Notes: generated by a model not told the origin, from the sequence alone. Positions 1-64,000 are shown, numbered from the stretch's first letter. The stretch: 64,000 bases of DNA from Bryobacterales bacterium (GCA_027452065.1 DAIDHC010000123.1:1-64000); one strand, 5' to 3'. Numbers and translations: made by a program.

Positions 1-65
1 CGCGCCCGGTTCCGGCCGGCGGCGCCGCCTAGCGCGGCGCGTCTCAATTCGAGACAATACACCAC

Positions 66-1637
66 ATGAAGATCGTTATCGCCGAGCCGCTGGCGCCGGC
101 GGGCGTGAAGCTGCTCCAGTCGCAGCCCGGCTGGGAAGTGATCTTATCCAATCCCCGCGATTACACTCGTCATCTGCCGGACGCCGACGGCCTGATTGTT
201 CGCGGCTCGGTGCGGCTGACGGCCGCGGTGCTGGCGGAGGCGGCGCGGCTGCGCGTGATCGGGCGGGCGGGAGTGAGCGTGGAGAATCTGGACCTGGCGG
301 CGGCGACGACGGCCGGGGTTCTGGTGATGAACACGCCGGGGGGGAACGCGGTTTCGGTGGCCGAACACACGCTGGCGCTGATGTTGTCGCTGGCGCGGTC
401 GATACCGCAGGCCAACGCGTCGACCAAGCAGGGGAAGTGGGAGCGGCGGCTGTACACCGGGAACGAGCTTCGGGGGAAAACGCTCGGCGTGCTGGGGCTG
501 GGCAGCATCGGCCGCGAGGTGGTGCGGCGGGCGCGGCCGTTCGAGATGCACATCCTGGCGACGGACCCGTACGTGAACGCCGAGACGGCGGCCGACCTGG
601 GCATCGAGCTGGTGGCGCTGGACAGGCTGTACGCGGAGAGCGATTACCTGACGCTGCACGTGGCCCTGACGCCGGAGACGCACCGCATGCTGCACGCGGG
701 GGCGTTCGAGAAGATGAAGATCGGCGTGCGGATCATCAACTGCGCCCGCGGGGAGCTGATTGACGAGGCGGCGCTCGAGTCGGCGATGCAGTACGGCAAA
801 GTGGCGGGGGCGGCGCTGGACGTGTTCCAGGAGGAGCCGCCGGAGGGCAGCCCGCTGCTGGCGAGGGACAACGTGATCGCGACGCCGCATATCGGGGGGG
901 CGACCGAGGAAGCGCAGGAGATCGTCGGCGTGCGGATCGCGGCGCAGGTGGTGGATTATCTGAAGAACGGCATCGCGCTCAACGCGGTGAATATGCCGGC
1001 GCTGACGCACGAGCAGTTCCGCACGCTGGGGCCTTACGTGGACCTGGCGGGGCGGCTGGGCAACCTGGCGTCGTACCTGGCCGACGGAAATCCGAAGTCG
1101 GTGCAACTGCATTATTTCGGGAAGCTGGCCGAGCACAACACGCATCTGATCCGCAACGCGGCGCTGGCGGGGGTGCTGCACCGGAGCCTGTTCCACCGCG
1201 CCAACGCGATCAACGCCATGCAACTGGCGCACGAGCGGGGGCTCGACGTGTCGGAGACTCACGAGCAGCGGCACGCGCACACCGACTCGATCCGCGTGCA
1301 GTTGACTACCGCCGGGGGCGTGACACGGGTGGACGGCGCGGTGGTCTTCGGGCGGCCCCGGCTGATCCAGGTGGACGGGATCGCCTGCGAGGCGCCGCTT
1401 GAAGGGAACGTGACGTTTCTCCGGAACCAGGACGTGCCGGGCGTCATCGGCTACGTGGGCGGAGTGATGGGCGGCAACGGCATCAACATCGCGACGTTCT
1501 CGCTGGGCCGGAGGGACGCGCTGGCGGAGGCGGTGTCGGTGATTGTGACGGATCAGCCGGTGCCGGAGTCCGTGCTCAAGCTTCTGCTCGAGAACAAGGC
1601 GGTGACGCAGGCTCGGTTCGTGGCGTTTGCGCGGTAG
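66..1637 (+). CDS. serA: D-3-phosphoglycerate dehydrogenase
   Basis: 523 aa; NAD-binding GLGSIGREV, catalytic-region motifs INCARGELIDE and TPHIGGATEEAQ, C-terminal ACT-like region; full-length long form. Confidence 0.95.
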   Translation: MKIVIAEPLAPAGVKLLQSQPGWEVILSNPRDYTRHLPDADGLIVRGSVRLTAAVLAEAARLRVIGRAGVSVENLDLAAATTAGVLVMNTPGGNAVSVAEHTLALMLSLARSIPQANASTKQGKWERRLYTGNELRGKTLGVLGLGSIGREVVRRARPFEMHILATDPYVNAETAADLGIELVALDRLYAESDYLTLHVALTPETHRMLHAGAFEKMKIGVRIINCARGELIDEAALESAMQYGKVAGAALDVFQEEPPEGSPLLARDNVIATPHIGGATEEAQEIVGVRIAAQVVDYLKNGIALNAVNMPALTHEQFRTLGPYVDLAGRLGNLASYLADGNPKSVQLHYFGKLAEHNTHLIRNAALAGVLHRSLFHRANAINAMQLAHERGLDVSETHEQRHAHTDSIRVQLTTAGGVTRVDGAVVFGRPRLIQVDGIACEAPLEGNVTFLRNQDVPGVIGYVGGVMGGNGINIATFSLGRRDALAEAVSVIVTDQPVPESVLKLLLENKAVTQARFVAFAR

Positions 1638-1645
1638 GTGCGGAG

Positions 1646-2653
1646 GTGTTCCCTCTGCGGCTTTTGGCGGTTGCCCTGGCGCTTTGGGCGGCAAGCGCGC
1701 GGCCGCTGGCGGGCTCGGAAAATCCGATCTTCGGTGATGTTGCCGCGAGGGTTCCGGTAACGCTGCCGGCGGGGGCGCGGGTGGCGGATGCGCGGTACGG
1801 GGGAGGGGCATCGCTGTTTCTGCGCGCGGTGGATGCAAGCGTGGTGTGGGAGGTTTCTGTCGACACGGGCAAGGTGCGAAGCGTGCCCACGCCGGAGTTG
1901 GCGCGGCTTCGGGCGGCCGGGGCGCTGCGGGCGGACTTTGCCGTTGGGCCTTACCGCCGATTGTATTTCCCGGCGTTTTGGAAGGACGGGCAAGGGACGG
2001 CGCACAGCGTGCTGATCGCGGTTGATGCGGATTCGGGAGCGAGCCGGGCGATCGAGTTGAATCCTCCGGGCGACATCCAGAGCGCGGCGGTGGACGGTGG
2101 CGCGGCATATGCAGCGGGGCTCGATACCGATTATTGGCGGAAGCTCGCGCCGGAGCAGGCGACGGTGCGGAAGTACACGATCGACGGGCGGCTGAGCGGG
2201 CGGTGGACGGGGGCCGAGACCGAGGGGCGGACGTTTGCCGAGCAAAGGTTGGATGCGCGGCACGGGCGGCTGTGGGTGGAGGGCGGGCGGGTGTACGACC
2301 TGCAAGCTTACAGCCGGCGCATGCGGGTGTTCGACACGGGCGGGCGGATGGTGGACGAAGTTCGCTTCACGCCTCCGGCGGCGGGCGGCGCGGAGCAGGA
2401 GATCTGGCCGGTGCTGCCGGTGGCGAACGGGCGGTATCTGGCTCAGTGGATCGCGTCCAGCACAACGGGCGCGGGCGTGGTGAATGGTCCGTATTTCTGT
2501 GTGCACGACGGCACGGGGGCGCCGGTCAGCGCGGCGGCGAATTTTCTGGCGCGCGCGTTTCCGGTGTTTGACGACGGCGGTGGAAGGGTGGTTTTTCTGC
2601 ACGAGGTCCCCGCGGGCGGCGGATGGGAGCTGTTGCGGGCCGGGCTGCGTTGA
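1646..2653 (+). CDS. Hypothetical secreted protein
   Basis: 335 aa, hydrophobic N-terminus (LLAVALALWAASARPLAG), 8 bp after serA on same strand. Confidence 0.7.
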   Translation: MFPLRLLAVALALWAASARPLAGSENPIFGDVAARVPVTLPAGARVADARYGGGASLFLRAVDASVVWEVSVDTGKVRSVPTPELARLRAAGALRADFAVGPYRRLYFPAFWKDGQGTAHSVLIAVDADSGASRAIELNPPGDIQSAAVDGGAAYAAGLDTDYWRKLAPEQATVRKYTIDGRLSGRWTGAETEGRTFAEQRLDARHGRLWVEGGRVYDLQAYSRRMRVFDTGGRMVDEVRFTPPAAGGAEQEIWPVLPVANGRYLAQWIASSTTGAGVVNGPYFCVHDGTGAPVSAAANFLARAFPVFDDGGGRVVFLHEVPAGGGWELLRAGLR

Positions 2654-2686
2654 GGCGCGGGCGCCTTCACGCTGGGGTGGATGTTC

Positions 2687-2692
2687 TATAAT
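2687..2692 (+). promoter_or_regulatory. Putative -10 box (TATAAT)
   Basis: Exact TATAAT about 21 bp upstream of the ATG at 2713 in a GC-rich background; -35 weak. Confidence 0.4.
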
Positions 2693-2712
2693 TCCGGGTG
2701 GTTGGAGGCAGT

Positions 2713-3345
2713 ATGATCCGCATCATCACCATTGAGCGGGAGTACGGCAGCGGAAGCGCCGCGATTTCCGAAAAACTGGCGGCAAAGCTGGGATGGAAGC
2801 TTTGGGATCAGGCGCTGACGTGCGAGATCGCGCGGCTGACGAAGGCTGACGTGGCGGCGATCGAGCAGCGGGAGGAAAGGGTGGACCCGCTTTACTACCG
2901 GCTGCTGAAGGTGTTTTTCCGGGGGAGCTTCGAGCGCAGCCTGCCGGTGAGCGGGCTGGAAGTGCTGGACGCCGACCGCATGACGTCGCTGATGGAGAGG
3001 GTGATCAAGGAAGCGGCCTGCTGCGAGAACTGCGTGATTGTCGGGCGCGGGGCGGCTTACTTTCTCCGCGACCGGGCGGACGCGTTTCACGTTTTCATTT
3101 ACGCGCCGCTGGAGGAGAAGATCCGGCGGCTGCGGCAGAGCGGCAAGAGCGAGGCGGAGGCGCGGGAGCTGGTGGCGACGATCGACCAGGAGCGGGCGGC
3201 GTTCATCAAGACGTACTTCGGCAAGGAGTGGCCGAACCGGCATTTGTACCACATGATGCTCAACTCGGCTGCGGGCGACGAGGCGGTGATCGACAACATC
3301 CTGCACGGCGTGGCGACGCTGGAAAAGCAGGCCGTTCCGGCCTGA
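2713..3345 (+). CDS. Cytidylate kinase-like family protein
   Basis: P-loop-like EREYGSGSAAISEKLA, CVIVGRGAAYFL, basic LEEKIRR region; ATG at 2713 preceded by GGAGG. Confidence 0.85.
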   Translation: MIRIITIEREYGSGSAAISEKLAAKLGWKLWDQALTCEIARLTKADVAAIEQREERVDPLYYRLLKVFFRGSFERSLPVSGLEVLDADRMTSLMERVIKEAACCENCVIVGRGAAYFLRDRADAFHVFIYAPLEEKIRRLRQSGKSEAEARELVATIDQERAAFIKTYFGKEWPNRHLYHMMLNSAAGDEAVIDNILHGVATLEKQAVPA

Positions 3346-3353
3346 GGAGGCGG

Positions 3354-4793
3354 TCAGCTTCGCGAGGCGACGGTGAGGTTGTACTTGGCGATTTTGTAGC
3401 GCAGGCGGTCGCGGCCGATGCGGAGAATGCGCGCCGCTTCGGATTGATTGCCGCCGGCTTTTTCGAGCGCGGCCACGAGCAGGCGCTTCTCCTGCTCGTC
3501 GAGCGAGAGGCCGGATTCGGGCGCCGTCATGGGCATCGGTTCGGCGGGCGCGGACGCGGGCGCGGGCGCCGTTTCGTCATCGGAAGGAGGTGGCGCATCG
3601 GACCGCCAGAGATAGGGCGGCAGGTCCTGGACGTCGATCATGTCGCCCATGACCATCATGCTGGCGTTGCCGAGGACGTTCTCGAGCTCACGGACGTTGC
3701 CGGGCCATTCGTGGCGCGCGAGCACGGACTGCGCGCGGTAGGTGAGGCCGCGGATTTCCTTGCGAAACTGCTGGGAAAATTTTTCGAGCAGGTGGCGCAC
3801 CAGAAGCGGCAGGTCTTCCTTGCGCTCGGCCAGGGGCGGCGTACGGATCTCGACCATCGCCAGGCGGTAGTACAGGTCCTCGCGGAACTGCCGGTCGCGG
3901 ATCATGGCGCGGAGGTCGCGGTTGGTGGCCGCGACGACGCGGGCGCTGATCCGCCGGGGCGTCACGGAGCCGACGCGCAGCACTTCCTGATTTTGCAGTA
4001 CGCGCAGGAGTTTGGCCTGCATGCCGAGCGGCATGTCCCCGATTTCGTCCAGAAACAGGGTGCCGCCGTTGGCGAACTCGAACAGCCCCATTTTGTCCTG
4101 GTTGGCGCCGGTGAAGGCGCCCTTGACGTAGCCGAACAGCTCGCTTTCAAACAGAGTCTCGACGACGGCCGAACAGTTGCAGACCACAAAATTTCCGGAA
4201 GTCACCGGGCTCAGGCGGTGCAGCCCGCGGGCCACCAGGTCCTTGCCGGTGCCCGTGGGCCCGGTGATGAGCGCGGTGCGGAAGTGCGGCGCGACACGGC
4301 GGATGCGGGCGAACAGCTCCCACATGGCCGGGCTGCGGCCCACCATGCTCTCGAACTGGCAGGTCTCCAGCAGAGCGTCGTCGAGTTCAACGGCCCGCTG
4401 CCTGCGCCGGGCGTCGGCCAGAAGGCGCGAGATGCGCTTGCGGAGGGCGTCGATGGAAACCGGCTTGTTGAGGTAGTCGCAGGCGCCCTTCTGGATGGCC
4501 TCGACGGCCGACTCGGTGGAGTAGTGGGCGGTCATCAGAATGACGTCGATGGCCGGATCGAACTCCACGATCCGTTCCAAAACCTCCATGCCGCTCATCT
4601 TCGGCATGATCAGATCGACGAGGACGATCTGGGGGTGTTCACGGAAAACGACGTCCAGGCACTCCTCGGGATCGGTCGTCGTGTAAATCTCCAGGCCTTC
4701 CTGGGCAAGAGCCTCAGACAGAAGCTCCAGGGTCTGGGGATAGTCGTCCACCGCAACGAGCTTGATCGCGGGTGGTAAAGCATCGGCCATCAA
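3354..4793 (-). CDS. Sigma-54-dependent response regulator, NtrC family
   Basis: 479 aa; receiver domain, GPTGTGKD Walker [19 protein letters not shown]-terminal Fis-type HTH ([20 protein letters not shown]). Confidence 0.95.
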
Positions 4794-4835
4794 GGGTCTT
4801 ATTGTGACATAAACGGGCCGGGCACTTCCCGGATG

Positions 4836-5201
4836 TCATCCCTTGAGCCACTCGGCGACGCTCTCGCGGAAGCTGGCGATCTTGATTGGCTTCGTTACGT
4901 AATCGTCAAAGCCGGCCTGGATGGCGCGCTCGCGGTCGCCCTGCATGGCGAAGGCGGTGAGGGCCACGACCTTGGTGTGGCGGACGTCGGGATCGCCGCG
5001 GATGACGCGGATGGCGGTGAGGCCGTCCATCTCGGGCATCTGGAGGTCCATCAGCACAAGGTCAGGCCGGGTCTGGCGCACCTGGCGCACGGTTTCCAGG
5101 CCGTCGGCAGCCTCGATCAGATCGTAGCCACACCCCTCCAGAACTTCACGAATCAACTCCCTGCTCACCGAATTGTCGTCCGCCACGAGGATCTTACCCA
5201 T
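4836..5201 (-). CDS. Stand-alone response regulator receiver (CheY-like)
   Basis: 121 aa; KILVADDN, DLVLMDLQMPEMDG, VALTAFAMQGD, KPI. Confidence 0.93.
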   Translation of the reverse strand: MGKILVADDNSVSRELIREVLEGCGYDLIEAADGLETVRQVRQTRPDLVLMDLQMPEMDGLTAIRVIRGDPDVRHTKVVALTAFAMQGDRERAIQAGFDDYVTKPIKIASFRESVAEWLKG

Positions 5202-5284
5202 GAAACCTGCCGCCCGAAGCTGCGTGAACTACCGAGTACCGCGAAAAAGGAACCGCCGTCAACGAGGCTGGGACCCGGTCCTGG

Positions 5285-6448
5285 CTAAGGGCCGAGCGGA
5301 AGCGTGAAATGGAAACGGGTGCCGGCTCCGGGCTCGCTCTCCAGCCAGATTCTTCCGCCGTGATGCTCCACCAGCTTCCGCGTGATGGCGAGGCCGAGGC
5401 CGGTGCCTTCGCGCACGCCCTTGGCCGTGACGCCGGCCTGATGAAAACTCTGAAAAACCGCTTCCTGCTCCTCCGGCGGGATGCCGACTCCGGTGTCGAT
5501 GACCGAGAAGGTCACATTGTCGGCCGCGGGCTGGGTCTGAATCCAGACTTTGCCTTCGGACGGGGTGAACTTGATCGCGTTGCTGATGAGGTTGAAGAGG
5601 ATTTCCTTGAATCGCACGCGGTCCGCCCAGAGGCGAACGCTGTCGGTGGAAAGGTTGGTGATGGTGATGCGCCGCTCCTGGGCCATGGGCCGGACGCTGG
5701 CCAGCACCTCTTTCAAGGCGCCCTGGATCTCGAATTCTTCGTGCTGAAGCTCGAGGTGGCCGGCTTCGATGCGCGAGAGGTCGAGGATGTCGTTGATCAG
5801 CGAGAGCAGGTGGCGCGCGGCTTCCTGGATATGGTTGATGAAGCGGTGATGGCGCTCGCCCAGCGTTTGGGAGGTTTGTTCGGCGAGCAGGTCGGCAAAG
5901 CCGATGATGGAATTCAGCGGGGTTCGAAGCTCGTGGCTCATGCTGGCCAGGAACTCGCTCTTGAGCCGGTTGGCGCGCTCCACTTCGCGGTTGCGCAGCT
6001 CGAGCCATTGATTGAGGCGCCGGATCTCTTCGGCCGCCTTTTTGGTGGCGCTCACGTCGCGGACGACGCACAGGACGGTGTCGCCGCCGTCGCCTTCGAC
6101 CGGGCTGAGCTTGATGTCGACCGAGAACTCGGTGCCGTCCTTGCGGCGGGCGAAAAGATCGAGGCCGGTTCCCATGGGCCGCGCGGTGGGGTTGCCGGCG
6201 TAGCCGGCGCGGAGCGCCTTGTGCTGGCCGCGAAGCCGGTCGGGAAGGAGTTTATCGACGCTCATCCCGATGAGCTCGGCGCGGGTATAGAGGAAGAGTC
6301 TCTCGGCTTCGGCGTTGGAGCTGACGATGGTGCCGTCGTGGCCCACCTCGAGAATTCCGTCCGGAGCGGCTTCCAGGAGGCGGTGCAGGCGCAGGGCTAC
6401 GTCTGGTGGGCGGGATTTCGGCGGCAGCTCAGACATAGGACCCGGCAC
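5285..6448 (-). CDS. PAS-domain sensor histidine kinase (soluble)
   Basis: 387 aa; PAS, H-box FLASMSHELRTPLNSIIGF, N-box LISNAIKFTP, GTGLGLAI. Confidence 0.94.
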   Translation of the reverse strand: MPGPMSELPPKSRPPDVALRLHRLLEAAPDGILEVGHDGTIVSSNAEAERLFLYTRAELIGMSVDKLLPDRLRGQHKALRAGYAGNPTARPMGTGLDLFARRKDGTEFSVDIKLSPVEGDGGDTVLCVVRDVSATKKAAEEIRRLNQWLELRNREVERANRLKSEFLASMSHELRTPLNSIIGFADLLAEQTSQTLGERHHRFINHIQEAARHLLSLINDILDLSRIEAGHLELQHEEFEIQGALKEVLASVRPMAQERRITITNLSTDSVRLWADRVRFKEILFNLISNAIKFTPSEGKVWIQTQPAADNVTFSVIDTGVGIPPEEQEAVFQSFHQAGVTAKGVREGTGLGLAITRKLVEHHGGRIWLESEPGAGTRFHFTLPLGP

Positions 6449-6683
6449 AAAGTGAACTCAAAACTTCCTCACCGCCATAACTGCATTCTCTCAGACTTCG
6501 CCGGCCTGTCCCGCCCCGATCCCGGGCCGGCGGAGTGAATCGCGCGACGGGGCCCCCTGAAGCCCCAGCGCGCTTTATCCGGCTGCCCACAGAGTCCCCG
6601 AAGGGAATCTCCTGGACGACTCCGGAATCCTGTTGCCGGCCCCGAAGCCGGCGCGATCGACGAACCCGCGTCCGGCCGCCGCC

Positions 6684-7577
6684 TCATACGCTGAGTACGG
6701 GACATGGTGCGTGCGAAATGATTCCATATGCCTTCGATCCCAACTGGCCCAGCAACCCTTCGGCATGCGTACGGCCAATCACCAGCAAGTCGGCTTCCTG
6801 CTCCCGGGACACGGATTCGATCGCATACCGTGTTTCCCCGAGGACAACGGTGGTGGCGGCCGGGGAGCCCGTCCGGGCCACCAGGTCGGCCAGATCGCGC
6901 TCGGCCCACTGGCGCGCTTCCAACTGCATGTCGGGGAGACCGGCGTCGGGGGTTCCCGGCAGCACCATCAGCGCGTGCGCGGCCAGCAGTTTCGCTCCGA
7001 ACGCCTTGGCCAAATCCGAGGCGAACCGCAGCACCGCGGCGCTCTCCGGCGCCAGGTTCAGGGCGCAGACAATCTGTTGCGGAGGGATGTGCACGCCGGC
7101 CGGATCGCCCGGCTTGTGCGGGCCTGTCCACACCGGCCGTACACAGTCGTGCAGCACCTTCGCGGTGACCGAGCCCAACAGGAGGCGGCGGAACACGCCC
7201 TGCCCGCGGGTCGGCATCATGATGACATCGCAATCTTTCTCCGCCGCATATTTGCAGATGCACTGCGCCGGGTCGCCGGTTCCGACGCCCACGCCCGTCC
7301 GCAGCCCTTTCAGCTCCAGCTCCGCGAAGGCCTCGAGGCGTTCGTGGGCCTGCTCCAGGAGTTGGCTCGAAACCGTCTCTCCGGAAGCAGGCTCCACGAC
7401 GTGAAGCGCCGTTACGCGAGCGTCGAACTGCCGCGCCATCGCCCGAACCGAATGGGCAAACTCGCGGCAGCGCTCGGAGAAGTCCACGGGAAACAGGATT
7501 CGATTGAAGTTGAAGTCATGATCTGCCACCGTGGTCACCGAGTCGGATGGACGTGGGGGTAGCAGGTGAGTGGCCAT
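6684..7577 (-). CDS. Tandem-domain universal stress protein (UspA family)
   Basis: Two Usp domains (RILFPVDFS...TRGQGVFRRLLLGSVTAKVL; QIVCALNLAPESAAVL...VIGRTH); start placed at ATG 7577 rather than the ORF-track start. Confidence 0.9.
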   Translation of the reverse strand: MATHLLPPRPSDSVTTVADHDFNFNRILFPVDFSERCREFAHSVRAMARQFDARVTALHVVEPASGETVSSQLLEQAHERLEAFAELELKGLRTGVGVGTGDPAQCICKYAAEKDCDVIMMPTRGQGVFRRLLLGSVTAKVLHDCVRPVWTGPHKPGDPAGVHIPPQQIVCALNLAPESAAVLRFASDLAKAFGAKLLAAHALMVLPGTPDAGLPDMQLEARQWAERDLADLVARTGSPAATTVVLGETRYAIESVSREQEADLLVIGRTHAEGLLGQLGSKAYGIISHAPCPVLSV

Positions 7578-7823
7578 TTGCAACCGACTGAAATTTTGAG
7601 AGTCGATGAGTCGCGGCAGCTTGTCTTGGGGCATTTGGCGCAGGAACCGCGCGAAGCGATTTTGGGCCGGTGGGGTATTTCGCCCACCGGTGAGCGAAGT
7701 TTCGCGCACGCCGCGGCGCAAAGACGCTCCGCGATCGGACGGGCGCCCGCCCGAGGCCGGCGCATCCGCGGGCCGGCTGTGGTTCGATAAGATGTCGGGG
7801 ACGTCGAGGACGAGGAACACATC

Positions 7824-8324
7824 ATGCGGTTCGAACTGAAACCGATCTCCCGGAAAGCGGTGCCGGAAGCGATGCAGAAGGCGAAGCGCTACCGGCTGAT
7901 CAACGAGCCGGCGCTGGCCGAGAGCATTTGCCTGGACGTGCTGCGGGCGGATCCGGAAAACCAGGATGCGCTGATTACGCTGCTGCTGGCGATCACGGAC
8001 CAGTTCCGCGACGGAGGGTCGGCCGAGCGGGCGCGGGAGCTGCTGCCGCTGCTCCAGAACGAGTACTGCCGCGAGTATTATTCGGGCGTGGTTTGGGAGC
8101 GCGCGGCCCTGGCGCTGCTTCGCAGGGGAGACCCGGGAGCGGAGCGGCAATGCTACGAAGGGCTGCGGAAGGCGATGACGTACTTCGAGCGGGCCGAAAG
8201 GATCCGGCCGTCCGGCAACGACGACGCGATCCTTCGATGGAACACCTGCGCCCGGGTTCTGATGAAAGACGCCACACTGCGGGTCCAGAGCGACAGCCTT
8301 CCGGTGGGCTGGAACGGCGAGTAG
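7824..8324 (+). CDS. Conserved hypothetical protein, TPR-like helical repeats
   Basis: 166 aa helix-rich ORF with TPR-like spacing; clean start after a 247 bp divergent spacer. Confidence 0.65.
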   Translation: MRFELKPISRKAVPEAMQKAKRYRLINEPALAESICLDVLRADPENQDALITLLLAITDQFRDGGSAERARELLPLLQNEYCREYYSGVVWERAALALLRRGDPGAERQCYEGLRKAMTYFERAERIRPSGNDDAILRWNTCARVLMKDATLRVQSDSLPVGWNGE

Positions 8325-8340
8325 ACTGGAGGGCACGGAT

Positions 8341-10683
8341 ATGGCGGCAGGGCGAGCGTTACTTTGCGGTGCGGTGATGGTGCTGCTGCCGGGCTTTGGT
8401 CAAGCGCAGGCCGACTTCGCAACGGCCGTCCACCCGATTCTGGCGAGCCGCTGCGCGGGCTGCCACGCGGGGGAGCATCCGCAAGCCGGGTTGAGCTTCG
8501 ACAGCCGCGAGACGATCCTGAAAGGCGGGCGGAGCGGGCCGGCGCTGGTGGCGGGGGATTCGGGGGCGAGTCTGATGGTTCGCCGCATCACGGGCGCGGT
8601 GACGCCGCGCATGCCGATGGGCGGCGCGGCGCTGAGCGCGGCCGAGATTGCCGCGATACGCCAATGGATCGACACGGGCGCGGTGTTTCCGAAGGAGATG
8701 AGCCGGGCGGCGCCCGAGGAGTGGAACGCGCCGCTGGCGCCGCGCCGGCCCGCGGTTCCCGAGGGGGTCGAGCCGAATGCGATCGACCGGTTTCTGGCGG
8801 CATACTTCGCGCAGAGGCACCGGGCGCTGCCGGCGGTGGTGGAGGATGACGTTTACCTGCGGCGCGTTTCCTACGACATCACAGGGCTGCCCCCGGAGGC
8901 GGCCGCGTTTGCGCGCTTCCGGGCCGATCGCGATCCGGACAAGCGGATCCGCCTGGCGCGTTCGCTGCTGGACGACAAGACGGCTTACGCGGAGAACTGG
9001 ATCAGCTTCTGGAACGATCTTCTGCGGAACGACGAGGGAGTCAACTATGCCGGAATGCGCAAATCCATCACCGACTGGCTGTATCCGGCGCTGCTCGATA
9101 ACCTTGCTTACGACCGCATGGTGGCCACGTTGGTCAACCCGGTGGGGGAGGACGATCCGGACGGCTTCCTTCTGGGAGTGAACTGGCGCGGCGACGTCAA
9201 CGCCAGCCAGACGCCTTACATGCAGGCGGCGCAGAACACGGCGCAGATCTTCCTGGGCATCAATCTGAAATGCGCCAGTTGCCACGACAGTTTCATCAAT
9301 CGGTACAAGCTGAAGCAGTCCTACGGCATGGCGGCGATGTTCGCGCCGGGCGAGTCGCTGGAGCTGGTGCGCTGCGATGTGAAGATGGGGGTGCGGACAG
9401 ACCCGGAGTTCGTTTTTCCGGAGCTGGGCGCAGTGCCGCGAAACGCGACGCTGGCCGAGCGGCGGGCGGCGGCGGCGCGGCTTTTCACATCGCCGGGCGA
9501 CGGACGGCTGGCGCGGACGATGGTGAACCGGGTGTGGCAGCGGCTGATCGGCCGGGGGCTGGTAGAGCCGGTGGACGACATGGACGCGCGGCCGTGGAAT
9601 CCGGATCTGCTGGACTGGCTGGCTTCCGATTTCGCAGCCCGCGGCTACGACCTGAAATACCTGCTGCTGGAGATCGTGTCGTCGAAGGCCTACCAGATGC
9701 CTTCGGTGGGCGGCGCGCCGGACCGGACGCAGAGCTACGAGTTTCGCGGGCCGCAGCGGCGGCGCCTGACGGCCGAGCAGTTCATGGACACGGTGTCGGC
9801 GATGACCGGCGAGTGGCGGATCCTGCAGACCAAGGAGGAGAGCCGGTACAGCCGCGAGTGGCGGTTGAAATCGACGGCGCTGACGCGCGCGCTGGGGCGG
9901 CCGATTCGGGACCAGGTGTTCACTACGCGGAACGAAGACGCGACGACGCTGCAGGCGCTGGAGCTGATGAACGGCGAGACGCTGGCCAAGACGCTGCGGC
10001 GGGGGGCGCGGCGGCTGCTGAACGAACTGCCGCCGGCGCCGCCGAACCGGTTCGACAGCGGGGTGATGCACAAGGGATCCGAGCCGGTCGACATCGACGT
10101 CACGGGGAAGAAGCAGCTTTGGCTCCTGATGGAGGACGCCGGCTCGTACGACCCGTCGCGGAGTCTGGCGGGCTGGAGCGGGCTGACGCTGGACGGACCA
10201 AAAGGCGAGGTGAAGCTGGCGTCGCTTCCCACGGTTTCGAAATTCGAGGCGCGGAGCCTGACGGTGAAAGGCGAGAAGCGGGACGAGGTGATGGGCGCGC
10301 CGCTCGACACGACGCTGGTGTTCAACATCGACGGGATGGGATACACGCGGCTGCGCGGAGAAGCGGTGGTGGACGACAGCGGCAAGCGGGACGACATCGA
10401 AGCGGCGGCGCGGTTCTTTGTCTTCACCGAGCAGCCGGACCGAGACGAGCTGGTGCGGGTTTCGGGCGGGCCGCCGACGCCGGCTCCGGCGCCGGCCCGC
10501 GATGCCGATGCGCTGATCGACCGCTTGTTTTTGCAGGCCATGGGCCGGCGGCCGGACGAGCGGGAGCGGGCGCTGGCGCGCGATTTTCTCCAGCCCGCGG
10601 GGGCGGGCGCGATCGCGGAGAGCGGGCTCGAAGACTTTTTGTGGAGTCTGTTGATGCATCCGGAGACGCAGTACATCGATTAG
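8341..10683 (+). CDS. PSD1-type DUF1549/DUF1553 protein with cytochrome c-like motifs
   Basis: 780 aa; secretion signal, CAGCH and CASCH haem-binding motifs, DUF1549-like YLRRVSYDITGLPP, DUF1553-like LARTMVNRVWQRLIGRGLV. Confidence 0.9.
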   Translation: MAAGRALLCGAVMVLLPGFGQAQADFATAVHPILASRCAGCHAGEHPQAGLSFDSRETILKGGRSGPALVAGDSGASLMVRRITGAVTPRMPMGGAALSAAEIAAIRQWIDTGAVFPKEMSRAAPEEWNAPLAPRRPAVPEGVEPNAIDRFLAAYFAQRHRALPAVVEDDVYLRRVSYDITGLPPEAAAFARFRADRDPDKRIRLARSLLDDKTAYAENWISFWNDLLRNDEGVNYAGMRKSITDWLYPALLDNLAYDRMVATLVNPVGEDDPDGFLLGVNWRGDVNASQTPYMQAAQNTAQIFLGINLKCASCHDSFINRYKLKQSYGMAAMFAPGESLELVRCDVKMGVRTDPEFVFPELGAVPRNATLAERRAAAARLFTSPGDGRLARTMVNRVWQRLIGRGLVEPVDDMDARPWNPDLLDWLASDFAARGYDLKYLLLEIVSSKAYQMPSVGGAPDRTQSYEFRGPQRRRLTAEQFMDTVSAMTGEWRILQTKEESRYSREWRLKSTALTRALGRPIRDQVFTTRNEDATTLQALELMNGETLAKTLRRGARRLLNELPPAPPNRFDSGVMHKGSEPVDIDVTGKKQLWLLMEDAGSYDPSRSLAGWSGLTLDGPKGEVKLASLPTVSKFEARSLTVKGEKRDEVMGAPLDTTLVFNIDGMGYTRLRGEAVVDDSGKRDDIEAAARFFVFTEQPDRDELVRVSGGPPTPAPAPARDADALIDRLFLQAMGRRPDERERALARDFLQPAGAGAIAESGLEDFLWSLLMHPETQYID

Positions 10684-10692
10684 GAGTGAGGT

Positions 10693-12144
10693 ATGCGCGA
10701 GAACCTGGACAAGGAGTTGTTTCGCGGCCTGTCGCGGCGGCATTTTCTGCGCGCCTCGGCGGCGGCGACGCTGGCGGCGATGGGGTCGGGCGCGCCGCGG
10801 CTGTTCGGAGCGCCGGCGAAAATCGCGCCGCGCGCCGACAGCATGATCCTGCTGTGGATGGCCGGCGGGATGGCGCAGACCGAGACTTTCGATCCGAAGC
10901 GCTACACGCCGTTTGAGTCCGGCCTGCCTTCCAACGCCGTGCTGAGCACGTTTCCCAGTATCGATACGGTGGTGGACGGGGTGAAGATCTCGCAGGGGCT
11001 GGAGAACATGGCGCGCGTTCTGGACCGCGGCACCTTGATCCGGTCGCACCGCGTCGGGGATCTGGGCTTCATTCTTCATTCGCGGCACCAGTACCACTGG
11101 CATACCGGCTATGCGCCGCCGCAATCTGTCGCCGCCCCGCACATGGGGGCGGTGATCGCAAAGACGCTGGGCCCGCGGAATCCCGACATTCCCGCCTTCA
11201 TCGACATCGGGCAGAATCTGGAGATCGGCGGGGAGAGCGACGGGCTGAAGGCGTTCCACACGGCGGGTTTTCTGGGCAGCGAATTCGGACCGTTTTTCAT
11301 CAGCGATCCCAAGGACGCCGCGGCCAGCACGCGGCCGTCGGAATACGTCGGGCGGACGAGGTTCGAATCGCGCTGGAAGCGCTATCAGGAACTGGTGGCG
11401 GCGAGCCCGGTGGGCAGGTACGGCGGCGATTACCAGCGGGAGAGCCTGGCGCGCTCGCTCGAAAACGCGCATCGGCTGCTGAGCTCTCCGGCGGCGAAGG
11501 CTTTCGACCTGTCGCTCGAGCCGGAGGAGAGCTTCCGGAAGTACGACACCGGGCGCTTCGGGCAGGGATGCCTGCTGGCGCGGCGGCTGGTGGAAGCGGG
11601 GGCGCGTTTTGTCGAGGTGACCACGGAGTACATCCCGTTCCGCTACTGGGACACGCACGAGAACGGTCACGTGAGGGCGGCCGGAATGAAGCGCGACGTC
11701 GACGCGCCGGTAACGCGGCTGATTCTGGATCTGGAGGAGCGCGGGCTGCTGGACCGGACGCTGGTGGTGGTGGCGAGCGAGTTCGGGCGGGACATGATGG
11801 TGGAGGGTAAGCCGGGCCAGACGGTGAAGGAGCAGGTGAAGCAGCCGGCGATCATGACGGAGCTGAAGCATTACGGAATGCACCGGCACTTTACCGAAGC
11901 GGGCAGCGTGGTGATTTTCGGCGGCGGGTTCAAGAAGGGGTTCCTCTACGGCAAGACGGCGGAGGAGAGGCCGTGCAGCATCGTTTCCGACCCGGTGACG
12001 ATCGACGATCTTCACGCGACGATTTACGCGGCGATGGGGATTGCGCCGGATCTGGCGTACGAGGTGGAGCGGCGGCCGTTCTACGTCACCAAGGATGGCA
12101 AGGGCAAAGCGGTGGAAGCGCTGTTCGCGCACGGCGCGGCGTAG
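10693..12144 (+). CDS. DUF1501 domain-containing protein
   Basis: 483 aa; TAT-like RRHFLRASAAATL; MILLWMAGGMAQTETFDPK; VVASEFGRDMM; immediately downstream of the PSD1 partner. Confidence 0.92.
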   Translation: MRENLDKELFRGLSRRHFLRASAAATLAAMGSGAPRLFGAPAKIAPRADSMILLWMAGGMAQTETFDPKRYTPFESGLPSNAVLSTFPSIDTVVDGVKISQGLENMARVLDRGTLIRSHRVGDLGFILHSRHQYHWHTGYAPPQSVAAPHMGAVIAKTLGPRNPDIPAFIDIGQNLEIGGESDGLKAFHTAGFLGSEFGPFFISDPKDAAASTRPSEYVGRTRFESRWKRYQELVAASPVGRYGGDYQRESLARSLENAHRLLSSPAAKAFDLSLEPEESFRKYDTGRFGQGCLLARRLVEAGARFVEVTTEYIPFRYWDTHENGHVRAAGMKRDVDAPVTRLILDLEERGLLDRTLVVVASEFGRDMMVEGKPGQTVKEQVKQPAIMTELKHYGMHRHFTEAGSVVIFGGGFKKGFLYGKTAEERPCSIVSDPVTIDDLHATIYAAMGIAPDLAYEVERRPFYVTKDGKGKAVEALFAHGAA

Positions 12145-12161
12145 AGGCGGGCGGAGGCGGC

Positions 12162-15100
12162 TCAGGCGGCTTCGCGGTCGCTGCCGGCGAGGCGGAAGTA
12201 GGGATCGCCGTAGTGCTGGTAGGCCGGCCAGGAGAGGCTGGCGGCGATGGCGCGGCGGGCGTCGCGCATCGCTTGCCACATGGGCGCGGGGGCGGCCGCG
12301 GCGCCGAGGAGGGAGGCGTAGAGGGACGCGGCGAAATGGGACGCTGCCGAGTCGTCGATCGGCCAGGCGGTGCAGACGAAGTTGGCGACGCCGCGGTTGA
12401 AGAATTCGGCGGCGAAGCTGGGCGCCATGCCGGCCGCGGATTCGACCGCTTCCGGCGCCAGTTCGCCTGAGCGGCAGGCGTTGGCGAAGACAAAGCGCGG
12501 AACGCGGTCCAGGCGGCCCAGATCGGAAGCGTTCAGCACGTCGCCGCCGGAAAACAGGAAACCGGAGCGGGACGGGGCGGCGGCGTCGAACAGGCAGTGG
12601 CCGGCGTAGTGGAGCACGTCGTAGGGAGGGTCATTGTCGAGAGCGAGAAGGACGTTGAGCGCCGTGGCCTCGCGCGGGCCGATGAGCGGTGTGCAGGAGA
12701 TGAGGGGCGCGGCGGCGCCGCGGTTCAGATCTTCAAACAACGCCAGCAGGCGAGCGGCCTCGTCGCGGGCGCCGGGCAGAGGGCGTTCGCTGGCGCCGTC
12801 GGCCACCAGCAGCACGCGCAGAGGGCCTCCGGAGGGAGGCAGAGCCTCGGGCGGCGGGGCGAAGGACGTGCGCAACTGCCGGGTGAGGGCGCGGTTGAGG
12901 CCGAGGAATCCATCGAGCGGGGAATCGGCTTCGCCGATGCCGGACGGCGGGGCGGCGAGTTCCCAGTAGACGCGCGCCGCGTCGCTGTTGCAGGTGATGA
13001 CCAGGGGCGCCGAGCCGGGAAAGGCCGCCAGGAAATCGCGCGGGAACAGAAAATCGAAGAGGAAGCGGCCCAGGCGGTGGCGGCGGGCGGGATCGGACTC
13101 GCGCAACAGCGCGTCGTTGATCTGCTCGACGCGCCGGGCGTTGAGGGCGACGGCTCGCTCCGGGATGGAAGCGTTGTCGCCGATGACGCCGCAACGGCAG
13201 AGGCCGTCGGCGAACTCGACGGACAGGCGCGTGGCGGCGGGCTCGCGGTGGATTTCGGGCTGGAGCGGAGTTGAGGGATGGGGCACGCCGGAGAGGTCGA
13301 AGTTGCCGCCCAGCTCCGCGGCGGCGGCACGGAGCGCGGAGCCGAGGCGCCCGGCATGGCCGGGCAGGACGGTGAAAGTGACCGCGGTCAGGAGGCCGGC
13401 GTTGGGTTCGGCGAGGGCGCGGCGCAGGCCGCTCAGCCAGGCCCGCGCGGCTTCAACGGTGGAAAGATTGTCCTGGCCGGCGCCGATGAGCGGGGCGGCG
13501 AGGTGGCGCTTGCCGAGACGGGCGAGCGTCCAGCACAGGCCGCGCGCCAGCACGGATAACTCCGGCGCGCCGAAGCCTCCGATGCGGCCCATTCCGGCGA
13601 TGGCGAGGACGACACCGGCATGAGAGGGCCGTGGATCGGGGAGCAGAAACGTTTCGCCGAGCTCGCCGCGGAGAACGCCCCGGGCATGGAACTGCGCCAG
13701 CAGCGGCTCGCCGGGGGCACTGAGAGCGAGGTCCAGATCGCGCTCGGCGCCGCTGGGGCGAACGCCGAGATAGTGGCCCACAGCGATGGCGTCGATGGGC
13801 GGCAAGCCGGAGAGCGAAGCGGGCGCGACTTGCTCGACCGGGCACTCGATCACGGAGATTTTGATCGCCGGGCCGGAGCTTTCCGCGGGCTCGGGCGGCG
13901 GGTTGTCGCGCTGGAGAATCAAGTCGACGATTTCGGGTTCCTCCGGCGACAGAGGGCCGGCCTCGGGCCCGCCGCGGCGGCGCAGGGATGAGACCAGCGA
14001 GGCGATGCGGCCGATGCGAGCCTGGTGCGCGGCGCCGGCCGCCTCGGGCAGTGCTCCGGCGGGGGCGGCGGAGGGCGGTTTGGCTTCGTTTTGTCGAATT
14101 CCGGTCGAGAGAAATTCGTCCATTTTCCCGAGCACTTCGGGGAACTGCGGCAGCCCCTGGTGGTCGCAATCGACGAAAAACGCCGGGACGCCGCCGAGCA
14201 GCCCGAGGTTGTGCGGCACGGTGCCGTCGCCGAGGTTGGTGAAGACGTAGCCGGCGTTGGAGCCGAGTTGGTTCAGCTCCGCCAGGCCGCTGGCGGTGGG
14301 GCGGTTGTAGCCGGCGACATAGATCATGCGGGAAGGGTCGACGGCGGCGGCGAGCTCGCGCTGGAAGTGCAAGGCGCCGTCGATGAGCGGCTGGCTCACG
14401 GGAATGCGAGTGTAGGTGGAGGCGCGATAGAGAGGATCGAGCCCCGGCAGCCGGCCGAGAGCGGGGAGCATCTGATAAACGCCGGGGAACGTGGCGGCGA
14501 CGCGCATCAGATCGTCGAGGCTGTGCTCGAGGTCGATGTTGGAGATGAGCTGGAGCACGCTGTTTTCGCCGGAGAGAAGCTGGGGGATGGAAAACGAGCC
14601 GTAGTTCGGCGTGCCGAGCATAATGAGGCGTCCGCCGCGGCGCAGGCCGTCCGCGTCGGCCATGCCGGCCCAGTGATCGGGGTAGCGGGCGATGAAGCTG
14701 CGGGCAACGAGGCCGCCCATCGAGTGGGCCACCAGGTGAACGGGAGCGCCGGGGCCGAACCAGTCGAGGATGCTCTGGTGAAGGCCGGCGGCGGTGACGC
14801 GGATGTCGCGGCGCCAATCGAAGAAAAACGGGCGGACGTTCCAGGCGCGGCTGAGGGAAACGATCTGCTTTGCGTAGTAGCGGAGCATGATGCCGGAGGG
14901 GCGGACGTCGTGAACGCTCAAGCCGGTGGCGGGGTCGAGCGGAAGGCGGGTGAAGGCGCCGAAGATGAAGCGCCAGACGCTGGCCCAGATGAGATCGGGG
15001 TCGGAGCCGTCGAAGGCGGTGAGCTCGCTGCCCATGATGCCGGGCAGGAGGACGACGTTTCCCTGGGAGGCGGCGGGGCCGCGGAACTCCGAAGACGCCA

Positions 15101-15338
15101 GCGAGGCAAGCTCTTCCCACTGGCGGCCGCCGAGCGTGGTCCGGAGAGCGAGTTCCTGTTCGGGAGTTGCATGGCGAATGGCGTCGATGAGTGAGGCCGG
15201 CGCCGCGGCCGACAGCCGGGCGAGGTAGCGGCGTTGGTTGTCGATGGTCATGAAGAGATCGCTCGTGGTTGGGCCGGGGAACGGAGTGAGGCCCGACACC
15301 CATTGCGAGAGTAGCGCCGCGGTTGCGAGGGGCGGCAA
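12162..15338 (-). CDS. LCAT/PGAP1-like alpha/beta-hydrolase fused to C-terminal CHAT (caspase-like) protease
   Basis: 1058 aa; VVLLPGIMGSEL, AHSMGG (S206), DGTVP (D371), DCDHQG (H393); CHAT HYAGH (H914) and NACRSG (C955). I confirmed the codons at 14721-14723 (Ser), 12597-12599 (His) and 12474-12476 (Cys). Confidence 0.88.
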   Translation of the reverse strand: MPPLATAALLSQWVSGLTPFPGPTTSDLFMTIDNQRRYLARLSAAAPASLIDAIRHATPEQELALRTTLGGRQWEELASLASSEFRGPAASQGNVVLLPGIMGSELTAFDGSDPDLIWASVWRFIFGAFTRLPLDPATGLSVHDVRPSGIMLRYYAKQIVSLSRAWNVRPFFFDWRRDIRVTAAGLHQSILDWFGPGAPVHLVAHSMGGLVARSFIARYPDHWAGMADADGLRRGGRLIMLGTPNYGSFSIPQLLSGENSVLQLISNIDLEHSLDDLMRVAATFPGVYQMLPALGRLPGLDPLYRASTYTRIPVSQPLIDGALHFQRELAAAVDPSRMIYVAGYNRPTASGLAELNQLGSNAGYVFTNLGDGTVPHNLGLLGGVPAFFVDCDHQGLPQFPEVLGKMDEFLSTGIRQNEAKPPSAAPAGALPEAAGAAHQARIGRIASLVSSLRRRGGPEAGPLSPEEPEIVDLILQRDNPPPEPAESSGPAIKISVIECPVEQVAPASLSGLPPIDAIAVGHYLGVRPSGAERDLDLALSAPGEPLLAQFHARGVLRGELGETFLLPDPRPSHAGVVLAIAGMGRIGGFGAPELSVLARGLCWTLARLGKRHLAAPLIGAGQDNLSTVEAARAWLSGLRRALAEPNAGLLTAVTFTVLPGHAGRLGSALRAAAAELGGNFDLSGVPHPSTPLQPEIHREPAATRLSVEFADGLCRCGVIGDNASIPERAVALNARRVEQINDALLRESDPARRHRLGRFLFDFLFPRDFLAAFPGSAPLVITCNSDAARVYWELAAPPSGIGEADSPLDGFLGLNRALTRQLRTSFAPPPEALPPSGGPLRVLLVADGASERPLPGARDEAARLLALFEDLNRGAAAPLISCTPLIGPREATALNVLLALDNDPPYDVLHYAGHCLFDAAAPSRSGFLFSGGDVLNASDLGRLDRVPRFVFANACRSGELAPEAVESAAGMAPSFAAEFFNRGVANFVCTAWPIDDSAASHFAASLYASLLGAAAAPAPMWQAMRDARRAIAASLSWPAYQHYGDPYFRLAGSDREAA

Positions 15339-15507
15339 GAGGTTGCTGCTAATCTATTGACAAAAGAGTTCTATCGGGGGCTTCGGGTGTTGTGACCGGC
15401 ATTTTCGGCTCTCCCGGCGTTGCGGCAGGAGCGGCCGAATCGACGTGTTTGAAACGGGCCGCGCGCTCAGGGCGTCCACCGAGAGGGCCGCGGCGGTTTC
15501 GGCAACA

Positions 15508-15990
15508 ATGATGAACGGCAAGCGCATCGTGGGGGTGTTACCGGCCTGCAACGCCGCCCGGGCGCTGGAGGCAGCGCAGCGGCCGGGGCTGATAGTGGTG
15601 GCGCATCCGAAGAATCGCGGCTACGGCGCGAATCGGAAAACGTGCTGCGCGACGGCCCTGGCGCGGCGGGCCGATGTGGTGCTCATGATTCATCCCAGCC
15701 GCCGGTACTCGATGCCGCCGGGGACGAGCCTGTCGGAATATCACACCGGCTTTCGCGCCGACGGCCGGGAGTTTCGGGGCGCGCGCACGGGCGAGATCTC
15801 CTGCCCGGCCGGCTCTTTTCGCGATGCGTCGTCGATCTACTTCCGGCGCAGCTTGACGTACGGCCTGGGAGTGTGGAAGACCGGTGCGCAGGCCCGCATG
15901 GCGCTGTGGGGGCCGGGCCGCGCTTCGCAGTTTGAATACTCGGGTTTCGAGCGGAAGCCGCGGGTTGCGGCGCCGGAGAAATCGCGGTGA
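15508..15990 (+). pseudogene. Degenerate GT2 (dolichol-phosphate mannosyltransferase-like) glycosyltransferase remnant
   Basis: Conserved islands (KRIVGVLPACNAARALEAA, HPKNRGYGANRKTC, DVVLMIHP, LSEYHTGFRA, GEISCPAGSFRDASSIYFRRSLTYGLGV) joined in frame, with the DDxSxD segment and central segments missing. Confidence 0.7.
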
Positions 15991-17567
15991 GCGCGAACGG
16001 GACGCGGGAGCGAGGCTGGGCGGGAAACGGGAGTGCGGCGCTGTGGGCGGTGGCGGCGGCTTGCGGGGTGCGTCTCTGGCTGATGCCGCTGCCGTCCAGC
16101 TTCTGGGTGGACGAGATGGGCACGGCATTCGTCGTGCAACATCCGGGCGATCCGTCGTTTGCGGTGGCGCCGCAGGTTCCGGCTTCGATTTACTACATTC
16201 TGCCGAAGCTGTCGAGCGCCCTGTTTGGCGCTTCGGAGATTGCGTACCGGCTGCCGTCGGTGATTCTGATGGCGGTGGCGCTGGTCCTGGTGGCGCGGCT
16301 GGCGGCGCGGCTCATCGCGCCGGAAGCGGGCTGGTTCGCCGTGTTCGCCTGCTTTTCGCTGCGCGGCATCAACTACGCCGCGGGTGACGCGCGGCCCTAT
16401 GCCCTGGGGATGGCGATATCGGCAGCCGCGCTGCTGGGGCTGGTCCGATGGTTCGACGAAGGGAAGCGGATCGACGCTGCTCTTTTCTTTCTTTGCGCGG
16501 TTCTCTTGTGGCGGGTGCAGCTCGTTTTCTGGCCCTTTTACCTGATCTTCGCGCTTTACGCCGGCCTGCGCCTTTGGCTCCGCGACACGCCGGTGCGCCG
16601 GCGGGAAGTGGCGGTGGTGTTCCTGCTCACCGGGCTATGCCTAATACCCGTAGCCTTGGAGGCGCTGAGCCTGCTGAGGCACGCGGGGGCGCACGTGATT
16701 GTCGACGTGCCCGGCGCGCGCGACCTTGTGCACGCTTTGAAGCTGCCGCTGTTTCTAGTCAGCGTGGCGGGAGTGTGGCTGCTGGCGCGGCTGGCGGGAA
16801 GCGGCGAGCGCTCCGCCCGGCCGGTTGCGAGCGCGCTCGTCCTCGGCCTGGCCTGGTGGCTTGCGGTGCCGCTGGTCCTGTTCGCGTTTTCCCGCATCAC
16901 GGGAACCAGCGTGTTTATCGCGCGCTACATTTCACTGGCGCTGCCCGGAGCAGCGATGGCGGCGACGGCGGCGGCGGCGTATTTTATGCCTCGCCGGCTG
17001 TGGCGGCCGCTGGCGCTTCTGTTCGGCGCCGGGGTGCTCCTGTATCTCGGCCAGTGGCGTCATTTCTGGCCGGCGCATCATCCCTCGGATTGGCGGGGCG
17101 CCTCGGCCGCGCTGTCGCGGATGGGAATCGACGAAGCAACGCCGGTGATCTGCCCGAGCCCGTTTGTGGAGGCGCAGCCGCCGGAGTGGCGTCCGGGTTA
17201 TCCGCAGGCGACGTTTCTTTATTGCCATTTGCTGACTTATCCTCCTCCGGGGCGCAAGTACACGTTTCCGTTCAAGACCTCGCCGGAGGCCGAGCTCTAC
17301 GCGGCGGAGCTGACTGCATCGGCGCTGGCGCCGGCGGGCCGGTTTGCGATTTACGGGGGCGACGCGAACGTGCGTTTCTGGGAGAGTTGGTTCGCGCGGC
17401 GGCCGGAGCTGGCGGGCTGGAGACACGGCTCAATCGGCTCCTTCGGGGACGTGGAGTCGGTGGTGTTTCAGGCCCCGCGCGGGCTGGACGCGGCGCGGGC
17501 GGGCGAAGCGGTTTCGAGCGCCAGGAACACGAGCGCGATCCAGAGCGCGTCGGCGATGAGGAGATGA
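15987..17567 (+). CDS. Membrane glycosyltransferase, GT39/PMT-like
   Basis: 526 aa, about 10 TM segments, acidic WVDEMGT motif after TM1; start overlaps GT2-remnant stop by 4 bp (GTGA). Confidence 0.75.
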   Translation: MSANGTRERGWAGNGSAALWAVAAACGVRLWLMPLPSSFWVDEMGTAFVVQHPGDPSFAVAPQVPASIYYILPKLSSALFGASEIAYRLPSVILMAVALVLVARLAARLIAPEAGWFAVFACFSLRGINYAAGDARPYALGMAISAAALLGLVRWFDEGKRIDAALFFLCAVLLWRVQLVFWPFYLIFALYAGLRLWLRDTPVRRREVAVVFLLTGLCLIPVALEALSLLRHAGAHVIVDVPGARDLVHALKLPLFLVSVAGVWLLARLAGSGERSARPVASALVLGLAWWLAVPLVLFAFSRITGTSVFIARYISLALPGAAMAATAAAAYFMPRRLWRPLALLFGAGVLLYLGQWRHFWPAHHPSDWRGASAALSRMGIDEATPVICPSPFVEAQPPEWRPGYPQATFLYCHLLTYPPPGRKYTFPFKTSPEAELYAAELTASALAPAGRFAIYGGDANVRFWESWFARRPELAGWRHGSIGSFGDVESVVFQAPRGLDAARAGEAVSSARNTSAIQSASAMRR

Positions 17568-18433
17568 ACGATCTGCATCCAGACAGGGGCCAGCAGGGCG
17601 ACATTAACCGCGCCCGAAAGGACCTGCACGAACACCAGCACGATCGCCGCGCCGGCCAGGCGTCCGGCAGGGCCGGGACGGCGCAGGGATTGCCAGGCGG
17701 CGTAAATGAGAAACACCCCGGCGGCGACGGCCAGGATCGGATGGGCCAGGCGGAGACGGAGCAGAAGACTCGAGGCGGAAGAAAAGTCCTGGCGCATGCC
17801 GGCGGCGAGAGTTGAGGCGGGGAAGAGAGTATCGCCCAAAGCCGCGATGGCTCCGGTGACGACGACAAAGACGGCCACCGGGAGAGCGGCGCGGATCAAG
17901 CGGGGCGAAGACGGCCAGGCGAGCGCCGGCGGTTCGCGGTAGGCCAGCCACGCCACGGCGGCCAGCGAAGCCAGCAGGAGTTGAGTGTTGGTGAGATGCG
18001 CCGCCAGGTACACGACGCGGCCGAGCGACACGTTCTTGTCCACGTAGTTCAACAGCACGAGGCCGGCGCCCAGCAGGGCTTCGAGAAGCAGAAACATCAT
18101 GGACAGAGCCGCGGCGCGCCGCACCGCGTGGCGCCGGGGGAAGAGGCGAAAGGCCCACAGGCAGAGCAGAGCGACGGCGGCCAGCGAGACGCCGCTCATG
18201 ATGCGGTGGGTGAATTCGATGATCGTTTCGAGCGCCGGGGCGCGAGGCACAACCACACCGTTGCACAGAGGCCAGTGTTCGCCGCAGCCGGCGCCGGAGC
18301 CTGTGGCGCGGACGAGGGCGCCCCACAAAACGACCAACACGTTGTAAACCAGCACGCCGGCCGCGTAGGCGCGAAAACGCCGTGTCCGCGGCTGGGCCGA
18401 TGCCGGATTTGTCACCGCAACCGGGCTCGCCAT
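17468..18433 (-). CDS. ctaA: Heme A synthase (COX15/CtaA family)
   Basis: 321 aa multi-TM; GALVRATGSGAGCGEHWPLCNG, EFTHRIMSG, HLTNTQLLL, RLAHPILAV. Confidence 0.9.
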   Translation of the reverse strand: MASPVAVTNPASAQPRTRRFRAYAAGVLVYNVLVVLWGALVRATGSGAGCGEHWPLCNGVVVPRAPALETIIEFTHRIMSGVSLAAVALLCLWAFRLFPRRHAVRRAAALSMMFLLLEALLGAGLVLLNYVDKNVSLGRVVYLAAHLTNTQLLLASLAAVAWLAYREPPALAWPSSPRLIRAALPVAVFVVVTGAIAALGDTLFPASTLAAGMRQDFSSASSLLLRLRLAHPILAVAAGVFLIYAAWQSLRRPGPAGRLAGAAIVLVFVQVLSGAVNVALLAPVWMQIVHLLIADALWIALVFLALETASPARAASSPRGA

Positions 18434-18474
18434 TTACCCCTACTGTAGCGCGGGGGCGTGGGCGGTCGAGCCGC

Positions 18475-19773
18475 TTACAGGTGGCGGAAAATCTTTTTCA
18501 GAATGTCGACCGCCTCCTGCGAAGTGAGAGGGGCGCCGATGTTCTGTCCTGTCAATTCGCGATAGCGCGCGACGAAGCGCGGCCCGGCGCTCGCGTCGAT
18601 GCGCACGGCATTGGCGCTGCCGGAAATGCCCAGCACGGGGCCGAGCGTTTCGAGCAGGCCGGCGAAGGGCCGTCCGGGAACCTGGAAAGAACCGGTCCAG
18701 GAAATGAACGGATCGTGCAGCGCGATGTTGAACAGCCGGGCGCCGGGAATCAGCGGTATCGACATGCCGAAGGCGGTGTTGATCGTCTTCAAAAACCCGT
18801 TGGCCACCAGGGCATAGCCGGTGTTGGAAGGATGGACGCCGTCCAGGCTGAACAATCCTCCGTTGTAACGGGTGGAAAGCGTGACGCCGCCGAAGCCGGG
18901 CGGATGGGCGGCCAGTTGCTGGTACAAGGCGTGGATGTCGGCGAGGGCGAAGCCCTGGGCGGAGGCGTTGGCGGCGATGATCTGGTTGAAGGTCTGAATG
19001 CGCTGCTCGATGGTGGCGATTTCGCCGGGGTCGAGAACGAAGCTCGGGTTCTGCAGAATGGAGGGCGGCAGAAATCCGAGTTTGATGAGGAGCACGGTGG
19101 GGATAGTGGTGAGGCTGCCGGCGGGAAGGCCGAGATCGCTGCCGAACAAAGCCACCAGCTGCTGCGGCGTCACCAGGTAGCCGATGTCGAGCACATCGGG
19201 AATGTTGCCCACGACAACGCGGCCTCCGGCCGCTTTCAGCGACGCCGCCAGTTGCGCGTAGTCCGAAGTGAACTGGGCCACGGAAGTGAGCTGGGAAGCG
19301 TCGAGCTGATCGAACGGCAACACGGCGCTCAGGACGTCGTTATTTCCGATCCAGCAGATGGTGAGAGCGGGGCTCAGTTGCCCGGCGGCCTGAATCTGCG
19401 TGGCGGTGAAAGGTTCGAGCACGAGGTCGGTTTCATTGGACACCGGCAGCGACGAGGCCAGGTTGAGCAGGCTGTCGACAGTGGCGCCGGAGACGGCGAG
19501 ATCGGCGGGAACGAGCGTCGGCTGAAGACGCGCGCGCGTTAAGGTCTCGCCAACGATATCGATCGGGCTAACGGTGATCAAAGGCAAAGGGAACGTGGCG
19601 CCCATCTGGCGCGCCACCAGGTTCAGATAGCCGTGCGGCTGGGTCAGGAAGCTGGCGTCGGCGGACTGAACGCCCTCGCCCAGGCTATCGCCGAGACCGG
19701 CGAGCGGAGCATGAGTCTGCGCGGAAAGGACCGCTCCGCCAAAGAGCACCGCCATGATTGTCATTTTTTTCAT
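18475..19773 (-). CDS. SGNH/GDSL-like hydrolase, secreted
   Basis: 432 aa; signal peptide, GLGDSLGEG, CWIGNND, DGVHPSNTGYALVANGF. Confidence 0.88.
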   Translation of the reverse strand: MKKMTIMAVLFGGAVLSAQTHAPLAGLGDSLGEGVQSADASFLTQPHGYLNLVARQMGATFPLPLITVSPIDIVGETLTRARLQPTLVPADLAVSGATVDSLLNLASSLPVSNETDLVLEPFTATQIQAAGQLSPALTICWIGNNDVLSAVLPFDQLDASQLTSVAQFTSDYAQLAASLKAAGGRVVVGNIPDVLDIGYLVTPQQLVALFGSDLGLPAGSLTTIPTVLLIKLGFLPPSILQNPSFVLDPGEIATIEQRIQTFNQIIAANASAQGFALADIHALYQQLAAHPPGFGGVTLSTRYNGGLFSLDGVHPSNTGYALVANGFLKTINTAFGMSIPLIPGARLFNIALHDPFISWTGSFQVPGRPFAGLLETLGPVLGISGSANAVRIDASAGPRFVARYRELTGQNIGAPLTSQEAVDILKKIFRHL

Positions 19774-19890
19774 AATTGAACTCCTCCGTTCTCCTCCAAC
19801 TACACACCGTCGCTAGCTTAAACCCATTTCCCCGCCGAATCCAGTGAAAATCCCGCGAAAGGGAGCGCGGGCGCCGTCCAATCTGGCAGT

Positions 19891-20820
19891 ATGCAAGTGA
19901 TGAACATTCGCAGGCGGGATTACGGCGGCTGGCCGAACAGCTACTACCTGGACAACGGCGCGATCGAACTGGTGGTGACCGGCGACGTGGGTCCGAGGGT
20001 GATTTCGTGCGGCTTTCCGGGCGGGCAGAACCTGTTTTACAACGCGGCGGAGGCGCTGGGCCGATCGGGCGAGAGCCAGTGGGAGAACCGGGGCGGGCAC
20101 CGGCTGTGGGTGGCTCCGGAGGATCGGGGCACCACGTTGGCGCTGGACAACGGGCCGGTGGGCGTGGTGGTGACGGAGGAGGGCGTCGTCGCCACTCAGC
20201 CCGTCGAGCCGGAGACGCGGCTGCAAAAACAGATCGAGATTCGGCTGGCGCCGGGCGCGGCCGGGGCGACGCTCATCCACCGGGTGAAAAATCTCAACCC
20301 CTGGGCGGTGCGATTCGCGCCCTGGGCGCTGAGCGTGATGGCGCCGGGCGGCGTGGCCCTGGCGGTGCTGCCGCCGCGCTGCCGGCATGAGGAACGGCTG
20401 CTGCCCACCGGTTCGCTGGCGATCTGGGGCTACACCGATCTGTCGGATGCGCGATGGAGGTTTCTGCCGCGCTTCCTCATGCTGCGGCAGGACGCCTCGG
20501 CCACCACTCCGCAGAAGCTTGGTCTGTTCAACTCGCCCACGCGCGCCGGCTATGAGCGCGGCGGCGAGCTGTTCTGGAAGTGGACCGAAACCGATGCCGG
20601 GCAGACGTACCCGGATTTCGGCTGCTCGCTCGAGATGTTCACCAACGCCGACATTCTGGAGGTGGAGACGCTGGGGCCGCTCGCCTCGATCGAGCCCGGC
20701 GGGGAGGCCGTGCATGTGGAGCACTGGTCGCTGCACCGCACTGGTCCGCTCGGCGGGATGGACGACGCGAAATTGGGCGAGCTGGTGGAATCGCTCCCCG
20801 GGCCGGCGCGGCGGGCTTGA
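19891..20820 (+). CDS. DUF4380-like / aldose epimerase-like protein
   Basis: 309 aa; YYLDNGAIELVVTGDVGPRVISCGFPGGQNLFY, GGHRLWVAPE. Confidence 0.7.
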   Translation: MQVMNIRRRDYGGWPNSYYLDNGAIELVVTGDVGPRVISCGFPGGQNLFYNAAEALGRSGESQWENRGGHRLWVAPEDRGTTLALDNGPVGVVVTEEGVVATQPVEPETRLQKQIEIRLAPGAAGATLIHRVKNLNPWAVRFAPWALSVMAPGGVALAVLPPRCRHEERLLPTGSLAIWGYTDLSDARWRFLPRFLMLRQDASATTPQKLGLFNSPTRAGYERGGELFWKWTETDAGQTYPDFGCSLEMFTNADILEVETLGPLASIEPGGEAVHVEHWSLHRTGPLGGMDDAKLGELVESLPGPARRA

Positions 20821-20856
20821 GGCAAGAGATAATATCGGGTTCGAGAAAGAATCAAA

Positions 20857-22026
20857 ATGAATCGACGGGATTGGTTAAAGGGCATAGGCGCGGCCGCGGC
20901 CGGCGCGGCGGGGACCGAGGCGGCGCAGGCGCAGGAAGGCGCGGCGAAGGCGCCGCTGCCGCTGAAGGACTACCAGCCCAAGAGCATGCTTCACACGGCG
21001 GAGACGCCGGTGGAGCGGGCGAAATTTCCGGTGATCGACTTCCACACGCACATCACCTGGGGTCCGATGCTCGAACCGGGCGAGAAGGTGGTGTTCAACG
21101 ACACCCCCGAGGCGCTGCTGCCGGTGATGGACCGGCGCAATCTGAAGACGATGATCAACCTCACGGGCGGCGTGGGCCAAGGGCTGAAGGAATCCATCGC
21201 CCGGCTGCAGACGGCTTATCCGGGCCGGTTCATCGTGTTCACGGAACCCTGGTGGAGCAGGGCGGCCGAGCCGGGCTACGCCTCGTTCCAGGCCGCCGAA
21301 ATCGAGCGTGCTCACGCCGCCGGCGCCCACGGAATCAAGGCGCTCAAGACGCTGGGGTTGTATTTGCGGGAGAACGTGAAGACGGGAAAACTGGTGAAGG
21401 TGGACGACCCGCGCTTCGATCCGATGTGGGAGACGGCGGGTTCGCTGGGAATGCCGATCGCCATGCATACGTCGGATCCGGAGGCGTTCTTCCTCCCGGT
21501 GGACCGGTTCAACGAGCGTTACGAGGAATTGAACGCTCATCCGGACTGGTCGTTCCACGGGCAGGACTTTCCTTCGAACATGGAGCTGCAGGAGGCGCGT
21601 TTGCGGGTGATCGCGCGGCATCCGAAGACCACGTTCGTCTGCCTTCATGTCGCCGATTCGGAAAATCTGGAGATGGTGACGGGCTGGATGGACAAGTATC
21701 CAAACATGTGGGTGGACATCGCGGCCCGCATCGGCGAGCTGGGCCGGCAGCCGCGCGCGGCCCGGCGATTTTTCGATCGATTTCAGGACCGGATTGTGTT
21801 CGGAACCGACGCGACGCCGAAGGGCGCGGAGTTTCCGCAGCAGTTTTTCTGCGACAAGCTTTACGAGATTTACTACCGGTTCCTGGAGACCGAGGACGAG
21901 TATTTCGACTACGCGCCGGCGCCGACGCCGCCACAGGGCCGCTGGCAGATCTACGGCGTCGGGCTTCCGGATGCGATCCTCGAAAAGGTGTACCACAAGA
22001 ACGCGGAGCGGGCGCTCGGCCTTTGA
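20857..22026 (+). CDS. TIM-barrel amidohydrolase (amidohydrolase_2 family), TAT-type signal
   Basis: 389 aa; NRRDWLKGIG signal, VIDFHTHITW, conserved His/Asp motifs, VFGTDATPKG. Confidence 0.88.
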   Translation: MNRRDWLKGIGAAAAGAAGTEAAQAQEGAAKAPLPLKDYQPKSMLHTAETPVERAKFPVIDFHTHITWGPMLEPGEKVVFNDTPEALLPVMDRRNLKTMINLTGGVGQGLKESIARLQTAYPGRFIVFTEPWWSRAAEPGYASFQAAEIERAHAAGAHGIKALKTLGLYLRENVKTGKLVKVDDPRFDPMWETAGSLGMPIAMHTSDPEAFFLPVDRFNERYEELNAHPDWSFHGQDFPSNMELQEARLRVIARHPKTTFVCLHVADSENLEMVTGWMDKYPNMWVDIAARIGELGRQPRAARRFFDRFQDRIVFGTDATPKGAEFPQQFFCDKLYEIYYRFLETEDEYFDYAPAPTPPQGRWQIYGVGLPDAILEKVYHKNAERALGL

Positions 22027-22093
22027 GCGAGTGAGGCAAATTTGCGCACGCGTATTGCTCTATTAGGCGCGAACGTTGTATGCTGTTTGACGC

Positions 22094-22897
22094 TTGTCTG
22101 GCAATGGCGAGAACGGCGGGAACTCGGGCGATAGCCGGGCCGACCGCATACTGAGGACTCTGCAGAGCAACGGATCGGTGTCGATCCAGGACCTGGTGGA
22201 GTCGCTCGGCGTGTCGGTGGCGACGGTGCGCCGCGACCTGCACGAACTCGAGCAGCAGGGGCTGCTCCGGCGCGTGCATGGAGGGGCGATTTCCATTGCG
22301 CCGTTGTTTTACGAACCGTTCCGGAACGACTCTTCGTTTCAAGAGGAGATCGGGCGGCAGGCGGCCGAGAAGCGGCGCATCGCCAACGCGGCGGCGGACC
22401 TGGTGCAGGACGGCGACACGATCATACTGACGGCGGGGACGACGACCACCGAGATCATCCGCAGCATGAGGCAGCGGCGGGGAGTGACGGTGGTGACCAA
22501 CGCGGTGAACGTGGCGATGGAGCTTTCCAAGCGCAAGGACCTGAACGTGGTAGTAACGGGCGGGTACCTGCGGGGGGACTGGTTCAGCCTGGTGGGGCCG
22601 GCGGCGGCGCATACGATCAGCCATCTGTATCCGGCCATCGCATTTCTGGGAGCGAGCGGGGTGGACGCGGAGCGCGGGCTGACTTCATACGATCCGGACG
22701 AGGCGGACATCAACAACCTGATGGTGAAACAGGCGCAGCGCAAGATCGCGGTGGCGGACCACACGAAGCTGGGCGTGGTGGCAAGCTGCCTTATCTGCCC
22801 GATCGAAGCGGTGGACATGCTGATCACCGATACGCACGCTGGCGACGAGGCTGTGCAGGGATTTCTCGACAAACGAATCGACGTCCGGCGGGTGTGA
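22094..22897 (+). CDS. DeoR/GlpR family transcriptional regulator
   Basis: 267 aa; N-terminal HTH (VSIQDLVESLGVSVATVRRDLHELEQQGLLRRVHGGA), DeoRC sugar-phosphate-binding domain; non-ATG start. Confidence 0.93.
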   Translation: MSGNGENGGNSGDSRADRILRTLQSNGSVSIQDLVESLGVSVATVRRDLHELEQQGLLRRVHGGAISIAPLFYEPFRNDSSFQEEIGRQAAEKRRIANAAADLVQDGDTIILTAGTTTTEIIRSMRQRRGVTVVTNAVNVAMELSKRKDLNVVVTGGYLRGDWFSLVGPAAAHTISHLYPAIAFLGASGVDAERGLTSYDPDEADINNLMVKQAQRKIAVADHTKLGVVASCLICPIEAVDMLITDTHAGDEAVQGFLDKRIDVRRV

Positions 22898-22903
22898 ACG
22901 GCC

Positions 22904-24061
22904 TCAGCCGCTAAACCTCAGCGCGTCGAGGATGGAAGTTCGCGAGGCTCCCCATGCTGGGACAAAAGAACTGAAGAGTCCGAGCAAGGCGGCCAGGGAG
23001 AGCGCCAGCAGCGCGACGGGAGTGGTCAGGGCGAGGCCGGGAATGAACAAGCCGAAGGCGGGGCGCATGGCGAAGCAAAGGGCGCTGGCCAGGGCGATTC
23101 CGATGACGCCGCCGATGAGGGTGAGCACCAGCGCCTCGCCGACGATGATGCCGAGCACGTGGGAGGTGGTGAAGCCCAGGGTTTTGAGCACGCCGACCTC
23201 GCGGACGCGCTCGCGCACCGACATCGAGATGGCGTTGGCCGAGACCAGCAGGATGGTGAACGTGATGGCTCCACAGATGGCCATGAGGAAGAGCTTCAGG
23301 TTGCCGAGGAAGGAGACGAAGCTGAGGGCGAACTGCTGCTCGGTTTCGGTCTTGGTGGGAGCGGGGGAATTTTCAAAAAGCGCGTCGACGGCGTGGGCGA
23401 CGCGGGGGACGTCGGCGGGGCTGCCGGCGAGGATCTGGAAGGTGCCGGCGATGTCGCGCTGGGCGCTGGTGACGGGAATGCTTTCGTTGAGGTAGTCGTA
23501 GTTGAAGTAGAGAGCTTCTTCGTTGGCGGGGTCGTCGTAAATGCCGACCAGTTGGAGCTCGAGAGTGACGGGGAAGATATCGCCCACCAGTGTGACGCGG
23601 TCGCCGGTGTGCAGGCCGAGGTTTTTGGCGGTGGCGCGGCTCATGATGGCGGCGGTGCGCTCGGTTTGGAAGCGGCGCCAGGCGTCGTCGGGCAGGGAAT
23701 ACTCGGGGCGGATGCGGCGGAGGCGGTCCGGCTGGCAGCCGAAGCGGGCGAAGAAATTCCTGGTGTCGCGCTGATCCTTATACGTTCCGCCGAACCACTG
23801 CCAGACCATCACTTCCCGGACGCCGGGCACCTGTTGGATGCGAGCCTCATAGGAAAGCGGAAGCGCCTGGCCAAGGCCGACGCGGTGGCGCGCCACCAGG
23901 CGCAGCTCCTGGCCGGGCGTGGGAGCGGCGAGAAACAGAGCGTGGTAGACGGCCATCAGGACGCCGAGGAGGCAGAGGGAGACGGCGATGCTGGAGATGG
24001 TGAGGAAGCCGCGGCGGCGATTGCGGAGGCTGTTCTTCCAGATGAGGGAAACGAAGCGCAT
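22904..24061 (-). CDS. ABC transporter permease, FtsX/MacB type
   Basis: FtsX-like C-terminal TM domain, RVREVGVLKTLGFT; ATG at 24061 preferred. Confidence 0.88.
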   Translation of the reverse strand: MRFVSLIWKNSLRNRRRGFLTISSIAVSLCLLGVLMAVYHALFLAAPTPGQELRLVARHRVGLGQALPLSYEARIQQVPGVREVMVWQWFGGTYKDQRDTRNFFARFGCQPDRLRRIRPEYSLPDDAWRRFQTERTAAIMSRATAKNLGLHTGDRVTLVGDIFPVTLELQLVGIYDDPANEEALYFNYDYLNESIPVTSAQRDIAGTFQILAGSPADVPRVAHAVDALFENSPAPTKTETEQQFALSFVSFLGNLKLFLMAICGAITFTILLVSANAISMSVRERVREVGVLKTLGFTTSHVLGIIVGEALVLTLIGGVIGIALASALCFAMRPAFGLFIPGLALTTPVALLALSLAALLGLFSSFVPAWGASRTSILDALRFSG

Positions 24062-24115
24062 GGGCGGCCCTTTACCGAATGCTAGCACCGCCGTTGGCCG
24101 GAAGCGGCGGTAGGG

Positions 24116-25693
24116 TCAGTGGGGCGCCGGGGCAGGCACGGGCCGGAAACGCAGGTCCTGATAGTCGAAGCTGAAGTCCGCCAGCGGCGAGACCGCCTTC
24201 ATCGTGAATTCGGAGATCTCGCCGCCGGGGGTGAGCGAGAAGGTGACGAAGGCGTCCTCGATGCCGCGGTCGCGCCAGTGCGCCTTGAAGGTGTCGAACT
24301 GCCAATGCCGGAGTTCGCCCACCATTTGCGGGGCGTGGTGGGAGCGGATGACGAGCGAGCCGTTCTCAAGGCTAATGGTCATGCGGCCATACCAGTCGTC
24401 GCGGTAGAGGCCGGTATATTTGGCGAGCGGAAGCGAGGGGCGGGAGTGGGTGTCGCGGGCCGATTCAGCCTTCTTGACAGCTTCCTGGCCGCGAGCTTGT
24501 TCGCGCGCGGAGAAGCTTTTCCAGGCGGCGAGCCAGCCGGTTTCCGGCAGGTCGAAGTAATAGTCGAGCAGCTTGTAGCGGATGGCCTCGAAAGCGGCGC
24601 CCTCCTCGGCGTTTGTCAACACGACGAAGCCGAGATTCTTCTCCGGCGCCAGGCAGACCAGGGAGACGTAGCCGGCGACGCCGCCGGTGTGGCTGACCGT
24701 GTAGTGCCCCTGGTAGTCGGCCAGGAACCAGCCGAGGCCGTAGGCGGAAAAGAAGTGATGGAGGCGGGGCATGCCCTCCGGAGGGGCGCCGGTGGGCAGG
24801 ATGGTTTGCGCGGACCACATTTCGGCGGCCTGTTTTTCACTGAACAGGCGGGAGCCGTCCGGCATGCGGCCGCGATTCAGACGCAGCAAAACCCAGCGGG
24901 CCATGTCGGCGGCCGAGGAGTTGATGGAGCCGGCCGGAGCGGTGTTGTCCAGGTTCATAGGCTCGATGGGCGTGAGGCGGCCGTCGAGCATCGAGTGCGG
25001 CGTGGCGACGTCGGCGCCGGGAGATTGGTCGCGCACCGAGACGTTGGAGTCCGTCATTCCCAACGGAGCGAAGATGCGCCGGCGGATGGTGTCATCCCAG
25101 GAGACCTGGGTGACGGCCGGAAGAATCTGGCCGGCGGCGATATAGAGAAGGTTGTCGTAGGCGAAGCGGGAGCGAAAGCTCGAGGCGGGCTTCATGAAGC
25201 GCAGGCGGTGGATGATCTGGTCGGGCGAGAGATTCGACTGGGGGAATATCAGCAGGTCGCCCTCTCCGAGGCCCATGCCGCTGCGATGCGTCACAAGGTC
25301 GCGGATGGTCATCTCGTGCGAGACGTAGGGATCGTACATGGCGAAGCCGGGGAGGCGCTCGTAGACCGGGTCGTCCCAGGAAATTTTCCCCTCGTCCACC
25401 AGCATGGCGAGGGCGGCGGTGGTGAACGCCTTGGTATTGGAGCCGATGCCGAACAGGCTGTGCTCGTCGACCGGCGTGGGCGAGCCGAGGCGGCGGACGC
25501 CGTAGCCTTTGGCGAGAAGCACCTTACCGTCTTTGACGATGGCGACGGCGATGCCGGGGACGTGGAATTCGCGCAGGACCCGGGCGGCGTAGTCGTCAAA
25601 ACCCGGCGGCAGTCCCTCGCCCGCGCGGGCGGCGCCGCAGATGAGGACGGCGCCGAGCAAAGTGGGAATCAATCGATGTCGGATGAGAGACAT
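24116..25693 (-). CDS. Serine hydrolase, beta-lactamase class C-like
   Basis: SxxK motif in SLFGIGSNTKAFT, YDN, HTGG; C-terminal DUF3471-like region; signal peptide from ATG 25693. Confidence 0.92.
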   Translation of the reverse strand: MSLIRHRLIPTLLGAVLICGAARAGEGLPPGFDDYAARVLREFHVPGIAVAIVKDGKVLLAKGYGVRRLGSPTPVDEHSLFGIGSNTKAFTTAALAMLVDEGKISWDDPVYERLPGFAMYDPYVSHEMTIRDLVTHRSGMGLGEGDLLIFPQSNLSPDQIIHRLRFMKPASSFRSRFAYDNLLYIAAGQILPAVTQVSWDDTIRRRIFAPLGMTDSNVSVRDQSPGADVATPHSMLDGRLTPIEPMNLDNTAPAGSINSSAADMARWVLLRLNRGRMPDGSRLFSEKQAAEMWSAQTILPTGAPPEGMPRLHHFFSAYGLGWFLADYQGHYTVSHTGGVAGYVSLVCLAPEKNLGFVVLTNAEEGAAFEAIRYKLLDYYFDLPETGWLAAWKSFSAREQARGQEAVKKAESARDTHSRPSLPLAKYTGLYRDDWYGRMTISLENGSLVIRSHHAPQMVGELRHWQFDTFKAHWRDRGIEDAFVTFSLTPGGEISEFTMKAVSPLADFSFDYQDLRFRPVPAPAPH

Positions 25694-25806
25694 AGGAGTC
25701 GCTGCGGGAGCGATGACGGCCATTGTAGCCGACGCGCGTCCGAGTTTGACGCGGACCGGAGAGTTCTCCCCCGGCTCGCGCACTAGAGATATACCCCGGA
25801 GAAGGC

Positions 25807-27795
25807 GTGACTTCACTGATACTCATTGCGGCGCTGGCAGCCGGTGTGGCCCCGGGCGCGGACCCGGCGTATCCGGCGTTACAGGCCGCCTACGACGCGC
25901 TGAAAATAAAGGATTACGACCGTGCGGTGGCTTCGTTTCGTCAAGCGCTGGCGGTGAATCCGAACCGCGCCAACGTACACAAGGACCTGGCTTACACGCT
26001 GTTGAAGGTGGGCGAAAACGAGGCCGCGCGAGACGAGTTTGCGGCGGCGGCGAAGCTCGATCCCGCTGACGACAGCGCCGCGCTTGAGTTCGCTTTTCTT
26101 GCTTATGAGACGCATGAGGAGGCCGAGGCGCGGCGGGTGTTCGACCGGATCCGCAAGAAAGGGAACGCGACGGCCGAGCAGGCATTTCAGAACATCGATC
26201 GGCCTCTGGCGGACGGAATTCGCCGCTGGCAGGAAGCGCTGCGGGTGTCGCCGGACAACTTCAGCGCGCACCAGGAGCTGGCGCGGCTGGCGGAGGAGCG
26301 CGGGGAGCTTGCACTGGCCGCCGAGCACTATGAAGCGGCCTGGAGGCTGAAGCCGTCGGAGCGGCTGCTGCTGCTGGACCTGGGGCGCGTCTGGAAAGAG
26401 ACGGGCAAAGCCGAGCAAGCCAACGCGGCGCTTCTGGCGGCCTCGCGCGGCGCGCAGCCCCGTGTGGCCGAGCGGGCCCGGGCGCTGCTGCCGGCGCGCT
26501 ATCCCTACGTTTACGAGTTTCGCAACGCCATCGCGCTCGATCCGAAAAACGTCGAGCTGCACCGGGAGCTGGCGTACCTGTTGCTGCAGATGGGGCAGAA
26601 GCCGGAAGCCGAGTTGGAGTTCGAAACCATCCACGAGCAGGCGCCGGACGATCTGCTCTCGGCGGCGCAGCTCGGTTTTTTGCGGCTGGCGCGCAACGAC
26701 GCCGAGGGGGCGCGGCCGCTGCTGGAGGCGGCCATGAAGGGGCCCGACGATGAGCTGGCGGATCGCGTGCGGGCGGCGCTGAAGCTGCCGCAGACGCTGC
26801 GGAAACCGAAGGAAACGCCCAAGAGCAGGGTCAGCGTGGAGGCCAAGACGCTGGCTGAGAAGAGCCTGGAGAAGGGGTATCTGAAGGACGCGCTGAAATA
26901 TCTGACTGTGGCGCATGAGTCGGATCCGGTGGACTTCTGGGTGATGCTGAAGCTGGGCTGGGTTTACAACATGCTGCACCAGGACAAGGAAGCGGTGCAG
27001 TGGTTCAAGCTGGCGCGGGAGAGTCCGGACGCTTCGATTTCGAAAGAAGCTTCGCAGGCATATAAGAACCTGGAGCCCGGCACGCGCCGGTTTCGCACCA
27101 CCTTCTGGGCCTACCCGATGTATTCGAGCCGCTGGAACGACGCCTTCGGGTACGCGCAGATCAAGACGGCGATGCAGCTCGGCAGCCTTCCGGTGGACAT
27201 CTACGCCTCGACGCGGTTTATCGGGGACATGCGCGGCGATATTGGCCCGACCAAGCAGATTCCGATGCCGCAATACCTGTCCGAAAGCGACGTGATCTTC
27301 GGCATCGGGCTCTCGACGCATCCCTGGCACGGGCTGCTCGGGTGGTTCGAGGCCGGCGAAGCGGTGAACTATCTGCCGGGCCGGAGCGACGTCGGCACGG
27401 CGTTTCCGGACTACCGCGGGGGCGTGTCGTTCGCGCGGGGCTGGGGGCACACCATCGGCTCGCACGGCGGGTTCATGGAAACCAACGACGACGGCGTGTT
27501 CGTGAGCCGCTTCGCCGACGACTTCTTGATCTACTCGCAGAACCGGATCGGATACACGATGGGCAGCGTTCAGGCGTACTGGAATTTCGAAGTCACCACC
27601 GATACGCTTCGCCAGTATTGGGCCAACTACGCCGACACCGGGCCGGGCGTTCGCTTCCGGCTGCCGGTGACGCCGAAATCCATGCTGTTCTCTCTCAATT
27701 TCCTGCGCGGCGCGTACACCATCAATGAGTACAATCCGCGGCGGCCAAACTTTTACGATTTCCGGGCGGGGTTCTGGTATGCGTTCACTCATTAA
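25807..27795 (+). CDS. TPR-repeat protein with C-terminal outer-membrane-like domain
   Basis: 662 aa; signal peptide, multiple TPR motifs, C-terminal aromatic/beta-rich region; GTG start. Confidence 0.8.
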   Translation: MTSLILIAALAAGVAPGADPAYPALQAAYDALKIKDYDRAVASFRQALAVNPNRANVHKDLAYTLLKVGENEAARDEFAAAAKLDPADDSAALEFAFLAYETHEEAEARRVFDRIRKKGNATAEQAFQNIDRPLADGIRRWQEALRVSPDNFSAHQELARLAEERGELALAAEHYEAAWRLKPSERLLLLDLGRVWKETGKAEQANAALLAASRGAQPRVAERARALLPARYPYVYEFRNAIALDPKNVELHRELAYLLLQMGQKPEAELEFETIHEQAPDDLLSAAQLGFLRLARNDAEGARPLLEAAMKGPDDELADRVRAALKLPQTLRKPKETPKSRVSVEAKTLAEKSLEKGYLKDALKYLTVAHESDPVDFWVMLKLGWVYNMLHQDKEAVQWFKLARESPDASISKEASQAYKNLEPGTRRFRTTFWAYPMYSSRWNDAFGYAQIKTAMQLGSLPVDIYASTRFIGDMRGDIGPTKQIPMPQYLSESDVIFGIGLSTHPWHGLLGWFEAGEAVNYLPGRSDVGTAFPDYRGGVSFARGWGHTIGSHGGFMETNDDGVFVSRFADDFLIYSQNRIGYTMGSVQAYWNFEVTTDTLRQYWANYADTGPGVRFRLPVTPKSMLFSLNFLRGAYTINEYNPRRPNFYDFRAGFWYAFTH

Positions 27796-29824
27796 GCCGG
27801 CGGCGGCAGCGTGGCTGCTGGCGGGACTGGCAGCGGCGGCCGTTTCGACGCCGTCGTTCACCGTCGCCGGCGACGATGCGGGCTCGTGGCCGGCGATTCT
27901 CTCTTCCATCGGCTTTACGTCCAGGCCCGGCCAGCCCGCCAACGTATTCATCGTGCGAAGCGGAGCACCGGCCGACGGCGCCGAGCTGCTCTCAAAAGTC
28001 GACCAGGGCGCGTTTCTGATTCTCGAAGGCGAGTCGGAGCTGGCCGCCTCGCTCGGTTTCCGGCCGGGGAAGGAGAAGGTGGTGGTGCGGAGCGAGATCG
28101 ACGCGCGGGCCCCGAAGCTCGAGATCATCTGGGAACATGCGCTCGAGCTGCCCCGCTTTGAACTGCCGGCCGGGGCGCGCATCTTCGCACGTGAGCGCTG
28201 GACCGGCGCGCCGCTGATGGCCGCCGTCACCCGGAAGGCCGGCGCGGTTTTGTGGATCGCGGCGCCTCCGGGCGAGCAGGGCTACGAACGTTTCCCCTAC
28301 CTTCTTCAGGCGCTGTGCGACCTGGGGCTGCAGCCGCCGGCGCGCGCGGCGCGGATCTGGGCGTTCTTCGACTCGGCCTACCGCTCGCGAGTGGATCTGG
28401 ACTACTTCGCGGCGCGATGGCGCAGGGCCGGTATCGCCGCGCTGCAGGTGGCCGCCTGGCACTACTGGGAGCCGGATCCGCAGGGCGATGAGTACCTGCG
28501 TCGGCTGATCACCGCCTGCCACAAACAGGGGATTCTGGTTTACGCCTGGCTCGAGTTGCCGCACGTGAGCGAAAAATTCTGGGCCGACCATCCGGAGTGG
28601 CGCGAGAAGACCGCCATTCTGCAGGACGCGCAACTGGACTGGCGCAAGCTCATGAATCTCGAAAACCCGGCCGCCTCCGCCGAGGTCGAGAAAGGCGCCC
28701 GGCGCCTGCTCGGGGCTTTCGACTGGGACGGCGCCAATCTCGCCGAGCTGTACTTCGAATCGCTGGAAGGCGCGGCGAACCCGGCGCGCTTCACCCCGAT
28801 GAACCCGGACGTGCGCAAGGATTTTCAGGCTTCCCACGGCATCGATCCGCTCGAGCTGTTCAGCCAGAACAAACCGGACCCGAAGACGCTGCAGGCTTTC
28901 CTCGATTACCGCGCGGGCGTGGCGCGGCAACTGCAGCAGCACTGGATCGGCGTGATGGAGTCCATCCGAACGGGCAAACCGGACCTGGACCTGGTGCTCA
29001 CGCACGTCGATGACCGGTTCGATACGCGAATGCACGATCTGATTGGCGCCGATGCCTCGCGCGTGCTGCCGCTGATGTCCGACCACCGGTTTACGTTTCT
29101 CATTGAGGACCCCGCGACGATCTGGAATCTCGGCCCGCAGCGGTATCCGCAGATCGCCTCGCGCTACGAGCCCCTTACGCGCGCCATTCCCGGCGCGGCC
29201 GACCGGCTGGCCATCGATATCAACATCGTCGAGCGCTACCAGGACGTCTACCCGACTAAACAACAGACCGGCACGGAATTGTTCGAGCTGGTCCATCTGG
29301 CGGCGCAGGCGTTTCCCCGCGTGGCGCTGTACTTTGAGAACTCCATCCTGCCGCCCGACCTGCCGCTGCTGCCCGCCGCGCAGGCCGGCGCCACGCAGTT
29401 GGAGCCGGTGGGCGATGCGCTGGCGGTGAAGTCGGCCGAGGGCGTGGGCGTGGCGTGGAAGGGGCCGGCGAAGGTGGACGGAAAGCTCTGGCCGGTGCGC
29501 GACGACGGGACGGTGTGGCTGCCGGCCGGGGCGCACGCGATTTCGGCGGCCGAGAAAGACACGCCGTTTCGCATGGCGGCGTTCAACGGACAGTTGAAAT
29601 CCGCCGCTTTCAGCGGAGGCGCGCTCGAATTCTCCTACGCCAGCGACGCCCGCGCCATCGCCACGCTCACCGCGCGCCCGGCGCGGGTGGAAATCGACGG
29701 CGAGGAGATTTCACCGGAAGTGCTCGCCGGCGGCGACGGCAAAACGTTCGCTCTGCTGCTGCCGCGGGGCCAGCACCTGGTGGCGATCCGGCAAGGCTCC
29801 GGAGCGCGTGCCGCGGGCCGCTAG
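27779..29824 (+). CDS. GHL10/DUF4434-like glycosyl-hydrolase-related (TIM-barrel) protein
   Basis: ATG at 27779 with signal peptide; RIWAFFDSAYRSRVDLDYFAARWRRAGIAALQVAAWHYW, HKQGILVYAWLELPHVSEKF; overlaps upstream stop by 17 bp. Confidence 0.72.
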   Translation: MRSLIKPAAAAWLLAGLAAAAVSTPSFTVAGDDAGSWPAILSSIGFTSRPGQPANVFIVRSGAPADGAELLSKVDQGAFLILEGESELAASLGFRPGKEKVVVRSEIDARAPKLEIIWEHALELPRFELPAGARIFARERWTGAPLMAAVTRKAGAVLWIAAPPGEQGYERFPYLLQALCDLGLQPPARAARIWAFFDSAYRSRVDLDYFAARWRRAGIAALQVAAWHYWEPDPQGDEYLRRLITACHKQGILVYAWLELPHVSEKFWADHPEWREKTAILQDAQLDWRKLMNLENPAASAEVEKGARRLLGAFDWDGANLAELYFESLEGAANPARFTPMNPDVRKDFQASHGIDPLELFSQNKPDPKTLQAFLDYRAGVARQLQQHWIGVMESIRTGKPDLDLVLTHVDDRFDTRMHDLIGADASRVLPLMSDHRFTFLIEDPATIWNLGPQRYPQIASRYEPLTRAIPGAADRLAIDINIVERYQDVYPTKQQTGTELFELVHLAAQAFPRVALYFENSILPPDLPLLPAAQAGATQLEPVGDALAVKSAEGVGVAWKGPAKVDGKLWPVRDDGTVWLPAGAHAISAAEKDTPFRMAAFNGQLKSAAFSGGALEFSYASDARAIATLTARPARVEIDGEEISPEVLAGGDGKTFALLLPRGQHLVAIRQGSGARAAGR

Positions 29825-29834
29825 CGACACCGCT

Positions 29835-31481
29835 CTATAGCTCGCCCTTGCGCGCTTTGTCCGTGAGGAAATCGCAGCCGCGCGCCGCCAGCGCCATCAT
29901 GGTCAGCGTGGGATGCTTGTCGCCGGTGGAGACGAAGCATCCGCCTCCGAAGACAAACAGGTTGGCCACGTCGTGCGTCTGGCAATAAGAATTCAGCACG
30001 CTGGTCTTGGGGTCGGCGCCCATGCGGCACGTGCCCACTTCGTGAATCAGGCTGCCGGGCGGAGCCATCGCCGCTTTTGCGTCCAGTTCCTCGCCTCCCG
30101 CGGCGTGGAACACTTCCCGGGCGCGCTCGTGGAAGTGCGCGTAGAGCCGCTTGTCGTTGTCGGAGTGCGTGGCGTGAATCCGCAGCACGGGAATGCCCCA
30201 GGCGTCTTTGACCTCCGGATCGATCTCGACGAAGTTTTCGCGCCGCGCCAGCATCTCTCCGCCCGACATCCAGACTCGGGCAAAGGCCGGATACAGACGC
30301 TTGATCTCGCGCTTGTAGCTTGAGCCGTATCCCGCATGGTTGACGGCGAACCTGGGGAACTGGGCCGCGCCGCCCGAAGCGCTCATCGCGTAACCGCGAA
30401 TGAAGGTTTCTTTCTGCTTGCCGAGGTTAATGAAATTCGGAATGTAGAGGCCGCTCGATTTGCCGTCGTCATTCCGAATCGCGGCGCCTTTGAGCGCCGG
30501 GAGGAATCCCGAAACGCCGGCGCCGCTCACCTGGTCCATCAGATAGTGACCCAGCACGCCGCTGCTGTTGGCGAGGCCGCCGCGCTGGGAATTCAGCATC
30601 AGGCGAGTGTTCTCGAGCGAGGAGGCGGCCAGGATCACCGTTCGTGCGCCGATCTCGCCCTCCTGCTTGTTGTAACGCCCGATAAACCGCACGCCGCGGG
30701 CGCGGTTCTCGGCGTTCATGAGAATCGCGCTCACCACCGTGTCGCACATCAGCGTCACTCGGCCGGTGCGAAGCGCCTCGGGAAGCGTTGACGAAACGGT
30801 GCTGAACATCGCGCCCACGTCGCAGCCGTTGATGCAGTTGCCGCAGTAATGGCAAGGCGGCCGGTTGTTCAACATGCGAGTCAACTGGGCGACTCGGCGC
30901 TGGGTAACGGGAAAGCCGAGCTTGCCGCAGGCGGCGCTAAAAATCGTCTCGGCGCAGTTCAACGGCATGGCGGGAAGAAAGTCACCGTCCGGAAACTGCG
31001 GCAGGTTTTCGGCCCGCGCACTCACGCCGATGAATCGCTCCACGCGGCTATAGTAAGGCGCGACATCGCGGTACGATACCGGCCAGTCGTCGCCGTAGCC
31101 GTCGCGGGAAGCAGCGTGGAACTCGAGGTCCGACATGCGGTCCGACACGCGTCCCCAATGCAACGTGCGGCCTCCGAGCACCCGCGACCGTGACCAGCGA
31201 AACGGCATACCGTCGGGCGTGGTGTACGGATTCTCGATGTCGTCGATCATCAGCCGGTAGTTAAACTCGGTCGATCCGCGGTACCGCTTCCGCAGCAGAC
31301 CGGGCTGACCCTGCCCGTGAAAGGGAAGCTCGTAGGGCCAGCGGTGGTGAAAGTCGTGCGCCGGGTTCACGCTCGACCCGGCCTCCACCAGCGCCACGCG
31401 GAAGCCGCTTCGCGCGAGCTCCATCGCGGCCCAGCCGCCGCAGGCTCCCGATCCGACAATGACGGCGTCAAATGTTTCCAT
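29835..31481 (-). CDS. GMC family oxidoreductase (FAD)
   Basis: 548 aa; DAVIVGSGACGGWAAMELARSG, GGRTLHWGRVS, C-terminal HEVGTCRMG...FVFGGGCF. Confidence 0.93.
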   Translation of the reverse strand: METFDAVIVGSGACGGWAAMELARSGFRVALVEAGSSVNPAHDFHHRWPYELPFHGQGQPGLLRKRYRGSTEFNYRLMIDDIENPYTTPDGMPFRWSRSRVLGGRTLHWGRVSDRMSDLEFHAASRDGYGDDWPVSYRDVAPYYSRVERFIGVSARAENLPQFPDGDFLPAMPLNCAETIFSAACGKLGFPVTQRRVAQLTRMLNNRPPCHYCGNCINGCDVGAMFSTVSSTLPEALRTGRVTLMCDTVVSAILMNAENRARGVRFIGRYNKQEGEIGARTVILAASSLENTRLMLNSQRGGLANSSGVLGHYLMDQVSGAGVSGFLPALKGAAIRNDDGKSSGLYIPNFINLGKQKETFIRGYAMSASGGAAQFPRFAVNHAGYGSSYKREIKRLYPAFARVWMSGGEMLARRENFVEIDPEVKDAWGIPVLRIHATHSDNDKRLYAHFHERAREVFHAAGGEELDAKAAMAPPGSLIHEVGTCRMGADPKTSVLNSYCQTHDVANLFVFGGGCFVSTGDKHPTLTMMALAARGCDFLTDKARKGEL

Positions 31482-31487
31482 GGCGTT

Positions 31488-32114
31488 TCAGACCTTGTGG
31501 TGCTCCGGATGATTGCAGCCCGGGAACTCGGTGAGGTAGGCGTAGCCCTGATAGCCGAGGTTCTCCACCAGTCCGGCGCGCGAAGTGTAGTAGGCGCGCA
31601 CGGTCATCTCCTTCATCAGCCGGTAGAAGGGGAACCCCGCGTGCGTTTTGTTCGGATCGGTCTCCGGCGCCGCCATCTCCGCCACCAGCGCCTCCTGATT
31701 GGCGGCGTTCATCCCCGCAAAGCCCACCGAGTCGAGATAATCCGCCGCTTTTTGCCACTGGGGCTGCATTTCGGGAGCGTATTCGGCCGCCGCGTTGAGA
31801 ACAAAGTCGATGAATTCCGGGACGTGGGCCTCGCGCGCGCCCGGTGTTTCGTCGGTGGGGATCAAAACCTGCGTGAACATTCTCAGCGCTCCGAACTGAG
31901 CGATGGTGAAGAATTTCGGGCGGTAGTCCTTCCAGCGGTCCCGCTCCGGGGGCGCGTTGGAATGCCGCATCGCGCCGCCGCCCGCATTCTGCGCCGCGCC
32001 CGGCCAGCCCGAGGCCAGCGCGAGACCGGCCGGCGTGGCCAAGGCGCGGGCGATCATCCACGCGGCGTCGCGGCGCGTCATCGAATCCGATTCCCGATTT
32101 TCGTCTACTTCCAT
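31488..32114 (-). CDS. Gluconate 2-dehydrogenase subunit 3 family protein
   Basis: About 200 aa; TAT-like TRRDAAWMI, FFTIAQFGALRMFTQVLIPTDETPGA; start could be 32078. Confidence 0.85.
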   Translation of the reverse strand: MEVDENRESDSMTRRDAAWMIARALATPAGLALASGWPGAAQNAGGGAMRHSNAPPERDRWKDYRPKFFTIAQFGALRMFTQVLIPTDETPGAREAHVPEFIDFVLNAAAEYAPEMQPQWQKAADYLDSVGFAGMNAANQEALVAEMAAPETDPNKTHAGFPFYRLMKEMTVRAYYTSRAGLVENLGYQGYAYLTEFPGCNHPEHHKV

Positions 32115-34201
32115 ATCGCCACCCCTCCCGGCGGAATCACCCGCTCACCCGACAACAGCGTCGCACCGGCCGCTGCAGGAATGGGCTGATCGGTATCGGT
32201 GAAGTTCGTTGCCACCCAGAAGCCGCTGCGCCAATCGACGATGAAATTCAGCGGCAGCTTCGCCGGCCTCGCGCCCGCCGATGCGTAGACTTCGCGCAGC
32301 AGGTCGGCTTCAAGCTCGCCATCCTCGGTATCCACGCCCACGTAAACCACTCTCCCATTGCCCAGCACATGGCTGGTCGCCGCCGCGCTGCCGCGGTAAA
32401 ACTGATCCGCGTACGTCGCCAGCGTTGTCGTTCCGGGCCGCGGCTCCAGGATATCGGCCCATGTTCCCCACTGGTAGCTCTTTCCGCCGGCCGTCACCGT
32501 CCCTTCGCGGCCGGGCGGCAGGACGTCGTAGCGCGGGATCGCGGCGCCGATCAGATCGTAAATCGGCTGCGCCCAGAGCGCTTCCCAGATATGACCCCGG
32601 CGGTCCTTCTGGCCCGAGCGGCAGGTGAGAATCAGCGTGCCGCCGCGCTCGGCGAATTCGCGGAAGCGCTTGATCAGGTCCGCGTCGACCAGTTGGTAGG
32701 AAGGCGCCACCAGATAACGGTACTGCGAGAAATCCTTGCTCTCGTCAATCACCTCCACCGGCGCCATCATCGATTTCAGAGCCCGGTAGTACTTCATCCA
32801 GTGCCCGATGGTGTCCCAGCGAATGGTCTGCTTGCGATTGTCCATGTCCCAGCGGTTCTCGAAGCTGTTGAGAAACGCGGTCCGCCGCGCCGCGTAATCG
32901 GCGGGCTCGGCCGAGGCGGGCTGGTACATCGTGCGCAGCTTGCGCACTTCCTCCATCGCCTGGACGAACTCCTTTCCGCCCGGCGCGAGAGTGACGCCGT
33001 CGGGCTCGACGATGGTTTTGTGATAAAGCTCGTCGCCCGCCAGAGGCTGGCGGTAGCGGTACACGCAAACCAGCCGCGCCCCTTGCGCGAAGGCACGCAT
33101 GATCCAGGCGTGAATCACTCCCGGCTGCGGCCACGGATTCACCGGCGCCCAGTTCACCTGGCCCGGCTGCAGCTCCATCGGCCCTTCGACGCCGCTGCCC
33201 AGGTTCCGCAGAAAATCGTGCGTGAACCCGATCATCGCCGGGTCTCCCATGCGAAAGCCCAGTTCGCCGCGGAACAGCCCGCCGCTGACCGGATACATCG
33301 TGAAGCTCATGATGTCCAGGTCGCGGGCCGAAAGCGCCGGGTTCACCAGGTCGTAGTTCATCATGAAGTTCGTCGTGATCCACTGGCCCTTCACGTATCG
33401 CCGCAGCGCCGCCGCCTGGAAGCGCAGATAGTCGGCGGTTTCGGCGGCGAACCAACGGTGGAGATCGAGCATGGCGTGCGGATTCGCGCCAGCCACAAGC
33501 GCGCGCGGATCCGGCATCCGCACCTGGTCGAAATTGTTGTACATCTGCGACCAGAACGAATTGCCCCAGTCGCGATTCAGACGGTCCACGGTGCCGTATT
33601 TTTCCTTCAGCCAGGCGCGGAACTTTTCCTGCGCCGCCGGTGCGTAGGACATGCCGCGCCCGTAGTGCGAAAGCTCGTTGTCGATCTGCCAGCCCCAGAC
33701 GTTGGGGTTCGTGCCATACCGCTCGGCCAGCTTGGCGTCGATCTCTTCGACATATTTGCGGTATACGGGCGAACTCCAGTCGGCCTGCTCCCGGGAGCCG
33801 TGCTCCATGCGCTGTCCCTCGGCGTCCACCATCAGCACCTCCGGATGCTCGCGGACCAGCCATGCCGGAGGGGTCGCGCTCGGCGTGCACAGTACTACCT
33901 TCAATCCATACTTCCGCGCCAGCTCGATGTTTTTATCCAGCCAGGCGAACTCGTACCGCCCTTCCTCCGGCTCGAGAAATGCCCAGGCGAACTCGGCCAT
34001 GTGAACGTATTCGAAGCCCAGCTTCCTGATGTTCGCCATGTCGCGGTCCCACTGCGCCTCCGGCCACGCCTCGGGATAGTAGTAAACCCCGACGGTCATC
34101 ATGTCCTGGGGAGGAAACCATCGCGCCGTCTGGGCGAGGCTCGAATCGCAGAGACCGAGAGCGAGAGCCGGAAGGAGCAGAAACTCGATCGGGGAGCGCA
34201 T
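32105..34201 (-). CDS. Secreted beta-galactosidase, GH42
   Basis: 698 aa; signal peptide, GVYYYPEAWPEAQWDRDMANIRKLGFEYVHMAEFAWAFLEPEEG, QIDNELSHYG. Confidence 0.93.
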   Translation of the reverse strand: MRSPIEFLLLPALALGLCDSSLAQTARWFPPQDMMTVGVYYYPEAWPEAQWDRDMANIRKLGFEYVHMAEFAWAFLEPEEGRYEFAWLDKNIELARKYGLKVVLCTPSATPPAWLVREHPEVLMVDAEGQRMEHGSREQADWSSPVYRKYVEEIDAKLAERYGTNPNVWGWQIDNELSHYGRGMSYAPAAQEKFRAWLKEKYGTVDRLNRDWGNSFWSQMYNNFDQVRMPDPRALVAGANPHAMLDLHRWFAAETADYLRFQAAALRRYVKGQWITTNFMMNYDLVNPALSARDLDIMSFTMYPVSGGLFRGELGFRMGDPAMIGFTHDFLRNLGSGVEGPMELQPGQVNWAPVNPWPQPGVIHAWIMRAFAQGARLVCVYRYRQPLAGDELYHKTIVEPDGVTLAPGGKEFVQAMEEVRKLRTMYQPASAEPADYAARRTAFLNSFENRWDMDNRKQTIRWDTIGHWMKYYRALKSMMAPVEVIDESKDFSQYRYLVAPSYQLVDADLIKRFREFAERGGTLILTCRSGQKDRRGHIWEALWAQPIYDLIGAAIPRYDVLPPGREGTVTAGGKSYQWGTWADILEPRPGTTTLATYADQFYRGSAAATSHVLGNGRVVYVGVDTEDGELEADLLREVYASAGARPAKLPLNFIVDWRSGFWVATNFTDTDQPIPAAAGATLLSGERVIPPGGVAIWK

Positions 34202-34257
34202 GGGAATCGAATTCAGTCAATCATGGATCACGCTGGAAAACAACTCCGGGCTTCCGC

Positions 34258-35919
34258 TCATGGACCGGCGGGCTCGACGATGCGAACCACCCGGTTCGCG
34301 CTCACGTTGGCCAGCGTTTGCCTGCGGCCGCTGGGCCAGGTGACGTCAATCCGGTCCGCCGCCGCGGCCGTGCCGAGTCCGAAGTGCAGCCGGAAATCAT
34401 TCTGCGACAGGTAGCTTCCGCCGCCGCGCACCGAGCCCGATTGGGCCAGCTCTGCTGTCTTGACCACGACCCGGGCTCCTATCGCGCTCCGGTTGGAGCG
34501 CGTTCCGGTGAGCTGCAGCAGCAGCCAGTGCCCGGGAGGCTTTCCCGATTGCTTCAGCAGGCTCGGCGGCTCGTTCTGATTGTTCACCAGAATCTCCACG
34601 GCGCCGTCGTTGTCGAAATCGGCGAAGGCCGCTCCGCGCGCGGAGTGCCGCTCCCTCAGCGCCGGCCCGGCGGCGGCCGAGATGTCGGCGAAGGTTCCGT
34701 CGCGCTGATTGCGGTACAGGATCGGATGGTCCTTGTAGTGGATGTCGATGCCCAGGCGATCCACCTCGGGGAAGACGTGGCCGTTGACCAGAAACAGGTC
34801 CTTCCATCCATCGTTGTCGAAATCGAAGAAGCCGGTGCCCCAGCCGACGTAGCGCGTATTGCGCCCCAGGCCCGAGCTCAGAGTCACGTCGTCGAAGTTG
34901 CCGTCTCCGCGATCGCGGTACAGCGTTTCGTACTCGTCGGAAAAATTCGTCCGGAAGATTCCCAGCCGGCCGTCGCCCGCGTAAGCGGCGGCGTCCAGCC
35001 CCATGCCGGACATCGCGCGGCCGTCCTCGTTGAGCGCCACGCCGCGGGGCAGCGCCTCCTCTTCGAATTTTCCGTGGCCGCGGTTGATGTAGAGCAGGGA
35101 AGGTGTCTGATCGCAAGCCACGTAAATGTCGGGCAGCCCATCGCCGGTGAAGTCCTCGGCCAGCACGCCGAGCCCGTAATGACCAACGGGGGCGGCCACG
35201 CCGGATTCTTCCGACACGTCGGTGAACGTCCCGTCGCCGTTGTTGCGATAGAGCAGATTGCGGTCAAAGGGCAAACCGCGCGGGCCGCAGGCCACCGGCA
35301 GGTCGCGGTAAAAGCAGTACGGATTGTCGCCGGGCTTGGGCGTGGAGGCCGGATCGAACTTGAGGTAATTGGCGACGAACAAGTCCAGCCGGCCGTCGTT
35401 GTCGATGTCGGTGAATGCACAGCCGGTGTTGTAGCGCACTCTGTTTTGCGTCAGGTGCGCGCCGGCCGTCACGTCCTGGAAGCGCTTGCCGCCGACGTTG
35501 CGATAGAGGCGGTTCTGGCCCCAATAGGTGACGAACAGATCGGTATAGCCGTCGTTGTCGAAGTCGCCGGCGCAGACGCCCTGCCCCCAGCCGCTGGATA
35601 ACAGGCCCATCGCCGCGGTGACGTCGCGAAACTTGCCGCCGCCTTCGTTATGGTAGAGCCGGTTGGTGCCGCCTTCGCCCGATACCAGAAAAATGTCAGG
35701 CAGACCGTCGTTGTCGTAATCGAGAAACGCGGCGCCGCTGCCGGTGGTTTCGACGATGAACTTTTTGCTCTCGCTTCCGCCGTTGGGAAAAGCGGAGGTC
35801 AGGCCCGCGGCGGCCGCCACGTTGCGGAAGCCGGGCAGATACCCTCCGGCGCCGGCGGCCCAGCCCGCGGCCGAGGCTGCCGCCAGTGCGGCCATCGCCG
35901 CTGCCAGCGCGCCCTTCAC
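34258..35919 (-). CDS. CRTAC1 family protein (FG-GAP repeats + ASPIC/UnbV)
   Basis: 553 aa; repeated DxDNDGxxD motifs; C-terminal IGARVVVKT...LSQNDFRLHFGLGTA. Confidence 0.93.
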   Translation of the reverse strand: MKGALAAAMAALAAASAAGWAAGAGGYLPGFRNVAAAAGLTSAFPNGGSESKKFIVETTGSGAAFLDYDNDGLPDIFLVSGEGGTNRLYHNEGGGKFRDVTAAMGLLSSGWGQGVCAGDFDNDGYTDLFVTYWGQNRLYRNVGGKRFQDVTAGAHLTQNRVRYNTGCAFTDIDNDGRLDLFVANYLKFDPASTPKPGDNPYCFYRDLPVACGPRGLPFDRNLLYRNNGDGTFTDVSEESGVAAPVGHYGLGVLAEDFTGDGLPDIYVACDQTPSLLYINRGHGKFEEEALPRGVALNEDGRAMSGMGLDAAAYAGDGRLGIFRTNFSDEYETLYRDRGDGNFDDVTLSSGLGRNTRYVGWGTGFFDFDNDGWKDLFLVNGHVFPEVDRLGIDIHYKDHPILYRNQRDGTFADISAAAGPALRERHSARGAAFADFDNDGAVEILVNNQNEPPSLLKQSGKPPGHWLLLQLTGTRSNRSAIGARVVVKTAELAQSGSVRGGGSYLSQNDFRLHFGLGTAAAADRIDVTWPSGRRQTLANVSANRVVRIVEPAGP

Positions 35920-36953
35920 GGCTGCGGCGGTTTCTCGCCGAGCTTCTTCAGAAAATTATTGAATTCCTCTCCTTGCCCGCCGCGCAGCTTGTCCAGCTTC
36001 TGCTGCTCCCGCGCCGCGTCTTGTTTCCGGCCCGCGTCGCGGTAGGCGATCATCAGCGTATAGTGAGCCGGCTCGCTTCGCTCATCGAGGCTCACCGCGC
36101 GCTCGAGCAGCGGAATCGCCTCCGCCGCGCGGCCCGCCTCGATGCGCGTCTTGGCCAGCGCCACCATGGCTTCCGGGAAGTCCGGCGACATCGCCAGCGC
36201 TTTTTCAAAATACGCCGGCGCTTCCGTCTTCTTTCCCTCGGCCAGCAGGATCTGGCCGATCTGAAATTCCGACGCGCTGTCCTCGGGACTCAATTTCAAC
36301 TCGGCCTCGAATTCGTTCCGCGCCCGTTCCAGATCCTCCGTCCCGTGCCCGGCCATGAGCATCGCCCGTCCCAGGCGGTAATGAAGATCCGGCGCGGCCG
36401 GGTTCGCCTCGATCGCCTTGCGATACTCGGCGATGGCCTCGGAGAACCGGTTCTGGATCTCGAAGATTTCCGCCGACAGCTCATGCACGCGATAGGACGA
36501 AGCGGTCTTCTGATACATCTCGAAGGTGGCGTCGTTGAAGGCCTTCATGTACGCCTTGGCGGCGGTATAGAGCACGTCGGCGTCGCCGGGAAACCGCGTC
36601 CGCAGGGCGGCGATCGCGGCCATCGCGCCGGGCCATTCGCCGGCCGTCACGTGGCATTTCGCGGCGGCCAGTCCGGCCAGCCGCGCCAGCGCCGCATCTT
36701 CCCCGCTCGCCGCCCGCTCAAGCGCCGGAAGCGCCATCCGGCATTCCCCCGTCGCCGCCTGGCTCAACGCGAGAAACGTCGTCACCTTCGCGTCGCCGGG
36801 AGCCTCGCGCGCCGCTTGCTTCAATTCGGCCAGCGCCACCGAGTACCGGCCCTGGCGGAACGCCTCCATTCCTTGATCGGCATGGCTGGTCGCCGAGGCG
36901 AGCGCCGCGCAGCGCATCGCCAGAAGAGCGAGCGCGACCCTAGTGGCCCGCAT
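35916..36953 (-). CDS. Secreted TPR-repeat protein
   Basis: 345 aa; signal peptide and multiple TPR units; 4 bp overlap with downstream gene. Confidence 0.88.
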   Translation of the reverse strand: MRATRVALALLAMRCAALASATSHADQGMEAFRQGRYSVALAELKQAAREAPGDAKVTTFLALSQAATGECRMALPALERAASGEDAALARLAGLAAAKCHVTAGEWPGAMAAIAALRTRFPGDADVLYTAAKAYMKAFNDATFEMYQKTASSYRVHELSAEIFEIQNRFSEAIAEYRKAIEANPAAPDLHYRLGRAMLMAGHGTEDLERARNEFEAELKLSPEDSASEFQIGQILLAEGKKTEAPAYFEKALAMSPDFPEAMVALAKTRIEAGRAAEAIPLLERAVSLDERSEPAHYTLMIAYRDAGRKQDAAREQQKLDKLRGGQGEEFNNFLKKLGEKPPQP

Positions 36954-37194
36954 CGTCGAGCACCACGTCGATGTTGCCGAAGCGGCGCCTCTGGGCGCCT
37001 TCGTAGTATCGGAAGCTCAGCAGCGGTGGCGCGCCCGGAGCGATCTCCCGCAACGGAGCCACTCTTTGCGACGGCGTCTCCGGTAGGCTGGCGCACCGGC
37101 CCGAGGCGATGATCGCATCCATCGCGGCGCCGCTGGTTTGCGGCGTTTCCGGCGCGCCGCCGAAGAGAAGGACGACAAGAAAAACCCAATTCAT
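36940..37194 (-). CDS. Small secreted hypothetical protein
   Basis: 84 aa with N-terminal signal (MNWVFLVVLLFGG); overlaps both neighbours. Confidence 0.55.
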   Translation of the reverse strand: MNWVFLVVLLFGGAPETPQTSGAAMDAIIASGRCASLPETPSQRVAPLREIAPGAPPLLSFRYYEGAQRRRFGNIDVVLDDAGH

Positions 37195-40100
37195 TGCTGA
37201 CCCAACTCGCGTAGTCCCCGCAGCGCCGTCTCATTTCCCGGCTTGCGCGCCAGAAGCTTTTCCATCACCTCGCGCGCCTTGTCCCGCCGCCCGGTCTGCA
37301 AGTAAATCCGTCCCAGATTTAAGTAAAGTATATCCTCGTCCGGAGCCGCGCCGATGCCGTACTCAAAGGCCGCCACCGCGTCGCTCACCTGCCCGTTGCG
37401 CATGTAGAGAACGCCCAGGTTGTTAATTGCCGAACCATAATCGCGGCGCAGCTCGATCGCCTTTTCAAACAGCCGCTTGGCCTGGGCCGTCTCTCCCTTC
37501 CGGCCGAGGATGAGCCCGAGGCCGTTGGCAGCCTCGGCCGAGCTGGGGTTCGACTCCAGCGCTTTCCGGTAATCGGCTTCGGCGCGCGCCGCGTCGCCCA
37601 CCTTGTCGGCGGCCTGAGCGGAGTTCACAAGCGCATCGGTGTAGCCGGGCTGAATCGCCAGCGCCTTGTCGTAACAGGCCAGCGCCTGTTTCCAGTCGCT
37701 GCGCGCTTCGTACACTCCGCCCATCTCGTTCCAGGCCTGAGCCGAATCGGGCTTCAACTCGATCGCCCGGCGCAGGAATCGCTCGGCGTCTTTATCACTG
37801 CCGGCGCGCAAGTGGATCTGGCCCACCAGCAGCGACACGCGCGCGTTGTCCGGCGTCTGCCGCAGAGCTTCGCTCAGATACGGCAGAGCCTCGTCCGGAT
37901 AGCCGTGCCACAGGAACGCCGCGCCCATTTTGAAGTAGTCGCGCCGCGGCGTGCGCACCGTCGCGCCGGGAAACGGAAACGCCCGGGCGATCGACTGCTG
38001 GCTCAGGGCCGCCAGATCCGCGCGCACCGCTTCCGCTCCAGGCACCGCCGGATAGATCTTCACCGCCCGGCCCTGACGGTCGAGCAGAAACGAGAGCGGC
38101 GCCTCCAGCCCGGTGCGCCAGTCGAAAAGATAGCGGCGGAAGATTTCGTATTTCTCGCGGCTCGCCCGGTCGAGGCCGCTCAGCATCACAGCGCTCACCG
38201 GCACGCCCTGCGGCAGCGAGGGGCGCCCGGCTCCCAAAAGAACGAGCAACCCGGGACCGGTTTGCGGCGAGGGAAGCGGAATCGGCTCGACGAACCAGGT
38301 CTCGTGCAGGTCCATCCGGTTGTCGCCCGCCACTGGTTTCGCCGGCCATTCGCGGCGCGGCCGGAACGGCTGGCGGTGCACCGCCGCGCTGTTCTCGACG
38401 ATGGTGTACGTCGATCCGGCTTCCAGCGGCCCGAGTGTCTGCTCTCCGCCCGCGGGCCAAACAATGCGGACATGTTCGACGCGTTCCGCCCGGCCCAGCC
38501 CGAAGATCAGCCTCTTGCTGTGCTGCGAAAGGAAGCCCGAGCCCGCCTCCACCCACTTCACGCGGCCGTCGGCCTCCACGCGAGCCCCGATGGCGTCGCG
38601 GTTCGACGTGCTGCCCCGCAGCACGAAGGCGATCGAGCGGTTTTCGCCCGCGCACTGATTGCGCAGCACCCTGATCTGAGGTCCGAGACGGCTTTTCAAA
38701 ATCACGTCGGGGCGCCCGTCTCCGTCGATATCGGCGATCGCGAAGGCGCGGCTGTCGTCGGCGAAATCGAAGCCGCTCAAGCCGGAGAAATCGTAATAAC
38801 GCCCGCCGCGCCGCGCAAACAACACGTTCGGCTCGTTCCCGTCCCAGCTATAGTCTTCGCGCGCGAACTGATTCAGAGCGTTCCAGCCGTTCTCGTAAGC
38901 CATCGACGGCCGGGCCTCCACCGGGCTTCGCGCCACCACCTGGCGCCAGAAGAATCCCATCAGATCCTCCGGCGAGCGGTTGGTGAACATTCCGCACGTC
39001 ACCAGAATTTCCGGATGCCCGTCGTTATCCAGGTCGTGTCCGCCGGAGGCCCAGGCCCAGCGGCCCATCGCCACGCCCTGCGCGGCGGTGGTCTCTTCAA
39101 AGGTCCCGTCGCCGCGGTTCCGGTAGAGCGAGTTGCCCTTGGTGTGCCGCCGGTAGAGCTCCGCCGCGGTGCCCCGGCCCGGCGCGAACGCGGGGTCGTT
39201 CACCACCCGGCGGCCGGCGTCGCTCCACATGTTGGATACATACAGGTCCGGCCGGCCGTCGCCGTCATAGTCGAACCAGGCGGCGCTCATTCCCGGCCCC
39301 ACGTCGTCCACGCCGCCCGCGGCGGCAACGTCGCGAAAGTGTCCCTTGTCGTTGCGGTAGAGATTTTTGCGCCCGAAATCGTTGGCCACGTAAAGGTCGG
39401 GCCAGCCGTCGCCGTTGTAGTCGCACCAGGCGGGCGCGAAGCTGAAACGGTTGTTGTTCTCGTTCATGCCGGACTCGTCGGTCGCGTCTTCGAAGAAGCC
39501 CCCGCCGCCGGCCTCCAGCCGGTTCCGGAACAGAAAATTTGGCGGTCCGTTGCGCGCGTCCGCATACGGCGCCGGGTATGTGTACTGCGCCTCGGTCTGA
39601 AAATACACGTAGCAGCAGAGGTAGAGATCGAGTTTTCCGTCGCGGTCGTAGTCGGCCGCGGCCATGCCCGTGAATCCTCCCGCCGGAGTCCTGGCGAATC
39701 GAAACGCGTCGGCGCGCATCCGGAAACGCGTCCCTTCATTGAGGTAGAGCACCGGACCGGCGCCGCGAAGAACCACCAGATCCTGCCGCCCGGAGTTTCG
39801 CAGATCCAGAAACAGCGCGCACGAGGTGTCGTCGAGCAGATCCACCTCCCACTGCGCCGTGATATCCTCCCACGTGCCGTCGTCGCGAATCTTGTACAGG
39901 CGGTTGGGAAGGCCGCCGGGCTGGCAGACGTAAATCTCGTCTTCCCCGTCGCCGTCAATATCGCCGGCGGCGATTCCGTTACTCCCATAAATGTCGATGC
40001 CGGTGGCCGGGTCGAGCCGCGCGCGCCAGTAAGGAACGCCGCGCGCGAGTTGCTCGTCAAAGGAAGCGACACCGCCGAGTACGGCCCCGGTGACGTCCTC

Positions 40101-40640
40101 GAACATCGGCTTAGCGGCGTGGCAGACGTGCTCGAACACGGGCCGAAGATCGGCCACCGCGCCGCCAGCCCACTTCAACTTCCATTCGCCGGTGCGCTGG
40201 AGCAGCGTGCCGCCCGTCTCGGAGACGATCTCGTAGCGCACGATGTCGCCGGGTAGCGGATAGACGCGGGCGCGGCGAATCTCGCCGAACGACGAGGTCC
40301 ACTTGCGCCACGCCTCGGCCAGGTTTCCTTCGCCGCCGTACACCGCCTCCCGCACATCGGGAGCCACGCTGCCGTAGGACGCGGGCAGCGGCGATTGTCC
40401 GGCCGCCGCGCTGCCGCCGGGCAGAACGCCGGATCGCAACGCCGCTTCCATCGTCCGCGCGATCTCCATCGCTTCCGTCTCGCCGCGGAACTCGTCATTA
40501 CCCGGCTCGATGAACTTCCGCAGCGCCAGGAACGGAGGCCCCGGCGGCAACTCCGCCGCGACCGCGAGCGGCGCCTCCATCCGCGCCAGCGCCGTGAGCG
40601 TGCAGGCCGATGCCAGAAACTGACGCCGGTCGATCTTCAT
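37191..40640 (-). CDS. TAT-exported CRTAC1-like FG-GAP/ASPIC-UnbV protein with C-terminal TPR domain
   Basis: 1149 aa; DRRQFLASA signal, many D-rich FG-GAP motifs, IGARVEADGRVKWVEAGSGFLSQHSKRLIFGLG, at least 5 TPRs. Confidence 0.92.
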   Translation of the reverse strand: MKIDRRQFLASACTLTALARMEAPLAVAAELPPGPPFLALRKFIEPGNDEFRGETEAMEIARTMEAALRSGVLPGGSAAAGQSPLPASYGSVAPDVREAVYGGEGNLAEAWRKWTSSFGEIRRARVYPLPGDIVRYEIVSETGGTLLQRTGEWKLKWAGGAVADLRPVFEHVCHAAKPMFEDVTGAVLGGVASFDEQLARGVPYWRARLDPATGIDIYGSNGIAAGDIDGDGEDEIYVCQPGGLPNRLYKIRDDGTWEDITAQWEVDLLDDTSCALFLDLRNSGRQDLVVLRGAGPVLYLNEGTRFRMRADAFRFARTPAGGFTGMAAADYDRDGKLDLYLCCYVYFQTEAQYTYPAPYADARNGPPNFLFRNRLEAGGGGFFEDATDESGMNENNNRFSFAPAWCDYNGDGWPDLYVANDFGRKNLYRNDKGHFRDVAAAGGVDDVGPGMSAAWFDYDGDGRPDLYVSNMWSDAGRRVVNDPAFAPGRGTAAELYRRHTKGNSLYRNRGDGTFEETTAAQGVAMGRWAWASGGHDLDNDGHPEILVTCGMFTNRSPEDLMGFFWRQVVARSPVEARPSMAYENGWNALNQFAREDYSWDGNEPNVLFARRGGRYYDFSGLSGFDFADDSRAFAIADIDGDGRPDVILKSRLGPQIRVLRNQCAGENRSIAFVLRGSTSNRDAIGARVEADGRVKWVEAGSGFLSQHSKRLIFGLGRAERVEHVRIVWPAGGEQTLGPLEAGSTYTIVENSAAVHRQPFRPRREWPAKPVAGDNRMDLHETWFVEPIPLPSPQTGPGLLVLLGAGRPSLPQGVPVSAVMLSGLDRASREKYEIFRRYLFDWRTGLEAPLSFLLDRQGRAVKIYPAVPGAEAVRADLAALSQQSIARAFPFPGATVRTPRRDYFKMGAAFLWHGYPDEALPYLSEALRQTPDNARVSLLVGQIHLRAGSDKDAERFLRRAIELKPDSAQAWNEMGGVYEARSDWKQALACYDKALAIQPGYTDALVNSAQAADKVGDAARAEADYRKALESNPSSAEAANGLGLILGRKGETAQAKRLFEKAIELRRDYGSAINNLGVLYMRNGQVSDAVAAFEYGIGAAPDEDILYLNLGRIYLQTGRRDKAREVMEKLLARKPGNETALRGLRELGQQ

Positions 40641-40647
40641 GAACGTC

Positions 40648-42339
40648 TCAATGCGGGCGCGGTCCGTCCGCTTCGAGCGTGCCCGCTCCCTCGCGCGCCA
40701 CCACGCTCCGGTCGGCCGCCACGCTCTGCCACCGTTGTTTCAAGCCGCTCGGCCAGCGGACCTCGACACTGTCGGCCTGCCTGGCCGCGCCCAGCCCGAA
40801 ATGCAGCGTCAGCGAGTTCTGTGAATAAAAACTCCCGCCGCTCATCACTTCGTCGATGGCCCTCCGCCCGCCCGCCGAAACCGTCACCCGGCCTCCGATT
40901 CCGCTGCGGTTCGACTTGGTTCCTACCAGGCGCACGTTCAGCCAATGCCCGCCCGGCGCCTGGTTCTTGAGCAGGCTCGGCGTCGAGTTCATGTTCACCA
41001 GCACGATCTCCGGCCGGCCGTCGCCGTCCACGTCGCCCACCGACAGCCCGCGTGCCGGACGCGGCGTCTGGAAGGCCGGACCCGCGCCCGCCGTCACGTC
41101 GCCGAACTTGCCCGTGCCGAGGTTGCGGTACAACACGGTCGGCTGCAAATAGCTGTCGCCCAGCCCCGCGCCCTCCACCTCCGGATACACGTGCCCGTTG
41201 GCCACCACCAGGTCCTTCCATCCATCGTCGTCCACGTCGAGGAACGCCACGCCCCATCCCAGGTATTGCCGGCTGCCCAGGCCCGCCTCGCGCGAAACGT
41301 CGGTGAAAAATTTCCCGTCGTCGTTGTGAAACAGCGATGTCAGGTCGCCCGAGAAATTCGTCTTGGCAATATCCAGCAGGCCGTCGCCGTCGTAATCGGC
41401 CACGGCCACGCCCATTCCCGCCTGCAACTGGCCGTCGAAGTTGTAGGCGACACCGGCCGCCACGCCGCGTTCCTCGAAGGTCCCGTCGCCGCGGTTGTGG
41501 AACAACAGGCTCGGCGTCATGTCGCAGGCCACATAAATATCCGGCCAGCCGTCGTTGTCGAAATCCGCCGCCGCGACTCCGAGCGAGTACCGTCCGCCGG
41601 GCTTCAGAATGCCGGCGCGTTCCGACACGTCGGTAAAGGTTCCGTCGCCGTTGTTGTGATAGAGAACGTTGTGCGCCAGCGGCAGCCCGCGCGGCCCGCA
41701 CATCACTGCCAGCCCCTTCCACTCGCAGTAGCCGTTCTGCCCGGGCTTGGGCGTCGAGGCGAGATCGAGATCGACGTAGTTGGCCACAAACAGATCCACG
41801 AATCCGTCGCGGTCGTAGTCGGTGAAGCTGCATCCGGAGCCGTAGCGCGTTCCGGTGACGGGCAGATGGGCCTTTTCGGTGGCGTCTTCGAAGGTGCCGT
41901 CGCCGCGGTTGCGATAGAGCGTGTTGTGGCCGTAATAGGTGACCAGAAGGTCGGGCCGGCCGTCGTTGTCATAATCGCCGATGCAGACGCCCTGGGCCCA
42001 ACCCGAACGCGCCACTCCGGCCTTGGCCGACACTTCGCGAAAATGTCCGCCGCCTTCGTTGTGATAAAGCTGTCCGGTGGCGCCGCTCTCGCCGTCGAGG
42101 CGCGCCCCGTTGGCGATGAAAATATCCTGGCGGCCGTCGCCGTCGTAATCGAAAATGGCCGCGCCGTTTCCGGTCGTCTCCAGAATGTAGTCCTTGCGCA
42201 GCAGGCCGCCGTAAACGTTCTTTCCCGTCAGGCCCGCCTGCGCCGCCACATCGCGGAAGTCGATCCGCGGCGAAGGCAAGCCGGCGATCAGGCACAGCGC
42301 CACTGGAATCAGGCCCGTCAACGCGGCGAGTCGCGGCAT
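40648..42339 (-). CDS. CRTAC1 family protein (FG-GAP repeats + ASPIC/UnbV)
   Basis: 563 aa; close paralogue of 34258-35919, including CGPRGLPLAHNVLYHNNGDGTFTDVSE. Confidence 0.93.
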   Translation of the reverse strand: MPRLAALTGLIPVALCLIAGLPSPRIDFRDVAAQAGLTGKNVYGGLLRKDYILETTGNGAAIFDYDGDGRQDIFIANGARLDGESGATGQLYHNEGGGHFREVSAKAGVARSGWAQGVCIGDYDNDGRPDLLVTYYGHNTLYRNRGDGTFEDATEKAHLPVTGTRYGSGCSFTDYDRDGFVDLFVANYVDLDLASTPKPGQNGYCEWKGLAVMCGPRGLPLAHNVLYHNNGDGTFTDVSERAGILKPGGRYSLGVAAADFDNDGWPDIYVACDMTPSLLFHNRGDGTFEERGVAAGVAYNFDGQLQAGMGVAVADYDGDGLLDIAKTNFSGDLTSLFHNDDGKFFTDVSREAGLGSRQYLGWGVAFLDVDDDGWKDLVVANGHVYPEVEGAGLGDSYLQPTVLYRNLGTGKFGDVTAGAGPAFQTPRPARGLSVGDVDGDGRPEIVLVNMNSTPSLLKNQAPGGHWLNVRLVGTKSNRSGIGGRVTVSAGGRRAIDEVMSGGSFYSQNSLTLHFGLGAARQADSVEVRWPSGLKQRWQSVAADRSVVAREGAGTLEADGPRPH

Positions 42340-42364
42340 TTCCGCTTATTGTAGCGCCCGTGAG

Positions 42365-43369
42365 CTAGCGTCCACCCACCGGAGCCGAGGACTGCCGGAC
42401 GATGAGCTGCGTGCCCACCACCACCTCGGAGCCCTTGCCCGCCCCGGGCCGCATGTTCGTCACCAGGCACTCCATCGCCCGCGCGGCGATTTCGCTGCGC
42501 GAGAGCCTCACGGTCGTCAGCGGCGGCTCGGTGAACTCGGCCAGATCGATATCGTCGAATCCCACCACCGACAGATCGCGCGGCACGCTGAGGCCGGCCT
42601 CCCGGATTCCGCGCAGGGCGCCGATGGCCGTCAGGTCGTTGGAAGCCAGCAGCGCCGTGGGACGCTCGGCGAGACTCATCAGCCGGCGCGCCGCCTCCAG
42701 CCCTCCGTCGATGCGGTGATTGCCGCGCTCGATCAGCCGCTCGTCCTCGATGATGCCGAAATCGCGCAGGCATTCCAGAAACCCGGTGCGCCGGATGTTG
42801 GCCGATTTCAGATCCGGCGGCCCGCTCACAAATGCGATACGGCGGTGCCCGAGATCGAGCAGGTGCCGCGCCGCCATCTCGATCCCCTCGCGATAATCGG
42901 CGCGAACCAGCGAGACGCCCGCGCTCGGCTCGGCGACGTCGAGAAACACCATCGGCACCGCGCGATCCGCCAGCACGTCCACCAGTTCCTGGTCCATCTC
43001 CGACGTCATGATCGCCACTCCGTCCACTTTCCGCTCGAGCATCCGCCGCACGGTGACGGCCATGCGCGACGCGTCGTAGTTGGTGGACGCCACCAGGGTG
43101 TCGTAGCCGTGGTGGAGGGCCGATTCGCCGAAGCTCTTCACCAGCTCCGGGAAAAACGGATTCGTGATGTCGGAAACGATGAGCCCCACAATGTGACTGC
43201 GGCCCGAGGCCAGCGAGCGGGCGTGCGTGTTCGGATAGTAGTTCAGTTCCTCGACAGCCCGCCAAACCTTCCGGGCGGTCTCCGGCCTTACCTTCGGATC
43301 GTGATGCAGCGTGCGCGAAACCGTCGCCGTGGAAACGCGCGCGAGATTCGCCACCTCCTGAATGCTCAT
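42365..43369 (-). CDS. LacI family transcriptional regulator
   Basis: SIQEVANLARVSTATVSRTLHHDPKVRPETARKVWRAVEELNYYPN HTH plus periplasmic-binding-like domain; start placed at ATG 43369. Confidence 0.95.
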   Translation of the reverse strand: MSIQEVANLARVSTATVSRTLHHDPKVRPETARKVWRAVEELNYYPNTHARSLASGRSHIVGLIVSDITNPFFPELVKSFGESALHHGYDTLVASTNYDASRMAVTVRRMLERKVDGVAIMTSEMDQELVDVLADRAVPMVFLDVAEPSAGVSLVRADYREGIEMAARHLLDLGHRRIAFVSGPPDLKSANIRRTGFLECLRDFGIIEDERLIERGNHRIDGGLEAARRLMSLAERPTALLASNDLTAIGALRGIREAGLSVPRDLSVVGFDDIDLAEFTEPPLTTVRLSRSEIAARAMECLVTNMRPGAGKGSEVVVGTQLIVRQSSAPVGGR

Positions 43370-43490
43370 GCGGCCGTTTCCTCCGGACCCAGACCCTGCG
43401 GACATAAACCGTAATAGTATCGCCCGCGCGCGGCTTTTCGCTCGGGGCGGCATTTTCCGGTTTCGAGCGGCGGAGCCCGGCGAGGGTAAG

Positions 43491-44717
43491 ATGGTGCTCG
43501 AGAGAGCAATGCTGCTGCTGGCGCCCCTGCTGCTGTTCCTTTCCGATGCGACACCGGCCGACGTCCTGCTGCGCCGCGGCCTGGAGGAGCTTCAGCGGGG
43601 GCAGTTGGTCGAGGCGAAACGCGACCTCCGGGCGGCGTCGGAAACCGATTCGCGCAATCCCTTCGTCTGGATCTCGCTCGCCCAGGTCTGCCTTCGTCTT
43701 CACGACCCGGCCGAGGCGGGCGCATCGGCGGCCAAGGCCGAGAAATATTCCGGCGGCGACGCCCGGGTGTCGCACGCTCTCGCCATGTTCTACTCCGAAG
43801 CGGGAGACTGGAAGCGCGCCGCCGCGTTCGAGGAAGACTACGCCCGGAAGCAGCCCGCGGACGTCGAGGCTGGGGCCCGCGCGGCAGCGCTTCATCTGCG
43901 GGCGGGCGAATCATCGGCCGCCCTCCCTCTGGCTCAAGCCGCCTTCGACCGCGCTCCCACCGCCGCTCACGAAAACCTGCTGGCGCGCGCCCTGGCCTCC
44001 TCCGGTTCCGCCGAAGCGCCCGCCCACTTCGAGCACGCCTGGAGTCAGGATCCCTCGAATGAAGCCTTCTGCTTCGACTATTCGCAGGTGCTGCTCGAGC
44101 GCCAGGATTATCAAGCGGCGGCCAAGGTTCTGGAGAAGGGACTGGCCGCCCACCCAAAAAGCGCGCAGCTTGAGTTGACCCTCGGCGTGGCCCGCTATGG
44201 CGAGCGCCGCTTCGACGACGCCATCGCCGCCTTCCTCGATACTATCCGGCTGGACCCCTCCGCCGATCAGCCCTACCGGTTTCTCGGGCGAATGCTCGAC
44301 CAGGCCGGCCCTCGCCTGCCCGAAATCGCCCGCGCCTACCGCGCCCGCTTTCAGGCCGCTCCCGACGATTACCAGGCCGCCTATCTTCTGGCCAAAGTCC
44401 AGCTCGCCTCCAGCGCCGGCGCGGCCGATGCCGAGCGGCTCCTGCGGCGCTCCATCCGCCTGAACTCCAACTTCCCGGACTCGCATCTCGAACTCGGCGT
44501 GCTTCTGGTACGCGAGCATAAATATCGCGATGCTCAGGAGGAACTCGAGCGCGCCATCGCGCTCAATCCCACCGAGCCCACCGCCCACTACCATCTGTCG
44601 CGCGTGTACGACCGTCTGGGCGAGCCGGCCAAGGCGCAGGCTGAACGCGAGCTTCATCAGAAATTCTCCGCCGCGCCCGCCGCGGGAATGCACGGGCCCT
44701 CGCCTCAGGCTCCTTGA
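43491..44717 (+). CDS. TPR-repeat protein
   Basis: Signal peptide from ATG 43491 and tandem TPR units. Confidence 0.88.
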   Translation: MVLERAMLLLAPLLLFLSDATPADVLLRRGLEELQRGQLVEAKRDLRAASETDSRNPFVWISLAQVCLRLHDPAEAGASAAKAEKYSGGDARVSHALAMFYSEAGDWKRAAAFEEDYARKQPADVEAGARAAALHLRAGESSAALPLAQAAFDRAPTAAHENLLARALASSGSAEAPAHFEHAWSQDPSNEAFCFDYSQVLLERQDYQAAAKVLEKGLAAHPKSAQLELTLGVARYGERRFDDAIAAFLDTIRLDPSADQPYRFLGRMLDQAGPRLPEIARAYRARFQAAPDDYQAAYLLAKVQLASSAGAADAERLLRRSIRLNSNFPDSHLELGVLLVREHKYRDAQEELERAIALNPTEPTAHYHLSRVYDRLGEPAKAQAERELHQKFSAAPAAGMHGPSPQAP

Positions 44718-45922
44718 GCCAGGCGCTCCACCAGGCGCTCCAGCTCCACCGCCTCGCCGGACTCGCTCCCACCCGCCAGCCCCGGCGCCGCCGCGAGCGC
44801 TTCGCTGTGCCCCTCGAACCAAACGAGAAACGCGGAGCGCTCGCTCCCGGGCAGGCGCTGCGCGTTGATCCAGGTGTAGTAGGCGCCCATGTCGGCATCG
44901 ATCAGCGAGCCTTCCGGGTCCAGCACCACCGAACTCTCCTGCCTCCGCGCGAGCGTCTCTTTCAGCGTCTGCTCCCTCTGCCGCGGCGTGAACCGCGCCA
45001 GAAGCGTAACTGGCTGGGCGCGCCGCAGCACTTCGCGCGCCGTCCACTGCACGAACGTCGTGCTGAACATCTGCGTGCCCGAGCCCTGCGTCAGGATGCT
45101 GAGACCGAAGCGGTTCAGCACCGCCGCATCGCCTTCGCCCCGCAGGCCGAGCTGCTCCGGCGTCATCCGCGCCAGTATCGTCCGCAGCGCCTCCGAGCCC
45201 GAGCCGGCGCGGATCGCCCTTTCCATCCGGTCCAGCAATCGTGTCCGCACGCCGGCCAGACCGTCGTAGGAAAGCGTCGTGACGCCGTCCGCCCCCGCAC
45301 CTTCCCGCCCGCCATCCACGTACCAGTGGCCGAACGGCGCCGGATCGGCTTTGGCGCGCGAAGCCAGCGTTCGCAGCAGCACGCTGGCGCCGTCGCCCGT
45401 CTTGACGTTGCGGTAATAGACTCCGTGCGGGCGCAGCTTCCGGAACAGTGGGTATCGGTTTTGCGTCACGCCGCTGCCAAGGGCCACCAGAGTCAGCCGC
45501 GCTTTCGGCGCGGGCGCCGGCGGCTCGGCCTGGTTCATCCGATGGACATAGTCAACAGCCGCCGTCCGGAACGCGTCGATCTGCTGCGATGCCCACAGGT
45601 GCGCCGTCAGCCGCTCGGAGAACGCCGACGGGTCTCCGGCCCAGTCCAGCTTTTCGAGCTCGTCGGTCAGCTTGAGCCGCTCAAATCCCTGCATCTCGGC
45701 TCCCAGGGCCTTGGCGTCGAGCTTGCCCAGATAGTCGAACTGCCGCAGCATTTCCCGGCGCTCGACGGGAAACTTCCAGTCGTATTCGATCAGCTCCCTC
45801 AGCAGCAGCGGCAGAAAGGCCAGCGGAAGCCGGCGCATCGTCTCGAGATTCGCACCAGCGAGCCGGCGGGCCTCCGGAGGGTATCCGGCAAAGTCGCGCG
45901 CCTGAAGTTGCTCCGGCTTCAT
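44705..45922 (-). CDS. Conserved hypothetical protein, family not recognised
   Basis: 405 aa, complete ORF, 4 bp from upstream gene on same strand. Confidence 0.7.
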   Translation of the reverse strand: MKPEQLQARDFAGYPPEARRLAGANLETMRRLPLAFLPLLLRELIEYDWKFPVERREMLRQFDYLGKLDAKALGAEMQGFERLKLTDELEKLDWAGDPSAFSERLTAHLWASQQIDAFRTAAVDYVHRMNQAEPPAPAPKARLTLVALGSGVTQNRYPLFRKLRPHGVYYRNVKTGDGASVLLRTLASRAKADPAPFGHWYVDGGREGAGADGVTTLSYDGLAGVRTRLLDRMERAIRAGSGSEALRTILARMTPEQLGLRGEGDAAVLNRFGLSILTQGSGTQMFSTTFVQWTAREVLRRAQPVTLLARFTPRQREQTLKETLARRQESSVVLDPEGSLIDADMGAYYTWINAQRLPGSERSAFLVWFEGHSEALAAAPGLAGGSESGEAVELERLVERLAQGA

Positions 45923-45926
45923 GGCT

Positions 45927-47102
45927 TCAACTCACCTCCGCCAGCGGGCGGCCCTGGGAAAATCGCGCCGAGAATCCCAGTATCGACCCCAGCGTCGGCA
46001 CCAGATCCACCGACTCCACCCGGCGGTCCACCACTTGGTTTTCCCGAACCCCCGGGCCCAGCGCCATCAGCCATGTGGTTCGCGACAACGCGTCGCCGGT
46101 GCGGTGATGTTGGAATCCGTTCCCTCCAGCATCCTCGTCCGAGTCCCGGCCGAAGTCGGGCAGGATAAACATCGTCGTACGCCCGGCGTACTCCGGCTCG
46201 GATTCGATGGTCCGCCAGATCTCGGCGCACAGCCTGTCGGAGCGCTGGATGCCGTCGATGTAAAGCGAGTACGCCCCCGAGTGCGCAATGTCGATGTCGT
46301 GGAGAGTGATCCACAGCAGGCTCGGCGCCAGGTGCCGCATGAGCTGGCGGGCGATGAAGACCGATAACTCGTCCGGGCTGGCCAGGCTGCGAGCGTGCGC
46401 CGTGAAGTCGTCCACCGACAGCTTCAGGATCTCGGCCATCTGGCGCAGCTCGAACTCGCTGCCGGCCAACTGCGGGGTAAACAACGGCGATTCGTAGTTG
46501 TCGCGCAGCAGGTGATCGTATTGGTTGCCGCCACCCGATGACAGGGCGGCGGCCAGCAGACGTTTCGGAAGAATCACCCCGGCGCCCAAGCCGGCGCCGT
46601 AGGCACGGTTACCGCTCTCACCGATGCGGTTGAAGCCATTACTCGGCGCCACGACCCAGGCATCGGAGGCCGGCCTCTTCCGGTCTCGCCGGAAATATTC
46701 GAATGCCGTAGGATATTGCGGCGGAACGGCAGCGAAGTTATCGAAGGTTTCGTAAACCCCGGTCGCAAGACTTGCCGTGGCGACGTAGTGACCCAGAATC
46801 CCCCGATTTACTACCTGAGTGTAAAAAGTCGCGCGTGGGAGTAACTCAGACAGCAGAAGAGGGATGTTCTCCTGCCCCTGGGGCATGAAGGTTTCCTCAT
46901 CGCGGGCTCCTCCGCCGAAGGTAACCACTACGACCTTCCGGCTCCGGGGAACGATGGGGGCCTGCGCCGAGACGTGGCTTAAACCGGTGTACAAACACGC
47001 TCCCGTGGCCAGGCGGAGGAACTCCCGGCGGCTACGGGATAGAGCTTCGGCGATCTCCCGCGGGCCACGCCCGTCTACGTTTCGTAACAGCCAGTCCGAC
47101 AT
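45927..47102 (-). CDS. TAT-exported alkaline phosphatase/sulfatase-superfamily-like protein
   Basis: 391 aa; SRREFLRLATGACL signal, VVVVTFGGGARDEETF, TTMFILPDFGRDSDED, VESVDLVPTLGSILGF. Confidence 0.75.
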   Translation of the reverse strand: MSDWLLRNVDGRGPREIAEALSRSRREFLRLATGACLYTGLSHVSAQAPIVPRSRKVVVVTFGGGARDEETFMPQGQENIPLLLSELLPRATFYTQVVNRGILGHYVATASLATGVYETFDNFAAVPPQYPTAFEYFRRDRKRPASDAWVVAPSNGFNRIGESGNRAYGAGLGAGVILPKRLLAAALSSGGGNQYDHLLRDNYESPLFTPQLAGSEFELRQMAEILKLSVDDFTAHARSLASPDELSVFIARQLMRHLAPSLLWITLHDIDIAHSGAYSLYIDGIQRSDRLCAEIWRTIESEPEYAGRTTMFILPDFGRDSDEDAGGNGFQHHRTGDALSRTTWLMALGPGVRENQVVDRRVESVDLVPTLGSILGFSARFSQGRPLAEVS

Positions 47103-47245
47103 CGGAGTGTTCTCTGTGCCCCTCTCTTTACTAACACGGTCCCGGGCGAATCGGAAGTATCTTTGCGGGGACGCCGCTTCGGGTGTCCGAAATCGGGCAG
47201 GATCCGGGGCCTGGGGTAGACTAACAAAAAAGCACTAAAAAATCC

Positions 47246-47274
47246 TTGAAGTAAGCGCTTACATGTGTTACTTT
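47246..47274 (+). promoter_or_regulatory. Promoter with embedded LacI-type operator
   Basis: TTGAAG (47246-47251), 17 bp spacer, TACTTT (47269-47274); perfect 12-bp palindrome GTAAGCGCTTAC at 47251-47262. Confidence 0.65.
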
Positions 47275-47329
47275 AACCCAAGTTCAGACCGCTTTGTTGG
47301 GGTGAGCTGACTAGGTTTGGGAGGGGACT

Positions 47330-50300
47330 ATGCTCTGTAAGCGTAGTATTGCCGCGTGCGCACTCGTATTCGCGCTTTGCGGAACAACTGTTTTTGCTCA
47401 GCGTGACTTAGGGACGATCACGGGTACGATCACGGACCCGCAAGGCTCGGTTGTTCCCAACGCGAAGATCACCATCACGGAAGATGCGACGGGGTTGGCG
47501 TACGTGACCCAATCGGATGAATCCGGCACTTACGTCCGCCCGCTGTTGAAGCCGGGCACATACACGGTACACGTCGAGGCCTCGGGCTTCCGTCCTGCCG
47601 AGCAACGCGGGGTCATCGTGAACCCCGGCGAACGCGTGGCGGCCAACATCGCGCTGGCGGTGGGCAATGCATCGCAGACTGTGGAAGTGTCCGCCTCGGC
47701 GCCGCTGCTGCAAACCGAATCGACGGTTCAAGGCGCCAACTTAAATGCGACCCAGATGACGCAGTTGCCGCTCGGCGGGCAGCGCGTCTTCGCGTTTCTG
47801 GCGCGCCTGTCGCCCGGCGTGCTGCCGGCCGAGCAGGGCGCGCGTGACGCATTGAACGGCGGCTTCTCAGCCAACGGCGTCCGGTCGACCGGCGAAAACA
47901 ATTTCCTTTTGAACGGCGTCGACAATAACGTCAACGTCATCGACTTCATCAACCAGCAGTCGTTCGTCATCAACCCGTCGGTCGAGGCGATCGGCGAAAT
48001 GCAGATCCTGACCAACGGCTACAACGCCGAGTACGGGCGCGCGGCCGGTGGCGTGATTGACGTCAACCTGAAGTCCGGCACCAATCAGGTGCATGGCGTC
48101 CTGTTCGAGATTCTGCAAAACGACAAGCTGAACGCCAACCGGTGGGAAAACAATGTCGCCGGCAAGCCGACGAACGTCTTCAAGCAGAACCAGTTTGGCG
48201 CGGCGGTGGGCGGCCCGATCATCAAGAACAAGCTCTTTATGTTCGGCGACTACCAGGGCACGCGCATCGCCACCAGCGGCGGGACGATCCAAAACCTGGG
48301 ATATGGGGGCTTCTACACCATTCCCACGCAGGCCATGACCAAGGGCGACTTCTCGCAGTTACTCGGCGGCGCCGTCGGCTCCGTGAACGGAACCAGCATC
48401 GCCCAGAACGAAATCTTCGATCCGGCCAGCACCTCCTGCATCAGCGGCTGCAATACCAGCAACCCCGTCTACACGAGGACTCCGTTCCCGGGCAACATCA
48501 TTCCCGCCAACCGGATGGATCCTGTGGCAGCCAAGATGATGGCTTTGTTCCCGGCCACCAATCAGCCCTTCAGGACGGGAAATTATCCCCAGAACGACTA
48601 CTACACCGTAACGCCGGGGATGCTGAATACCGACCAGGGCGACGGACGCGTCGATTACCGCATCGACGATAAGAACAGCCTGTTTGGCAGCATCAGCTGG
48701 TCGGATACTCCCAAATCGAGCGTCCAGCCGTTCCCGGGAGCCCTGGACGGCGGGAACTTCAACGGCGTAAGTGAATTGGATCTCGGACGGAACGCCCAAT
48801 TGGGTTACACGCGAATCTGGTCGCCGAGCATCATTAGCGAAACGCGCCTCGGCTTCAGCCGCCTGGTGACAGCCCGCACGCAGGCCAACGCGAACACCGA
48901 CGAGTTCTCAGCCCTGGGAATCGGCGGTTACAACCCGACAACGTCTTTGAACGGCGGCCTGCCTCAGTTCGGTCTCGGGCCATACAGCCAGATGGGCGCC
49001 AACGACTGGCTGCCGACCAAGGAATATAACAACGTCTGGGATTTCGTCCAGAACGTCGCGATCACGCACGGCAATCATTCGCTGAAGTTCGGTGCCGAGA
49101 TCAAGCCGATTCAGTTCCCGTTCTTCCAGGTGCCGTTTCCGCACGGCGAGATGAACTTCAACCGGAATGAAACCGCCTACCCGTCCACGCTAAAAGACCT
49201 CGGCGGCTTGAACGGAACATTCGCGGGAGACACCGGCGACACGATGGCTTCGTTCCTGCTGGGCGCCATCAACGGCGGCCAGATCTCCACGACAAACTTC
49301 ATTTCGTCCACCCGCCAGTCCTATAGCGGATACGCCCAGGACGACTGGAAAGTCACGCCCAAACTGACTGTGAACATCGGTCTGCGATACGATTTGTGGT
49401 CTCCGATCGGCGAGAAATTTTCCCGACAGTCGAACTTCGATATCAACACCCTAACTCTCCAGATTCCCAGCGGGCCCAATCAGAACGCCGCTTTGCCGCC
49501 TAACTTCAATACTCCGTACACGGCGAACGGCATCACGTATCCGGCGCTGTTCCCGAACGTGAAGGTGGCGCGCGGCCAGGTGAACCAATACCTGATCCCG
49601 TGGGACAAAGGCGATTTCGGACCGCGCATCGGTTTCGCATACAACGTTATGGATAAGACCGTCATTCGCGCCGCCTATGGTATCTTCTACGGCGGCGAGG
49701 AAAACCAGGGCGGTAATCCGAACCGCGGCGAATCGGTGCCGTTCAATGAGTCACCCCAGTTGAACCGGCCTGCCGGCGTTGGTCAATTCCAGCCCAATCC
49801 GTACTTTGCCGGAGGCAATCCGACGGGCGCCATTTCGGCAGGCTACCCGCTGGACGTCTTCACGACCACGCCGGTCTCCTCGCTTCAGTTCCGCGAAGTG
49901 GCCAACGATTTCCGCAATCCGATGGTCCAGAAATGGAACCTCGCGATCCAGCGCGAGTTACCCGGCCAGATGGCTCTCGAAGTCGGTTATCAAGGGAACC
50001 ACTCGTCGCATCAGCTTCTGCAGCCGGACTTCAACGCCTGTCCGAACTACGGCACCTTGAACACGTCGATCAATTGCAACGCCCTGCGGCCGTATCCCGA
50101 CATCGGCAGCATTTCGGGTACGGCTACATTCGGCTTCGGTAACTACGACGCATTGACGGTGGAATTGCAGAAACGGATGTCTTCGGGCCTTCAGTTCATC
50201 GCCTCCTACACTTACGGGCACGCGCTCGCCAATAGCGGTACCACGCTCAGCGGTTCGAGCGGCTTCGGTTACCGGGACAACACCAATATCAGCAGCTCTT

Positions 50301-50869
50301 ACGCCAATGCCGCCTGGGACATCGAGCAGAACTTCACCACCGGGTTCAACTACGACATCCCGTTCGGCCGGGGCAAAGCGTACGGCGCCAACATGAACCG
50401 CGCCGTCAACGCGCTGGTCGGCAACTGGCAGGTCAACGGTATTCTGACGCTTCACACGGGCCAGCCGTTCACGGTACGCGCCAACGGATGCCAAGGCGTC
50501 TGGGCCAGTTGCTACCCTGACCTGGTGGCCGGAGCGAATCCGAACGCGGCGCCGGCCAACGGAAGCAATCCGGGCGAGTGGTTCAACACCGCGAACTTCC
50601 TGCACCCCACTCCGCTCACACAAGGCAACCTCGGCCTGCAAACGAATTTCGGGCCCCCGACGCGCACCCTTGATTTCTCCATCTTCAAGGACTTCGCTCT
50701 TACGGAGCGATTCAACGTCGAGTTCCGAGCCGAGAGTTTCAACCTCGCTAACACGCCGCAATTCGGCCTGCCCGACAATACGCTGGGCGACGCCAGATTC
50801 GGCCAGATCTCCAGTACTGCGACCGGCAGCGAACGGCACATTCAGTTCTCGCTGCGGTTCCAGTTTTAA
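47330..50869 (+). CDS. TonB-dependent receptor-like outer-membrane protein with N-terminal carboxypeptidase-regulatory domain
   Basis: 1179 aa; signal peptide, GTITGTITDPQGSVVPNAKITI, LNGVDNN plug, beta-barrel ending in aromatic F (IQFSLRFQF). Confidence 0.93.
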   Translation: MLCKRSIAACALVFALCGTTVFAQRDLGTITGTITDPQGSVVPNAKITITEDATGLAYVTQSDESGTYVRPLLKPGTYTVHVEASGFRPAEQRGVIVNPGERVAANIALAVGNASQTVEVSASAPLLQTESTVQGANLNATQMTQLPLGGQRVFAFLARLSPGVLPAEQGARDALNGGFSANGVRSTGENNFLLNGVDNNVNVIDFINQQSFVINPSVEAIGEMQILTNGYNAEYGRAAGGVIDVNLKSGTNQVHGVLFEILQNDKLNANRWENNVAGKPTNVFKQNQFGAAVGGPIIKNKLFMFGDYQGTRIATSGGTIQNLGYGGFYTIPTQAMTKGDFSQLLGGAVGSVNGTSIAQNEIFDPASTSCISGCNTSNPVYTRTPFPGNIIPANRMDPVAAKMMALFPATNQPFRTGNYPQNDYYTVTPGMLNTDQGDGRVDYRIDDKNSLFGSISWSDTPKSSVQPFPGALDGGNFNGVSELDLGRNAQLGYTRIWSPSIISETRLGFSRLVTARTQANANTDEFSALGIGGYNPTTSLNGGLPQFGLGPYSQMGANDWLPTKEYNNVWDFVQNVAITHGNHSLKFGAEIKPIQFPFFQVPFPHGEMNFNRNETAYPSTLKDLGGLNGTFAGDTGDTMASFLLGAINGGQISTTNFISSTRQSYSGYAQDDWKVTPKLTVNIGLRYDLWSPIGEKFSRQSNFDINTLTLQIPSGPNQNAALPPNFNTPYTANGITYPALFPNVKVARGQVNQYLIPWDKGDFGPRIGFAYNVMDKTVIRAAYGIFYGGEENQGGNPNRGESVPFNESPQLNRPAGVGQFQPNPYFAGGNPTGAISAGYPLDVFTTTPVSSLQFREVANDFRNPMVQKWNLAIQRELPGQMALEVGYQGNHSSHQLLQPDFNACPNYGTLNTSINCNALRPYPDIGSISGTATFGFGNYDALTVELQKRMSSGLQFIASYTYGHALANSGTTLSGSSGFGYRDNTNISSSYANAAWDIEQNFTTGFNYDIPFGRGKAYGANMNRAVNALVGNWQVNGILTLHTGQPFTVRANGCQGVWASCYPDLVAGANPNAAPANGSNPGEWFNTANFLHPTPLTQGNLGLQTNFGPPTRTLDFSIFKDFALTERFNVEFRAESFNLANTPQFGLPDNTLGDARFGQISSTATGSERHIQFSLRFQF

Positions 50870-50915
50870 CGCCGCCGCCGAAGCGATTGTGACCGCCGGC
50901 GGGTTCACGTCCTGA

Positions 50916-50950
50916 ACGAAGGCCCAGAGCACTCCACTCTGGGCCTTCGT
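50916..50950 (+). terminator. Strong hairpin, likely terminator of TonB receptor gene
   Basis: Perfect 14-bp inverted repeat ACGAAGGCCCAGAG / CTCTGGGCCTTCGT, 7-nt loop, 47 bp after the stop; no long T-tract. Confidence 0.75.
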
Positions 50951-51038
50951 CTGTCCGCCAGTTCACGCCCGAAATCCGCGAATGTAAAATGTGGTCACGG
51001 GCCTCGAATGCGGTCCCGGTTCGCTTTACTATGGATCT

Positions 51039-53504
51039 ATGGTCTCGCTGGGCGCGGAAGTGCGCCAGGCCACGCGTTCGCTGGCCAAGACTCCCGGCTT
51101 CGCGGCGGCCGTACTGTTGACGCTGGTGGTGGCCGTCGCCGCCAACACCGTGATTTTCTCGGTGGTCAATGCCATTCTCCTTCGGCCGCTTCCTTATCCG
51201 GAGGCGGATCGCCTGGTCAGCTTCGACGCCACCTTCGGAAAAATTTCGGTCACGGCGCTATCCTCCGGCGGCTTTCTCGCGCTGCGGGATGGCGCGCGGC
51301 AGTTCGACCTCGTGTCGGCCTTCGACGTGGCCGGTCCCGGCGTGAACCTCTCCTCGGGTGACACGCCTGAACAGGTTCACGCCATACACGTTTCCAGCGA
51401 CTACTTCCGGCTCTTCGGGGCCACCACGGTGGCCGGCCGCACATTCACCGCGGAAGAAGACCGCCCCGGCAGTCCGGCAGTTGTGGTGCTCGGCCACGGC
51501 CTGTGGCGGCGCAGGTTCGGGGCGGATCCGCGGATCGTCGGCTCCCGCATTGAATTGAACAGTGAACCGTATCTCGTCGTGGGAGTTCTCGGCGCCGTGT
51601 ATCTGCCCGACCCGCAAGCCGACCTGTGGCTGCCGTTGCGCGCCGATCCGGCGTCGAAGATCAGCGCCCACTTCCTGCGAGTCTGCGCCCGCCTGCGGGG
51701 CAACGCGACAGTGGGCAGCGCCGACGCCGAAGCGGTTGCCATCTTCAAACACTTCCAGCATGCTCAGCCGGATTTGATGACCGATCAGGAAAGCGTCCGG
51801 GTGCGCGAGCTTCGAGATGAGGAAACCGGCAGCGCGCGCGGCCCACTCCTGGTGCTGCTGGGGGCTGTCGGCTTCGTGCTGCTAATCGCCTGTGTGAACG
51901 TGGCGAACCTAATGCTTACGCGCACCGTCGCCCGGGCCAAGGAGATCGCCGTCCGTTCGGCGCTTGGTGCGACGCGCGGCCGCATCGTCCGCCTTACGAT
52001 GATCGAGAGCCTGATACTGGGGCTCGCCGGGGGTATCGTCGGACTCGCCGTCGGCCGAGCCGCCATCAAAGCCACCGAAGCTCTTTACTCCGACAAGCTG
52101 CCCCGCGCCAGCGAGTTCATATCCGGCATTCCGATGGACTGGCAGGTGGCGATGTTTACTCTCGCGGTTTCCCTCGGTACGGGACTGTTGTTCGGCTTCG
52201 GCCCGGCGATTCAGGCGATGCGCGTCAATGTGAACTCGGTGCTGAAGGAAACGGCCAGCCGCTCCTCCACCGGGCTGCACCAGAACCGGGCGCGGTCGAT
52301 GCTCATCGCCGGCGAGATGGCGATGGCGGTGCTGCTGTTGAGCGGCGCCACGCTGCTGATCCGGAGCTTCGCGGCGCTGCAGAATGCCGCCACGGGAATC
52401 GACGCGCGGAACATCCTGACCATGGAGACTTCGCTCGTCGGCTCGCGATACGACACGACAGACAAAGTGACGCGCCTGCGGCGCGAGGTGGAGACCCGAG
52501 CGAGCGCCCTGCCGGGCGTGCGCGCCGTCGCTCTGTCCATCACCATCCCGATCGCCAGTCCCGGAATCGACCTTCCCTTCGACATCGAAGGCCGCGCGCC
52601 TTCGGGATCGCTGCCCTGCGACGGCGACGAACAGTTTCGCTTCGTCAGCCCCCAATATTTCAAGGCCTTCGGCATCCCCGTGCTGCAAGGCCGTGTGTTC
52701 TCCGAAGCCGACGCCCAGACCGCCGAGCAAGTGATTGTCATTAACGAGGCCATGGCCCGCAAATACTGGCCCTCGCGCGGCGCTCTCGGATCGAGCCTGG
52801 TGCTGGGCCGGATGATGGGTCCCATCTTCGTGAATCCGCCGCGGCGCATCGTGGGCATTGTCGGCAACGTGCGAGAGCGGGGCGTGCGGCGGGGCGTGCT
52901 GCCTATCATGTATATCCCGGCCGGGCAGGTGCCCGATGGTCTGATGGCGTTCACCAACAGCGTCATGCCGCTCCACTGGTCCATCCGCGTCGATGGCGAT
53001 CCGCTGGCGCTGGCGCCGGCGGTGCGGAACGCGTTCCTCGCCGCCGATCGAGGCCTGCCGGTGGCGAAGGTCGAAACGATGCAGGATGTGATGGCGTCCG
53101 CCTCGAGTGACGACCGCTTCAACACCGCGCTCCTCGGCTCATTCGCCTTCATCGCGCTGATCCTGGCGGCGATCGGCACCTACGGAGTCATTTCGTACGG
53201 CGTCGAGCAGCGGCGGCAGGAGTTGGGAATCCGGGCGGCGCTCGGACAGACGCCGTGGCACGCGTGGCGCCTGGTGGCAGGAGGGGGCATGCGGAGCGCT
53301 GTGGCCGGATTGATCGGCGGCACGCTGGGCGCCCTGGGGTTGTCGCGGCTGTTGCGCGGCATGCTATACGGCGTCACCGAGCACGATCCGCTCACATATC
53401 TGCTGATGTCGGCCATCCTGATCGCCACCGCCCTGGCGGCATGCAGCGTTCCGGCGTGGCGGGCCACGCGTTCCGACCCCATGACGGCACTTCGGCATGA
53501 GTGA
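51039..53504 (+). CDS. ABC transporter permease, ADOP/MacB-like
   Basis: Two FtsX-type domains with MacB core; ATRSLAKTPGFAAAVLLTLVVAVAANTVIFSVVNAILLRPLPYPEADRLV; ATG 51039 preferred. Confidence 0.93.
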   Translation: MVSLGAEVRQATRSLAKTPGFAAAVLLTLVVAVAANTVIFSVVNAILLRPLPYPEADRLVSFDATFGKISVTALSSGGFLALRDGARQFDLVSAFDVAGPGVNLSSGDTPEQVHAIHVSSDYFRLFGATTVAGRTFTAEEDRPGSPAVVVLGHGLWRRRFGADPRIVGSRIELNSEPYLVVGVLGAVYLPDPQADLWLPLRADPASKISAHFLRVCARLRGNATVGSADAEAVAIFKHFQHAQPDLMTDQESVRVRELRDEETGSARGPLLVLLGAVGFVLLIACVNVANLMLTRTVARAKEIAVRSALGATRGRIVRLTMIESLILGLAGGIVGLAVGRAAIKATEALYSDKLPRASEFISGIPMDWQVAMFTLAVSLGTGLLFGFGPAIQAMRVNVNSVLKETASRSSTGLHQNRARSMLIAGEMAMAVLLLSGATLLIRSFAALQNAATGIDARNILTMETSLVGSRYDTTDKVTRLRREVETRASALPGVRAVALSITIPIASPGIDLPFDIEGRAPSGSLPCDGDEQFRFVSPQYFKAFGIPVLQGRVFSEADAQTAEQVIVINEAMARKYWPSRGALGSSLVLGRMMGPIFVNPPRRIVGIVGNVRERGVRRGVLPIMYIPAGQVPDGLMAFTNSVMPLHWSIRVDGDPLALAPAVRNAFLAADRGLPVAKVETMQDVMASASSDDRFNTALLGSFAFIALILAAIGTYGVISYGVEQRRQELGIRAALGQTPWHAWRLVAGGGMRSAVAGLIGGTLGALGLSRLLRGMLYGVTEHDPLTYLLMSAILIATALAACSVPAWRATRSDPMTALRHE

Positions 53505-54171
53505 AACCCGGACCGCGGTGTTGGCCGGCGCTTCGGGCCTCACCGGCTCGCACTGCCTCGGTCTGTTGCTGGACAGCGGGCGCTACCATCGCGTGATCGC
53601 GTTATCCCGGAACGCGCTGCCGCGCCGCCACCTGAAGCTGGACGCGAGAATCGTGGACTTCGCGGCACTTCCAGCGCTCGGCCTCGAACCTGGCGCACAC
53701 TTTTTCTGCGCCCTGGGGACGACCATCGGCAAGGCCGGCTCGCAGGCCGCGTTCCGGAAAGTGGACGTCGATTACCCTGCGGCCTTGGCCCATTGCGCGC
53801 GCCAGGAAGCCGCCGCGGTCTATTGCCTGGTGTCGTCGGCCGGCGCGGACCCGGCCTCGTCGAATTTCTACCTGAAGACCAAAGGCGAGGCGGAGGACGC
53901 CGTCAGCGCCACCGGTGTCACCGCTACGCACATTTTCCGGCCCGGCATCCTGACAGGCAGCCGGAAGGAGTTCCGTCTCGCGGAGCGCATTGGCCTCGCC
54001 GCGGCTTGGGCGGTGCAATGGGCCATGGTAGGAGGACTGAGACGCTACCGGCCGGTGCGCGCGAGCTACGTCGCCAAGGCGATGGTCGCCTCGGCCTGGG
54101 CCGACGTGGACGGAACCTGGATTCACGAATACGACGACATCGTGCAGTTGGCCGCCGCCTGGCGCGGCTAA
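53497..54171 (+). CDS. NAD(P)-binding Rossmann protein (HTATIP2/atypical SDR-like)
   Basis: 224 aa; AVLAGASGLTGSHCLGLLL, FCALGTTIGKAGSQAAFRKVD, FRPGILTGSR; 8 bp overlap with upstream gene. Confidence 0.88.
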   Translation: MSETRTAVLAGASGLTGSHCLGLLLDSGRYHRVIALSRNALPRRHLKLDARIVDFAALPALGLEPGAHFFCALGTTIGKAGSQAAFRKVDVDYPAALAHCARQEAAAVYCLVSSAGADPASSNFYLKTKGEAEDAVSATGVTATHIFRPGILTGSRKEFRLAERIGLAAAWAVQWAMVGGLRRYRPVRASYVAKAMVASAWADVDGTWIHEYDDIVQLAAAWRG

Positions 54172-54935
54172 CCTCGGGCTTCGCTCACACTGCCCGAGCC
54201 GAGGCAGCGATGGAACAGGCCGAGTGCAAGGCTGTAACAGTGGAGCGCAAGCTCGGGATCGTAGCGCGGCCCCTCGTCTCGCAGAAACGCGTGCGCTCCG
54301 TTGACCTCAACCCACTGGAACTTGACGCCCACCTCCTCCAGACGGGCATGGATGCGCAAGCGGCCCTCGAGCGGAACATGCGGATCCTGCCGGCCCCAGA
54401 TGTGCAGCAGCTCGCCGCGAATCTCACCGGCCCGTTCGAGCGAGTTGTCCTGCATGCCCGCGCCCAGGCTGTGCTTGTGGATGTCGGTGGCGTAGAAGCA
54501 AACCGCCGCCAACACCGACGCGTTCATGGCTGCGCGAAACGCCAGATGGCCGCCGATGCAGATTTCGATGACTCCCAGCCGTCCCGTGCAGTGCTCCGAG
54601 GAGGCAAGATAATCAAGCGCGGCGCGGGCGTCGCTGTCGTAAGACGACAGCTCTTTGGCCACTTTGTGGGCGTTTCCGCGATCCGCCCCGGCCTGGTCGT
54701 AGGCCAGAACCGTGCCCTCGGGCTCGAGCTCGTGGTAAATCTCGGGCACCGCAACCACGAAGCCGTGGCCGGCCAGAAGCGCGGCCGTGCGGCGGATCGG
54801 CCCGGTGATCTGGAAGATCTCGGAAAACAGTACCAGCCCCGGATAGCGGCCGGGCGCCGAGGGCCGGAAGATGGCGGTTCGCATCGGACCTTTCAGCGTG
54901 TTCAGCGACACCGTTTCGTCGTCGAGGATGGTCAT
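54168..54935 (-). CDS. Dienelactone hydrolase family protein
   Basis: 255 aa; PGLVLFSEIFQI, IEICIGGHLAFRAA, HIWGRQDPHVP, GAHAFLRDEGPRYDP. Confidence 0.9.
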   Translation of the reverse strand: MTILDDETVSLNTLKGPMRTAIFRPSAPGRYPGLVLFSEIFQITGPIRRTAALLAGHGFVVAVPEIYHELEPEGTVLAYDQAGADRGNAHKVAKELSSYDSDARAALDYLASSEHCTGRLGVIEICIGGHLAFRAAMNASVLAAVCFYATDIHKHSLGAGMQDNSLERAGEIRGELLHIWGRQDPHVPLEGRLRIHARLEEVGVKFQWVEVNGAHAFLRDEGPRYDPELALHCYSLALGLFHRCLGSGSVSEARG

Positions 54936-54955
54936 AGCGGCCTTCGGTCAGCGTA

Positions 54956-56098
54956 TCACTTCGATGACGGCTCAGCGTTCTCATACCACTTCAGATTCGC
55001 GGTCGCCGAGCCGATGCAGGCGATATCCGGGCGCGAGTCGCCATTCAGGTCGGCGATGGCGCAAGCCGCCGCCCCCATGCCTCCGTCGTCCAGCACTTCC
55101 CGCGTCCAGTGTTCGCCGTGGGAATCCGCGGCGCGGTACAGATAGACGCTGCGTGCGCCGCCGCGGAAGCCGGCGACGATGGTGTCGTTGCCGCTCGCGT
55201 CGAAGTCGCCGGTGAGAATGGTGTGGCCGTCAACCAGAGTCGAGTCGATTACTTGCCGCCGCCAGTGCCTGCTCCCCGTGTAGACGGCCACCTGCTCGCC
55301 GTGCCAGGGCTCGATGGCGCACAGGAAGCGGCGATTGCCGAGATGGCCCGCGGCCACGTCGCTCGATCCGCCGTGCGGCCACCCGGCGGGGTTTCCGGCC
55401 GCGATGGCGTGCCGGGACCACGTGCCGTTCGCCTCGCGGTGATAGCGATGAATGCCGTCGAATCCGGCGATGAGAATGTCGCTCTCGCCGCGATCCCAAT
55501 CGGTAACAAAAACGCCGTGAACCACGCCTTCTTCGTCGAGGCTGAGGATCTTGCTCGACCACGTGGCCGGATCGAACAGAGTGATCGGAACGTGGCCGAA
55601 GAAATTCGGAGGCCGCGCTTCGGCGGCGGTGAGAGGAACGTCAACCAGCACCGGCTTCTTGTCGATGATCGTCCAGCGCAGGCGATGCGAGGCGGGAAGA
55701 CGCGCCAGCAGCGTCGCCTTCCACGGGCCGGTCGGGTCGCCCTGGTGCTCGAGCAGCGTCAGAATGCCCGGGTTTCCCTCCTCGGGCGGCACGCCGGGAC
55801 CGCGGAAGCCGCTCGCAAGAACGATCTCCGGAACTCCGTCGCCGTCCAGGTCGAAGGCGGCGCAGTTGATCATCCCCGTGAACCCGCCGGCGATCACGTG
55901 CCGCGTCCAGGTGGGATTCTCATACCACACCAGGTCGGTCATGCCGCTCGCGAGAGCAATGAGATCGGGCTTGCCGTCGTGATTGATGTCGGCGACCACC
56001 ACCTGATAGCCTCCTTTGAGGCCGGTGGCGACGGTGTGCGGCACAAAGTGAAGCGGCGCGGCGGCGGCCATGCCGGCCAGGGCGAGCAGAGTCCACAT
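54956..56098 (-). CDS. FG-GAP/VCBS-repeat secreted protein
   Basis: 380 aa; signal peptide; VVADINHDGKPDLIAL, DLDGDGVPEIVLA, DLNGDSRPDIACIG. Confidence 0.88.
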   Translation of the reverse strand: MWTLLALAGMAAAAPLHFVPHTVATGLKGGYQVVVADINHDGKPDLIALASGMTDLVWYENPTWTRHVIAGGFTGMINCAAFDLDGDGVPEIVLASGFRGPGVPPEEGNPGILTLLEHQGDPTGPWKATLLARLPASHRLRWTIIDKKPVLVDVPLTAAEARPPNFFGHVPITLFDPATWSSKILSLDEEGVVHGVFVTDWDRGESDILIAGFDGIHRYHREANGTWSRHAIAAGNPAGWPHGGSSDVAAGHLGNRRFLCAIEPWHGEQVAVYTGSRHWRRQVIDSTLVDGHTILTGDFDASGNDTIVAGFRGGARSVYLYRAADSHGEHWTREVLDDGGMGAAACAIADLNGDSRPDIACIGSATANLKWYENAEPSSK

Positions 56099-56178
56099 GA
56101 TGAGCGGTTCCTCTGCTCACGGTAGCAGTTTGGCCGCTCGCCTCGCGCCCCGCTGTGGTAGCATCGTCGATCAATGCC

Positions 56179-59100
56179 ATGAGACGCCTCCTGTCCTGCC
56201 GGAGATGGGTTCGCGGGCTTCGCCTCGCGCTGTTGGTGCCGCTTCTGATCGGGCTCGGCTGGGCTCAAGTCGATTTTCCGACGCTCAAGGAGTTGAAGTA
56301 CCGCAACATCGGACCGTTTCGCGGCGGCCGCGTAGTCGCCGTGGCCGGTGTCACCTCGCAGCCGGGCGTCTATTATTTTGGAGCCACGGGCGGCGGCATC
56401 TGGAAGACTACGGACGGCGGCGCCGCATGGCATCCGGTGGCCGATGACCAACTGAAGACCGGAGATGTCGGGGCGCTCGCGGTTTCCGAATCCGATCCCA
56501 ACGTCATTTACGCCGGCATGGGCGAGGCCTGCGTTCGCGGCAACGTTTCCAACGGAGACGGCGTGTATAAATCCGACGACGCCGGGAAGACCTGGAAGAA
56601 CGTCGGCCTCGCCAACACCTACCAGATCGGCCGCGTGGTGGTCCACCCGCGGAATCCGGACATCGTCTACGTCGCAGCGCTGGGACACATCTTCGGGCCG
56701 AATGAAGAACGGGGCGTTTACCGCAGCCGCGACGGCGGCAAGACCTGGCAGAAGGTGCTCTACCGCGACGCAGACACCGGCGCCGTGGACCTGGCCATGG
56801 ACCCCGGCAATCCGAACCTCATCTACGCGACCCTGTGGCAGGTTCGCCGCAAGCCCTGGACGTTCGACAGCGGCGGGAAGGGAAGCGGCATCTTCCGCTC
56901 CACCGACGGCGGCGACACGTGGACGGAGTTGACGCACAACGACGGCTTCCCCAAGGGCGTGCTCGGCAGGATCGGCGTGACCGTGTCGCCGGTGAACCCG
57001 GAGCGCGTCTGGGCCCTTGTCGAGGCCGCGGACGGCGGCGTCTTCCGCAGCGACGACGGCGGCAAAACCTGGGCGCGCACCAACCAGGAGAACACCCTCC
57101 GCCAGCGCGCCTGGTATTACTCCCACATCTTCGCCGACCCCAAAAGCGAGGACACGGTCTACGCCCTGAACACCTCCATGTGGAAGTCCATCGACGGCGG
57201 CAAGACTTTCTCCCTGATCCGCGCCCCGCATGGAGACCGGCACGCGCTCTGGATCTCTCCCATCGATCCCCGCCGCATGATCGAAGGCGACGACGGGGGC
57301 GCAACCATCTCGGTCGACGGCGGGAAGAACTGGTCCACGCAGGACAACCAGCCCACGGCCCAGTTCTACCGCGTCTCGCTCGACAGCGACTTCCCTTATC
57401 ACGTCTACGGCGCGCAGCAGGACAACTCCACCGTGCGCATCGCCAGCCGCAGCGACGACGGCGCCATCACCGAGCGCGACTGGTATCCGGTGGGCGGCGG
57501 CGAGAGCGGATGGCTGGCGCCGGATCCGCGGAATTCGCAGATCGTTTACGCCGGATCCTACGATGGTCTTCTCACGCGCTACGACCATTCCACCGGAATC
57601 ACGCGCGACGTCACTGTTTGGCCCGACAACCCCATGGGGTACGGCGCCGAGGGAATGAAGTACCGCTTCCAGTGGAATTTCCCGCTGCTTTTTTCCCTCC
57701 ACGACAACAAGCGCCTCTATGCCGGCGGGAATGAACTGTTCGTCTCCACCGACGAGGGCCATAGCTGGACCGCCATCAGCGGCGACCTGACGCGCGACGA
57801 CAAGTCAAAACAGGGGCCCTCCGGCGGACCCATCACGAAAGACAACAGCGGCGTCGAATATTACGACACCATCTTCACCGTCGCTGAATCGCCTCTCGCC
57901 AAAGGCGTCATCTGGACCGGTTCCGACGACGGCCTGGTCTCGGTGACGCGCGACGACGGCAAGCACTGGACCAACGTCACCCCGAAGGACATGCCGGAAT
58001 GGATTCAGATCAACTCCATCGAAGCCTCGCCGAACGACGCCGCCACAGCCTATGTCGCCGCCACGATGTACAAGTCGGACGACTTCCGGCCCTATCTTTA
58101 TGTGACGCACGATTTCGGAAAAACCTGGGCGTCCATCGTTCACGGAATACCCGACCATAGCTTCACCCGCGTGATTCGCGAGGATCCGAATCGCAAGGAT
58201 CTGCTTGTCGCCGGAACCGAGTACGGCATGTATATCAGCTTCGACGGCGGCGCCAACTGGCGGCCGTTTCAGTTGAATCTGCCCATCGTGCCCATTGCCG
58301 ACCTGGCCTTCCACAAGCGCGACAAGGAGCTTGTCGTGGCCACGCAGGGCCGCGCGTTCTGGATTCTTGACGATGTCCCGCTGCTCTACCAGTTGACGCC
58401 GGAGAGCCTGAAGGAACCGGCGCACCTTTTTCGCCCGAAAGACGTCTATCGCGCTCCGGGCGGGTTCGGCTTCGGTGGGGACGGCGCAGCCGGGCAGAAT
58501 CCTCCTTCCGGGGCGGTGATCTACTACTCGTTTGCCGAAAAGCCGGCCGGCGATGTGACGCTTGAAATTCTGGACAGCGCGGGCAAGCTGGTGAAGAAAT
58601 TCAGCAGCGCCGAGAAGAAACCCGAGCAGCCGGCCGACCCCGAGGAGGAGTCGTTCCGCCGCCGCGCCGCGGCGCCGCTTCCCGCCAAAGCCGGGCTAAA
58701 CCGCTTCGTCTGGAACCTGCGCTACGAGGACGCGACGAAATTTCCCGGCATGATCCTCTGGGCGGGCAGCGTCTCCGGACCAACGGCCGCTCCGGGCCAA
58801 TACACCGTCAAGCTGAACGCCGGCGGCAAGAGCCAGTCGGAGACTTTCAACGTCGTCGCCGACCCCCGTCTGAAGACGACGCGCGGCGATTATGCGGCGC
58901 AGCTTGAGCTCGCCCTGCGCATCCGCGACAAGTTGAGCGAAGTGAATGACGCCGTCATCCGGATTCGCGAGGCAAAAAAACAACTGGCGCGTTATGAACA
59001 GGAGCCGAAGGTGGCCGATGCCGCCAAGGCGCTCGAGAAAGAACTCACAACCGTCGAAGAAGCTCTCTATCAGACTAAGAACCACGCCGGCGAAGATCCG

Positions 59101-59334
59101 CTGAACTTCCCCGTGAAGCTGAACAACAAGCTGGCCGCGCTGAAGGGCACCGTGGAGGATAGCGACACCGCGCCCACGCGCCAGTCCGAGCAGGTTTACG
59201 AGGGGTTGGCTACGCAATCGAACCAGGAATTGGCCCATGCGAAACGGCTGCTCGGCGACGAGCTGGCCGAGTTCAACAAAAAGGTCAAGGACGCGAACAT
59301 TCCGGCCGTAGTGCTGAAGCCGGCCGCCGAGTAG
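56179..59334 (+). CDS. VPS10/sortilin-like BNR-repeat glycosyl hydrolase-like protein
   Basis: About 1050 aa; repeated SxDxGxTW motifs (YKSDDAGKTWKNV, YRSRDGGKTWQKV); ATG 56179 with signal peptide. Confidence 0.92.
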   Translation: MRRLLSCRRWVRGLRLALLVPLLIGLGWAQVDFPTLKELKYRNIGPFRGGRVVAVAGVTSQPGVYYFGATGGGIWKTTDGGAAWHPVADDQLKTGDVGALAVSESDPNVIYAGMGEACVRGNVSNGDGVYKSDDAGKTWKNVGLANTYQIGRVVVHPRNPDIVYVAALGHIFGPNEERGVYRSRDGGKTWQKVLYRDADTGAVDLAMDPGNPNLIYATLWQVRRKPWTFDSGGKGSGIFRSTDGGDTWTELTHNDGFPKGVLGRIGVTVSPVNPERVWALVEAADGGVFRSDDGGKTWARTNQENTLRQRAWYYSHIFADPKSEDTVYALNTSMWKSIDGGKTFSLIRAPHGDRHALWISPIDPRRMIEGDDGGATISVDGGKNWSTQDNQPTAQFYRVSLDSDFPYHVYGAQQDNSTVRIASRSDDGAITERDWYPVGGGESGWLAPDPRNSQIVYAGSYDGLLTRYDHSTGITRDVTVWPDNPMGYGAEGMKYRFQWNFPLLFSLHDNKRLYAGGNELFVSTDEGHSWTAISGDLTRDDKSKQGPSGGPITKDNSGVEYYDTIFTVAESPLAKGVIWTGSDDGLVSVTRDDGKHWTNVTPKDMPEWIQINSIEASPNDAATAYVAATMYKSDDFRPYLYVTHDFGKTWASIVHGIPDHSFTRVIREDPNRKDLLVAGTEYGMYISFDGGANWRPFQLNLPIVPIADLAFHKRDKELVVATQGRAFWILDDVPLLYQLTPESLKEPAHLFRPKDVYRAPGGFGFGGDGAAGQNPPSGAVIYYSFAEKPAGDVTLEILDSAGKLVKKFSSAEKKPEQPADPEEESFRRRAAAPLPAKAGLNRFVWNLRYEDATKFPGMILWAGSVSGPTAAPGQYTVKLNAGGKSQSETFNVVADPRLKTTRGDYAAQLELALRIRDKLSEVNDAVIRIREAKKQLARYEQEPKVADAAKALEKELTTVEEALYQTKNHAGEDPLNFPVKLNNKLAALKGTVEDSDTAPTRQSEQVYEGLATQSNQELAHAKRLLGDELAEFNKKVKDANIPAVVLKPAAE

Positions 59335-59344
59335 GTTCCCGCGT

Positions 59345-59902
59345 TCAGTGGCCGGTGATTTCGCGGCTCATCGGCCTGCGCCGCCGGCTCAGCAGGCGCA
59401 TCAACAGAAAGAGGAAGACGAACAGGCCCGCGGCCAACAACAGCAGCGCCCCGGCGTGTCCTTTGAGATAAGGAACCGTCTGATCGCCCAATTGGGTGCC
59501 CAGCCACGCCATTCCGAAATACCGCAGCGAGCGCGCCACCAGCAGCACCAGGCCGAACGTAACCGGATGCACGCCCAGCGCTCCGGCCGACAGGACGAAA
59601 ATCTTCAACGGCATCGGAATCGGCAGCAAAGCCGGAATGAAAACCGTCATCAGCCCGTAGCGCACGAACCAGCTCCTCAGTGTCGCGCCTCGTCCCGACA
59701 TTGTGTACTTGTCCAGATAGCGCTCGCCGCCTTTCCGCGCCAGCCCGAACAGGAAGAAACATCCGATGAGCGAGCCCAGCACCGCCATCGCGGCGCCCAG
59801 AAGCCCGACAGCCGGGTTCTTGTAGGCCAGGTAGGCCACCAGCGCATCGACACCGGCAAGTACGGGGATGCCGGCCGAGTCCAGCGTAGAGAGCAGGAAC
59901 AC
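59345..59902 (-). CDS. VTT/SNARE-associated (DedA/YqaA-like) membrane protein
   Basis: 185 aa; TM helices, AVLGSLIGCFFLFGLARKGG, FIPALLPIPMPLKIFVLSAGALG. Confidence 0.85.
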   Translation of the reverse strand: MFLLSTLDSAGIPVLAGVDALVAYLAYKNPAVGLLGAAMAVLGSLIGCFFLFGLARKGGERYLDKYTMSGRGATLRSWFVRYGLMTVFIPALLPIPMPLKIFVLSAGALGVHPVTFGLVLLVARSLRYFGMAWLGTQLGDQTVPYLKGHAGALLLLAAGLFVFLFLLMRLLSRRRRPMSREITGH

Positions 59903-59963
59903 ACCGAGCGGTCCCCAAGTAACGAGAATTTCAATGAAATGACGCAGGCAGGACTCCGAGTTC

Positions 59964-62972
<3,009 letters not shown>

Positions 62973-62997
<25 letters not shown>

Positions 62998-63941
62998 CCG
63001 GCGTCATGCTCGCGCGCACGGGCCTCGGGCGCCTCTATCCCCGCTCGACCCTGCTCATGATCCTGGCCGCCAACGCGCCCGACATCGACATCGTCGCGGC
63101 CACCGGCGGCTCCCTCGACTACCTCCATTACCATCGCTGGATCACCCACTCCGTCGTTCTGCTGCCGGTGATGGCCGCGCTCACCGCTCTGCTTATCTGC
63201 GGTCTCCGCCGCTCGCTCGCCGGCTTCGGAGGGGCCTGGTTCGCCGCGCTCGCCGCCGTCGCCAGCCATCTCGTGCTCGACTGGACCAATCCCTACGGCA
63301 TCCGTTTACTGTCGCCCTTTTCCGACCACTGGTACCGCGGCGACCTCACCGGCGTCATCGACCCCTTCATCTGGTTCATCCTGCTCGCCGCCCTCGGCGC
63401 TCCGCTTCTCGGCCGCCTGGTAAGTTCGGAGATGGGCGCCCGCTCCGGCTCCGGCCGCGGCGCCGCTCTGGCCGCGCTCCTGTTCGTCTCCGCCTACGAC
63501 GGCGGCCGCTTTCTTCTGCACCAGCGCGCTCTCGACACACTCAACGCCCGCCTCTACGACGGATTCCCACCCTCCCGGATCGCCGCCTTTCCCGGCGGCG
63601 CCAATCCTCTCGCCTGGTCGGCCTGGGTCGAGTCCGAGACCCGCATTCATCTCTACGAGCTGAACCTGCTCGACACCTTCGACCCCGCCGCCGGCCGCGA
63701 AATCTACAAACCCGAACCCTCCGCGGCCATCGCCGCCGCCCGCCGCACCCGAACATTTCAATGGTTTCTTGATTTTTGCCGCTTCCCCATTTGGAGCGAG
63801 TCCCCCGACGATGAAACACCGGATCCGCGCACTCGAGTCGAAGTCCGCGACGCCCGCTTCGGTTTCGCCGCCGTGGCCATCGTCAACGCCCGAGGCGCCG
63901 TCGTTCGCCAGGGGTTTGGATTCGCGATGCCCCGCTTATAG
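62973..63941 (+). CDS. Membrane-bound metal-dependent hydrolase (YdjM/YbcI-like)
   Basis: 322 aa; MDPLTHSLTGVMLAR, NAPDIDIV, HRWITHSVVLLP, SHLVLDWTNPYGIRLLSPFSDHWYRGDL; 25 bp overlap with DGK gene. Confidence 0.9.
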
Positions 63942-64000
63942 TGCATCGCTGCGGCCGGTCTCAGTGCGCCAGGACCCGCTCGCCGGTCGCGCCCCGCGGA

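Follow-up and report, generated by a model that had tools for sequence, protein, structure and literature searches.

Kaur et al. reported in 2020 that VMAP caspase-superfamily domains always occur with a neighboring alpha/beta-hydrolase gene (PMC7159879). The same pairing is predicted to supply joint effectors in the VMAP (MoxR-vWA) and GAP1 systems, where the two partners are separate genes or are tied to NTPase-centered systems (PMC7159879). Thoeris TM-macro effectors respond to ADPR or IAD, which gate them via the macro domain (PMC11204291), and PMC12881547 cites protease activation of a fungal gasdermin. Among lipases, LPLA2/LCAT and the type VI secretion system (T6SS) lipase Tle4 are secreted or injected single-purpose enzymes. 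Caspase-type cascades are known from CRISPR type III systems, and in type IV Thoeris, a TIR is reportedly joined to a caspase-like protease.

Here, we describe a gene within a 64,000-nucleotide stretch of DNA from a Bryobacterales bacterium (GCA_027452065.1 DAIDHC010000123.1:1-64000, hereafter called the window) whose product carries a lipase, a macro-like domain, and a CHAT domain on one chain. The family to which it belongs is a fused variant of the caspase/alpha/beta-hydrolase pairing of Kaur et al., with a macro-like domain and without an NTPase core. Unlike the VMAP and GAP1 loci, the window gene has no MoxR, vWA, or GTPase gene to be seen beside it; Pfam searches of the adjacent window open reading frames (ORFs) found no MoxR, vWA, or VMAP gene, and there were no Cas genes among the window neighbors scanned in this way. 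The family is real, well conserved, and apparently undescribed. A curated protein-family library holds no model for it, its proteins are labeled in public plasmid records solely as "CHAT domain-containing protein," and a literature search, in which subscription journals were thinly covered, turned up only the pairing of Kaur et al.

An earlier note on this DNA had proposed a single 1,058-amino-acid ORF, and this frame proved to be real: it starts from a TTG at 15338, occupies 12162-15338 on what is now fixed as the minus strand, and contains no internal stops. All residue numbers given here follow this TTG-start ORF. An in-frame ATG lies at codon 30 (position 15251), and alignments to the nearest homologues start at approximately residue 26 to 27, so the shorter frame in Table 1 is the likely gene. 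The GC content at the three codon positions (0.72/0.53/0.86) is as in the adjacent genes, so the frame is coding. The highest 19-residue hydropathy of the chain is 1.29, so the protein is without a membrane span, and no signal peptide-like stretch was found. The five catalytic residues named in the earlier note are where it had placed them, and all are conserved across the family rather than varying among homologues (Table 1).

Table 1. Features of the fusion gene in the window; homologue counts refer to the 82 aligned homologues
Feature	Position	Strand	Basis
Lipase/macro-like/CHAT gene, complete	12162..15251	-	Likely ATG start, 1029 aa
LPLA2/LCAT-type phospholipase domain (predicted), residues ~95-415	14094..15056	-	Profile and Foldseek matches
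Nucleophile Ser206 codon (AHSMGG)	14721..14723	-	S in 81/82 homologues
Asp371 codon (GDGTV)	14226..14228	-	82/82; aligned with GDGTV of LPLA2
His393 codon	14160..14162	-	82/82; aligned with conserved His of LPLA2
Lipase-to-macro-like linker, residues 416-491	13866..14093	-	pLDDT 52-76; column conservation mean ~0.2
Macro-like (leucyl-aminopeptidase N-terminal type) domain (predicted), residues ~492-690	13269..13865	-	Pfam in homologues, profile, AF2
Gly-rich loop, macro phosphate-loop equivalent	13461..13493	-	Family LIGxGxG; window PLIGAGQDNLS
CHAT (caspase/separase-like) peptidase domain (predicted), residues ~700-1050	12189..13241	-	Pfam, profile, Foldseek
Catalytic His914 codon (HYAGH)	12597..12599	-	82/82 homologues
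Catalytic Cys955 codon (NACRSG)	12474..12476	-	80/80 homologues reaching the column

With the window protein alone, the Pfam LCAT model (PF02450) scored 20.4 bits, just short of its cutoff of 21, and several homologues exceed that cutoff. A profile of the 82 homologues searched against PDB sequences matched group XV phospholipase A2 and Tle4 (4r1d), each at 5.3e-9, and Foldseek analysis of the AlphaFold model matched LPLA2 entry 4x92 (E value of 1.8e-10; TMt of 0.62) and likewise 4x97. In the alignment, the family Ser206 column corresponds to an Ala in 4x92, the LPLA2 S165A entry. The structure model and alignment thus place both an LCAT/LPLA2 fold, with an alpha/beta hydrolase predicted around S206, and a Ser-Asp-His triad in the window protein, and it is well supported that the lipase is a predicted phospholipase of the LPLA2/LCAT type. 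It had been called LCAT/PGAP1-like; the LCAT part of that description stands, but PGAP1 is ruled out as the nearest family, since both Pfam and structure favor LCAT/LPLA2. The window lipase shares its catalytic fold and triad with LPLA2/LCAT and Tle4 but, in contrast to these, is a cytosolic enzyme that forms one chain with a macro-like domain and a protease. The sole aligned homologue in which the nucleophile Ser is replaced, by Gly, is encoded in a metagenome-assembled genome labeled Akkermansia muciniphila (L112:9926-12991).

The middle domain is below Pfam detection in the window protein alone and shows solely through homologues and structure. Pfam Peptidase_M17_N matched homologues at 3.7e-10 and 6.4e-7, the 82-homologue profile matched leucyl aminopeptidase N-domains at 1.1e-8, and a profile of the middle domain matched 3jru at 2.8e-10 and, weakly, the macro domains 2dx6 (E value of 0.008) and macroH2A (0.05). 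AlphaFold2 (AF2) modeled the domain alone with a pLDDT of 94.1, and Foldseek matched this model to 2dx6 (TMt of 0.78) and macroH2A1.1 (TMt of 0.74), as well as to PARP9, MACROD1, and aminopeptidase N-domains. These profile and model results agree with the macro/M17-peptidase N-terminal fold that had been suggested for this region, over a longer extent than the approximately 495 to 660 first given, and it is well supported that the domain is predicted to be a macro fold of the M17_N kind. With M17_N and macro domains, it has in common this fold, the profile match, and a Gly-rich phosphate loop. That loop aligns with the phosphate loop of 2dx6 (LLGTGVGGLP) and is conserved at G619 (80/82), G621 (65/82), and position 623 (Gly in 62/82). 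The aligned aminopeptidases lack a macro-type phosphate loop, and the family pattern is a hybrid of both families: most homologues have the phosphate-loop-like G-x-G-x-G, while the macro NAAN and GGGVA motifs (adenosine and ribose loops) are not kept in the homologue alignment, where VGHYxGxxPxxAExxLD is found instead. Since those two loops are not conserved, ADP-ribose itself is a putative ligand only. Leucyl aminopeptidase has an M17 catalytic domain, but none follows the macro-like domain here; Pfam and Foldseek show no M17 C-terminal metallopeptidase domain and a chain that continues into CHAT, so M17 aminopeptidase activity is ruled out.

CHAT is the only domain above its Pfam cutoff in the window protein alone (PF12770, 9.4e-22, 78.2 bits against a cutoff of 24). 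The 82-homologue profile also matched the CHAT domain-containing protein 8tl0 (1.4e-5), and Foldseek found Cas7-11-bound Csx29/TPR-CHAT (6e-10), the anti-sigma factor DdvA (2.7e-9), and separase. The above-cutoff profile, the caspase/separase fold, and the His and Cys dyad are all present, bearing out the C-terminal CHAT core with a caspase-type fold around H914/C955 that the earlier note had proposed. From profile and model, it is well supported that this domain is predicted to be nearest Csx29/TPR-CHAT and separase. The CHAT fold and His/Cys dyad are common to the window protein, Craspase TPR-CHAT/Csx29, and SAVED-CHAT; unlike these, the window protein is without a TPR or SAVED sensor, has no gRAMP or Cas partner among the scanned neighbors, and carries a fused phospholipase instead. 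For the full chain, AF2 (on an alignment of 77 rows with plasmid-derived rows left out) gave a mean pLDDT of 88.7 and a pTM of 0.65, and PepA and macro domains were also among the Foldseek matches.

A first contig scan with the window protein as the sole query matched nothing; a further scan of genome contigs found at least 80 family loci. The lipase triad, macro-like domain, and CHAT dyad are co-conserved in the 82 homologues. The listed loci span at least eight phyla (Acidobacteriota, Verrucomicrobiota, Nitrospirota, Pseudomonadota, Thermodesulfobacteriota, Myxococcota, Bacteroidota, Chlorobiota, and Planctomycetota), and plasmid-borne copies occur in Rhizobium, Paracoccus, Azotobacter, and Ensifer. 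A tree of the listed loci, which is not congruent with phyla, splits cleanly into 38 short forms (approximately 1,000 to 1,200 amino acids) and 42 long forms (approximately 1,800 amino acids), with the window protein in a nine-row Acidobacteriota/Verrucomicrobiota clade. The long forms have an extra N-terminal DUF7379 alpha/beta hydrolase, and 10 of them a C-terminal TPR-S. In two Paracoccus loci, a gene of approximately 1,090 amino acids (L028:3205-6480 and L032:3107-6391) lies ahead of the long form on the same strand; it is nearly without a Pfam match (SBP_bac_3 in one locus), its stop overlaps the next start in L028, and its product is a possible sensor partner. Phage records contained no match to the fusion protein, so no mobile-element link is seen there, and a phage origin was rejected on this search.

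Conflict-type genes lie within 5 kb of the core in 31 of the 86 loci and often seem to form operons with it; they comprise C14 caspase (15 loci), TIR (7), SIR2-type (7), nSTAND1 (6), TPR-S (3), and patatin (1) genes; these counts are a census rather than an independent test, because the detector HMMs were seeded from the same loci. A recognized partner is missing in the other 55. No C14 flank match is farther than 3 kb away, and with one exception these genes directly adjoin the core on the same strand, mostly upstream (directly so in approximately 13 loci), while the STAND neighbors at six loci have WD40 or similar repeats. In the clade of the window protein, a SIR2 and then an nSTAND1 gene are found in L053, L056, and L058 (with WD40 repeats confirmed in the last two), and a TIR gene neighbors L060. 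One member has a TPR-S-patatin phospholipase fusion directly upstream (L071:7375-9660) and a C14 caspase gene farther upstream.

The two enzymes also occur apart. A CHAT gene lies 12 bp before a separate lipase gene in L046, and a WD40-CHAT gene adjoins a disrupted lipase in L047. On a Streptomyces linear plasmid, the gene for a 1,346-amino-acid NB-ARC ATPase-CHAT protein overlaps a lipase gene by 4 bp (L033:1883-5923 and 5920-7371), an apoptosome-like two-gene version. Elsewhere, a trypsin-like peptidase replaces CHAT beside the same lipase type, as a lipase-trypsin fusion (L030:7743-10475) or in trypsin-lipase order (L042:8062-10494 and L044:6879-9557). The two-gene versions and trypsin fusions together support functional coupling of protease and lipase. 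The L047 lipase (263-838, minus strand) is broken by one in-frame TAG, reflecting either decay or an assembly error.

In the window itself, the flanking genes look unrelated to the fusion. A Planctomycete-type PSCyt1/PSCyt2/PSD1 gene and a DUF1501 gene (8341-12144, plus strand) are convergent with it, the DUF1501 gene 18 bp from its stop. Divergent from it are a short ORF that, by reading of the sequence, resembles a degraded glycosyltransferase and has no Pfam match (15445-15990, plus strand), and then a PMT_2-like membrane mannosyltransferase gene (15987-17567, plus strand). A candidate codirectional partner at 15538-16128 on the minus strand was rejected: its GC content by codon position is unlike that of a coding frame, and the true neighbors are the divergent glycosyltransferase remnant and PMT-like gene. 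In the 90%-complete host genome, we detected no C14 caspase, TPR-S, TIR_2, or SIR2_2 gene and only subthreshold fragments of nSTAND1. Four other CHAT proteins are encoded in the same genome, on contigs C137, C96, C155, and C75 (L152 to L155), in open frames of 809 to 1,181 amino acids. The first reading had been of a possible stand-alone effector with no adjacent NTPase, sensor, TIR, or Cas gene. Their absence holds for the window and the stand-alone state for the host genome, but the latter fails for the family, because approximately one-third of homologous loci adjoin a caspase, SIR2, TIR, STAND, or TPR-S gene.

Since the catalytic residues are nearly all kept in relatives and approximately one-third of these adjoin cell death or defense genes, the protein is probably a self-contained (putative) suicide switch. 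The anatomy of the three-domain chain is well supported; we infer the ligand, the order of events, and a role in defense. Our preferred reading, in which we place about equal belief and doubt, is a cytosolic, ligand-gated effector of regulated, probably anti-invader, death, with trigger and weapons on one chain, whose CHAT protease frees or licenses the phospholipase. The macro-like domain may be the sensor: it would bind a small phosphate-bearing ligand, plausibly an NAD- or ADP-ribose-derived signal, and would keep the chain silent beforehand. Upon binding, the CHAT protease would act in trans or in cis to cut the flexible linker after the lipase, a candidate site of proteolytic release, or to unlock the lipase otherwise, and the phospholipase would then attack the inner membrane from inside, leading to growth arrest or cell death. 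In relatives, the neighboring C14 caspase, SIR2/TIR, or STAND gene may encode the trigger or amplifier.

This proposed logic resembles that of Thoeris TM-macro ThsA, in which a domain of the macro fold controls an effector that damages membranes (PMC11204291), and a TIR or SIR2 gene adjoins some relatives. In contrast, ThsA is a transmembrane segment effector and the fusion is an enzyme pair, the macro-like domain belongs to the aminopeptidase-N subtype and lacks NAAN, and TIR_2 was not found in the host genome. The window locus is not a Thoeris system, which consists of a ThsB TIR and ThsA; a TIR gene is adjacent in some relatives only. In favor of the effector reading, we count the wide but patchy distribution, the caspase, SIR2, TIR, STAND, and TPR-S neighbors, and the split CHAT and lipase versions. 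Against it, we count the partnerless window copy, the lack of detected C14, TPR-S, TIR_2, and SIR2_2 genes in its host, the 55 loci without a recognized partner, the linker sequence, the loss of the NAAN and GGGVA motifs, the lack of matches among phage records, and a pattern within the genus that is unlike defense-gene gain and loss.

The linker bears on a rather unlikely alternative, in which the macro-like domain, or oligomerization, activates protease and phospholipase together, with neither processing the other. In 75 of 82 homologues, one linker column is Arg, but the window protein has Ala427 there, so a universal Arg cleavage site is ruled out and the Arg is kept solely as a lead. Joint activation would accord with this nonuniversal site, with the equal and nearly absolute conservation of the two active sites, and with the pairing of lipase and trypsin-like peptidases in either order, which makes a fixed interdomain cut unnecessary. 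However, the repeated protease-lipase pairing in fusions and operons is most simply explained if one partner acts upon the other, in the manner of gasdermin-protease pairs.

The distribution of the gene bears on a second alternative, which we consider quite unlikely, that the protein has a housekeeping function, as an enzyme in lipid turnover, envelope stress, or protein quality control, and takes no part in death or defense. All four genomes of the same genus have one copy (51 to 68% identity per piece), and the fusion, at approximately 54% identity within the genus against approximately 65% for a CtaA control, diverges only somewhat faster. The ordinary window flanks, the lack of a detected conflict partner in the host genome, and metabolic genes beside several homologues (such as methionine synthase in L052) point the same way. 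Against housekeeping, the gene is patchy at phylum scale, being found in 9 of 396 Acidobacteriota genomes at an E value of ≤1e-30 and sparse in Bryobacteraceae and beyond; the tree is incongruent with phyla, copies are plasmid-borne, caspase, TIR, SIR2, and STAND neighbors recur, and CHAT domains are regulated proteases. It is highly unlikely that the CHAT protease acts on outside targets, for example by activating a neighboring C14 caspase, with the lipase mainly a membrane localizer or substrate acylator: the upstream C14 genes and the caspase-type cascades of CRISPR type III would fit, but the complete triad (81/82, 82/82, and 82/82) argues for real lipase chemistry, and the host genome has no detected C14 gene.

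Returning to the effector reading, a broader proposal, which is speculative and which we think is probably wrong in at least some part, is that these proteins form an undescribed, multiphylum family of suicide systems made of a single protein. The macro-like domain would sense a nucleotide and link an NAD-derived immune signal directly to the caspase-like protease, which in turn would set free the lysosomal-type phospholipase. The ligand, activation order, and phage protection are directly testable, given approximately 80 homologues with invariant catalytic residues and the TIR, SIR2, caspase, and STAND genes beside family members. If the proposal is true, bacteria would combine a possible signal receptor with a caspase-like protease and a phospholipase that destroys membranes, all in one chain. 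This would be a compact parallel to the inflammasome-caspase-gasdermin logic in which a lipase is the executioner, and a lipase counterpart of the caspase-gasdermin axis.
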